Assembly: GCA_017985015.1 (NCBI GenBank)
Contig: JAGNYI010000029.1
Coordinates: 1-37,672 of the forward strand
Reading direction: 5' to 3'
Source of the DNA: Giesbergeria sp.
Lineage (GTDB): Bacteria; Pseudomonadota; Gammaproteobacteria; Burkholderiales; Burkholderiaceae_C
Length of the DNA stretch: 37,672 nucleotides
Notes under the pieces: generated by a model
Told to the model about the DNA's origin: nothing
What the model saw: the letters and a program-made list of their open reading frames with translations, nothing else
The model's database searches: none
Part shown: one piece after another, positions 1 to 37,672 of the stretch
How the letters are laid out: every line of letters starts with the position of its first letter
Position numbering within the stretch: position 1 is the first letter of the stretch
Position numbers and translations under genes: made by a program

Positions 1-1
1 C

Positions 2-136
2 ACCATCAGCCTGGGTGTAACCACGGCCATACCCCAAACGGACGAGCCGGCTCAGGCTCTGGTGGATATGGCGGATGCGGCCCTGTACGAGGCCAAGAGC
101 GCGGGACGCAACCGCTTCGTGGCACGCTCCCGCTGA
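2..136 (+). CDS. C-terminal end of a GGDEF-domain protein (partial)
   Basis: Only the last 44 residues are in the window; the gene begins upstream of base 1. The fragment reads TISLGVTT, then ADAALYEAKSAGRNRF, which is the typical end of a GGDEF (diguanylate cyclase) domain: the beta-strand 'SIGV' motif followed by the helix 'ADxALYxAKxxGRNR'. The parent protein therefore probably makes cyclic di-GMP from GTP, but the GGDEF signature and any sensory domain lie outside the window, so activity cannot be judged. It converges with the large hybrid kinase: the two stop codons are one base apart, with no room for a dedicated terminator. It is the first of three GGDEF genes in the first 18.5 kb. Confidence 0.85.
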   Translation, partial: TISLGVTTAIPQTDEPAQALVDMADAALYEAKSAGRNRFVARSR

Positions 137-137
137 A

Positions 138-3100
138 TCACTGCACCGGGGCAGTCTCCTGCAACAGGGCCAGCGCGGCCTCAAAATCAAAGCCCTCGAT
201 CGCCACAGCGATCGCTTGGTGCGCCTGCGGGCAAGCCGCCTGCAGCAGCCCGGCCTGCGCGGCCACCCAATCGAGCGAGCTGGAATCTCCCGCCACCAAA
301 AGCTCCTGCAACCCGTGCAGGAATGCACGCAGCTGCTGCGGGTCTGCGGGGGCGGCTGCAGGAGCGGCGGGCACCACGGCTGGCACCACCAGAGCGTCCA
401 GGCCTTGAAGAACCGGGGCCAGTTCAGCCGCCAGCGTGTCCAGCAAGGCATCCATGCGCGGAGCCGCATCACCCTGTCTGCAGGCGCCTTCCAGCGCTGC
501 CGCTGCCGCCTGCACGCCACGCGCGCCAATGCTGCCCGCCACCGACTTGAGGGTATGGGCCAGCCGCTCCGGGGCACTCGCATCGCCAGACCCTTGCGCA
601 GCCCGAAAGGACGACACGAATGCGCCCTGGCCCGCGTGGAATTTGCCCAGCAGCGAGCGGTACAGCACCTCGTTGTGCATCGTGGTTGCCAGTCCGGCCC
701 GGGTGTCGATGCCCGGCAGGGGCGGCAGACCCGATGCTGCAGGTGGCGGCAGCGGTGCCTGCACCGGCACCGCTGGCGCGGTGGCGCCCGGCACGGCGCA
801 GCGCGCCCCCACCCAGCGGGCGATGGTGCGGAACATGTTGCCCACGTCCAGCGGCTTGGCGATGTAGTCGTTCATGCCGGTAGCCAGAGCGCGTTGGCGG
901 TCGCCGGCCATCGCGTTGGCCGTCATGGCAATCACAGGGAGGTGGCGCAGCGCCGGATGGGCACGGATTCGCCGCGTGGCCTCGTAGCCGTCCATCACCG
1001 GCATTTGGCAGTCCATCAGCACGCAGTCGAAATGCGCATCGCGCGCAAGCAGATCCAGCGCCTCCTGGCCATTGGTGGCCAGCACAGCCTGCATCCCGGC
1101 ATGGCGCAGCAGCTCCAGCGCCAGCTCCTGGTTCAGTTCGTTGTCTTCTACCAGCAGCAAGCGGGCGCCGGCCAACTGGTGCATGGCGAGCTGGGCATCC
1201 TGACCGATCAGGCCCGATTGGTGCTCGACCAGCCCGATGTGGTCCAGCGTACGGCCAATGGCGTCCAGCAACTGGCTGGCCATCACCGGTTTGGTAAGCA
1301 CCGAGCGCAGTGCCACACCGCAGCGCTCGGCCTCGCCCAGCGCCTCTTCACGGCCGTAGGCGGTGACCATGATGGTGGCCGGCACCTGGAGGAGCGCATG
1401 CTCGTGCAGCCGCCGCAGGGTTTCGATGCCGTCCATCTGCGGCATCTTCCAGTCGATCAGCACCAGGTTGTAGGGCTGGTGCTGCAGCTCGGCGCTGGCG
1501 ACGGCGGCCAGGGCAGCTGCGCCATCCATCGCCGTGTCCACCTGCAAGCCCAGGCTGAGCGCAATGCTGGCCGTGATCTCGCGGGCGCAGGCGTTGTCGT
1601 CCACCACCAGCACCCGCATGGTCTCGAGTGCCTCGCGTCCTAAGCGGGGTACTGTCGTGGTGATGTCCTGGAGGCCAAACCGCGCGGTGAAATGAAACTC
1701 CGATCCCTGCCCCGGCGTGCTGACCACCCAGATGCGCCCGCCCATCTGCTCCGCCAAATTGCGGGAGATGGCCAGCCCCAGGCCTGTGCCGCCGTAGCGG
1801 CGCGTGGTGGAGCTGTCGGCCTGGCTGAAGGGCTGGAAGAGCTTGGCGCATTGTTCCGGCGTCATGCCAATGCCGGTGTCGCGCACCCGGAAATACAGCT
1901 CGATCCCCTGTGCGTCCTCGGCCGATTTTTCGATGGAGATCACCACCTCGCCGTGTTCGGTGAACTTGACGGCGTTGTTGCCCAGGTTGACCAGAATCTG
2001 CCCCAATCGCAGCGGGTCACCCACCAGGCCCGCCGGAATGTCCGGGGCCACGTGGAAGAGCAGTTCCAGCCCCTTGTCCTCGGTCTTGAGGCCAATCAGG
2101 TTGGCAAGATGGTCCATCACCTCGTCGAGCTGAAAGCCAGTCTGCTCAATCACCATCTTTCCTGCCTCGATCTTGGAGAAATCGAGCACATCGTTGATCA
2201 GGCCCAGCAGGCCCACCGCCGAGCGGTGCGCCTTTTCCACATAGTTGCGCTGGCGGTCATTGAGGGGTGTCTGCAGCGCCAGGTGCGACATGCCGATGAT
2301 CGCGTTCATGGGGGTGCGGATTTCATGGCTCATGTTCGCCAGAAAATCGCTTTTCGCTCGGGTGGCTTCTTCGGCCACGCGCCGCGCCTCGGCCATGGCA
2401 CGTTCGGCGGCCTTGCGCTCGGCAATGTCCTCGAACACCCAGATCGTCACCTTGCGGTGGTCAGAAGAGTGGATGGCCCGCCCCGACACCTGGGCAACGA
2501 AAGTGCCCCCATCCTTGCGCGCGAACTCCCATTCCTCATTCACGTCCCGGCCCGTACCAAGCAAAGGTCCCACCAGAGCGCCGAATTCGGCATATTTTTC
2601 GGCAGAGTGATAGATGATGCTGCCCGGCTGCCCGATCAGATCCTTTGCCTCGTAGCCGAGGTATTCCCCCATGCGCTGATTGACCCGCAGGATCACCCCA
2701 TCGGCGGTGTAAATGATGCCGTTAGGGGCATTGTCGAAAATCGTTTGCTGCTCATCGAGCAGCTTGCGGTTGTTGGCTTCGCTGTCGCGCAAGCTGGCCT
2801 CGGCCATCTTCTGGTCGGTGATGTCCTGGTTGATACCGACCAGGCGTCGCGGTCGGCCGTCCGGGTCACGCAAGGCGGCGTCGCCCGTGTCCTGAATCCA
2901 GCGCCACGCCCCAGAGTGGGTGCGCATGCGAAAGGTGGCCTGGTGCGCCTGCACCTTGTTGTCCAGAAAAAGCTGCAAGCGTTGCTGTACGGCCGGAAAA
3001 TCATCGGGGTGGATCAGGTCTTGCCAGCACGAGAGGTGATCGGGATAGCGGGCCAGCAGGCTCTCTTTTTCGTAGCCCAGCATTTCGGCCCAGATGTCGT

Positions 3101-4487
3101 TCACCGTCACCTCGCTGATGCGCCCCTGGGCATCGATGCTGCAGTCGTACAGGCCCAGGTGGGCACCGCGCAGGGCGAGGTTCAGGCGCTCCTCGCTGCG
3201 TGCGATGCGCTGCTCCACGATCTGGCGCTCCGTGATGTCGTAGAGCCACGAGATGAGGTAGCGCCCATCCGAAAAATCCAGCAGCATGGACGACAGCAGC
3301 ACGGTGATGGGTGTGCCATCGGTGCGCACCAGTTCGGCCTGGTAGGCCTTCACGCTGCCGTCCCGGCGCAGCTGCTCCATGAAGGTGTCGCGGTCTGCCG
3401 GGTTGCGCCAGGATCGGTAGGTGTTGTACGAAGCCACTTCTTCGGTGGGCACCCCCATCATGGCGGCGTGTTGGCGGTTGGCAAACACCAGCCGCCCTTC
3501 CTGCGTCCCAATCACCACGCCCACGGGGCTGTTCTCCAGAATGCGCAGCAGGCGGCTCTCGTTGTCCTGGCGCTCAAGTTCAAGCTTCTTGCGCTCGGTG
3601 ATGTCTTCGTAGATCCACACGGCAGAGCGCTCGTGGCCGGGAATGTTGATGCCCTGGCCCGACACCATGGCCAAGAAAGAAGTGCCGTCGCTGCGGCGAA
3701 ATTCCCATTCGGTACGGACCTCCTTCCCGGCACTGAGCAGCGGCGCCGCCATGGCCGCAAAGGCCTTGTAGTTCTCCTCACTGGAGAAAAGCGTGCGCGC
3801 CACCGATTGACCCAGCACATCGTCCCGTGCAATGCCTAAGTTTTCGCACAGACGCTTGTTCACCCGCAGCACGATGCCATCGGCCGAATAGCAAATTCCG
3901 TTGGGGGTGTTTTCGAAGATCACCTGCTGCTCTTGCAGCAGCTTGCCGATCTCGGCTTGTTGGCGGTCAATCTCCTGCCGGGCACGGCGTTTTTCTGAGA
4001 CATCGTCCACCGTAAAACGCAACAGAATCCGCCCGCCGCAATCAAAGGCCATGAGGTTGACCTCGGCATCGAAGATCTCGCCATTGGCCCGCCGCGCGCG
4101 CCAGAGGAAGTTGGCAATGCCATGCTCAAAGATGGTACGTGTGATCTCTTCCCCCGCTGACTGCGTGTCGGTGCCGTCGTACTGGATGGGTGCCGAAAAA
4201 TCCAGCGGCATTTTTCCCAGCACCTCGTCGCGCGAAGAAAAGCCGTAGATGCGCACCGCTGCCACGTTGCAATCGACAATGCCGATGGCCGGGTCGATGA
4301 TGACGATGGGCACTGGCGAATCCTGATAGACGCGCTTGTTGTACGCCGCGCTGCGCACCAAGGTAGCGCGCGCCTCTTTGAGCGCGTCTTCGCTGCTCTG
4401 CAGCGCCGCCTTCAAGGCCAGGTTCTCCCGCTCCAGCGCCTCGATGTCCTGTCGCAGTGCGAACTGCACCCCCGGGTTTTGCTCCAT
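138..4487 (-). CDS. Soluble multi-PAS hybrid sensor histidine kinase (5 PAS, HisKA, HATPase, REC, REC, Hpt)
   Basis: A 1449-residue BarA/EvgS-style phosphorelay kinase. A coiled-coil N-terminus (about 10-45) is followed by five PAS segments at about 45-165, 185-300, 312-420, 432-558 and 576-692. Then come the HisKA dimerisation helix with phospho-acceptor H721 ([11 protein letters not shown]), the ATPase domain with an N-box (NLGNNAVKF), DTGIGM and [10 protein letters not shown], two receiver domains with predicted phospho-aspartates D1012 and D1159, and an Hpt domain with H1311 ([10 protein letters not shown]). I see no membrane segment, so it should sense a cytoplasmic signal. The start at 4487 is preferred over the in-frame ATG at 4550 because AGGAGAGG lies just upstream, and a good promoter sits at 4556-4584. 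PAS2 and PAS5 are about half identical by eye, pointing to internal duplication. No separate output regulator is adjacent; the neighbouring GGDEF gene converges with it. The signal is unknown. Confidence 0.93.
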
Positions 4488-4555
4488 GACCTCTCCTGTC
4501 GCATGCAGCAGGCAAGGTGCCCAAACGGCCCAAACCCCGCCAGCGGTCAACAGCC

Positions 4556-4584
4556 AGTATCGACAGCCACCGTGGGAGCGTCAA
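4556..4584 (-). promoter_or_regulatory. Sigma-70-type promoter for the hybrid kinase
   Basis: Read on the minus strand, TTGACG (4584-4579) is followed by a 17-base spacer and GATACT (4561-4556). This is close to the sigma-70 consensus and would start transcription near 4549, about 60 bases before the kinase start codon. It is a prediction from sequence only. Confidence 0.5.
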
Positions 4585-4692
4585 CGCGGTGCGCGCTTGC
4601 GGCGCACTGGATACGGGGTCTGTTTGAGCCAACGCAAGAGACGCCAATTTGCTGCACTCGGTCAGCACAGGTGTGCCGGCAGCAAATGGCAA

Positions 4693-4713
4693 ATGCCTGC
4701 CCCGCACAGGCAT
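4693..4713 (-). terminator. Hairpin downstream of the thioesterase gene
   Basis: ATGCCTG (4693-4699) and CAGGCAT (4707-4713) form a perfect 7-bp stem with a 7-base loop, about 30 bases past the thioesterase stop. On the minus strand it is followed by a modestly T-rich run (TTTGCCATTTGC), so it is a weak terminator candidate at best. Confidence 0.3.
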
Positions 4714-4744
4714 GCCGTCGCCTTGTGAAACGGATCATCGGCCC

Positions 4745-5191
4745 TTAGGGTTTCGCCGTCTCCAGGGTGAACTCCGGTCCGATCTTGAACACCCCGCTGA
4801 CCCGCGCGCAGAGCACGCCATCGGCGCGCACCAGGCCCTGTGCAAACACCAATGAACGGGTGGCGCGCAGCAGCTCGGCTTCGCCCTCCACCCAACAGCC
4901 GAGCGGCGCCGGAGCCAGATAGTCGATTTGCAGGCTGATGGTGGGCAAAAAGCGCATGCCCACCGTGCTGTCCTTGCGGTGCACCGAGAGCGGCAGCAGC
5001 ATGTCGCAAAAACTCGCCATCATGCCGCCGTGCAGGTTGCTCATGGGGTTGACATGGCGGCGCTCCACCCGAAAGCCGAATTTCACCACGTCGCCCTGGT
5101 GCAGCAAATAGAGCGGCCCGTTGCTGTCCATGAACGGGCCGCCCGCCTCGATGGGTCTGAAACCCGCTGGAATCTGCACTTCAGCGCTCAC
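4745..5191 (-). CDS. PaaI-type hotdog acyl-CoA thioesterase
   Basis: A 148-residue single-domain hotdog-fold protein, the usual length for PaaI/YbgC-like thioesterases that hydrolyse acyl-CoA esters in the cytoplasm. The diagnostic segment is NPMSNLHGGMMASFCD (about residues 48-63), where the Asn-x2-HGG motif contributes to the active site. The GTG start at 5191 is chosen because GGGAGG lies about five bases upstream and the preceding residues look non-native; an ATG in the same frame at 5275 would add 28 unlikely residues. The GTG overlaps the stop of a 43-codon ORF (GTGA), suggesting translational coupling. The gene is probably the last of a short minus-strand unit with the glutaredoxin-like gene. 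The substrate cannot be told from sequence. Confidence 0.85.
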   Translation of the reverse strand: MSAEVQIPAGFRPIEAGGPFMDSNGPLYLLHQGDVVKFGFRVERRHVNPMSNLHGGMMASFCDMLLPLSVHRKDSTVGMRFLPTISLQIDYLAPAPLGCWVEGEAELLRATRSLVFAQGLVRADGVLCARVSGVFKIGPEFTLETAKP

Positions 5192-5319
5192 CAGGCCTCC
5201 CTCTCGAAGATTTCCTGAAGATCGGCCGGCGCCTGCGCGTTGGCACCACGCATCGGCTTGCCGGAAAGCCGACAAAAGTCTTCGGTCATCTGCGCTGGCG
5301 CTGAAGGCTGGTCGGTCAT
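5188..5319 (-). CDS. Small ORF of 43 residues, function unknown
   Basis: A 43-codon ORF starting MTDQPSAPAQ and ending EIFEREAW. Its TGA stop overlaps the GTG start of the downstream thioesterase, and the body is Asp/Glu- and Ala-rich with one Cys (DFCRLSGKPM). I recognise no domain. Support for it being real comes from the overlap geometry and reading-frame continuity; against it are its length and the absence of a clear Shine-Dalgarno sequence before the ATG. An alternative is that it acts only as a leader coupling translation of the thioesterase. Confidence 0.4.
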   Translation of the reverse strand: MTDQPSAPAQMTEDFCRLSGKPMRGANAQAPADLQEIFEREAW

Positions 5320-5398
5320 TCGGAAAGTGTCGTTGAAGGCGCTTGTCAGCGGCTGTCCCCGAGGTGCCATCGCCCTGCTAAGCCCGCCTCCGCGAAGC

Positions 5399-5791
5399 TC
5401 AAGCGGGGGCAAAGCGGCTGCGCAGGTAGGCAATGATTTTTTCGGAATCGTAGAGCCAGCGGCTGGAACCCGCAGCATCGGTGATCTTCAGGCAAGGCAC
5501 CTTGGTCTGGCCGCCGCCCTGGAGAAGCTCGGTTCGGGCCGGGCCGGCGTGCTGCGCATCCACCTTGGCGATGTCAAGTGACAAGCGCCGCATCTCCTGG
5601 CGGGTCTTGATACAGAAAGGGCAGGTCTTGTACTGGTAGAGCGCCAGTCCACGGCAGGCGGCGTCCACCGACGCCTGCTCGGCGCTCGTGCGCACGACGC
5701 CTTGCGGCCGCGTGAGCGCTTCCTTGAGCAGCATGACGGGGCCCAGCAGGACGCGCAAGGTTCTGAAAAAGTAACGGACAACAGATTTCAT
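5399..5791 (-). CDS. Glutaredoxin-like protein with N-terminal hydrophobic segment
   Basis: A 130-residue protein. The first 25 residues (MKSVVRYFFRTLRVLLGPVM) are basic and hydrophobic and may form a membrane anchor. Residues about 48-128 are a thioredoxin-fold domain with the redox motif C57-P-F-C60 (YQYKTCPFCIK), a cis-Pro segment (KVPCLKI) and a C-terminal helix (SEKIIAYLRSRF), as in glutaredoxins and GST N-terminal domains. It probably performs glutathione-linked disulfide exchange near the membrane. It lies upstream of the 43-residue ORF and the thioesterase on the same strand. The 79-base gap that follows its stop holds nothing distinctive. The true partner is unknown. Confidence 0.85.
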   Translation of the reverse strand: MKSVVRYFFRTLRVLLGPVMLLKEALTRPQGVVRTSAEQASVDAACRGLALYQYKTCPFCIKTRQEMRRLSLDIAKVDAQHAGPARTELLQGGGQTKVPCLKITDAAGSSRWLYDSEKIIAYLRSRFAPA

Positions 5792-5892
5792 CGTGGGATT
5801 TCAGTGGGATGGCCGGTGCTCAGGACGGGCAGCGGTGGGTCAGGGAAGTCATCGGGACTGGGGCAGCCGCAACGCCCCCAAGGCGATAGCGG

Positions 5893-6639
5893 TCAGGTGC
5901 GTTGGCGCAGCGCCTCGTACAGACAGACACCGCTTGCCACCGAAACGTTCAAACTCTCTACCGCGCCGTGCATGGGAATGCTCACCAGCTCGTCGCACGT
6001 CTTGCGCGTGAGCTGGCGCATGCCGTCGCCTTCGGCCCCGAGCACCAGCGCCACCGGGCCTTTGAGGTCCGCCTGGTAGAGCGTGCGCGGCGCATCGTCG
6101 CTGGTGCCAATGATCCAGATGTTGCGCTCTTTGAGCTCACCCAGCGTGCGCGCCAGGTTGGTGACCATGAAGTACGGCATGGTCTCGGCGGCGCCGCTGG
6201 CCACCTTGGCCACCGTGGCGTTGATGCCGGCGGCGTGGTCCTTGGGGGCAATCACCGCGTGGGCGCCAGCGCCGTCGGCCACGCGCAGGCAGGCTCCCAG
6301 ATTGTGCGGGTCGGTCACGCCGTCGAGCACCAGCAGCAAAGGGTTGACCGTGCCCTTTGCCTCCAGGTCTTCGAGCAGCTCGTCGAGCGATGTGATCTGC
6401 GCCAGAGGCTGCACGCGCGCGGCCACACCCTGGTGGCCGTGGCTGCCGGCGAGCTTGGCGATGCGCAGGCTGTCGGCTTCGATCAGGCGGGCCCCCGCCT
6501 CGCGCGCCCGGTCGAGAAACTGGCGCATGCGGGCATCGCGCCGCGTAGCCTCGTAATAAATTTCGATGATGGACTGCGGCGCCGTCTTGAGGCGCACACC
6601 GACGGCGTGAAAGCCGAAGAGAACTTTGGGGCTGGACAT
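5893..6639 (-). CDS. rlmB: 23S rRNA (guanosine-2251-2'-O)-methyltransferase RlmB
   Basis: A 248-residue SpoU/TrmH-family (SPOUT) methyltransferase that transfers a methyl group from S-adenosylmethionine to the ribose of G2251 in the peptidyl-transferase P loop. The N-terminal substrate-binding domain starts with VLFGFHAVGVRLK. The catalytic SPOUT domain shows the three family motifs: DPHNLGACLRVADG (motif 1, with Asn and Arg), LVLGAEGDGM (motif 2) and SIPMHGAVESLNVSVA (motif 3). Length matches the family. Its start is preceded by an AT-rich stretch (ATACTA at 6664-6669 reads TAGTAT on the gene strand), and a copy of the dispersed repeat lies just upstream at 6678, so the repeat may border or contribute to its promoter. 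Confidence 0.95.
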   Translation of the reverse strand: MSSPKVLFGFHAVGVRLKTAPQSIIEIYYEATRRDARMRQFLDRAREAGARLIEADSLRIAKLAGSHGHQGVAARVQPLAQITSLDELLEDLEAKGTVNPLLLVLDGVTDPHNLGACLRVADGAGAHAVIAPKDHAAGINATVAKVASGAAETMPYFMVTNLARTLGELKERNIWIIGTSDDAPRTLYQADLKGPVALVLGAEGDGMRQLTRKTCDELVSIPMHGAVESLNVSVASGVCLYEALRQRT

Positions 6640-6677
6640 GGGGAGATTATCCGGGCGGCGGATATACTACATTTTTC

Positions 6678-6733
6678 ATAGCGGTTAACGCTTACCCCAT
6701 AAGCGCTAGAGGCCAAAAAAGCTTCAAATTTTT
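6678..6733 (+). repeat. Dispersed palindromic repeat, copy 1
   Basis: Begins ATAGCGGTTAACGCTTA and continues CCCCATAAGCGCTAGAGGCC, then an A/T-rich tail (AAAAAAGCTTCAAATTTT). CGCTTA and TAAGCG form an internal stem around CCCCA. It lies between the divergently oriented promoter side of rlmB and the 3' end of the ABC ATPase gene. Its tail encodes the last two residues (Lys-Ile) and stop of that gene. Confidence 0.8.
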
Positions 6734-7416
6734 ACCACTGCCCCAGCTTCTATGGTGATACTGAAGTCACAGCGCTCGGCAATGCCGCGGTCGTGGGTGA
6801 CCAGCACCAGCGTCGTCCCCTGCTCGCGGTTGAGACGAAACATCAGTTCCATGATGGTCTCGCCAGTGGCGAAGTCGAGGCTGCCGGTGGGCTCATCGGC
6901 CAGCAGCACCGAGGGCTGTACGACGAAGGCACGCGCGAGCGCCACGCGCTGCTGCTCGCCGCCCGAGAGTACTTTGGGATAGTGGGAGAGGCGCTGCGCC
7001 AGGCCCACGTGCGCCAGCATTTCCTGCGCCGCACGGCGGGCATCGCGCCGATTGGCGAGTTCCAGCGGCAGCATGACGTTCTCAAGCGCCGTGAGGTTGG
7101 CCATGAGCTGAAAGCTCTGGAACACAAACCCGACTTGCCGGGCGCGCAGCGCAGCGCGCTCGTCTTCGTTCAGGACAAACAGATCCTGCCCGGCCAGGCG
7201 CACGGTGCCGCTGGTGGGCGTGTCAAGCCCCGCGATGATGGACAGCAAGGTACTCTTGCCCGAACCCGACGCCCCCACGATCGCCACACTGGCACGCGGG
7301 GCGACGGTGAAATCGATGTCCCGCAGAATCTCCAAGGTTCCCGTCGAGTCGGTCACCGACTTGCAGACATGCTGCACAGCAATAATGGGAGCCGAGGGCA
7401 CAGAAGCTTCAGACAT
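6724..7416 (-). CDS. ybbA: YbbA-type ABC transporter ATP-binding protein
   Basis: A 230-residue ABC ATPase of the LolD/MacB/YbbA group. Walker A is GASGSGKST (48-56), the Q-loop Gln about 100, signature LSGGEQQR (150-157), and Walker B LLADEP (171-176), followed by an H-loop His in LVTHDRG. The start MSEASVP at 7416 is chosen because an in-frame extension upstream would run antisense through tesA. In E. coli, ybbA is divergent from tesA in the same way, which supports the name. There ybbA is followed by the permease gene ybbP, but here the next gene is rlmB, so no permease partner is present. The last codons and stop lie inside a copy of the dispersed repeat. Its own promoter must overlap the tesA 5' end. 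Confidence 0.88.
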   Translation of the reverse strand: MSEASVPSAPIIAVQHVCKSVTDSTGTLEILRDIDFTVAPRASVAIVGASGSGKSTLLSIIAGLDTPTSGTVRLAGQDLFVLNEDERAALRARQVGFVFQSFQLMANLTALENVMLPLELANRRDARRAAQEMLAHVGLAQRLSHYPKVLSGGEQQRVALARAFVVQPSVLLADEPTGSLDFATGETIMELMFRLNREQGTTLVLVTHDRGIAERCDFSITIEAGAVVKI

Positions 7417-7431
7417 GAAAGGCACCGGGTT

Positions 7432-8097
7432 TTGATTCGTACGATCGTTCGCCGTCACTTTATCGCGCGCCTGACTGTCAGCATGGTTGCGGGGCTTTCG
7501 CATCTGGCACACGCCGCCGCACCGAAAAATGCCGCGCAAACACGCAGCATTCTGGTGGTCGGCGATTCGCTCAGCGCGGAATACGGCATTGCGCGCGGGA
7601 GCGGCTGGGTGGCACTGCTGGAGCAGCGCCTGGCGAAGGAAAAGAAACCATGGAAAGTCGTCAACGCCAGCATCAGCGGTGACACCACAGCGGGCGGACG
7701 CTCGCGCATTGACAACCTGCTTGCGCAGCACCGGCCTGCGGTGGTCATCATTGAACTGGGCGGCAACGATGCGCTGCGTGGGCTGCCTCTGCAAAGCACG
7801 GCCGACAACCTGCGCAACATGGTTCAGGCCGCCAAAGCCAGCGGCGCGCGCGTGCTGCTTGTGGGCATGCAAATACCGCCGAACTACGGCCAAGCCTACG
7901 CCCGCAAGTTCGCCGAGGTCTTCGTGGATATTTCACGCGAGCAGCAAATAGCGCTACTGCCCTTCCTGTTGAAAGGCATTGCGGACGGCGCGGACGCAAC
8001 GCGCCTGTTCCAGGCCGACCGCATTCATCCACAGGCACAAGCCCATCCGCGCATACTGGAAAACGTATGGCCAGCGTTGGAGCCGCTATTGCGTTAG
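7432..8097 (+). CDS. tesA: TesA-type arylesterase / lysophospholipase / thioesterase I
   Basis: An SGNH-hydrolase of 221 residues. Blocks are GDSLSAEYG (nucleophile S46), the ISGDTTAGG segment, GGND (N112) and DRIHP (D196, H199), giving a complete Ser-Asp-His triad. It should hydrolyse acyl-CoA, aryl esters or lysophospholipids in the periplasm. The TTG start at 7432 is chosen because it gives a proper signal peptide: basic RTIVRRHF, a hydrophobic core, then AHA before AAPKN; AAAGG lies about nine bases upstream. The alternative ATG at 7483 would remove the positive n-region. Its start is only 15 bases from the divergent ybbA start. It overlaps the converging small gene at 8094 by four bases. 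Confidence 0.9.
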   Translation: MIRTIVRRHFIARLTVSMVAGLSHLAHAAAPKNAAQTRSILVVGDSLSAEYGIARGSGWVALLEQRLAKEKKPWKVVNASISGDTTAGGRSRIDNLLAQHRPAVVIIELGGNDALRGLPLQSTADNLRNMVQAAKASGARVLLVGMQIPPNYGQAYARKFAEVFVDISREQQIALLPFLLKGIADGADATRLFQADRIHPQAQAHPRILENVWPALEPLLR

Positions 8098-8276
8098 CTG
8101 GCAGGATTCGCGGGGTTGGCCGATGCACCGGATGACGACGCATCTCCTGGCTCAGGCGCCACGTAGGTATTGCCGTGGCGTGCAGGAGCCTGCTTGGCGC
8201 GCAGCTTGTCTTCCTTTTTCTTCTTTTTCGCGAGTTCGCGCTGCCGTTTTTCGTATCCGTAATTAGGGGTTGCCAA
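8094..8276 (-). CDS. Small Lys-rich conserved-type protein, 60 residues
   Basis: Starts (TTG) with LATPNYGYEKRQRELAKKKK, then a Lys/Arg-rich segment and an Ala/Ser/Pro-rich tail ending ANPANPAS. The TTG at 8276 is preferred because GGAAGG lies eight bases upstream, and no in-frame ATG gives a sensible N-terminus; the longer frame up to 8510 runs antisense-like through the neighbour's end. I recall similar short YGYEKRQRELAKKKKKEE-type proteins as common hypotheticals in Burkholderiales, but no function is known to me. The basic helix could bind nucleic acid; that is speculation. It converges with tesA, overlapping by four bases. Confidence 0.65.
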   Translation of the reverse strand: MATPNYGYEKRQRELAKKKKKEDKLRAKQAPARHGNTYVAPEPGDASSSGASANPANPAS

Positions 8277-8365
8277 GGTGTTCGCCTTCCATAGTTGATG
8301 CCCACTGTAACAGGCAGGCACGTGCTGGCAGAGCAGTTGGAAAGGACTGCGGCTCCACAGCGCTT

Positions 8366-9172
8366 TCAGGCGGCGGGGACCGCTGGCTCGATGGCGGCCC
8401 GATAGGCATGCCAGCTGGCATGGCCCAGCCAGGGCCCCACCACCAGCAAACCCGCACCCCAAACCATGAGCGAGGCAAGCACCAACACGGTGATCAAAAA
8501 GCCCCACCACAGCATGACGGCGGGGTTTTCGGTCACCACCCGGATGCTGCTGATGGCAGCGGTCAGGGCGTCGGTATCGCGATCAAGAATCATGGGAATG
8601 GAAACCACGCTGGTAGAGAACACCAACGCCGCAAACACGCCACCCACCACCGTGTAGACCGCCAGAAAGGACCAATTCTGCGGATTGAATACCGCCTGCA
8701 GCACGCCCGTGGTCGAAGGCATTCCCGTATTGAAGAACACCGCAAAGACCACCAGAGACGCGCGGCCCCACAACAGTTCGAGCACCACCAGCACCAGCAC
8801 CAGCATGCCCATGCTGCCCAGATGCCGGTCCCAGCAGGTCAGCGAGTGCGCCAGCCCGGGAGCCAGGCCAGCTTGGCGGCGCCGGCTGGTTTCGTACAGC
8901 CCCATAGCCAGAAAGGGCCCCAGCAGCAGGCAGCCGCTGGCCAGCGACATCACGTATTCGGGCCGCGTGCGAAACACCCAACCCAGCAGCAGAGCCATCA
9001 TCCAGAAGGCAATGCCGTAGAACGCGCCGATGAGCGGTGTCGCGGTCAGATCTGCGGCGCCCGCACGCAGCCAGCGCAACGGGTCCAGAAAATTCAGGGA
9101 CCTGAGCCGGATTGGAGCCGGTGTGGCGTCAGAGGGAGCGGATGCGGGTGCGGGCGAAACAGGTGGGGACAT
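8366..9172 (-). CDS. DUF2189-type multi-pass membrane protein
   Basis: A 268-residue integral inner-membrane protein. After a Pro/Ala-rich cytoplasmic N-terminus (about 1-35) come about six hydrophobic segments, including YGIAFWMMALLLGWVF, LASGCLLLGPFLAMGLY, MLVLVLVVLELLWG, and near the C-terminus WWGFLITVLVLASLMVW. The pattern LLLGPFLAMGLYE..SRR and DRDTDALTAAISSIRVVTENPAVML matches the DUF2189 family, sometimes loosely labelled cytochrome-oxidase-like, although no heme or copper ligands are evident. The start at 9172 (MSPPVSP) is chosen over a TTG at 9211; neither has a strong ribosome site. Function is unknown. Confidence 0.8.
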   Translation of the reverse strand: MSPPVSPAPASAPSDATPAPIRLRSLNFLDPLRWLRAGAADLTATPLIGAFYGIAFWMMALLLGWVFRTRPEYVMSLASGCLLLGPFLAMGLYETSRRRQAGLAPGLAHSLTCWDRHLGSMGMLVLVLVVLELLWGRASLVVFAVFFNTGMPSTTGVLQAVFNPQNWSFLAVYTVVGGVFAALVFSTSVVSIPMILDRDTDALTAAISSIRVVTENPAVMLWWGFLITVLVLASLMVWGAGLLVVGPWLGHASWHAYRAAIEPAVPAA

Positions 9173-9284
9173 GGAGGCTGCGGGGCTCTTGCTGCTTTTC
9201 AGCGCAAGCAAAAACCCTGTAAGGAATGCGGGAACTGCACCCTATCGCAAAAAACGCGCCAGCCGCACTGAGGAAAACACTGCA

Positions 9285-10511
9285 CTAGGCAAAAACTTTC
9301 AGCGCCTGAGCCAAGTCGCTGCGCAGGTCATTGACGTCTTCCAGCCCCACCGAGAACCGCACCACCGTGCCAGGCGCCAAGTGCGCCGGAACCCGACTGC
9401 GCATGGTGGCAAGGTCATAAGGCACGACCAGGCTCATGGGTCCACCCCAGCTGTAGCCCAGCTTGAACAGCGCCAGGGCATCGCAGAACGCATCCACGCG
9501 CTCCTGCGGGTGCACGGGATCGATCACCACGCTGAACAGACCCGCCGCAGCGCCTTCACCTCCATTCGCCGAGCCGCACAGCGCCTGCCAATGTGCATGG
9601 CCAGGCGACGCATCCAGGGCCGGGTGCAATACCTGCGATATGGCAGCTTGCTCTGCCATCCAGCGCGCCAGCGTGCGCGCGGACAGGTCGTGCGCACGGT
9701 AGCGCAGGCCAACACTGGGCAGGGAGCGAAGGATCGCCTCGGCGTCGTTCGCCCCCACACCCAAGCCCAGATGCATGTGCGCCAGCTTGAGCCTGTGATG
9801 CAGGCCCGGGTTGCGCGTCACCACGCTGCCCATGAGCACATCGCCGCCGCCGCTGGGGTATTTGGTCAGGGCGTGCACGCTTACGTCCACCCCCAGGCCA
9901 CCGCTGCCGTCGCCCAGCAGGTCAAACGGCGCAAAGGCCAGGCCAGCGCCCCAGGTGTTGTCGAGCGCGCAAAGCACGCCGCGCTCCTGGCACAGGCGCA
10001 CCTGGCCCAGGAGATCCGGAAACTCCAGCGTTACCGAACCGGGCGCCTCCAGCCAAACCAGCCGGGTTGCCGAGTTGATGCGCTGTGCCAGATCTGCCAG
10101 ATCCATGGGGTCGTAGACCGCATGGCGAACACCAAACTGTGCCAGCAGCGTTTGCGTGAGTGCCCGATTGGGCCCGTAAGCGTTGTCGGGCAGCAGCACT
10201 TCGTCCCCGGCGCGAAGCAAGGCCAGAGATACCGTGCTGATGGCGGACAGGCCGCTGGGAACCAGCAGGCACTGCGCACCACCTTCGAGCTCGGCCAAGC
10301 GTTCTTCCAGGATGAAGGTGGTGGGCGTTCCGTGCAGGCCGTAGGTGTAGCCGCTCTTGTCTTTCCATTCGCGCGCACGCATTGCTGCGACGTTGGGAAA
10401 AACCACCGTGGAAGCCTTGTGCACCGCTGGTTGCGGTGCCACAAAGCCTTCCGGTGGCTGGTAGGCATGGTGAATCAGGCGCGTGGCCAGCGTGCGTTCG
10501 GGCGAGTTCAT
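9285..10511 (-). CDS. metC: Cystathionine beta-lyase (Cys/Met PLP family)
   Basis: A 408-residue fold-type I PLP enzyme. It most resembles MetC-type cystathionine beta-lyases, which split cystathionine into homocysteine, pyruvate and ammonia in methionine synthesis. Visible features are the SGLSAISTVSLALL segment near the cofactor, Y112 in DNAYGPNR, WLEAPGSVTLEFPD, the cofactor-binding D184 (CALDNTWGAG), and the Schiff-base lysine K217 in HALTKYPSGGGDVLMG. The C-terminal domain shows the substrate-carboxylate motif near RFSVGLEDVNDL. Length fits the family (about 395). Other Cys/Met-family activities (gamma-lyase, gamma-synthase) are possible, but the APGS...EFPD pattern favours beta-lyase. 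It stands alone on the minus strand after the BON lipoprotein gene. Confidence 0.9.
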   Translation of the reverse strand: MNSPERTLATRLIHHAYQPPEGFVAPQPAVHKASTVVFPNVAAMRAREWKDKSGYTYGLHGTPTTFILEERLAELEGGAQCLLVPSGLSAISTVSLALLRAGDEVLLPDNAYGPNRALTQTLLAQFGVRHAVYDPMDLADLAQRINSATRLVWLEAPGSVTLEFPDLLGQVRLCQERGVLCALDNTWGAGLAFAPFDLLGDGSGGLGVDVSVHALTKYPSGGGDVLMGSVVTRNPGLHHRLKLAHMHLGLGVGANDAEAILRSLPSVGLRYRAHDLSARTLARWMAEQAAISQVLHPALDASPGHAHWQALCGSANGGEGAAAGLFSVVIDPVHPQERVDAFCDALALFKLGYSWGGPMSLVVPYDLATMRSRVPAHLAPGTVVRFSVGLEDVNDLRSDLAQALKVFA

Positions 10512-10560
10512 GCACGCATCGTAGCGCGCCCGTCTACTGCCGCGGCTCGCGCGGCCGGGT

Positions 10561-11076
10561 TTAGCTCTTGCCCACTACCAGTTCATTGTTGACAGAGGTC
10601 ACGCCCTCCAGGCTCCTGGCGAGGCTGCCGGCTCGATCCTTGGCGGCCTCGCTCGGTGCTGGGCCGCTCAGGCGCACTGCACCGGCCTTCGTATCCACGT
10701 CAATCTTGATGGCGCTCAGATCGGGGTCTTTTGCGAGCGCCGCCGAAATGCGTGCGGTAATGGAAGCGTCGTCTGCCAAGGCCGCAGCGGAATTGGCAGC
10801 GTTCTTCATCGATTCGCCGGCATTCTGGGCCGCGCTTTCGACTTTGGCCGCGCCCTGATCAAGCTTGTTTTCAGTGGTCTGCAGGGCCTGTTCGGCCTTG
10901 ACCTTGGCGTCCGCCGCAGCCTGGTCGGTCTGCTGAATGGCGGAATCGAGCCGCTGGCCTGCGGTGGGGGGTTCCTGCGCCTTGTCGCACGCCGCCAGAC
11001 CCAGAGAGAGCGCCGTGATGGCCACGATGGCGGAGACGCGGCCGAAGGACGAAACGTGTGGGAAAGTCTTGTTCAT
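10561..11076 (-). CDS. BON-domain lipoprotein
   Basis: A 171-residue envelope lipoprotein. The signal peptide runs to the lipobox LGLAAC with lipidated C30. Residues about 40-95 are an Ala/Lys/Asp/Gln-rich helical region (QQTDQAAADAKVKAEQAL), likely a coiled coil. Residues about 98-168 are one BON domain (ITARISAALAKDPDLSAIKI...GVTSVNNELVV), a module that binds phospholipid or other envelope ligands, as in OsmY and DolP. AGGAAACC sits close before the ATG. The Asp after the lipidated Cys would, by the E. coli +2 rule, favour inner-membrane retention; whether this rule holds here is unknown. It is divergent from the SulP transporter gene. Confidence 0.88.
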   Translation of the reverse strand: MNKTFPHVSSFGRVSAIVAITALSLGLAACDKAQEPPTAGQRLDSAIQQTDQAAADAKVKAEQALQTTENKLDQGAAKVESAAQNAGESMKNAANSAAALADDASITARISAALAKDPDLSAIKIDVDTKAGAVRLSGPAPSEAAKDRAGSLARSLEGVTSVNNELVVGKS

Positions 11077-11199
11077 GATGGTTTCCTGATTGCAAAGAGA
11101 TGCTGCGCACTCTAGGCGCCCAAGCAGACAGCAACAGTCAGATTCGGCTGCAAATGGTGTAGGACGAACGCGCTAGACCATCCGCGCCACAATCGCAGC

Positions 11200-12888
11200 A
11201 TGCCCACGCCCAGCCTCGTCCGGTGGTTCCCTTTTCTGGCCTGGCCGCGGCCTACGCGCGCCTTGCTATTGGGCGAGCTGTCGGCGGGCCTCACAGTGGG
11301 ACTGATGCTCGTGCCCCAGGGCGTCGCGTACGCCGCGCTGGCGGGCATGCCCCTGGTGACCGGTATCTATGCCTCGCTGCTGCCGGCGCTGGTGGCGGTG
11401 CTCTGGAGCTCGTCCACCCGCCTTGGCGTAGGGCCCACCGCGCTCACGAGCTTGCTGATCGGGGCTTCGCTCACCGGTCTTGCGCAGCCGGGCAGCGCGC
11501 AGTGGGTGGCGCTTGCCGCCTGGATGGCGATCCTGTCGGGTGGACTGCAGATGGTGATGGGCGTAGCGCGCTTTGGATGGATCATGCAAGTGGTCACCTC
11601 GCCTGTGCTTAGCGGTTTTACACAGGCTGCTGCGCTTCTGATCCTGTTCTCGCAACTGCCGGCGTTGCTGGGCCTGCATGAAAGCCTCTTTCAATGGCTG
11701 CAAGCGCCAGCCATGGCTTCGGTGGACGGCGCCGCAGCGGCATTTGGGCTCGGGAGTCTGGCCTTGCTGGTAGTGGCCAAGAAGCGTTGGCCCAGGTTTC
11801 CAGCGGTGGTCGTGATCATGGGCGCTGCGGCGGCGCTCAGTGGGGCCATCGGCTACGCAGCGCATGGCGGCGCCGTGGTGGGAGCGCTGCCGGGCGGCCT
11901 GCCGCACTTTTATTGGCCGGGTGCACTCGACTGGGGAATGTTTGGCGAGCTCACCATGCCGGTGCTGATCGTCACGCTGGTAAGCTTTCTGGAAACCGCT
12001 TCCAGCGCCAAGGTGGACCACCAAAAAGGCGGCACGCGCTGGGACGAAAACCAGGATCTGATCGCCCATGGCATGGCCAAGATCAGTTCGGGACTTTGCG
12101 GGGCGTTTGCCACCAGCGCCTCGTTTTCGCGCTCGGCCATCAACCTCTATGCCGGCGCGCGCAGCGGTTGGGCCACCTTGTTTGCCACTGCGCTGGTGCT
12201 GCTGGCGCTGCTCTGGCTCACGCCTGCGCTGTTTCATGTGCCGCAATCGGTCCTGGCCGCCGTGGTAGTGGCGGCCATCGTGAATCTGATTCAGCCGGCG
12301 CTGGCACGGCAACTGTGGCGCTTGTCACGGGTGGAGGCGGTTATTGGCGTGGCCACTTTTGCGCTCACGCTAGCCACTGCGCCGCGGCTGTATTGGGGCG
12401 TGCTCGTCGGCGTGCTGATGAATCTGACCCATTTCCTCTATCAGCGCCTGCACCCACGCATCATCGAGGTGGGGCTGCACCCCGACGGCAGCCTGCGCGA
12501 CCGCCATCTGTGGCATTTGCCCGCGCTGGGGCCCCAGGTGCTGGCCCTGCGTATGGACGCTGAACTGGACTTTGCTTCGGCCCGCGCCATCGAGCAGCGC
12601 CTGGCAGCAAGCTTGCACCAGCAGCCACAGATCCGCGATGTTTGTCTGTTTGCCCAACCGATCAACCGCATCGACATCACCGGCGTCGAGACTTTCTCGC
12701 GCATCGCTGCGCTGGTGTGGGAGCAGGGTTCGCGCCTGCACATCAGTGGACTCAAGCTGCCGGTGGAGCAAGCGCTGGAGCGGGCCGGCATTCTGCCGAG
12801 CCCCAATATCCATGGATATCGAACTGAGCAGCAGGCGTTGCAGTGCTTGCAAAAAACGCCCTCCGTCACAGGACAAGAAGCCTCTTGA
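11200..12888 (+). CDS. SulP-family inorganic anion transporter with STAS domain
   Basis: A 562-residue inner-membrane transporter. An N-terminal transmembrane region of about ten or more helices (to about residue 410) carries SulP signatures: LSAGLTVGLMLVPQGVAYA, SLLPALVAVLWSSS, and SFSRSAINLYAGARS. The C-terminal cytoplasmic STAS domain spans about 440-550 (LRMDAELDFASARAIEQRL ... INRIDITGVETFSRIAAL). It probably imports sulfate or another anion such as bicarbonate with H+ or Na+; the substrate cannot be read from sequence. The residue normally Ser in the STAS loop is replaced (DITGVE). It starts divergently from the BON lipoprotein gene, and the diguanylate cyclase gene follows within 50 bases. 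Confidence 0.93.
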   Translation: MPTPSLVRWFPFLAWPRPTRALLLGELSAGLTVGLMLVPQGVAYAALAGMPLVTGIYASLLPALVAVLWSSSTRLGVGPTALTSLLIGASLTGLAQPGSAQWVALAAWMAILSGGLQMVMGVARFGWIMQVVTSPVLSGFTQAAALLILFSQLPALLGLHESLFQWLQAPAMASVDGAAAAFGLGSLALLVVAKKRWPRFPAVVVIMGAAAALSGAIGYAAHGGAVVGALPGGLPHFYWPGALDWGMFGELTMPVLIVTLVSFLETASSAKVDHQKGGTRWDENQDLIAHGMAKISSGLCGAFATSASFSRSAINLYAGARSGWATLFATALVLLALLWLTPALFHVPQSVLAAVVVAAIVNLIQPALARQLWRLSRVEAVIGVATFALTLATAPRLYWGVLVGVLMNLTHFLYQRLHPRIIEVGLHPDGSLRDRHLWHLPALGPQVLALRMDAELDFASARAIEQRLAASLHQQPQIRDVCLFAQPINRIDITGVETFSRIAALVWEQGSRLHISGLKLPVEQALERAGILPSPNIHGYRTEQQALQCLQKTPSVTGQEAS

Positions 12889-12935
12889 AATGCATCGCGC
12901 CAAGGTACACTCGCAAAAATCCCAACCAGCCTGCT

Positions 12936-13709
12936 GTGCCCGATACCGCGCTCCAACCTCTTATTGATCTACGCGCGCTGCGCCTCACCACGGCCCTGGC
13001 ACTGATCGAACAGAGCACGGGCCAGGCGCACTCGTTGCCCCATGCCGCAGGGGGGGCGGAGCGATATCTGCAGTCGGTCATCGATTCCTTGTGCGAACTC
13101 TCCCTGCGCGATCCGCTCACGGGCCTGGCCAACCGCCGTCACTTCCATGCTGCGCTGGAACGCGAGGTGGATCGCGTTGCCCGATCCGGCGAAGCGGCTT
13201 TGCTGTTAATGCTGGACATCGACCATTTCAAAAGCGTCAACGACACCTATGGCCACGTGGCCGGAGACAAGGTGTTGCAGGTGGTGGCGCGTGCCCTGGC
13301 CCGGTGCGTGCGCCCCATGGACACCTTGGCACGCTATGGCGGGGAGGAATTCGCCATCGTGCTTCCAGCCTGCCAGGCAGAATTCGGTCGCGCAGTGGCT
13401 GAGCGCATTCGCCGCGTAGTTGCAGCCACTCCCATCATGGTGGGGCCGAAGACCGAGCTGCGCGTCACACTCAGCATTGGGGGCGCATTTGCCTTGCAGT
13501 GGATACGCTCGACCACCAGCCTCTGGACCAATCGGGCCGACCACCAGCTCTACCGGGCCAAATCCGAAGGCCGCAACCGGGTCTGTCTTGAGGCGCAACC
13601 CAACAGCACCGTCAGCGCCGAAGAAAAGGGTTTGCTGTTCGGTCCGCTCTACACCCCTTCGGGCTGGGGCGAACTGCCCCCGCTCGACTCCAACGACAGC
13701 GCCTACTGA
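12936..13709 (+). CDS. Diguanylate cyclase (GGDEF), short N-terminal region
   Basis: A protein of about 257 residues if the GTG at 12936 is the start. A short helical N-terminus (about 1-55) precedes the GGDEF domain: RDPLTGLANRRHF, LDIDHFKSVNDTYGH, the product-inhibition site RPMD (126-129), and the active-site GGEEF (135-139, RYGGEEFAIVLP). It should therefore make cyclic di-GMP and be feedback-inhibited. The end of the domain is slightly unusual (SIGGAFALQWIRSTTSLWTNRADHQLYRAKSEGRNR), and a tail of about 35 residues follows. A longer frame opens at 12843 inside sulP, but its N-terminus looks like read-through. TTGAAA (12885) and TACACT (12906) with a 15-base spacer could be a weak promoter. 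The MinD-like ATPase follows nine bases after the stop. Confidence 0.88.
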   Translation: MPDTALQPLIDLRALRLTTALALIEQSTGQAHSLPHAAGGAERYLQSVIDSLCELSLRDPLTGLANRRHFHAALEREVDRVARSGEAALLLMLDIDHFKSVNDTYGHVAGDKVLQVVARALARCVRPMDTLARYGGEEFAIVLPACQAEFGRAVAERIRRVVAATPIMVGPKTELRVTLSIGGAFALQWIRSTTSLWTNRADHQLYRAKSEGRNRVCLEAQPNSTVSAEEKGLLFGPLYTPSGWGELPPLDSNDSAY

Positions 13710-13718
13710 AAGCAATTG

Positions 13719-14564
13719 ATGAGCGATGCGCAGTCACCCCCTTCCATGCCGTCCACCAGTGGGCCAGTGCCGCAGCCAGTCAAACCTGCTGGCGCGCGCA
13801 TCATCGCCATCACCAGTGGCAAAGGCGGGGTGGGCAAGACCTTCGTTTCGGCCAATCTGGCCGCCGCGCTCACCAGGCGGGGTCAGCGCGTCCTGGTGCT
13901 CGACGCCGATCTTGGCCTGGCCAATCTCGATGTGGTGCTCAACCTGCACCCCAAGATTACCCTGCACGATGTCTTCACCGGCAAGGCCTCACTGGACGAG
14001 GCTGTCATCGCTGCGCCTGGCGGATTTTCGGTGGTGCTCGCGGGGTCGGGCATGGTTGAATATTCGCGCCTGACGCCCGAGGTGCGCAACCAGTTCCTGA
14101 GCGTGATCGAGACGCTCACCCCGCGCTACGACGTCATCTTGCTCGACACCGGCGCCGGCATCTCCGACGTGGTGTTGTTCTCCGTCTCGCTGGCCTCTGA
14201 AGTCATGATCGTCGCAACGCCCGAGCCGACGTCGCTGACCGACGCCTATGCGGCCATCAAGGTACTGGCCATGCAGCAAAAACGCCAGTATGTGCGACTC
14301 ATTGTCAACCAGGCCGCCCGCCCGGGCGACGGGCGCGCCATTACAAGCCAACTGCAACAGGTGCTGGATCGTTTCGTCACCACCGAATCGGGCAAACCCG
14401 TGCGGCTGATGCACATGGGCGACATTCCCGTGGACCCTACCGTGCGCGAAGCCGTCATGCGGCGCCAATTGCTGCTGCTGCAAACCCCCGGCTGCCCCGC
14501 CGCACTGGCGGTCTCGCAACTGGCGGGCAAAGTCGAAGAAGCGCTGCTGCACCGCGCGCAATGA
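13719..14564 (+). CDS. MinD/FleN (FlhG)-type ParA-family ATPase
   Basis: A 281-residue P-loop ATPase. After a Pro/Ser-rich N-terminal extension of about 25 residues comes the deviant Walker A SGKGGVGKT (33-41), the A' motif DADLGLANLDVVL, the Walker B region DVILLDTGAGIS, and a specificity segment PEPTSLTDAYAAIK. This set is diagnostic for MinD/FleN proteins that dimerise on ATP and control placement or number of cell structures. The GDIPVDPTVREAVMRRQ stretch matches FleN-like proteins. No flagellar gene (flhF, fliA) is nearby; instead it follows a GGDEF gene by nine bases, so the two may be co-transcribed. A role in flagellar or pilus number linked to c-di-GMP is an inference. The ATG at 13719 is preferred over the TTG one codon earlier. 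Confidence 0.88.
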   Translation: MSDAQSPPSMPSTSGPVPQPVKPAGARIIAITSGKGGVGKTFVSANLAAALTRRGQRVLVLDADLGLANLDVVLNLHPKITLHDVFTGKASLDEAVIAAPGGFSVVLAGSGMVEYSRLTPEVRNQFLSVIETLTPRYDVILLDTGAGISDVVLFSVSLASEVMIVATPEPTSLTDAYAAIKVLAMQQKRQYVRLIVNQAARPGDGRAITSQLQQVLDRFVTTESGKPVRLMHMGDIPVDPTVREAVMRRQLLLLQTPGCPAALAVSQLAGKVEEALLHRAQ

Positions 14565-14677
14565 GACGCTTTGCTGTGCCAAACACAAAAAAGGCAGCTG
14601 CTCGCCATACGCATTGCATGCAGCGCCCCTGCGCTGCGTTAGAGTGATTTCACCCCTATACCGCACCAAGGAACCGC

Positions 14678-15781
14678 ATGCGCACTCGCCCTTCTTCCGC
14701 GTCCCGTCTCAAGCGCAGCTCCAGCGCACCGGCTTCTGCCTCCGCGCCGCGCCATTTCGCCATCGTCGGCGCCGGCATGGCCGGAGTGGTCTGCGCGCGC
14801 ACCCTGGTCCAAGCGGGCCACGAGGTATCGCTGTTTGAAAAGGCCGCACGTGTTGGCGGGCGCATGGCCAGCCTGCAAACGCCTTTTGGCAGTTTTGATG
14901 CCGGCGCGCAGTACTTCACGGTGCGTGATGCGCGCTTTGAAGAGGCGCTGGCCACCGTACCCCAGGTGTGCCGCCCCTGGGGTGCCAACGCCATCCGGGT
15001 GCTCGACTCGGCAGGCCGCGTGGCGGCGGCCAGCCTGCCGGTATCGGAGCCGCACTGGGTGGCCTGCCCCGGCATGGAAGACCTCGTGACCGCCTGGGCG
15101 CAGCCACTGGCGCAGGCCGGGCGCCTGCACACCGGGCAGCGCGTGAGCAGCATCGAGCACGATCAAGTGCGCTCGCACGGCTGGCAGGTGCGCACCAGTT
15201 CGAGCGACGGCGGCTTGCACGTATTCGCCGGGTTTGACGCCGTGCTGCTGGCCCAGCCGGCCGAGCACGCCGCGGCCTTGCTGCGCGCCAGCAGTCTCGA
15301 CGCCGGTCTGGCCGCTGCGGTGGCCGACGTGCGCACCGCCCCTTGCTGGACTTTGATGCTCGCCTACCCCCAGGCCGTGCGCCCCGGCCTCACCACGCTG
15401 GGGCCGCAATGGAGCGCCGCGCGCAGCACCCACCACCGCGTCGCCTGGCTGGCGCGCGAATCTTCCAAGCCACGCCGAAGCGAAGTCGAGCGCTGGACGG
15501 TGCAGGCCAGCCCCGAGTGGTCACGCGAGCACCTGCACGACGATGAACAGCGCGTCAAAGGCAAGCTGCTCAAGGCGTTTGCCGAAATCACCGGCATCCA
15601 CGCCGAACCCGACTACGCCCACGCCGTGTGCTGGGAACAGGCGCAAACGCTGGAGCCACTGGGTTGCAGCCATGTCTGGAACGCCGCCGAAGCGCTGGGC
15701 ATGTGCGGCGACTGGTGCCTGGGCCACCGCGTCGAGGACGCGTTCATCTCCGGGCTGGAACTGGCGCTTGCTGTAGCCTGA
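14678..15781 (+). CDS. Renalase-like FAD-dependent oxidoreductase
   Basis: A 367-residue flavoprotein. After a basic Ser/Arg-rich leader (about 1-25) comes the dinucleotide-binding motif IVGAGMAGVVCARTL with a downstream acidic residue (VSLFEKAARVGGRM), then FDAGAQYFTVRD and a C-terminal FAD contact region (CGDWCLGHRVEDAFISGLELA). This arrangement is typical of the bacterial renalase / NAD(P)-binding amine-oxidase-like family, some members of which reoxidise mis-reduced nicotinamide dinucleotides; the actual substrate here is unknown. The leader is not a clear signal peptide. A GC hairpin without a T-run (14620-14637) lies in the preceding gap. The gluQ gene begins four bases after the stop, so the two are probably co-transcribed. 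Confidence 0.87.
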   Translation: MRTRPSSASRLKRSSSAPASASAPRHFAIVGAGMAGVVCARTLVQAGHEVSLFEKAARVGGRMASLQTPFGSFDAGAQYFTVRDARFEEALATVPQVCRPWGANAIRVLDSAGRVAAASLPVSEPHWVACPGMEDLVTAWAQPLAQAGRLHTGQRVSSIEHDQVRSHGWQVRTSSSDGGLHVFAGFDAVLLAQPAEHAAALLRASSLDAGLAAAVADVRTAPCWTLMLAYPQAVRPGLTTLGPQWSAARSTHHRVAWLARESSKPRRSEVERWTVQASPEWSREHLHDDEQRVKGKLLKAFAEITGIHAEPDYAHAVCWEQAQTLEPLGCSHVWNAAEALGMCGDWCLGHRVEDAFISGLELALAVA

Positions 15782-15784
15782 GCT

Positions 15785-16735
15785 GTGGCCGGCTACGTGG
15801 GCCGATTCGCCCCATCGCCCACCGGGCCGTTGCACGCCGGTTCGCTGGTGGCGGCGCTCGCCAGCTGGCTCGATGCACGGGCGGCCGCTGGCCGCTGGCT
15901 GGTGCGCATCGAAGACGTGGACACCCCCCGCTGCAGCCCGCAAGCGGGCGAAACCCTCCTGTGGCAGCTTGCCGCTCTGGGCCTGCGGGCCGACGAGACG
16001 CCGCTGTGGCAGTCGCGGCGCAGCGCCGCCTACCAGCAAGCGCTCGATGCGCTGGTGCGCTCTGGCCTGGCCTACCCCTGCGCTTGTTCGCGCGCCGACA
16101 TTGCTGCGGCGCACGCGTCGGCAGGCCGCATCCCGACGCGCCACCACCCCCTGCCCTATCCCGGAACATGCCGCACCGGCCTGCGGGGCCGCCCACCGCG
16201 CGCCTGGCGCTTTGCCTGTGAAAAATATTGGTCAAAATGGCCTCTAGCGCAATACAGACAAGCGTTGGACGCTAGTTTTTTCATAGTGAATGATTTGCTG
16301 ATCTGGACCGATCGCCGCCTGGGCGTGCAAGCGCAGAACGTGCCCGCCGAGGTGGGCGACTTCGTCCTCCAGCGCGCCGACGGCCTCTGGGCCTACCAGC
16401 TCGCCGTGGTGGTGGACGATGCCGAGCAGGGCATCACCCACGTGGTGCGCGGCGAAGACCTCGCCGACAACACGCCGCGCCAACTGCTGCTGCAGGCGGC
16501 GCTCGGCCTGCCTGCCCCGCGCTACTTGCACACACCGCTGGTGCGTGGCGCCGACGGCGAAAAACTCTCCAAGCAGCATGGCGCGCCCCCGCTGGAGACA
16601 TCCGATCCGTTGAAAGCACTGCAACGTGCGGCCGAAATGCTGGGTCTTTCCCCTGTTCCAGCGCAAACCCAGGTCACGGATGCGCTGGCACACTGGGTCA
16701 TGGCTTGGCGTGCTCTCTACAATCCCGCCCCGTGA
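15785..16735 (+). CDS. gluQ: Glutamyl-Q tRNA(Asp) synthetase with in-frame repeat insertion
   Basis: A 316-residue truncated GluRS paralogue that attaches glutamate to the queuosine base of tRNA(Asp). Motifs are [16 protein letters not shown] (6-21, HIGH-type), a zinc site C99, C101, Y125, C129, [20 protein letters not shown], and EKLSKQHG (KMSKS-type, about 259-266). The start is GTG at 15785. Between AWRF (about 140-143) and WTDRRLG (174-180) the protein carries an aromatic- and Lys-rich segment, residues about 146-168 ([18 protein letters not shown] then SFFIV), which I do not expect in the family. Its DNA (16222-16287) is a copy of the dispersed palindromic repeat in reverse orientation. 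The frame stays open, so the enzyme may remain functional with a surface loop. The trmB GTG overlaps the gluQ stop. Confidence 0.92.
16222..16287 (-). repeat. Dispersed palindromic repeat, copy 2, inside gluQ
   Basis: On the minus strand it reads CTAGCGTCCAACGCTT, then GTCTGTATTGCGCTAGAGG, then CCATTTTGACCAATATTT. This matches the family core GCGCTAGAGGCC, the left arm (ATAGC..., here CTAGC) and the A/T-rich tail. It is translated in the gluQ frame as about 20 extra residues. The arms are more diverged than in the intergenic copies. Confidence 0.75.
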
Positions 16736-17454
16736 CCCAACACCTTCCTGACACCGCAACCGCTGGCGCTCCGCCTGGCGTTGCCTATCCCAAAACCATC
16801 AAGAGCTTTGTGCGCCGCGCTGGCCGCACCACGGCGGCGCAGGCGCGCGCCTTTGAACACCTGGGCCCGCAACTGCTGCTGCCCTACCGGGAATCAACGC
16901 TGGAGCCAGTCGCCGTGTTTGGCCGCAGCGCCCCGCTCATCCTGGAAATCGGTTTTGGCATGGGCGAGGCCACGGCCCACATTGCCAGCGTGCGCCCGCA
17001 AGACAATTTCCTCTGCTGCGAGGTGCACGAGGCCGGTGTGGGAGCGCTGCTCAAGCGCATTGCCGAGCAGGGGCAGACGAACATCCGCATCGTCCAGCAC
17101 GATGCGGTCGAGGTTCTGGAGCACATGATTGCGCCCGGCAGCCTGGCCGGCGTGCACATTTTCTTTCCCGACCCCTGGCACAAGAAGAAGCACAACAAGC
17201 GCCGCCTCATTCAGCCCGCTTTGGTGGCTCGGCTGGCCTCGCGCCTGGCGCCGGGCGGCTATCTGCACTGCGCCACCGACTGGCAGCCCTATGCCGAGCA
17301 AATGCTGCAAGTGCTCTCTGCCGAGCCATTGCTGACCAACACTGTGCCAGACTACGCGCCGCAGCCAGCCTATCGTCCGCTCACCAAGTTCGAAAACCGC
17401 GGACTGAAGTTGGGCCACGGGGTGTGGGATCTCATATTTTTGCGCCGCGCCTGA
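16732..17454 (+). CDS. trmB: tRNA (guanine-46-N7)-methyltransferase TrmB
   Basis: A 240-residue class I SAM methyltransferase that makes m7G46 in the tRNA variable loop. The SAM-binding motif is [10 protein letters not shown] (71-80). The family signature is [17 protein letters not shown] (about 143-159), and the end has [12 protein letters not shown] and [17 protein letters not shown]. The GTG at 16732 overlaps the gluQ stop (GTGA), consistent with translational coupling; the reading frame opens slightly earlier at 16705, but that would lengthen the overlap without need. The first 20 residues are a low-conservation leader. It is probably in one transcript with the renalase-like gene and gluQ. 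Confidence 0.95.
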
Positions 17455-17472
17455 AGCGAAGGAACCCTTGCC

Positions 17473-18528
17473 TTGACCATGTCCCCGATCCTGCAAAACC
17501 TGGTTGAAATGACCGGGCACCGCGATCATTTGCGGCTCGAAGTTTCGGTGTTGTCCACGCTCCAGGAGCTGGCCGGAATACTGGAAGTGCGCGCGCTCGA
17601 GGTCTTTTCCTGCGATGGCGCACTGCACGTGCGCCCGCGCACCTGGCTGGAGAACGGGCGCTGGTTCACCGGGGCCATGGAAGCGGCGCACGACCCGCAC
17701 CGGGTACCGCTCAGCGAACTGCCCGAGCTGCACGAGTGCATTGCCCGGCACGAGGACAGCGCGCAAGCGACCCTGGGCAAGGGGCGCTACCGCCTGTGGC
17801 TACCGGTCTGGATGCAAGAAAAAGTAACGGGTTGCCTCGAAATTACCCAGTCGCGCCCGTTCTCGGCGCAAAAGCTCCATGTCATTACCGGCATTTTTCA
17901 GGTCTACCAGAATTACCAGAGTCTGCTCGACTACAGCGAACGCGACGCGCTCACCGGTTTGCTCAACCGCAAGACCTTTGACGAGCAGTTCGCCCGGCAA
18001 GCCGGCAATGCGCCGTCCGAGACGCAGCCCCGTCTTCGCGCCGATGGCAGGCTGGACCCCCGCGCGATTCCAACGGCTGGCACCCAGCATTGGCTGGCGG
18101 TGGTCGACATCGATCATTTCAAATTGGTCAACGACCGCTTTGGCCACCTGTACGGCGACGAGGTGCTGATCCTGGTGGCCAACATTCTGCGCAACTCTTT
18201 TCGCAGCCAGGACCGCATCTTCCGCTTCGGTGGCGAAGAGTTCGTGGTACTGCTGCGCTCGACCACGCTGGAGACAGCGCACCGCGTTTTCAATCGTTTT
18301 CGCACCTCGGTGGAGTCGTACCCGTTCCCCCAGGTAGGCCAGATCACGGTAAGCCTGGGCTTCGTTTCCACCGACACCGGTGCGCCGGTGGAAATATTGG
18401 GCAAGGCCGACCAGGCACTGTACTTCGCCAAGGAAAACGGCCGCAACCGGGTCTGCTACTACGACGACCTGATCAGCTGCGGCCAACTGATCGCCAAGGT
18501 GAGCAACGACGAGGTGGAGCTTTTCTAA
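17473..18528 (+). CDS. GAF-like sensor diguanylate cyclase (GGDEF)
   Basis: A 351-residue protein. Residues 1 to about 150 look like a GAF-type sensory domain (no membrane segment), and the GGDEF domain begins at about 154: RDALTGLLNRKTF, VDIDHFKLVNDRFGH, inhibition site RSQD (244-247), and active site GGEEF (253-257), ending ADQALYFAKENGRNRV. It should synthesise c-di-GMP in the cytoplasm under control of an unknown ligand. Between the first helix and the DIDHF strand there is an extra loop of roughly 20 residues (about 178-205, Pro/Arg-rich). The TTG at 17473 is supported by GAAGGA nine bases upstream; ATG at 17479 is possible. It follows trmB after 18 bases, and a repeat copy and a terminator follow it. 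Confidence 0.9.
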   Translation: MTMSPILQNLVEMTGHRDHLRLEVSVLSTLQELAGILEVRALEVFSCDGALHVRPRTWLENGRWFTGAMEAAHDPHRVPLSELPELHECIARHEDSAQATLGKGRYRLWLPVWMQEKVTGCLEITQSRPFSAQKLHVITGIFQVYQNYQSLLDYSERDALTGLLNRKTFDEQFARQAGNAPSETQPRLRADGRLDPRAIPTAGTQHWLAVVDIDHFKLVNDRFGHLYGDEVLILVANILRNSFRSQDRIFRFGGEEFVVLLRSTTLETAHRVFNRFRTSVESYPFPQVGQITVSLGFVSTDTGAPVEILGKADQALYFAKENGRNRVCYYDDLISCGQLIAKVSNDEVELF

Positions 18529-18539
18529 GCTGCTTTTCT

Positions 18540-18586
18540 TAGGGTTTTAGACCCCCAGCGCTTATCCATACTGCCTCAAGCGCTAT
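18540..18586 (-). repeat. Dispersed palindromic repeat, copy 3 (diverged)
   Basis: On the minus strand it reads ATAGCGCTTGAGGCAGTATG then GATAAGCGCTGGGGGTCT. The left arm ATAGC and the core GATAAGCGCTGG match the family; the middle is diverged. It lies about 12 bases past the GGDEF stop, between that gene and the terminator before the alaS 3' end. Confidence 0.6.
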
Positions 18587-18620
18587 ATTTTAAATAGCAT
18601 TCCCTCATACTGCCCGTAGC

Positions 18621-18655
18621 GGGCGGCGGGACCGTCGCCGGCGCCGCCCCGTTTT
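18621..18655 (+). terminator. Intrinsic terminator between converging GGDEF gene and alaS
   Basis: GGGCGGCG (18621-18628) and CGCCGCCC (18642-18649) form a perfect GC stem that can extend inward through GG/CC, followed by CGTTTT. The T-run overlaps the complement of the alaS TAA stop (18654-18656). It terminates rightward transcription from the GGDEF gene; the same stem directly follows alaS but has no T-run on that strand. Confidence 0.6.
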
Positions 18656-21275
18656 ACAGGCGCGCCTCGACCCAGTCTGCCACCGATGCCAGCGCTGCAG
18701 GCACGCCCGCCGCATCGGTGCCGCCCGCCATCGCCATGTCGGGCTTGCCGCCGCCTTTGCCGCCGACTTGGCTGGCGACAAAGTTCACCAGCTCGCCGGC
18801 TTTGATGCGGCCCATGGCGTCCGGGGTGACGCCAGCAGCGATCTGCACCTTGCCGCCCTCGACGGCAGCGAGCACGATGGCGGCGGTCTTGAGCTTGTCC
18901 TTGAGCTTGTCCATGGTGTCGCGCAGCGTCTTGGCGTCGGCGCCGGGCAGCACGGCCGCCAGCACCTTGAGGCCCTTGACCTCCACCACCTGGCTGAGCA
19001 ATTCATCGCCCTGGTTGGAGGCCAGCTTGCCCTTGAGCGCGGCGACTTCCTTTTCCAGCGCGCGCGCATGCTCCAGCGCCTGGCCGATGCGGCCGGTGAG
19101 TTCGGCCACGGGCGACTTCAGCACGCCAGCCGCCTGGTTCACGGTGTCTTCCAGGGTTTGCAGATACGCCAGCGCGTTGGTGCCGGTCAGCGCCTCAATG
19201 CGGCGCACGCCCGCGGCCACGCCGCCCTCGCCCACCACCTTGAACAGGCCGATGTCGCCGGTGCGCTGCACGTGGGTGCCGCCGCACAGTTCGCGGCTGC
19301 TGCCGATGTCGAGCACGCGCACCGTTTCGCCGTATTTCTCGCCAAACAGCATGGTGGCGCCGGTCTTCTGCGCCGATTCAATGTCCATGACCCGCGCCTG
19401 CGTCGCCTGGTTGGCCAGAATTTCCTGGTTCACGCGCTGCTCGATATCGCGGATCTGCGCGGGCGTCACCGGTGCGTTGTGCGCAAAGTCAAAACGCGTG
19501 CGCTCGGCATTCACCAGGCTGCCCTTTTGCTGCACATGGCCGCCCAGCACTTCGCGCAAGGCCTTGTGCATGAGGTGGGTGACCGAGTGGTTGCGCATGG
19601 TGGCGGCGCGCACTTCGGTGTTCACCTGCGCCTCCACGCTGTCGCCGACATTCAAGCTGCCTTCGGCCAGCGTGCCGTGGTGGCCAAAAACGTCGGCGCG
19701 AATCTTCTGCGTATCGTCCACCGCAAAGCGGGCCGAGCCGCTGGTGAGCACCCCCTGGTCGCCCACCTGGCCGCCGCTCTCGGCGTAGAAGGGCGTGCTG
19801 CTGAGCACCACCACGCCGTTTTGACCTGTTTTCAGGGCTGCAGCGCTTGTCCCATCTACGTAGATTGCTACGATTTTTGCAATCTCCGAGAGCTGCTCGT
19901 AGCCGGTGAACTGGTTCGCCTGGCCGGCATAGTCGAGCGCCTTGTCCATCTTGAACTTGCCGGCGGCGCGGGCCTGGGCTTTTTGCCGGTCCATGGCTGC
20001 GTGGAAACCGGCCTCGTCGACCGCGAGGCCACGCTCGCGGCACACGTCGGCCGAGAGATCGAGGGGAAAGCCGTAGGTGTCGTGCAGTTTGAAGGCCACG
20101 TCGCCCGGCAATTGCTGCACCCCGCCCTGCAAGGCCGCATCCAGGATGTCCATGCCCGTGGCCAGCGTTTCAAAGAAGCGCTCTTCCTCGGCCTTGAGCA
20201 CTTCGGTAATGCGCTGCTCCTGCTCCCGCAGCTTCGGATAGGCGTCGCCCATCAGACCGGCCAGGTCGGCCACCAGCTTGTGGAAGAACGGCGTCTTCTT
20301 GCCCAGCTTGTAGCCGTGGCGGATGGCGCGGCGGATGATGCGCCGCTGCACATAGCCGCGCCCTTCGCTGCCGGGGATGACGCCGTCGGCCACCAGGAAG
20401 GCCGTGGCGCGGATGTGGTCGGCAATCACCTTGAGCGAGGGGTTGGCGAGGTCGTTGCAACCCGTCTCGCGCGCGGCGGCCTTGATGAGGGCGTCGAACA
20501 GGTCGATTTCATAGTTGCTGTGCACGTGCTGCAGGATGGCGGCCAGGCGCTCCAGGCCCATGCCGGTGTCCACACAAGGCGCGGGCAGCGGCGTGACCGA
20601 GCCGTCTTCGGCCATGTCGAACTGCATGAACACGTTGTTCCAGATTTCAATGAAGCGGTCGCCGTCTTCATCGGGGCTGCCGGGCGGGCCGCCGGGAATG
20701 TGGTCGCCATGGTCGTAGAAGATTTCGCTGCACGGCCCGCAGGGGCCGGTGTCGGCCATCATCCAGAAGTTGTCGCTCTTGTAGCGCCCGCCCTTGTTGT
20801 CGCCAATGCGGATGACGCGCTCGGGCGGCAGGCCGATTTCCTTGGTCCAGATGTCGTAGGCCTCATCGTCCTCCTGGTACACCGTGGCCAGCAGTCGCTC
20901 GGGCGGCAGCTTGTACACCTCGGTCAGCAGCTCCCAGGCCCACTTCAGCGATTCGCGCTTGAAGTAGTCGCCAAAGCTCCAGTTGCCCAGCATTTCAAAG
21001 AAGGTGTGGTGGCGCGCGGTGTAGCCGACGTTTTCCAGGTCGTTGTGCTTGCCGCCAGCGCGCAGGCAGGCCTGTACCGACGTGGCGCGCACGTACGGGC
21101 GCTTGTCGGTGCCCAGAAACACGTCCTTGAACTGCACCATGCCCGAGTTGGTGAACATCAGCGTCGGGTCGTTGCCAGGAACGAGCGAGCTGGACGGCAC
21201 CACCGTGTGCCCCTTGGACGCAAAGAAGTCCAGAAAACTTTTTCGGATGTCGGCAACGGAAGCGGGGCGTGTCAT
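18654..21275 (-). CDS. alaS: Alanyl-tRNA synthetase
   Basis: An 873-residue class II synthetase that charges tRNA(Ala). The N-terminal aminoacylation domain shows [13 protein letters not shown], the catalytic segment [18 protein letters not shown], and [14 protein letters not shown]. The editing domain has [13 protein letters not shown], a zinc/editing-type [12 protein letters not shown], and [19 protein letters not shown]-terminal DHHA1 domain ends with [14 protein letters not shown]. The start [12 protein letters not shown] (21275) is preferred; the frame opens 36 codons earlier but those residues are unlike the family N-terminus. Length is normal. On the minus strand, TAAAAT at 21345-21340 is a -10 candidate about 65 bases before the start. 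It is divergent from the hydroxyproline cluster. Confidence 0.97.
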
Positions 21276-21424
21276 GGGGTGGTTCTCGGCGGAAGGATCA
21301 AGGGGCGACGCGCGCTGCGCGCAGGCGAGGCAACCTGTAATTTTAAAGCGATGCCAGGCCATGCCGGCTTCTCGGTCTGTCACGGTGGGCAGTGGCGCAG
21401 ACGGTCGTTGTTCAGGGAAAACCC

Positions 21425-21453
21425 TTGTATGCGTTTTGATATTTTTCTAATAT
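21425..21453 (+). promoter_or_regulatory. Strong sigma-70-type promoter of the hydroxyproline cluster
   Basis: TTGTAT (21425-21430), a 17-base spacer, then TAATAT (21448-21453). It is embedded in an AT-rich island that stands out in this GC-rich sequence. Transcription would start near 21460, leaving about 75 bases of leader before lhpC. The candidate operator at 21439-21454 overlaps its -10 box. Confidence 0.6.
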
Positions 21454-21454
21454 A
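21439..21454 (+). promoter_or_regulatory. Candidate operator 1 (ATATT-TTTCT-AATAT)
   Basis: A perfect 5-5-5 inverted repeat overlapping the -10 box of the lhpC promoter. It contains TTTCTAA (21444-21450), also found in similar position before the binding-protein gene and before the TRAP operon. Occupancy would block RNA polymerase. The GntR/FadR regulator at 31674 is the natural candidate, by proximity only. Confidence 0.35.
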
Positions 21455-21533
21455 TTAACGCCATGCGCGATTTTCTTCTGTGCAAGCAAGCGCCGTTTTT
21501 CCTCACTTCGTTTCCCTTCATCCTGGAGTCCCC

Positions 21534-22448
21534 ATGAGCAATCCCCGCTGGCAAGGCATCTTCCCCGCCATTACCACCAAGTTCCACGCCGACGAGAGCA
21601 TTGATGCCGAGGGCACGGCCCGCCACATCGATTTCCAGATCCGCAATGGCGTGCACGGCCTCGTCACCTGCGGCTCGCTGGGCGAGTTCAGCACCCTCAC
21701 GCTGGAAGAAAAACTCGAAGTCACCCGCATCGCCATCGAAGCTGCCAAGGGACGCATCCCCGTGCTGGCCAATGTGTCAGAGACCAGCACCCGCGAAGCC
21801 CTGCGCTTCATCCAAGGCGCCAACGCCCTGGGCGTGGACGGCTACATGGTCATGCCCTCGGTCATTTACGTGGCCGATGCGCGTGAAGCCATCGCCAACG
21901 TGCGTGCCATGGCCGAAGCGGCCAAAAAACCCATCATGGTCTACAACAACCCCATTGCCTACCGCGTCGACCTGAAACCCGAGCACTTCGCCGAACTGGC
22001 CGATTGCGAATGGGTGGTGGCCATCAAGGAAAGCTGTGGCGACATTCGCCGCGTGACCGATCTGCGCCTGGCGCTGGGCGACCGCTTCCAGCTGTTCCTG
22101 GGCGTGGACGACCTGGCATTTGAAGGTCTGGCGCTGGGCTGCGACGGCTTGCTGGCAGGCGTGGGCTGCACCTTCCCGCGCGAAACCGTGGCCTTGTACG
22201 ACCTGATGAAGGCCGGCCAGTACGACGAAGCCCTCAAGCTCTACCAGTGGATGACACCGCTGTTGCACCTGGACGTATCCGCCAAGCTGGTGCAAAACCT
22301 CAAGCTGATTGACCTTCTGGTGGGCACGGGCACTGAGCACATGCGGCTTCCCCGGATGCCGCTGATTGGCGAGGAGCGTGCGTTTATCGAACGCGTGGTC
22401 AAGAAGGCGCTGGAGACACGCCCGGCCAAGTACCAATCCGTCGCCTGA
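21534..22448 (+). CDS. lhpC: 1-pyrroline-4-hydroxy-2-carboxylate deaminase (DHDPS/NAL family)
   Basis: A 304-residue class I aldolase-fold protein. The Schiff-base lysine is K165 (VVAIKESCGD) and the conserved tyrosine is Y137 (MVYNNP); the phosphate/carboxylate loop is CGSLGEFSTLT. In a cluster with hydroxyproline epimerase and D-hydroxyproline dehydrogenase, this family member converts pyrroline-4-hydroxy-2-carboxylate to 2-oxoglutarate semialdehyde and ammonia. Context, not sequence alone, separates it from dihydrodipicolinate synthase or other aldolases. The ATG at 21534 has TGGAG about seven bases upstream; the longer frame from 21480 is ignored. It is the first gene after the strong promoter at 21425. 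Confidence 0.88.
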   Translation: MSNPRWQGIFPAITTKFHADESIDAEGTARHIDFQIRNGVHGLVTCGSLGEFSTLTLEEKLEVTRIAIEAAKGRIPVLANVSETSTREALRFIQGANALGVDGYMVMPSVIYVADAREAIANVRAMAEAAKKPIMVYNNPIAYRVDLKPEHFAELADCEWVVAIKESCGDIRRVTDLRLALGDRFQLFLGVDDLAFEGLALGCDGLLAGVGCTFPRETVALYDLMKAGQYDEALKLYQWMTPLLHLDVSAKLVQNLKLIDLLVGTGTEHMRLPRMPLIGEERAFIERVVKKALETRPAKYQSVA

Positions 22449-22484
22449 ATGTCGGCAGGGCGATCAGTGCTTCACCAGTAAAAG

Positions 22485-22495
22485 CATTTCTAATG
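22485..22495 (+). promoter_or_regulatory. Candidate operator 2 (CATT-TCT-AATG)
   Basis: An 11-base inverted repeat containing TTTCTAA (22487-22493), about 70 bases before the binding-protein start. It matches the core of the sites at 21439 and 28555. No convincing promoter boxes are visible beside it. Confidence 0.3.
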
Positions 22496-22565
22496 AAAGC
22501 TCTGAAAACGAATGCTGACCGAATACTGTCTGTATCCTGAAACACCCTCAACGAAAGGATTTCCG

Positions 22566-23693
22566 ATGAAATTTGCTATCTCCAGCAGTGCAGTCCTCGT
22601 CGCCCTCGCCTTTGCCGGCCCGGCCCAAGCGCAGACCCAGGTCGTCTCCATCGGCCACAGCGGCCCGCTCTCTGGCCCGAACGCCTTCGCCGGCAAGGAC
22701 AACGAGAACGGCGTGCGCATGGCGGTGGAAGAACTCAACGCCAAGAAAATCAAGGTCGGTGGCAAGACCCTTGAATTCAAACTCAACTCCGAAGACGACC
22801 AGTGCGACGCCCGCTCGGGCGTCAGCGTGGCACAGAAGTTTGTCGATGATGGCGTGAAATTCGTCATGGGCCCCTACTGCTCCGGCGTGGCCATTCCGGC
22901 ATCGCGCGTCTACAGCCAGGGCGGCACCATGGTGTCCACCGTGGGCACCAACCCCAAGGTGACCGACAACGGCTACAAAAACCTGTTCCGCATCATCGCC
23001 AGCGACACGCAGATCGGCTCGAACATGGCCACCTACGCCGCCAACGTGATGAAGGTGAAAAATGTCGCCGTCATCGACGACCGCACTGCGTTTGGCCAGG
23101 GCGTTGCCGACGAGTTCTCCAAGGAAGCCAAGAAGCTGGGCCTCAACATCGTCGGCCACGAATTCACCACCGACAAGTCGACCGACTTCCTCGCCATCCT
23201 GACCAACCTCAAGGCCAAGCAGCCCGAAGCCATCTTCTTCGGTGGCTACGCTCCGCAGGCCGCGCCCATGGCGCGCCAGATGAAACAACTGGGCATCAAG
23301 GCCAAGCTGCTCGGCGGCGACACACTGTGCAGCCCCGAAGTTGGCAAGCTCGGCGGCGATGCCGTGAACGACACCGTGTTTTGCGCCCAGGGCGGCACCA
23401 TGCTGGACAAAATAGACGCTGGCGCAGCCTTCAAGGCCAAGTACAAGGAACACTTCAAGCGCGATCCTGATGCCTACGCCGCCTCGTACTACGACCAGAC
23501 CATGTTGATCGGCAACGCCATGGAAAAGGCCGATTCGATCGATCCCCAAAAGGTCGGTGCGTACATGTATGCCAACAGCTACAAGGGCGTTGCGGGAACC
23601 TACGCCTACGATGCCAAGGGCAATCTGAAGCAGGCCCCCATCACCGTCAGCACCTTCCGCAACGCAGTGCCCGTGCCGCTCGCCAGCTATTGA
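22566..23693 (+). CDS. LIV-type (LivK-like) periplasmic amino-acid binding protein, orphan
   Basis: A 375-residue type I periplasmic binding protein. The signal peptide ends AGPAQAQ; the mature part starts TQVVSIGHSGPLSGPNAFAG, the usual LivK opening, with a Cys pair region (DQCDAR ... GPYCSG) and the hinge-side YDQTMLIGNAM. AAAGGA lies about eight bases before the ATG. It should capture an amino acid (hydroxyproline is the obvious guess) for an ABC permease, but no livHMGF genes occur in the window, so it must borrow a permease encoded elsewhere, or act only in sensing. It sits between lhpC and lhpA on the same strand. A tandem hairpin follows. Confidence 0.92.
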   Translation: MKFAISSSAVLVALAFAGPAQAQTQVVSIGHSGPLSGPNAFAGKDNENGVRMAVEELNAKKIKVGGKTLEFKLNSEDDQCDARSGVSVAQKFVDDGVKFVMGPYCSGVAIPASRVYSQGGTMVSTVGTNPKVTDNGYKNLFRIIASDTQIGSNMATYAANVMKVKNVAVIDDRTAFGQGVADEFSKEAKKLGLNIVGHEFTTDKSTDFLAILTNLKAKQPEAIFFGGYAPQAAPMARQMKQLGIKAKLLGGDTLCSPEVGKLGGDAVNDTVFCAQGGTMLDKIDAGAAFKAKYKEHFKRDPDAYAASYYDQTMLIGNAMEKADSIDPQKVGAYMYANSYKGVAGTYAYDAKGNLKQAPITVSTFRNAVPVPLASY

Positions 23694-23737
23694 ATGCTGC
23701 AGGTTAAAAGTACTGCAGGTAAACGGTCGTCTCCAAC

Positions 23738-23789
23738 CCCCGTGCTCCACGGGGTTTCATGGCCTGCACGATCTGCAGGCCATTTTTTT
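23738..23789 (+). terminator. Tandem hairpins with T-run immediately before lhpA
   Basis: The first hairpin is CCCCGTG-CTC-CACGGGG (23738-23754) followed by TTT. The second is a 10-bp perfect stem, ATGGCCTGCA (23759-23768), loop CGATC, TGCAGGCCAT (23774-23783), followed by TTTTTT (23784-23789). The second has the form of an intrinsic terminator, yet the lhpA ATG is only 11 bases further on. Two direct repeats CTGCAGGTTAAA and CTGCAGGTAAAC (23697-23724) precede it and could pair with part of the stem. Confidence 0.7.
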
Positions 23790-23800
23790 GGATTGTTTCC

Positions 23801-24733
23801 ATGCAACGCATCAAGATCATCGACTCCCATACCGGCGGCGAACCCACGCGGCTGGTGGTGGACGGCTTCCCCGACCTGGGCACCGGCAGCATGACCGAGC
23901 GCCGCGCTCTGCTGGCGGCGCAGCACGACCAGTGGCGCACCGCCACCGTCTTGGAACCGCGCGGCAACGACGTGATCGTGGGTGCCCTGCTGTGCCCACC
24001 CGTGGATGCGCGCAATGCCGCCGGCGTGGTGTTCTTCAACAACAGCGGCTACTTGGGCATGTGCGGGCACGGCACCATCGGCCTCGTGGCGTCGCTGGCT
24101 TATCTGGGCCGCATCCAGCCGGGCGTGCACGGCATCGAGACGCCCGTGGGCACGGTACAGACCACGCTGCACGACGACGGCTCGGTCAGCGTGCGCAACG
24201 TGCCGGCCCGCCGCCTGCACCACCAAATGACGTTGCAGGTGCCGGGCTATGGCCCGGTGACCGGCGACGTGGCCTGGGGCGGCAACTGGTTCTTCCTGGT
24301 CACGGCGCACCAGCAACGCGTGGAGAGCAACAACCTCGCCGCGCTCACCGCCTTTGCCCTCGCCATACAAAAGGCGCTGGAGGTGCAAGGTGTGCGCGGC
24401 AGCGACGGTGGCCTGATTGACCACATCGAGCTGTTTGCCGACGACGCGCAGGCCGACAGCCGCAACTTCGTGCTCTGCCCCGGCGGCGCCTACGACCGCT
24501 CACCCTGTGGCACCGGCACCAGCGCCAAGCTCGCCTGCCTGGCCGCTGACGGCAAGCTGCAGCCTGGTCAGGTATGGCGCCAGGCCAGCATCATTGGCAG
24601 CCAATTCGAAGCCAGCTATGCCATGGAGGGCGACCAGCTCATCCCCACGCTGCGCGGCCGCGCCTTCATGAGCGCCGAAGCCACGCTGTTGATCGAGCAG
24701 GATGACCCGTTTGGCTGGGGCATTCAGCTCTAA
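23801..24733 (+). CDS. lhpA: 4-hydroxyproline 2-epimerase (proline racemase family)
   Basis: A 310-residue PLP-independent epimerase that interconverts trans-4-hydroxy-L-proline and cis-4-hydroxy-D-proline in the cytoplasm. Both catalytic cysteines are present: C88 (GMCGHGTIG) and C236 ([12 protein letters not shown]). Cys at the first position distinguishes it from the Ser- or Thr-containing relatives (the latter are trans-3-hydroxyproline dehydratases). The N-terminal [12 protein letters not shown] is typical. The ATG at 23801 is preferred to one at 23759, which would put the terminator stem inside the coding region. The ribosome site is weak (GGA about nine bases upstream). The FAD dehydrogenase gene follows after seven bases. 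Confidence 0.94.
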
Positions 24734-24740
24734 AGCCCGC

Positions 24741-25859
24741 ATGGCCACTTACGACGTCATCGTCATCGGCGCCGGCATCGTGGGCGCGGCCTGCGCCCAT
24801 TCCTTGGCCAATGCGGGTCAGCGTGTGCTGGTACTCGACGCGCGCCTGGGCGGTGCGACCAACGCCGGCATGGGCCACCTGGTGGTGATGGACGACAACC
24901 CGGCCGAAAGGGCGCTCAGCCAGGCCTCGCTCGCCCAGTGGCATGCCTGGGCGCCACGCATGGCGGCCGAAGCGCCGGGCACCGCGTTCAACGCCTGCGG
25001 CACGCTTTGGGTAGCTGCAGACGCCGAAGAAATGCAGGAGGCCGAGCACAAGCGCGCACGCCTGCAGGCCCATGGCATTGCATGCGAACTGCTCAGCGCC
25101 CGCGAATTGGCCGCGCTGGAGCCCGTGCTGCGCCCCGGCCTGCATGGCGCGCTGCGGGTGGGCGGCGACAGCATGGTCTACGCCCCCAACGCTGCCGAAT
25201 GGCTGCTGGGCCGTGCCGCAACCCCTATACAGGTCGAGAAGCTGCACGCCAGCCGCATTGAAGGCCGCCGTGTGCACTGCGCGGGCGGCAGCGTGCGCGA
25301 CGGCGGCGCCGTGTTGCTGGCCGCTGGCATCCATGCCACACAGTTTTGCCCAGAGCTGCCCATCCGCCCCAAGAAAGGGCACCTGGCGATTACCGACCGG
25401 GTCAGCGCTACCGTGCGCCACCAACTGGTGGAGCTGGGCTACGTCAAGAACGCCCACCAGACCGAAGGCACCTCCGTCGCCTTCAACCTGCAACCGCGCC
25501 CCACGGGCCAGTGGCTGCTGGGGTCATCGCGCCAGTTCGACACGCTGGACCCAGCGGTGGACAACGCCGTGCTGGCACGCATGCTGCGCCGGGCGATCGG
25601 CTACGTACCGTCACTGGCCGAGCGCAACGCCATCCGCACCTGGACGGGTTTTCGCGCCGCCACGCCCGACGGCCTGCCCATCATCGGCCGGCACCCAGAG
25701 CGCGAGCACCTGTGGCTGGCGGTGGGGCACGAAGGCCTGGGCGTGACCACGGCGCCCGCCACAGCAAGTTTGATTGCATCCTGCATGCTGGGCACGGCGG
25801 CGCCCATAGACCCGGCGCCCTACGCAGCCACTCGGTTTGTGCAGGAGTTCCCCGCATGA
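24741..25859 (+). CDS. D-hydroxyproline dehydrogenase, DadA-like FAD subunit
   Basis: A 372-residue flavoprotein of the D-amino-acid oxidase (DAO) fold. The FAD-binding motif VIVIGAGIVGAACAHSLA is at the N-terminus, with an acidic residue at VLVLDARLGG. Further motifs are LAAGIHATQFCPELPIRPKKGHLAITD and, near the C-terminus, TWTGFRAATPDGLPIIG plus VGHEGLGVTTAPATASLIA. In the heteromeric type of D-hydroxyproline dehydrogenase this subunit oxidises the ring C-N bond of cis-4-hydroxy-D-proline and passes electrons to the Fe-S and second flavin subunits. It overlaps the 2Fe-2S gene by ATGA, so stoichiometric expression is likely. A sarcosine or D-amino-acid substrate is the main alternative. Confidence 0.9.
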   Translation: MATYDVIVIGAGIVGAACAHSLANAGQRVLVLDARLGGATNAGMGHLVVMDDNPAERALSQASLAQWHAWAPRMAAEAPGTAFNACGTLWVAADAEEMQEAEHKRARLQAHGIACELLSARELAALEPVLRPGLHGALRVGGDSMVYAPNAAEWLLGRAATPIQVEKLHASRIEGRRVHCAGGSVRDGGAVLLAAGIHATQFCPELPIRPKKGHLAITDRVSATVRHQLVELGYVKNAHQTEGTSVAFNLQPRPTGQWLLGSSRQFDTLDPAVDNAVLARMLRRAIGYVPSLAERNAIRTWTGFRAATPDGLPIIGRHPEREHLWLAVGHEGLGVTTAPATASLIASCMLGTAAPIDPAPYAATRFVQEFPA

Positions 25860-26131
25860 AGAACACCGCAGCGATGGTCGAAGTGCACGTGGGTGCGGCG
25901 CGTGTGCGCGTGCCCGCAGGCAGCAGCGTGGCCGCCGCCCTCGCGCAGCAACCGCCGGGCCGCACGCGCCTGTCCGTCAGCGGTCAATGGCGTGCGCCGC
26001 TGTGCGGTATGGGTGTGTGCCACGAATGCCGCGTGCTCATCAACGGCCGCGAACGCCTGGCCTGCCAGACGGTGTGCGAAGACGGCATGCACATAACGAC
26101 CAGCACCGCTCATACGGGGGGTGCCGCATGA
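25856..26131 (+). CDS. D-hydroxyproline dehydrogenase, small [2Fe-2S] subunit
   Basis: A 91-residue ferredoxin-like protein similar to the N-terminal Fe-S part of heterotetrameric sarcosine oxidase alpha. The beta-grasp fold carries cluster ligands C50, C55, C58 (CGMGVCHEC) and C70 (LACQTVC), giving a C-x4-C-x2-C-x(11)-C pattern. It should relay electrons between the two flavoprotein subunits. Start and stop both overlap neighbours (ATGA at 25856 and at 26128), so the three genes form a tightly coupled unit. Confidence 0.9.
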   Translation: MKNTAAMVEVHVGAARVRVPAGSSVAAALAQQPPGRTRLSVSGQWRAPLCGMGVCHECRVLINGRERLACQTVCEDGMHITTSTAHTGGAA

Positions 26132-27438
26132 CACCGACACCACAGGCGCATTGCGACCTTCTCATCATTGGCGCTGGCCCCGCCGGCATGGCGGCGGCAC
26201 TGGCCGCCGCACCGAGCGGCATGCGCATCGTCGTGGTGGACGACAACCCCGTGCCCGGTGGGCAAATCTGGCGCGATGGCCCCGGCGTGCAACTGCCGCC
26301 GCTGGCACGCCAGCACCGCAAGGCTTTGGCGCGCCACACCAACATCGAGATCCTGAGCAGCACCCGCGTGGTGGGCCTGGGCGACCGCGCCAGCGCGGGC
26401 GACGCGGCGTCCCTGATTCTGGAGAACGCCGCGCGCGGCTGGACGCAGCACACCAACCGCCTGATCCTCTGCACTGGCGCGCGCGAACTGCTGCTGCCCT
26501 TCCCCGGCTGGACGCTGCCCGGCGTCACCGGCGCGGGCGGCCTGCAAGCCCTCATCAAGGCCGGGCTGGATGTGCGCGGCCAGCGCATCGCCATCGCCGG
26601 CACCGGCCCGCTGCTGCTCGCGGCAGCCAGCACGGCGCGCAAGGCCGGAGCGCAGGTGCTGCGCGTGGCCGAAATGACGTCCTGGGGCGCCCTCGCCACC
26701 TTCGCCGCGCAACTGGTTCGCTGGCCTGCCAAGGCCTGGCAGGCACCCACGCTGCTGCACCCCGGCCTGCGCGCCAACGCCCATGTGCTGGAGGCGCTGG
26801 GCAACACTCAGGTCGAGGGCGTGCGCCTGCAACGCGGCAACACCGTGGAGCAGTTGGAGTGCGAGCGCATCGCCTGCGGCTTTGGCCTGGTGCCCAACAC
26901 GCATCTGGGGCAAATGCTGGGTTGCATCCTTGGCGAACGCAGCGGCCTGCAGGTCGATGCACTGCTGCAGACCACGGTGCCCGGCATATACGCCGCTGGC
27001 GAATGCACGGGCTTTGGCGGCAGCGAACGTGCACTGCTGCAAGGCGCCATGGCGGGCCATGCCGCTGCGGGCGATTCCGAGGCTGCGCAAGCCCTGCAAA
27101 ACCAGCTCGCACGCTGGAATGCGTTTGCCGATGCACTGCACCGGCACTTTCCGCTGCGCACCGAGACCCTCGCCGCCCTGCCCCGGCCCGACACGTTCGT
27201 CTGCCGCTGCGAAGATGTGGCGCACGGTGCGCTACGACAGCGCAGCAGCTGGATCGACGCCAAGCTGCACACGCGCTGCGGCATGGGCGCCTGCCAGGGC
27301 CGCATTTGCGGCGCGGCCGCGCAGGTGCTGTACGGCTGGACACCGCAGCCCGCGCGGCACCTGCTTTCACCTGCACGCATCGCCACGCTGGCCGACGCCG
27401 GCAGCGAACCCTCTCACGAAAGTATTCCGCTGACATGA
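26128..27438 (+). CDS. D-hydroxyproline dehydrogenase, FAD/NAD(P) subunit with BFD-type Fe-S domain
   Basis: A 436-residue pyridine-nucleotide-disulfide-oxidoreductase-like flavoprotein. FAD motif LLIIGAGPAGMAAALAA is at 11-27, a second dinucleotide motif IAIAGTGPLLLAAA is near 155, and GIYAAGECTGFGG is the second FAD contact. The C-terminus is a bacterioferritin-associated-ferredoxin-like [2Fe-2S] region: C359-x-C361, then C384 and C389 (TRCGMGACQGRIC). This matches the larger subunit of heteromeric D-hydroxyproline or sarcosine-type dehydrogenases (HcnB/OoxA-like). Electrons probably go onward to the respiratory chain rather than to NAD. It overlaps both the Fe-S gene and the LDH2-family gene by four bases. 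Confidence 0.9.
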   Translation: MTPTPQAHCDLLIIGAGPAGMAAALAAAPSGMRIVVVDDNPVPGGQIWRDGPGVQLPPLARQHRKALARHTNIEILSSTRVVGLGDRASAGDAASLILENAARGWTQHTNRLILCTGARELLLPFPGWTLPGVTGAGGLQALIKAGLDVRGQRIAIAGTGPLLLAAASTARKAGAQVLRVAEMTSWGALATFAAQLVRWPAKAWQAPTLLHPGLRANAHVLEALGNTQVEGVRLQRGNTVEQLECERIACGFGLVPNTHLGQMLGCILGERSGLQVDALLQTTVPGIYAAGECTGFGGSERALLQGAMAGHAAAGDSEAAQALQNQLARWNAFADALHRHFPLRTETLAALPRPDTFVCRCEDVAHGALRQRSSWIDAKLHTRCGMGACQGRICGAAAQVLYGWTPQPARHLLSPARIATLADAGSEPSHESIPLT

Positions 27439-28469
27439 CCTCCACCACCCCCAATTCCCCCCTCGTGGTGCACATCCCCGAGGCAGAACTGAGCGCCATC
27501 GTCCAGCACGCCCTGGCCCGCATGGGACTCGCAGGCGCCCACGTACAGGCCATCGCCAAGGTGATCGTCTCCGGCCAGCGCGACGCCTGCCAGTCGCACG
27601 GGGTGTACCGCCTCATCAGCTGCTTTGACGCCGTGCGCGCAGGCAAAGTACAACTCGATGCAGACCCCACCGTGAGCACCACCGGCGGCCCCATCGTCCA
27701 GGTGGATGCGCGGTTCGGTTTTTCACCGCTCGCCTTCGAGCGTGGCCTCCCGGCGTTGGTCGAAGCCACGCGCCGCCACGGCCTGGGCGCGCTGGTCATT
27801 CGCCGCTGCTTTCACTTTTCGGCCCTGTGGCCTGAGATAGAAGCCATCACCGCGCACGGCCTGGCGGCCCTGGCCCTCACGCCCAGCCACGCCTGGGTGG
27901 CGCCGGCAGGCGGCAGCCAACCGCTTTTTGGCACCAACCCCATCGCTTTCGGCTGGCCGCGCCCCGGCCCTTATCCCTACGTATTTGACTTCGCCACCAG
28001 CGCCATCGCACGCGGCGATCTGGAACTGCACCGCCGCGCCGGCCAGCCGCTGCCCGAAGGCTGCGGCGTGGATGCCGATGGCCAGCCCAGCACCGACCCT
28101 GTCGCCGTGGCGCGCGGGGCGATGCTCGCCTTTGGCGGGCACAAAGGATCGGCGCTGTCGACCATGGTGGAGCTGATGGCAGGCGCGTTGATTGGCGACT
28201 GGACCAGCCGCGAATCGCAGGCGTTTGACGACGGCGCCGGCGTGACGCCTTGCCACGGCGAACTGGTGCTTGCCTTTGATCCAGCCGCCTTTGCCGGTGG
28301 CGACACCGAGGCACAAACGGCGCGCGCCGAAGATCTCCTGGAATCGATCACCGCGCAGGGCGCGCGCCTGCCATCGCAGCGGCGCTTTGCCGCCCGGGAG
28401 CGCAGCCAGGCAGAGGGTATTGCTGTGCCTGCCGCTTTGTACGCGGACATTCTGCAGCTCGTTTCCTGA
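27435..28469 (+). CDS. LDH2/malate dehydrogenase-family imine reductase (pyrroline-2-carboxylate reductase-like)
   Basis: A 344-residue NAD(P)-dependent oxidoreductase of the LDH2/MDG2 family. The family motif SHGVYRL has the catalytic H55, and GTNPIAFGWPRPGPYPYVFDFATSAIARGDLELH forms the nucleotide-binding region; FGGHKGSALSTMVELMAGAL is also diagnostic. In hydroxyproline and D-proline loci, members reduce delta-1-pyrroline-2-carboxylate to L-proline, and the same enzymes often act on piperideine-2-carboxylate. Here it may salvage the imine made by the dehydrogenase from D-proline, or that from 3-hydroxyproline; no 3-hydroxyproline dehydratase is in the window. The ATG overlaps the upstream stop. 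It ends the first operon. Confidence 0.82.
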   Translation: MTSTTPNSPLVVHIPEAELSAIVQHALARMGLAGAHVQAIAKVIVSGQRDACQSHGVYRLISCFDAVRAGKVQLDADPTVSTTGGPIVQVDARFGFSPLAFERGLPALVEATRRHGLGALVIRRCFHFSALWPEIEAITAHGLAALALTPSHAWVAPAGGSQPLFGTNPIAFGWPRPGPYPYVFDFATSAIARGDLELHRRAGQPLPEGCGVDADGQPSTDPVAVARGAMLAFGGHKGSALSTMVELMAGALIGDWTSRESQAFDDGAGVTPCHGELVLAFDPAAFAGGDTEAQTARAEDLLESITAQGARLPSQRRFAARERSQAEGIAVPAALYADILQLVS

Positions 28470-28529
28470 CACCGATCTCATTGGCCAGCGGGCGGGCCGA
28501 ACCGCTGGTTTACCCCAATACGGCGAGTC

Positions 28530-28558
28530 TTGTTTTATAGATATATTTACAACATATT
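28530..28558 (+). promoter_or_regulatory. Promoter before the TRAP transporter operon
   Basis: TTGTTT (28530-28535), 17 bases, CATATT (28553-28558), in an AT-rich island. Transcription would start near 28565, about 40 bases before the DctQ-type start. TAAAAT at 28561 is an alternative -10 box. Confidence 0.45.
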
Positions 28559-28567
28559 TCTAAAATA
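28555..28567 (+). promoter_or_regulatory. Candidate operator 3 (TATTT-CTA-AAATA)
   Basis: A perfect 13-base inverted repeat containing TTTCTAA (28557-28563), overlapping the predicted -10 box and start point of the TRAP operon. It is the third site of the set with 21439 and 22485. Confidence 0.35.
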
Positions 28568-28603
28568 CGTTGATCCACCCTCCGATCAGCTAGCCCGCAC
28601 TCC

Positions 28604-29236
28604 ATGTCTGACCGCCTCCTGCCCCCTGCACCCCTTCCCACCCCGCGGGGTCCCGTGCGCTGGGCGATTGCCCTGTCCAGCGCATTGCTGCGCTTCGAAC
28701 GCGGCGCACTCACGGCCTTGATGACGTTGCTGGTGCTGCTCATCCTGCTCAATGTGGTCACGCGCTATTCGGGCATTCCCATTTACTGGATCGATGAAGC
28801 GGCGGTATTCACCATGGTGTGGCTGACGTTTGTCGGCGCTTCGGTCATGACACGCCTGCGGATGGACTTTGCCGTGGGCCTGGTGTCGGACCAACTGCCG
28901 CCCCGCGGCGCCAAGGCCATGAAGGTGCTCGCCACCTTCGGCGTGCTGGTGTTTGCGCTCGCGCTGGTCTGGATGTGCTGGGTCTGGATGGACCCACGCG
29001 GCATTGCAGCGGCCGGTTTCAACGCCAAGGATTACGCCGAAGCCAGCTTCAACTTTGTCTACACCGAGCACACCCAGACGCTGGAGTGGCCCACCTGGGT
29101 CATTCAGCTGATCCTGCCCATTTTTTCGCTCAGCCTTACCGTGCACGCCATCGCCAACCTGTTCGAGGAGCTCGAGGTTTGCCCCCGCATCGTGCACCCC
29201 GGTTTCGATGTGGTCAGCGCCGATGCGGTGAACTGA
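28604..29236 (+). CDS. TRAP transporter small (DctQ-type) membrane subunit
   Basis: A 210-residue four-helix membrane protein. Hydrophobic segments are at about 37-52 (LTALMTLLVLLILLNVVTRY), 66-82 (AAVFTMVWLTFVGASVM), 108-125 and 165-180. The WIDEAAVFTMVWLTFVGASV stretch is the DctQ family hallmark. It complexes with the large DctM-type subunit to form the sodium-driven TRAP permease. The 20-residue Pro-rich N-terminus precedes the first helix. A 37-base gap separates it from the DctM gene. The middle of the protein has a longer periplasmic loop (MDPRGIAAAGFNAKDYAEAS) than minimal family members. Confidence 0.9.
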   Translation: MSDRLLPPAPLPTPRGPVRWAIALSSALLRFERGALTALMTLLVLLILLNVVTRYSGIPIYWIDEAAVFTMVWLTFVGASVMTRLRMDFAVGLVSDQLPPRGAKAMKVLATFGVLVFALALVWMCWVWMDPRGIAAAGFNAKDYAEASFNFVYTEHTQTLEWPTWVIQLILPIFSLSLTVHAIANLFEELEVCPRIVHPGFDVVSADAVN

Positions 29237-29273
29237 TGTTTCTCTTGCCCAGCCCACCCAAGCACCGCTTCCC

Positions 29274-30539
29274 ATGATCACCAGCCTCTTCTTTCTTGCC
29301 ATCCTGCTGGTGGGCGTGCCCATCGGCATCTGCCTGTGCCTGGCCGGCGTGGTCTTCATTCTCAACTCGGGCAGCACGGTGTTGTTCCAGTCGTTTCCGC
29401 TGCAGATGTTCGCCGGGGTGGACAGCTACGGCCTGATCGCAATCCCGCTGTTCATCCTGATCGGCGAAATCATGAACAGCGGCGGCATCACGCGCCGGTT
29501 GGTGGACCTGGCCATGGCCTTCATTGGCTCGGTGAAGGGCGGCCTGGCCTATGTGAACATTCTGGCCAACATGATGGTGGCATCCATCATTGGTTCGGCC
29601 ACCGCGCAGGTCGCCATCATGTCGCAGGTGATGGTGCCCGAGATGGAAAAGCAGGGCTACGACAAGACCTTTGCCGCAGGCATCACGGTTTACGGCGGCA
29701 TGCTGGGTCCCATCATTCCACCCTCGGTGATGTTCGTCGTGTACAGCGTGCTGGCCCAGGTGGCCGTGAGCGACATGCTGATCGCCGGCATCATCCCCGG
29801 CATCCTGCTCACCCTGCTGTTTTTCGTCGTGATCGCCTGCATGGGCTTCTTCTACGACTACCCGCGCAGCGAATACCGCACCCTGCGCCAGCGCGCCCGC
29901 ACGGCGCTCAGCGCCAGCCCCACGTTGCTGATCCCCATTGTCATCGTGGGATCGATTCTGGGCGGCTTCGCCAACCCCACGGAAGCCGCCGCCGTCGGCG
30001 CTGTGGCAGCGGCGCTGGTGGGGCGTTACGTCACCAAGGAATTCCAATTTGGCCATCTGCCGCGCATCCTGCTGCGCTCGGCCATGTATTCGGCCATCGT
30101 GCTGTTCCTGGTCGCGGCCGCGGCGGTGTTCTCGTGGCTGCTGATTTACGGCAAGGTGCCGCAGGCGGTGGCCGCGTGGATCCAGACCGTGGCCCACGAC
30201 CCCGTCACCTTTTTGCTGCTGACCAACGCCATCCTGCTGGTCATTGGCACAGTGATTGACGGCATTCCTGGCTTGATCATGACGGTGCCGATCCTGCTGC
30301 CCATTGCCACCGACGTCTACGGCATCGATCCCCGCCACTTTGGCGTGGTGGCGGTGATCAACCTGGTGCTGGGCCTGATGTCGCCGCCAGTGGGGCTGAG
30401 CTTTTTTGTGGCATCGGCCGTCACCGGGGCCAAGCCGGGAAAGATGTTCATCGTCACCCTGCCCTTTTTCATCATCAGCTGCGTGGCGCTGGTGGTGTTG
30501 TCGCTGTTCCCCAGTCTTTCGCTCGGTTTGATCAAGTAG
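29274..30539 (+). CDS. TRAP transporter large (DctM-type) permease subunit
   Basis: A 421-residue inner-membrane protein with about twelve hydrophobic segments and the DctM hallmarks: GVPIGICLCLAGVVF at the start, PLFILIGEIMNSGGITRRLV, ANMMVASIIGSATAQVAIM, GGMLGPIIPPSVMFVVYSVL, and NPTEAAAVGAVAAALVG. It conducts substrate import coupled to the Na+ gradient, taking substrate from the DctP-type protein encoded next. Linkage to the hydroxyproline genes suggests hydroxyproline, a dipeptide-derived relative or a downstream oxo-acid as substrate; the sequence alone cannot decide. It ends 64 bases before the binding-protein start. Confidence 0.95.
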   Translation: MITSLFFLAILLVGVPIGICLCLAGVVFILNSGSTVLFQSFPLQMFAGVDSYGLIAIPLFILIGEIMNSGGITRRLVDLAMAFIGSVKGGLAYVNILANMMVASIIGSATAQVAIMSQVMVPEMEKQGYDKTFAAGITVYGGMLGPIIPPSVMFVVYSVLAQVAVSDMLIAGIIPGILLTLLFFVVIACMGFFYDYPRSEYRTLRQRARTALSASPTLLIPIVIVGSILGGFANPTEAAAVGAVAAALVGRYVTKEFQFGHLPRILLRSAMYSAIVLFLVAAAAVFSWLLIYGKVPQAVAAWIQTVAHDPVTFLLLTNAILLVIGTVIDGIPGLIMTVPILLPIATDVYGIDPRHFGVVAVINLVLGLMSPPVGLSFFVASAVTGAKPGKMFIVTLPFFIISCVALVVLSLFPSLSLGLIK

Positions 30540-30603
30540 CGCCATGCGCTGCCTTTCGCTGCCCTTTTTGACCGCAACCCCTGCCCAACCCCCGGAGACC
30601 TCC

Positions 30604-31605
30604 ATGAAACCTACCCGCCGCCAATTCATCCAGAGCTCTGCTGCCGCAGTTGCTGCTGCCTCGCCACTGGCTTTTCCCTCGCTTGTGCGTGCGGATTCGG
30701 CAAAAGAATTTCGCCTCGGCCTGATCACGCCAGCCGGCCATTCGTGGAACCGCGCGGCGCTGCAGTTTGGTGAAGCGCTGAAGAAGGAAACCAACGGGCG
30801 GCTTACCGCCACGGTTTTCCACTCAGGCCAGTTGGGCAACGAGGCGGCGATGATGCAGCAGCTCCAATCGGGCGCGCTTGACATGGGCTGGATCCAGGCC
30901 GCGGAATTGGGGTCGCGCGTCTCCAGCGTGGCCGCCATCAATGCACCGTATCTGGTGCGCTCCACACCCGCCGTGGCCAAGTTGGTCAAAACGCCGCAGG
31001 CCCTCAAGCTGCTGGAAGTGCTGCCGCGCGAGACCGGCACCATCGGTCTGGGCTGGGGCATCACCGGCATGCGCGCCGTGTTTGCCACCAAGGATGTAAC
31101 CGTACCCACCGACTTGAAGGGCATGAAGCTGCGGATCAACCCCACACCGGTGTACCGCGACTTCTACCAAATGCTGGGCGCCGCGCCCACACCCATTCCA
31201 ACGCCCCAGGTGTTCGACGCCATGAGCAATGGCCAGGTCGATGGCCTGGAAGCCGACATCGAGTTCTCGTGGAATCAGCGTTTCGACAAGGTGGCCAAAT
31301 CGCTGCTGCAGATGAATGCGCTGTTCATGCCCTTCGCGCCGCTGGTGTCGGGCCGCATCTGGCAAGGGCTGGACGCGAAGGACAAGGACTTGATCCGCCG
31401 CCTGGTCGCGCAATCGCTGGACGCGCAAATCAACGACATCGTCACCACCGAAGCCGGCCTGATCGATAAATTCAAGGCCACGCCCATTGCTTTCCACACG
31501 GCCGCAGCGTTCAACCCCGATGGCCTCATTGCGGAATTCGACAAACTCTGGCTGCCCAAGGCGCCGCAAATTGCCGAACTGCGCAAGGCAGGGGCCTCGC
31601 TGTAG
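30604..31605 (+). CDS. TRAP transporter periplasmic binding protein (DctP-type), Tat-exported
   Basis: A 333-residue binding protein. The N-terminus MKPTRRQFIQSSAAAVAAAS has a twin-arginine motif (RRQFI) followed by a hydrophobic stretch and VRADSAKEF, so export is probably via Tat in folded form. The mature part shows DctP features: LGLITPAGHSWNRAALQFGE, HSGQLGNEAAMMQQLQSGALDMGW and LKGMKLRINPTPVYRDFYQMLGAAPTPIP. The last segment carries the conserved Arg that binds the ligand carboxylate. GGAG sits about nine bases before the ATG; the longer frame from 30544 is rejected. It completes a Q-M-P transporter operon, and the GntR regulator follows. Confidence 0.94.
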   Translation: MKPTRRQFIQSSAAAVAAASPLAFPSLVRADSAKEFRLGLITPAGHSWNRAALQFGEALKKETNGRLTATVFHSGQLGNEAAMMQQLQSGALDMGWIQAAELGSRVSSVAAINAPYLVRSTPAVAKLVKTPQALKLLEVLPRETGTIGLGWGITGMRAVFATKDVTVPTDLKGMKLRINPTPVYRDFYQMLGAAPTPIPTPQVFDAMSNGQVDGLEADIEFSWNQRFDKVAKSLLQMNALFMPFAPLVSGRIWQGLDAKDKDLIRRLVAQSLDAQINDIVTTEAGLIDKFKATPIAFHTAAAFNPDGLIAEFDKLWLPKAPQIAELRKAGASL

Positions 31606-31622
31606 GCTCAGCGTTACGGCGC

Positions 31623-31651
31623 GGGTGCGTACCATAGTGACTTGCGCACCC
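31623..31651. promoter_or_regulatory. Inverted repeat before the GntR regulator gene
   Basis: GGGTGCG (31623-31629) and CGCACCC (31645-31651) are perfect 7-bp arms with a 15-base centre (TACCATAGTGACTTG). It lacks a T-run, so it is a poor terminator and could be an autoregulatory site or a transcript hairpin. It does not share TTTCTAA with the other sites. Confidence 0.3.
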
Positions 31652-31673
31652 CGCCCCGCCTGCTTGTTTGCCC

Positions 31674-32348
31674 ATGACTTCCTCCACCCCTCAGCCCATT
31701 CCAGACGCTCAACCCAAACGGCGTGCAGCCGACGTTGCGTACGACGCAATTGAAAGCATGCTCTCCACCCTGGAGATCGCGCCCGGGAGTCCGGTGGTGG
31801 AAGCCGACATTGCTGCGCGCACGCATCTCGGGCGCACCCCGGTCCGCGAGGCCTTGCTGCGCATGGTCACCAGTGGCCTGATCGTGCAGCAGCCGCGCCG
31901 CGGCCTGCTGGTTTCCAACATCGACCTGGCCGAGCATCTGGACGTGATCCGGACGCGCCGGGCACTGGAAGGCCTGATTGCCGCCTGCTCGGCACGCCGC
32001 GCCACGGCCTTGCAGCGCAAGGACATCGTGCGCTGCGCCGAGCGCATGCTGGAAACCGCAGAACGCGGTGACCTCGACGACTACATGCGCGCCGACCATG
32101 CGCTGGACCTCGTCAACCACCAGGCCAGCCACAACCGCTCGGCCGTGCAGTGCGTGGTGCCGCTCATCGTCCAGTGTCGGCGCTTCTGGTACGCCTACCA
32201 GCACGAGGGCGACGTGCGCGAGGGCGCGCGCGCCCACATGCATCTGGCCGAAGGAATTGCCACCGGCAACGAAGCCCATGCCGTGGCGGGGGCCAACCAG
32301 TTGATGGATTACCTCGAACGCTTTGCGCGGCGCATCATTAACCAGTAG
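31674..32348 (+). CDS. GntR-family transcriptional regulator, FadR/FCD subfamily
   Basis: A 224-residue dimeric DNA-binding regulator. The winged helix-turn-helix spans about 17-85 (AADVAYDAIESMLSTLEIAPG ... RTPVREALLRMVTSGLIVQQPRRGLLVS), where RTPVREAL is the recognition helix. Residues about 90-215 are the all-helical FCD ligand domain, with acidic and His residues (ADHALDLVNHQ ... HMHLAEGI) that commonly bind a metal and a carboxylate ligand. It probably represses the hydroxyproline and TRAP genes and is relieved by a pathway intermediate; this is inference from linkage. The ATG at 31674 is preferred over a TTG six bases earlier. It follows the TRAP binding-protein gene by 68 bases. Confidence 0.9.
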   Translation: MTSSTPQPIPDAQPKRRAADVAYDAIESMLSTLEIAPGSPVVEADIAARTHLGRTPVREALLRMVTSGLIVQQPRRGLLVSNIDLAEHLDVIRTRRALEGLIAACSARRATALQRKDIVRCAERMLETAERGDLDDYMRADHALDLVNHQASHNRSAVQCVVPLIVQCRRFWYAYQHEGDVREGARAHMHLAEGIATGNEAHAVAGANQLMDYLERFARRIINQ

Positions 32349-32386
32349 CCCCGTGATTCCCACGCGGTGCCGATGCAATACTATTG

Positions 32387-32442
32387 ATAGCTGCTAACGC
32401 TTTACCAGTAAGCGCTAGAGGCCTGAAACACGTAACTTTTTG
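32387..32442 (+). repeat. Dispersed palindromic repeat, copy 4
   Basis: Reads ATAGCTGCTAACGCTT, then TACCAGTAAGCGCTAGAGG, then CCTGAAACACGTAACTTTTT. It is close to consensus and lies in the 162-base gap between the GntR regulator and the aldehyde dehydrogenase. The rest of that gap holds a C/T-rich stretch and no clear promoter. Confidence 0.8.
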
Positions 32443-32510
32443 CGTTGCGGCCGCTGGCGCCACCCAAACGCCCACTTTCCCCTTTTTCTTTTGTCCTGCC
32501 TGAACCTGCC

Positions 32511-34001
32511 ATGACCCAGAACATCTCCCCTCTTTCCTCCCTCAAAGACCCCAGCCTCCTCAAGACCGACGCCCTCATCAACGGCCAGTGGATCGCCGGC
32601 GCCAGCCGCTTCGCCGTCCATGACCCCGCCACCGGCGCGCACCTGGTCGATGTTGCCAACCTCGGCCCCCAGGATGCCCAGGCCGCCATAGCCGCCGCCA
32701 ATGCCGCCTGGCCTGCCTGGCGCAGCAAAACCGCCAAAGAGCGCAGCAGCATCCTGCGCAAGTGGTTTGACCTGCTCATGGCCAATCAGGACGACCTGGG
32801 CCGCATCATGACCGCCGAACAAGGCAAGCCCCTGCCAGAAGCCAAAGGCGAAGTCGCCTATGGCGCCAGCTTCGTCGAGTGGTTTGCCGAAGAAGCCAAG
32901 CGCGTCAATGGCGAAACCCTGCCGCAGTTCGACAACAACAAGCGCCTGCTGGTCTTGAAGCAGCCCATTGGCGTCTGCGCAGCCATTACGCCCTGGAACT
33001 TCCCACTCGCCATGATCACCCGCAAGGTGGCGCCGGCCCTGGCCGCGGGCTGCACCGTGGTCATCAAACCCGCAGAACTCACCCCGCTCTCGGCGCTCGC
33101 CGCTGCCGAACTGGCCCAGCGCGCCGGCATTCCTGCGGGGGTCCTCAACATGCTCTGCGCCGACGCCGACAACTCCATTGCCATTGGCAAGGTGCTGTGC
33201 GAGAGCCCCATCGTGCGCCACATCAGCTTTACCGGCTCCACCGAAGTGGGGCGCATCCTGATGGCGCAGTCCGCGCCCACGGTCAAGAAGATGTCGCTCG
33301 AGCTCGGCGGCAATGCGCCGTTCATCGTCTTCAACGATGCCGACATCGACAGCGCTGTTGAAGGCGCCTTTGCCAGCAAGTACCGCAACGCCGGCCAGAC
33401 CTGCGTGTGCTCCAACCGCTTCTACGTGCAAAGCGGGGTCTACGACGAATTCGTCAAGAAGTTCGCCGCCAAGGTGGCCACGGCCAAAGTGGGCAATGGT
33501 TTTGAAGACGGGGTGAACCAGGGCCCGCTGATCGAAGAAGCCGCGCTGGTCAAGGTGCAGCGCCATGTGGAGGACGCCATTGCCAAGGGCGGCAAGGTGC
33601 TCACTGGCGGCAAGCGCCTCATCACCCTGGGCTCGGGCCAGTTCTTCGAGCCCACGGTGATGGCCAACGCCAGCGCCGACATGCTGTGCGCCACCGAAGA
33701 GACCTTTGGTCCCTTCGCCCCGGTGTTCAAGTTCGAGACCGAGCAAGAAGCCATTGATGCGGCCAACAACACCGAGTTCGGGCTGGCCAGCTACTTCTAC
33801 AGCCGCGACGTGGGCCGCATCTTCCGCGTGGGCGAAGCGCTGGAGTACGGCATGGTGGGTGTCAACGTGGGCATTCTGGCCACCGAGCATGTGCCCTTTG
33901 GCGGCGTCAAGCAGTCGGGCCTGGGACGCGAGGGCTCGCACCATGGCATGGACGACTATGTGGAGATCAAGTACCTGTGCCTGGGGGATATTCAGCAGTA
34001 G
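32511..34001 (+). CDS. NAD(P)-dependent aldehyde dehydrogenase (GabD/2-oxoglutarate semialdehyde dehydrogenase type)
   Basis: A 496-residue ALDH-superfamily enzyme. Catalytic residues are E264 (SLELGGNAPFIVF) and C298 (GQTCVC), 34 residues apart as usual. The cofactor segment is ITPWNFPLAMITRKVAPALAAGCT and FTGSTEVGRILM. The second Cys two residues after the nucleophile is typical of GabD-type enzymes. Sequence alone suggests succinate-semialdehyde dehydrogenase, but its position after the hydroxyproline genes fits 2-oxoglutarate (2,5-dioxovalerate) semialdehyde dehydrogenase, the last step to 2-oxoglutarate. No other candidate for that step is in the cluster. The ATG at 32511 gives the family N-terminus; upstream is pyrimidine-rich with no clear ribosome site. 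It may have its own promoter. Confidence 0.9.
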   Translation: MTQNISPLSSLKDPSLLKTDALINGQWIAGASRFAVHDPATGAHLVDVANLGPQDAQAAIAAANAAWPAWRSKTAKERSSILRKWFDLLMANQDDLGRIMTAEQGKPLPEAKGEVAYGASFVEWFAEEAKRVNGETLPQFDNNKRLLVLKQPIGVCAAITPWNFPLAMITRKVAPALAAGCTVVIKPAELTPLSALAAAELAQRAGIPAGVLNMLCADADNSIAIGKVLCESPIVRHISFTGSTEVGRILMAQSAPTVKKMSLELGGNAPFIVFNDADIDSAVEGAFASKYRNAGQTCVCSNRFYVQSGVYDEFVKKFAAKVATAKVGNGFEDGVNQGPLIEEAALVKVQRHVEDAIAKGGKVLTGGKRLITLGSGQFFEPTVMANASADMLCATEETFGPFAPVFKFETEQEAIDAANNTEFGLASYFYSRDVGRIFRVGEALEYGMVGVNVGILATEHVPFGGVKQSGLGREGSHHGMDDYVEIKYLCLGDIQQ

Positions 34002-34021
34002 GTCCGACGGGCGGTTATTGG

Positions 34022-34107
34022 GCAGCTATCAAACAAGAAACTACTGTTTTGATAGCTGCTTTCGCTTGATGGATAAGCGCTGGAGGCCTATTTGGCTTGA
34101 AATTTCA
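34022..34107 (+). repeat. Dispersed palindromic repeat, copy 5, with long hairpin arm
   Basis: GCAGCTATCAAA (34022-34033) is the exact reverse complement of TTTGATAGCTGC (34048-34059), giving a 12-bp stem with a 14-base loop. The family core then follows: TTCGCTTGATGGATAAGCG, CTGGAGGCC and TATTTGGCTTGAAATTT. This is the most complete copy. It lies after the aldehyde dehydrogenase stop and may act as a transcript end-structure. Confidence 0.85.
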
Positions 34108-34157
34108 GCGCCTATCCAAGGCTTAGGGCGCACACAGGGTGCGCCTGTGCCGCGCTC

Positions 34158-34163
34158 TATAAT
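34158..34163 (+). promoter_or_regulatory. Consensus -10 box of the tRNA-Gly gene
   Basis: A perfect TATAAT lies 10 bases before the tRNA 5' end. The region 17 bases upstream (CAGGGT) is a poor -35 box, so strength is uncertain. Confidence 0.6.
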
Positions 34164-34173
34164 CCACGCCTTC

Positions 34174-34247
34174 GCGGGTGTAGTTCAATGGTAGAACGGC
34201 AGCTTCCCAAGCTTCATACGAGGGTTCGATTCCCTTCACCCGCTCCA
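34174..34247 (+). tRNA. tRNA-Gly (anticodon CCC)
   Basis: A 74-base tRNA with encoded CCA. The acceptor stem GCGGGTG pairs with CACCCGC. The D arm is GTTC-AATGGTA-GAAC, the T arm GAGGG-TTCGATT-CCCTT, and the anticodon loop TTCCCAA places CCC at positions 34-36, reading the Gly codon GGG. The anticodon stem as written (GCAGC against GCTTC) has one C-T mismatch at pair 28-42. Confidence 0.95.
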
Positions 34248-34268
34248 GTTCTCAAGCGTCTGGCCAGC

Positions 34269-35435
34269 ATGGCCCTCTGCGCGCTGCTGGGTTGGAACCA
34301 CGCTGCCTCGGCGCAGCCCACGGACAGCAAGCCCGTGGTGGCGGTGCTCCAGCCAAACGCTGTCCCTTTCTCCGACGCCTTGCTGCGCAGCCTCAAGCTC
34401 CCACCGGGCTTTGAGATTTCCGTCTTCGCCCAGGGCCTGGGCAATGTGCGCTGGATGCAGGTAGCGGCCAATGGCGATGTGTACGCCAGCCTGCGCAGCC
34501 AGGGCGAGGTGCTGCTGCTGCGCGACACCGATGGCGATGGCGTGGCCGATGTGCAGAAAACCGTGGCCCGCATCGCGCGCGTGCACGGGCTGCTGCTGCA
34601 CGCCGGCAAGCTCTACATGGTGTCAGACCGGGCGCTGGACGTGGCCGACGTGCAGAGCGAAGGCACCCTGTCCGCGCCCCGTCGCTTGTTGAACGACCTG
34701 CCCGAGGGCGGCAACCACCCGCGCCGCACGCTGGGCATGGGGCCAGACGGCTGGCTGTATCTGAGTGTGGGCTCCACCTGCAACAACTGCCTTGAGGCCA
34801 ACCCCGAAAACGCCACCCTGCTGCGCCTGCGGCCCGACGGTACGCAGCGCGAGATCGTTGCCCGTGGCCTGCGCAACACCATGGGCTTTGCCTGGCAGCC
34901 GGTGACGGGGCAGCTCTACGGCTTTGACCACGGTTCGGACCTGCGCGGCGACGACCAGCCGCCCGAAGAGCTCAACGCCATCGTGCAAGGCAAGCACTAC
35001 GGCTGGCCCTGGTGCCTGGGCGCGCGGGTGCCCGACCCGGTGCAGGCGCAAAACCCGCCGGGCACCAGCAAGCAGGCGTTTTGCCCGAGCACGCAGGCGC
35101 CAGCCGCCACCTATACGGCCCATTCGGCGCCGATCGGTTTTGTCTTCTACACCGGCACGCAGTTTCCCAAGGCCTACCAGGGCGATGGCTTTGTCGCCAT
35201 GCGCGGTTCCTGGAACCGCTCCAAGCCCAGCGGCTACCGCGTGCTGCGCGTGCGCTTCGGCGCCGATGGCAAGCCCACAGGCATGGAAGACTTCGTCACC
35301 GGCTGGCTGCTGGACACCCAGCCGCCCACGCAGTTCGGCCGCATCGCGGGCCTCGCCGTGGCGCCGGACGGCTCGCTACTCATCGCCGAAGACCAGAACG
35401 GCGTGATTTACCGCGTTCGCTACACCGGCCGCTAA
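34269..35435 (+). CDS. Exported sorbosone-dehydrogenase-like PQQ-type beta-propeller protein
   Basis: A protein of about 388 residues in the glucose/sorbosone dehydrogenase (GSDH/YliI) fold. Typical segments are LPPGFEISVFAQGLGNVRWMQVA, DTDGDGVAD, HGLLLHAGKLYMVSD, GGNHPRRTLGMGPDGWLYLSVGS, GLRNTMGFAWQPVTGQLYGF and DHGSDLRGDDQPPEELN. Members may use PQQ to oxidise sugars in the periplasm, though many are uncharacterised. A Cys pair (CNNC) may be disulfide-bonded. The start is uncertain: ATG at 34269 leaves a short hydrophobic leader (MALCALLGWNHAASAQ) without basic residues, while the open frame runs back into the tRNA, where the residues VLKRLAS would supply positive charge but no usable start codon is seen outside the tRNA. 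It may be transcribed with the tRNA. Confidence 0.82.
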   Translation: MALCALLGWNHAASAQPTDSKPVVAVLQPNAVPFSDALLRSLKLPPGFEISVFAQGLGNVRWMQVAANGDVYASLRSQGEVLLLRDTDGDGVADVQKTVARIARVHGLLLHAGKLYMVSDRALDVADVQSEGTLSAPRRLLNDLPEGGNHPRRTLGMGPDGWLYLSVGSTCNNCLEANPENATLLRLRPDGTQREIVARGLRNTMGFAWQPVTGQLYGFDHGSDLRGDDQPPEELNAIVQGKHYGWPWCLGARVPDPVQAQNPPGTSKQAFCPSTQAPAATYTAHSAPIGFVFYTGTQFPKAYQGDGFVAMRGSWNRSKPSGYRVLRVRFGADGKPTGMEDFVTGWLLDTQPPTQFGRIAGLAVAPDGSLLIAEDQNGVIYRVRYTGR

Positions 35436-35493
35436 GCGCCCATCGTTCGCCTACGTGTCAGCGTGCAAAAAGCTGCGCGAGTACCATGTTGGC

Positions 35494-36252
35494 ATGAGCC
35501 GACATCTGACCATCCTCACCGGCGCTTCGCGTGGCATGGGCCTCGCGATGGCGCAGCAACTTCTTCAACCTACCGACACGCTGCTGTGCATCTCGCGCAG
35601 CGAAGCGCCCGCATTGCAGGGCGCTGCCGACACCGCCGGCTGCACGCTGCTGCAATGGCAACACGACCTGGCCGACGGCGCTGGCGCCGCAGAGCGGCTG
35701 CGCGAGTGGCTGCAGCGCAAGTCGCTCGACGATTTTGGCAGCGCCACGCTGATCAACAACGCCGGCGTACTGCCGCGCATTGCACCCCTGTCAGAGAGCG
35801 ACGCCGATGAATTGACCAAGGCCCTGCGCGTCGGGCTTGAAGCGCCCATGCTGCTCACCAGCGCCTTCCTCGGCGAGACCGAGCATTGGCTGGTGCCGCG
35901 CAAGGTGCTGAATATTTCCTCGGGCCTGGGGCGGCGCGCCATGGCGTCGCAGGCGGCGTACTGCGCGGCCAAGGCGGGCATGGACCACTTCACGCGCTGC
36001 GCGGCGCTGGACGAAGCGCAAAAGGCGCACGGCGCCAAGCTGTGCTCGCTGGCGCCGGGCGTCATCGACACCGACATGCAAGTGCAACTGCGCAGCACCG
36101 ACCCGGCGCTGTTTCCCGACGCAGAGAACTTCGCCCAAATGAAAACCACAGGCAGCCTTGCCACACCCGAGGCAGCCGCCGCCCGCGTGCTGGAGTGGCT
36201 TGCGCGCGAAGACTTTGGCCAGCAACCCGTGGCGGATGTGCGCGACGCGTGA
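35494..36252 (+). CDS. Short-chain dehydrogenase/reductase (SDR)
   Basis: A 252-residue classical SDR. The cofactor motif is TGASRGMG (TGxxxGxG) near the N-terminus, then NNAGVLPRIAPL, the catalytic Ser in NISSGLGRRAM, and Y-x3-K in AAYCAAKAG; the SLAPGVIDTDMQ segment is also typical. The residue after the first beta-strand pair (SRSEA) suggests NADP preference. The substrate is unknown; the family resemblance to sepiapterin-reductase-like or benzil-reductase-like SDRs is loose. The ATG at 35494 starts directly before the first strand (RHLTILTG). It is followed by a repeat copy and bktB. Confidence 0.9.
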   Translation: MSRHLTILTGASRGMGLAMAQQLLQPTDTLLCISRSEAPALQGAADTAGCTLLQWQHDLADGAGAAERLREWLQRKSLDDFGSATLINNAGVLPRIAPLSESDADELTKALRVGLEAPMLLTSAFLGETEHWLVPRKVLNISSGLGRRAMASQAAYCAAKAGMDHFTRCAALDEAQKAHGAKLCSLAPGVIDTDMQVQLRSTDPALFPDAENFAQMKTTGSLATPEAAAARVLEWLAREDFGQQPVADVRDA

Positions 36253-36270
36253 TCCATCACTACCAATTCC

Positions 36271-36326
36271 ATAGCTGCTTGCGCATACCAGATAAGCGCT
36301 AGAGCCTCTTTTTACTTAAATTTATT
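36271..36326 (+). repeat. Dispersed palindromic repeat, copy 6
   Basis: Reads ATAGCTGCTTGCGCATACC, AGATAAGCGCTAGAGCCTC, then TTTTTACTTAAATTTATT. It fills most of the gap between the SDR stop and bktB, ending a base or so before the TAGGAG ribosome site, so it is probably part of the bktB leader transcript. Confidence 0.85.
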
Positions 36327-36339
36327 GTAGGAGTCCACC

Positions 36340-37524
36340 ATGTCCCGTGAAGTCGTCGTCGTCAGCGCAGTGCGCACCGCCATTGGTACCTTTGGCGGCA
36401 GCCTGAAGGATGTTCCCCCCACCGAGCTGGGCGCGCTGGTCGTGCGCGAATCGCTCGCGCGGGCCCAAGTCGAGGGCAAGGACGTGGGCCACGTCGTCTT
36501 CGGCCATGTGGTCAACACCGAACCCAAGGACATGTACCTCTCGCGCGTCGCCGCCATCAACGGCGGCTGCGGCGAAGGCACGCCGGCATTCAACGTCAAC
36601 CGCCTGTGCGGTTCGGGCCTGCAGGCCATCGTCAGCGCCAGCCAGGCCATTTTGCTCGGCGACACCGACATTGCCATTGGCGCCGGCGCCGAGAACATGA
36701 GCCGCGCGCCCTACGCCAGCCTGGCTACGCGCTTTGGCGCGCGGATGGGCGATACCAAGCTGATCGACATGATGATGGGCGCGCTGCACGACCCGTTCCA
36801 GAACATCCACATGGGTGTGACGGCCGAGAACATTGCCGCCAAATGGGGCATCACGCGCGAAGACCAGGACAAGCTGGCGGTTGAGAGCCACAACCGCGCC
36901 GAGCGCGCCACACAGAACGGCGTCTTCAAGGACCAGATCGTCCCGGTCACGCTCAAGAGCCGCAAGGGCGACGTGCACTACGCCACCGACGAGCATTTCC
37001 GCCCCGGCGCCACCATGGAAGACTTGGGCAAGCTCAAGCCGGTGTTCCTCAAAGAGAACGGCACGGTGACGGCCGGCAACGCCTCGGGCATCAACGACGC
37101 CGCTGCTGCCGTGGTGCTGATGGAAGCCGCCACCGCCAAGGCGCGTGGGCTCGCGCCGCTGGCACGCCTGGTGGCCTACGCCCATGCCGGCGTAGACCCA
37201 AAATACATGGGCATCGGCCCGGTGCCGGCTACGCAGCTCGCCCTCAAGCGCGCCGGCCTCACGGTGAACGACCTGGACGTCATCGAAGCCAACGAGGCCT
37301 TTGCCGCCCAGGCCTGCGCTGTCACGCGCGACCTGGGGCTGGACCCGGCCAAGGTCAACCCCAACGGCTCGGGCATTTCGCTGGGCCACCCGATTGGCGC
37401 CACGGGTGCGCTGATCACCGTGAAAGCGCTGTACGAACTGCAACGCATTCAGGGCCGCTACGCACTGGTGACGATGTGCATTGGCGGCGGCCAGGGCATT
37501 GCGGCGATCTTCGAACGCGTCTGA
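36340..37524 (+). CDS. bktB: Beta-ketothiolase / acetyl-CoA acetyltransferase BktB
   Basis: A 394-residue biosynthetic-type thiolase. Catalytic residues are C90 (VNRLCGSGLQAI), H350 (GHPIGATGA) and C380 (TMCIGGGQG), with NEAFAAQACAV. It condenses acyl-CoA with acetyl-CoA (or cleaves 3-ketoacyl-CoA), supplying polyhydroxyalkanoate synthesis or fatty-acid breakdown. The start MSREVVVVSAVRTAIGTFGG and several long stretches closely match the Cupriavidus BktB sequence as I remember it, hence the name over PhaA. TAGGAG lies about seven bases before the ATG. It has no pha genes beside it in the window. Confidence 0.94.
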   Translation: MSREVVVVSAVRTAIGTFGGSLKDVPPTELGALVVRESLARAQVEGKDVGHVVFGHVVNTEPKDMYLSRVAAINGGCGEGTPAFNVNRLCGSGLQAIVSASQAILLGDTDIAIGAGAENMSRAPYASLATRFGARMGDTKLIDMMMGALHDPFQNIHMGVTAENIAAKWGITREDQDKLAVESHNRAERATQNGVFKDQIVPVTLKSRKGDVHYATDEHFRPGATMEDLGKLKPVFLKENGTVTAGNASGINDAAAAVVLMEAATAKARGLAPLARLVAYAHAGVDPKYMGIGPVPATQLALKRAGLTVNDLDVIEANEAFAAQACAVTRDLGLDPAKVNPNGSGISLGHPIGATGALITVKALYELQRIQGRYALVTMCIGGGQGIAAIFERV

Positions 37525-37536
37525 CCGCAGCCCTGC

Positions 37537-37672
37537 GTGCCGGTCCGCCCAGCCCCCGACGCGCCGCCCGAGAGCCTGCGCGGCCCGCGCATCATCGCGC
37601 TGGTGGCCTTGCTGGCGGTGCTGGCGCTGCTGTATGCGGCATTTGTCTCGCGCGCCCAGCCGGTGCGCCTCT
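37537..37672 (+). CDS. N-terminal fragment of a membrane-anchored protein (partial)
   Basis: The gene runs off the end of the window; 45 codons are visible from a GTG at 37537. The first 18 residues are Pro/Arg-rich (VPVRPAPDAPPESLRGPR), followed by one strong hydrophobic helix (IIALVALLAVLALLYAAFV) and then SRAQPVRL. This is a typical N-in single-pass anchor leading to an exported domain. It begins 12 bases after bktB. The family cannot be recognised from this much sequence, and the start is tentative because no good ribosome site is seen. Confidence 0.5.
   Translation, partial: MPVRPAPDAPPESLRGPRIIALVALLAVLALLYAAFVSRAQPVRL

Follow-up and report, generated by a model that had tools for sequence, protein, structure and literature searches.

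Palindromic repeats that are read in frame within proteins are familiar above all from Rickettsia. The Rickettsia palindromic elements (RPEs) are described in two reports as a dispersed family of about 150 bp with copies in frame in unrelated genes, nearly half of them lying within genes in R. conorii (PMC10969869, PMC3733652). Two further families have been described: the Beta-proteobacterial repeat element (BRE), which is about 90 bp long with 69% G+C, often tandem and in some copies located in coding sequences (PMC3110155), and the RU small mobile sequences of enterobacteria, of 103-168 bp, with intragenic copies that have open reading frames (PMC2759123). The motif section of another paper reports two motif pairs as potential novel motifs, counted in and between genes: GCTTAT(N)5AAGCG, with 114 copies in Acidovorax ebreus, 5 of them in genes, and ATAGCT(N)22CAAAAG, with 125 copies in Polaromonas naphthalenivorans, 18 of them in genes (PMC5217627).

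The locus compared here with these systems is a gluQ gene in a window (the whole stretch of 37,672 nt that was analysed) from a Giesbergeria genome of 3.37 Mb in 110 contigs. The product of its frame, 15785-16735, scores 434.7 bits against the NCBIfam GluQRS equivalog, above the cut-off of 380. The repeat-related features of the window are as follows.

15785..16735, + strand: gluQ, tRNA glutamyl-Q(34) synthetase GluQRS, 316 aa, with a frame that the insert leaves open (ORF listing; NCBIfam NF004313 and TIGR03838 above cut-off)
16211..16221, + strand: what is left of the original short loop on its left side, following the conserved W-R (loop boundaries and element limits)
16222..16287, + strand: repeat copy in gluQ, 66 nt translated in frame into 22 residues, about residues 147-168 (profile match, Markov control, outgroup length difference)
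16288..16303, + strand: what is left of the original short loop on its right side, preceding the conserved W-x-D-R-R-L-G (loop boundaries and element limits)
18538..18601, + strand: decayed repeat match, missed by the initial annotation (16.0 bits; control maximum 10.3)
6664..6732, - strand: intergenic repeat copy (52.5 bits)
32373..32441, - strand: intergenic repeat copy (55.0 bits)
34038..34106, - strand: intergenic repeat copy (66.6 bits)
36256..36324, - strand: intergenic repeat copy (49.7 bits)

A profile made from 31 copies of the same genome, the gluQ copy excluded, gives 25.4 bits at 16222-16287. In the control for this profile, eight order-3 Markov sequences of 4.1 Mb in total, no match of 12 bits or more occurs and the best reaches 10.3 bits, which rules out a chance match for the gluQ segment; the same search finds nothing of 8 bits or more in 97 kb from relatives almost without the repeat. 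The G+C content of the insert is 0.39, versus 0.72 for gluQ outside the loop. The gluQ segment is thus confirmed as a decayed in-frame copy of a dispersed repeat of 66-74 nt. The initial annotation had proposed just such a repeat in frame inside gluQ, and the open frame together with a score far above the shuffled-type control, the comparison it had set beforehand, bears this out. The four intergenic copies it had named are also real and run in reverse orientation to gluQ.

The repeat is abundant in the genome of the window. Its core pattern, with up to three mismatches, occurs at 129 places (70 forward, 59 reverse), and the reversed control has none. The genome holds at least 150 copies, as a 74-position profile matched all 150 scored candidate places (E <=2.4e-10); these were drawn from the 1649 of a first look, so that the copy count is a lower bound. 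In the direction of gluQ the consensus reads roughly AAATTT-AAGT-AAATTGGCCTCTAGCGCTTATC----AAGCG-TAGCAGCTAT-AATTT-AATAGCA. It folds into a weak, imperfect hairpin of 10 pairs with no covariation. Hence the element, first described as palindromic, does have a consensus hairpin but an imperfect one in which no compensatory change is seen. As a single DNA strand the gluQ copy folds no better than shuffles (z -0.43), and the five copies of the window range from -0.42 to -2.02. A consensus search of 72,556 plasmid records found two with the repeat, both times beside genes and never in gluQ. One window copy lies about 70 nt upstream of a tRNA-Gly(CCC) gene (34174-34247). The ORF listed at 34188-35435 begins inside this tRNA gene, so that its true start is probably further downstream.

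The repeat may be moved by an enzyme acting in trans. It resembles REP/RAYT systems in being a short, dispersed, hairpin-like repeat in a genome with a Y1-transposase gene. It differs from them in that this gene, found in 24 of 25 genomes, is also present in repeat-free ones, and in that the Y1-transposase locus of the window's own genome (L472) contains no repeat; a RAYT as mover is consequently without support. Of the 30 loci taken around Y1-transposase hits, four contain the repeat (L469, L477, L486, L487). At the position of the REP tag (GTAG or CGTC at the hairpin foot) the consensus of 75 copies reads ATAG, a tetranucleotide that the collection pattern itself contained. As for MITEs, inspection of the consensus by eye revealed no clear terminal inverted repeats.

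The length of the insert was measured against outgroups. Twenty order-level genomes were given to the search, and in 16 the loop was measurable from the search coordinates: 12 of the 16 are exactly 22 residues (66 nt) shorter at the gluQ loop, and the other four are shorter by 19, 21, 23 and 27 residues. Since 12 outgroups lack exactly 22 residues, the gluQ segment is a clean in-frame insertion of 22 codons. The earlier reading, that repeat DNA entered in frame and is tolerated as a loop, is supported; its figure of about 20 added residues is corrected to 22. The net gain equals the 66-nt match, which leaves no clear room for a target-site duplication. A core-pattern search found the repeat core in none of 24 order-level genomes.

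The loop of the window protein, bounded by the conserved W-R and W-x-D-R-R-L-G, comprises 31 residues. The nearest named relative of the genome in this comparison is Simplicispira hankyongi (86% GluQ identity). Over 101 parsed loci, five of which are duplicate assemblies or halves, loops of 8-17 aa occur in 37, of 22-23 aa in two and of at least 29 aa in 62; exactly 31 aa are found in 38 of the 101. The repeat is matched with at least 12 bits in 41 of the 62 long loops, at the same place and in the same orientation, while none of the 37 short loops reaches 8 bits. Among the 110 loci searched, 42 loops, that of the window gene (L009) included, reach 12 bits; two of the loci (L040, L047) duplicate others, and L116 also matches at this level with an unparsed loop. 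Scores of orthologues rise to 40.9 bits at the same site. Genera with a repeat-matching loop include Comamonas, Acidovorax, Polaromonas, Rhodoferax and Giesbergeria, and in 40 of the 64 loops of at least 22 aa (three of the 40 from duplicate assemblies) the core starts 50 nt after W-R. The insertion had initially been presented as an event caught in this particular gluQ. It is instead common to many genera, at the same nucleotide.

Not all long loops match the profile. Twenty-one of the 62 remain below 12 bits, and 11 of these have no listed match at all. Those low-scoring long loops that have 31 aa and can be aligned are read as decayed; some others (e.g. L051, L053, L071, L107) may have a different origin. 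The orthologue comparison suggested at the outset does not refute the insertion, as the segment is missing from genomes almost without the repeat, with the reservation that the two nearest sisters (L010, L011) have a homologous segment of equal length which scores 6.9 and 7.9 bits, within the range of the control. In a shortened loop of 23 aa (L074) the element core is still visible.

The presence of the insert was compared with the genome-wide copy number in 36 genus and family genomes, of which three, all genus genomes, gave no readable gluQ. Among the remaining 33, the window's own included, the 24 with the insert have 8-181 core copies and the nine without it 0-2. Twenty of the 26 genus genomes carry the insert, judged by the loop, and have 15-181 core copies; in G001, G015 and G022 the loop is 10 aa long and the core is present 0, 0 and 2 times. 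Four of the ten family genomes carry the insert, namely G027, G028, G029 and G035 with 8, 11, 55 and 153 copies, the match in G028 being weak (14.7 bits) with a frame change inside. The other six (G026, G030, G031, G032, G033, G034) show no match at gluQ and have 0, 0, 0, 0, 0 and 1 core copies, the state of G026 being read from coordinates and the unmatched loop of G030 being longer. At the G028 locus (L379, about 1900-2040) this copy of gluQ looks broken or mis-sequenced, because the reading frame shifts inside the insert. The three genus genomes with the 10-aa loop (L030, L031, L028; named relative L052, Giesbergeria anulus) form a clade inside the genus that is almost without the repeat.

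We consider it quite probable that the repeat inserted into gluQ, most likely once, and was then inherited, repeatedly lost and carried as a tolerated loop. In detail, an AT-rich, high-copy repeat of 66-74 nt put 66 nt (22 codons) into the GluQ loop after the cysteine-containing region. The DNA match, the exact length and the frame show that 22 residues were gained with the frame kept, 66 being a multiple of three and the gluQ copy being free of stops in this frame. Identical position and phase point to a single insertion, presumably early in Comamonadaceae and neighbouring Burkholderiales, and several lineages would later have lost the insert wholly or partly, which takes many changes on the tree. 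One old gain with later losses, some perhaps partial (L074, L069), is on balance probable.

Repeated gain, in which the gluQ loop would be a preferred landing site entered several times independently at the same nucleotide and in the same orientation and frame wherever the repeat is active, seems rather unlikely to us, but several observations speak for it. The state of the insert agrees with the genome-wide copy number in 33 of 33 genomes, which, because the genomes are related, are not 33 independent events. In a tree of 96 GluQ proteins, made with the loop left out, the long and short loop states need 13 changes (about 29 in shuffles), and repeat-matching versus short loops need 11, of which at least four are forced by well-supported branches. 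A single clade of all long loops fails the AU test (p 0.00018), so that one gain with no loss is excluded and several gains are possible. Furthermore, 24 of the 37 short loops have 8-11 aa, about the ancestral length, in lineages without the insert, and simple decay would rarely restore the ancestral loop length. The insert in the gluQ of G027 fits the repeat variant of its own lineage clearly best (36.7 vs at most 27.9), which is what later gain or gene conversion would give. Against repeated gain, identical position and phase across distant genera are most simply explained by common descent, and the own lineage is best in just three of five cases, clearly so only in G027, and not in the other two. 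The control of this variant test is weak for three lineages (own wins 16/37, 13/37 and 17/47).

Two rows of the alignment hold a second, different insert in the same gluQ loop, a further point in favour of repeated gain. These loops (L085 and L105, both from metagenome bins) measure 79 and 85 aa and contain a G+C-rich in-frame insert of about 135-150 nt. The second insert of L085 is self-complementary over 117 nt (75%) and shares with that of L105 a 38-nt stretch of 84% identity. A wider reading would make the gluQ loop a true landing site, with independent entries of an active repeat in the one tolerated orientation and frame, would have conserved proteins (UvrA-like, HrpA, MutL, HsdR and others) receive extra loops from the repeat in three frames, and would add a second, unrelated palindromic repeat nested in frame in two lineages; taken together we find this rather doubtful.

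DNA matches show copies of the repeat in frame within further genes as well, in the frame of gluQ and in two others. In the genome of the window 19 matches in 18 proteins, out of 156 distinct ones examined in a set enriched for open frames, lie in an open frame with an equal best coding frame on both sides. When the set is picked by DNA score alone, four of 91 strong copies sit within a gene and in its frame, and a further seven have an equal frame on both sides with a stop inside; these gene counts are rough because the coding-frame classifications do not list the gluQ copy itself. NCBIfam names for in-frame matches are HrpA, TlyA, UvrA (a long UvrA-like protein), EarP, HAD-IIB hydrolase, HsdR, MutL, serine/threonine kinase, RecC, RlmD, KDO transferase, ornithine carbamoyltransferase, E2 acyltransferase, MetG and PurK, several pieces, including UvrA, TlyA and RecC, being below the curated cut-offs. 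Tex and a Res-type helicase were named from motifs. Candidate frames were also listed by peptide motif, and some of them look like spurious antisense frames. The strong copies use three frames: that of gluQ, another of equal orientation (EarP, HAD) and a reverse one (UvrA-like, TlyA, kinase, RecC).

The length comparisons for these proteins differ from case to case. The UvrA-like protein has a clear length gain over relatives without the repeat, and within the genus its insert is absent from G001, G004 and G022. For EarP, the genus comparison finds a shorter segment in all three genomes of the clade almost without the repeat (G001, G015, G022), and the UvrA-like loop is empty in the two of them that were covered, G001 and G022. 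Tex, the kinase and MutL gain 5, 6 and about 8 residues net over relatives almost without the repeat, whereas the DNA match spans 22-24 codons. The HrpA match sits in a linker which is variable in all rows, and the RecC comparison comprised the own-genome row alone. Among the TlyA rows (L291-L316), five from the genus (L291-L295) have a repeat-like segment of 24 aa and the others a long acidic one of about 70-100 aa; G018 has one TlyA of each kind, the second (L314) with the long acidic segment. For the second EarP match (L264, 25.3 bits) and RlmD (L277, 29.4 bits), relatives almost without the repeat hold a homologous segment of similar length. Both are rejected as insertions on this ground, and neither plain insertion nor chance explains them well, so that a match of about this size in a gene is not by itself proof of insertion. 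Because these two are not insertions by length and Tex, the kinase and MutL gain only 5-8 residues, the true insertions in this genome are fewer than 19.

How the gluQ insert is treated once in place can be judged from substitution rates. When the four nearest genomes are compared pairwise (six pairs), the loop region, which includes nine original residues, has a dN/dS of 0.27-0.78 and the flanks have one of 0.10-0.14. The ratio is below 1 for the insert in all 18 pairs listed, which are not independent, and the pair L042-L050 has misaligned flanks that inflate the pooled flank value. The insert changes several times faster than the flanks. As loop dN/dS is below 1 yet above that of the flanks, the insert behaves as weakly constrained coding sequence. 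An AlphaFold2 model of the protein (mean pLDDT 88.6), whose best solved match is E. coli GluQRS 4a91, predicts a short helix at 145-151, pLDDT below 50 at 156-159 and a strand at 165-168; the insert is modelled as a partly disordered, low-confidence excursion from GluQ, for which the initial annotation had suggested a possible new surface near the tRNA- or zinc-binding side. Rates and predicted structure together suggest a tolerated and partly disordered loop, kept under weak constraint ever since the insertion. That it is kept as an added tRNA- or partner-binding surface would be in line with the dN/dS below 1, the loop of 31 aa in so many loci and the predicted helix and short strand at its ends, but its faster change, its absence from many lineages and the low pLDDT in part of its middle make such a function quite unlikely. 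Least probable by far is a native protein segment merely resembling the repeat, for which the homologous segments at the second EarP match and RlmD could be cited, and which the outgroup lengths rule out for gluQ, where orthologues with up to 40.9 bits at the same site and the foreign base composition of the insert also argue against it.

Among the known systems, BRE shares with the gluQ repeat that it is dispersed in Betaproteobacteria and partly located inside coding sequences, but with about 90 bp and 69% G+C it does not agree with an insert of 66 nt and 39% G+C. The RU sequences, likened here by description, have intragenic copies with open frames and differ in being enterobacterial and 103-168 bp long. 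Closer is the agreement with the two motif pairs (PMC5217627), reported from the same bacterial family: GCTTAT(N)5AAGCG spells part of the repeat core and ATAGCT(N)22CAAAAG fits the start of the repeat. By our reading, matched by letters and spacing, the repeat would thus already be in print as these two pairs, and the motif section of that paper is silent on reading frames, on inserted residues and on gluQ. In the literature searched we found no account of proteins in which this repeat forms an in-frame segment.

With the RPEs the gluQ repeat has in common that it is dispersed and has in-frame copies in unrelated protein genes, insertion being clear for gluQ and the UvrA-like protein and less certain for the others. 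The analogy with Rickettsia drawn in the initial annotation holds as a way of working, a dispersed repeat read in frame. The differences are the length (about 150 bp according to PMC10969869 versus 66 nt in gluQ and 74 nt in the profile), the intragenic share (nearly half in R. conorii, as far as described there, versus four of 91 strong copies in frame here) and the high-G+C Betaproteobacteria in which the gluQ repeat lives. As to the hairpin, the consensus has its 10 pairs without covariation, and the window copies fold with the z scores given above. The insertion in gluQ is so old that many genera share it, and near relatives almost without the repeat serve as natural controls. GluQ, a small and well-studied enzyme, therefore allows a direct test of whether the protein loops that stem from mobile repeats are lasting and useful or only harmless. 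By description and length, the repeat appears to work like the RPEs but to be another, shorter one: a different repeat would do in high-G+C Betaproteobacteria what in-frame palindromic repeats do in Rickettsia.
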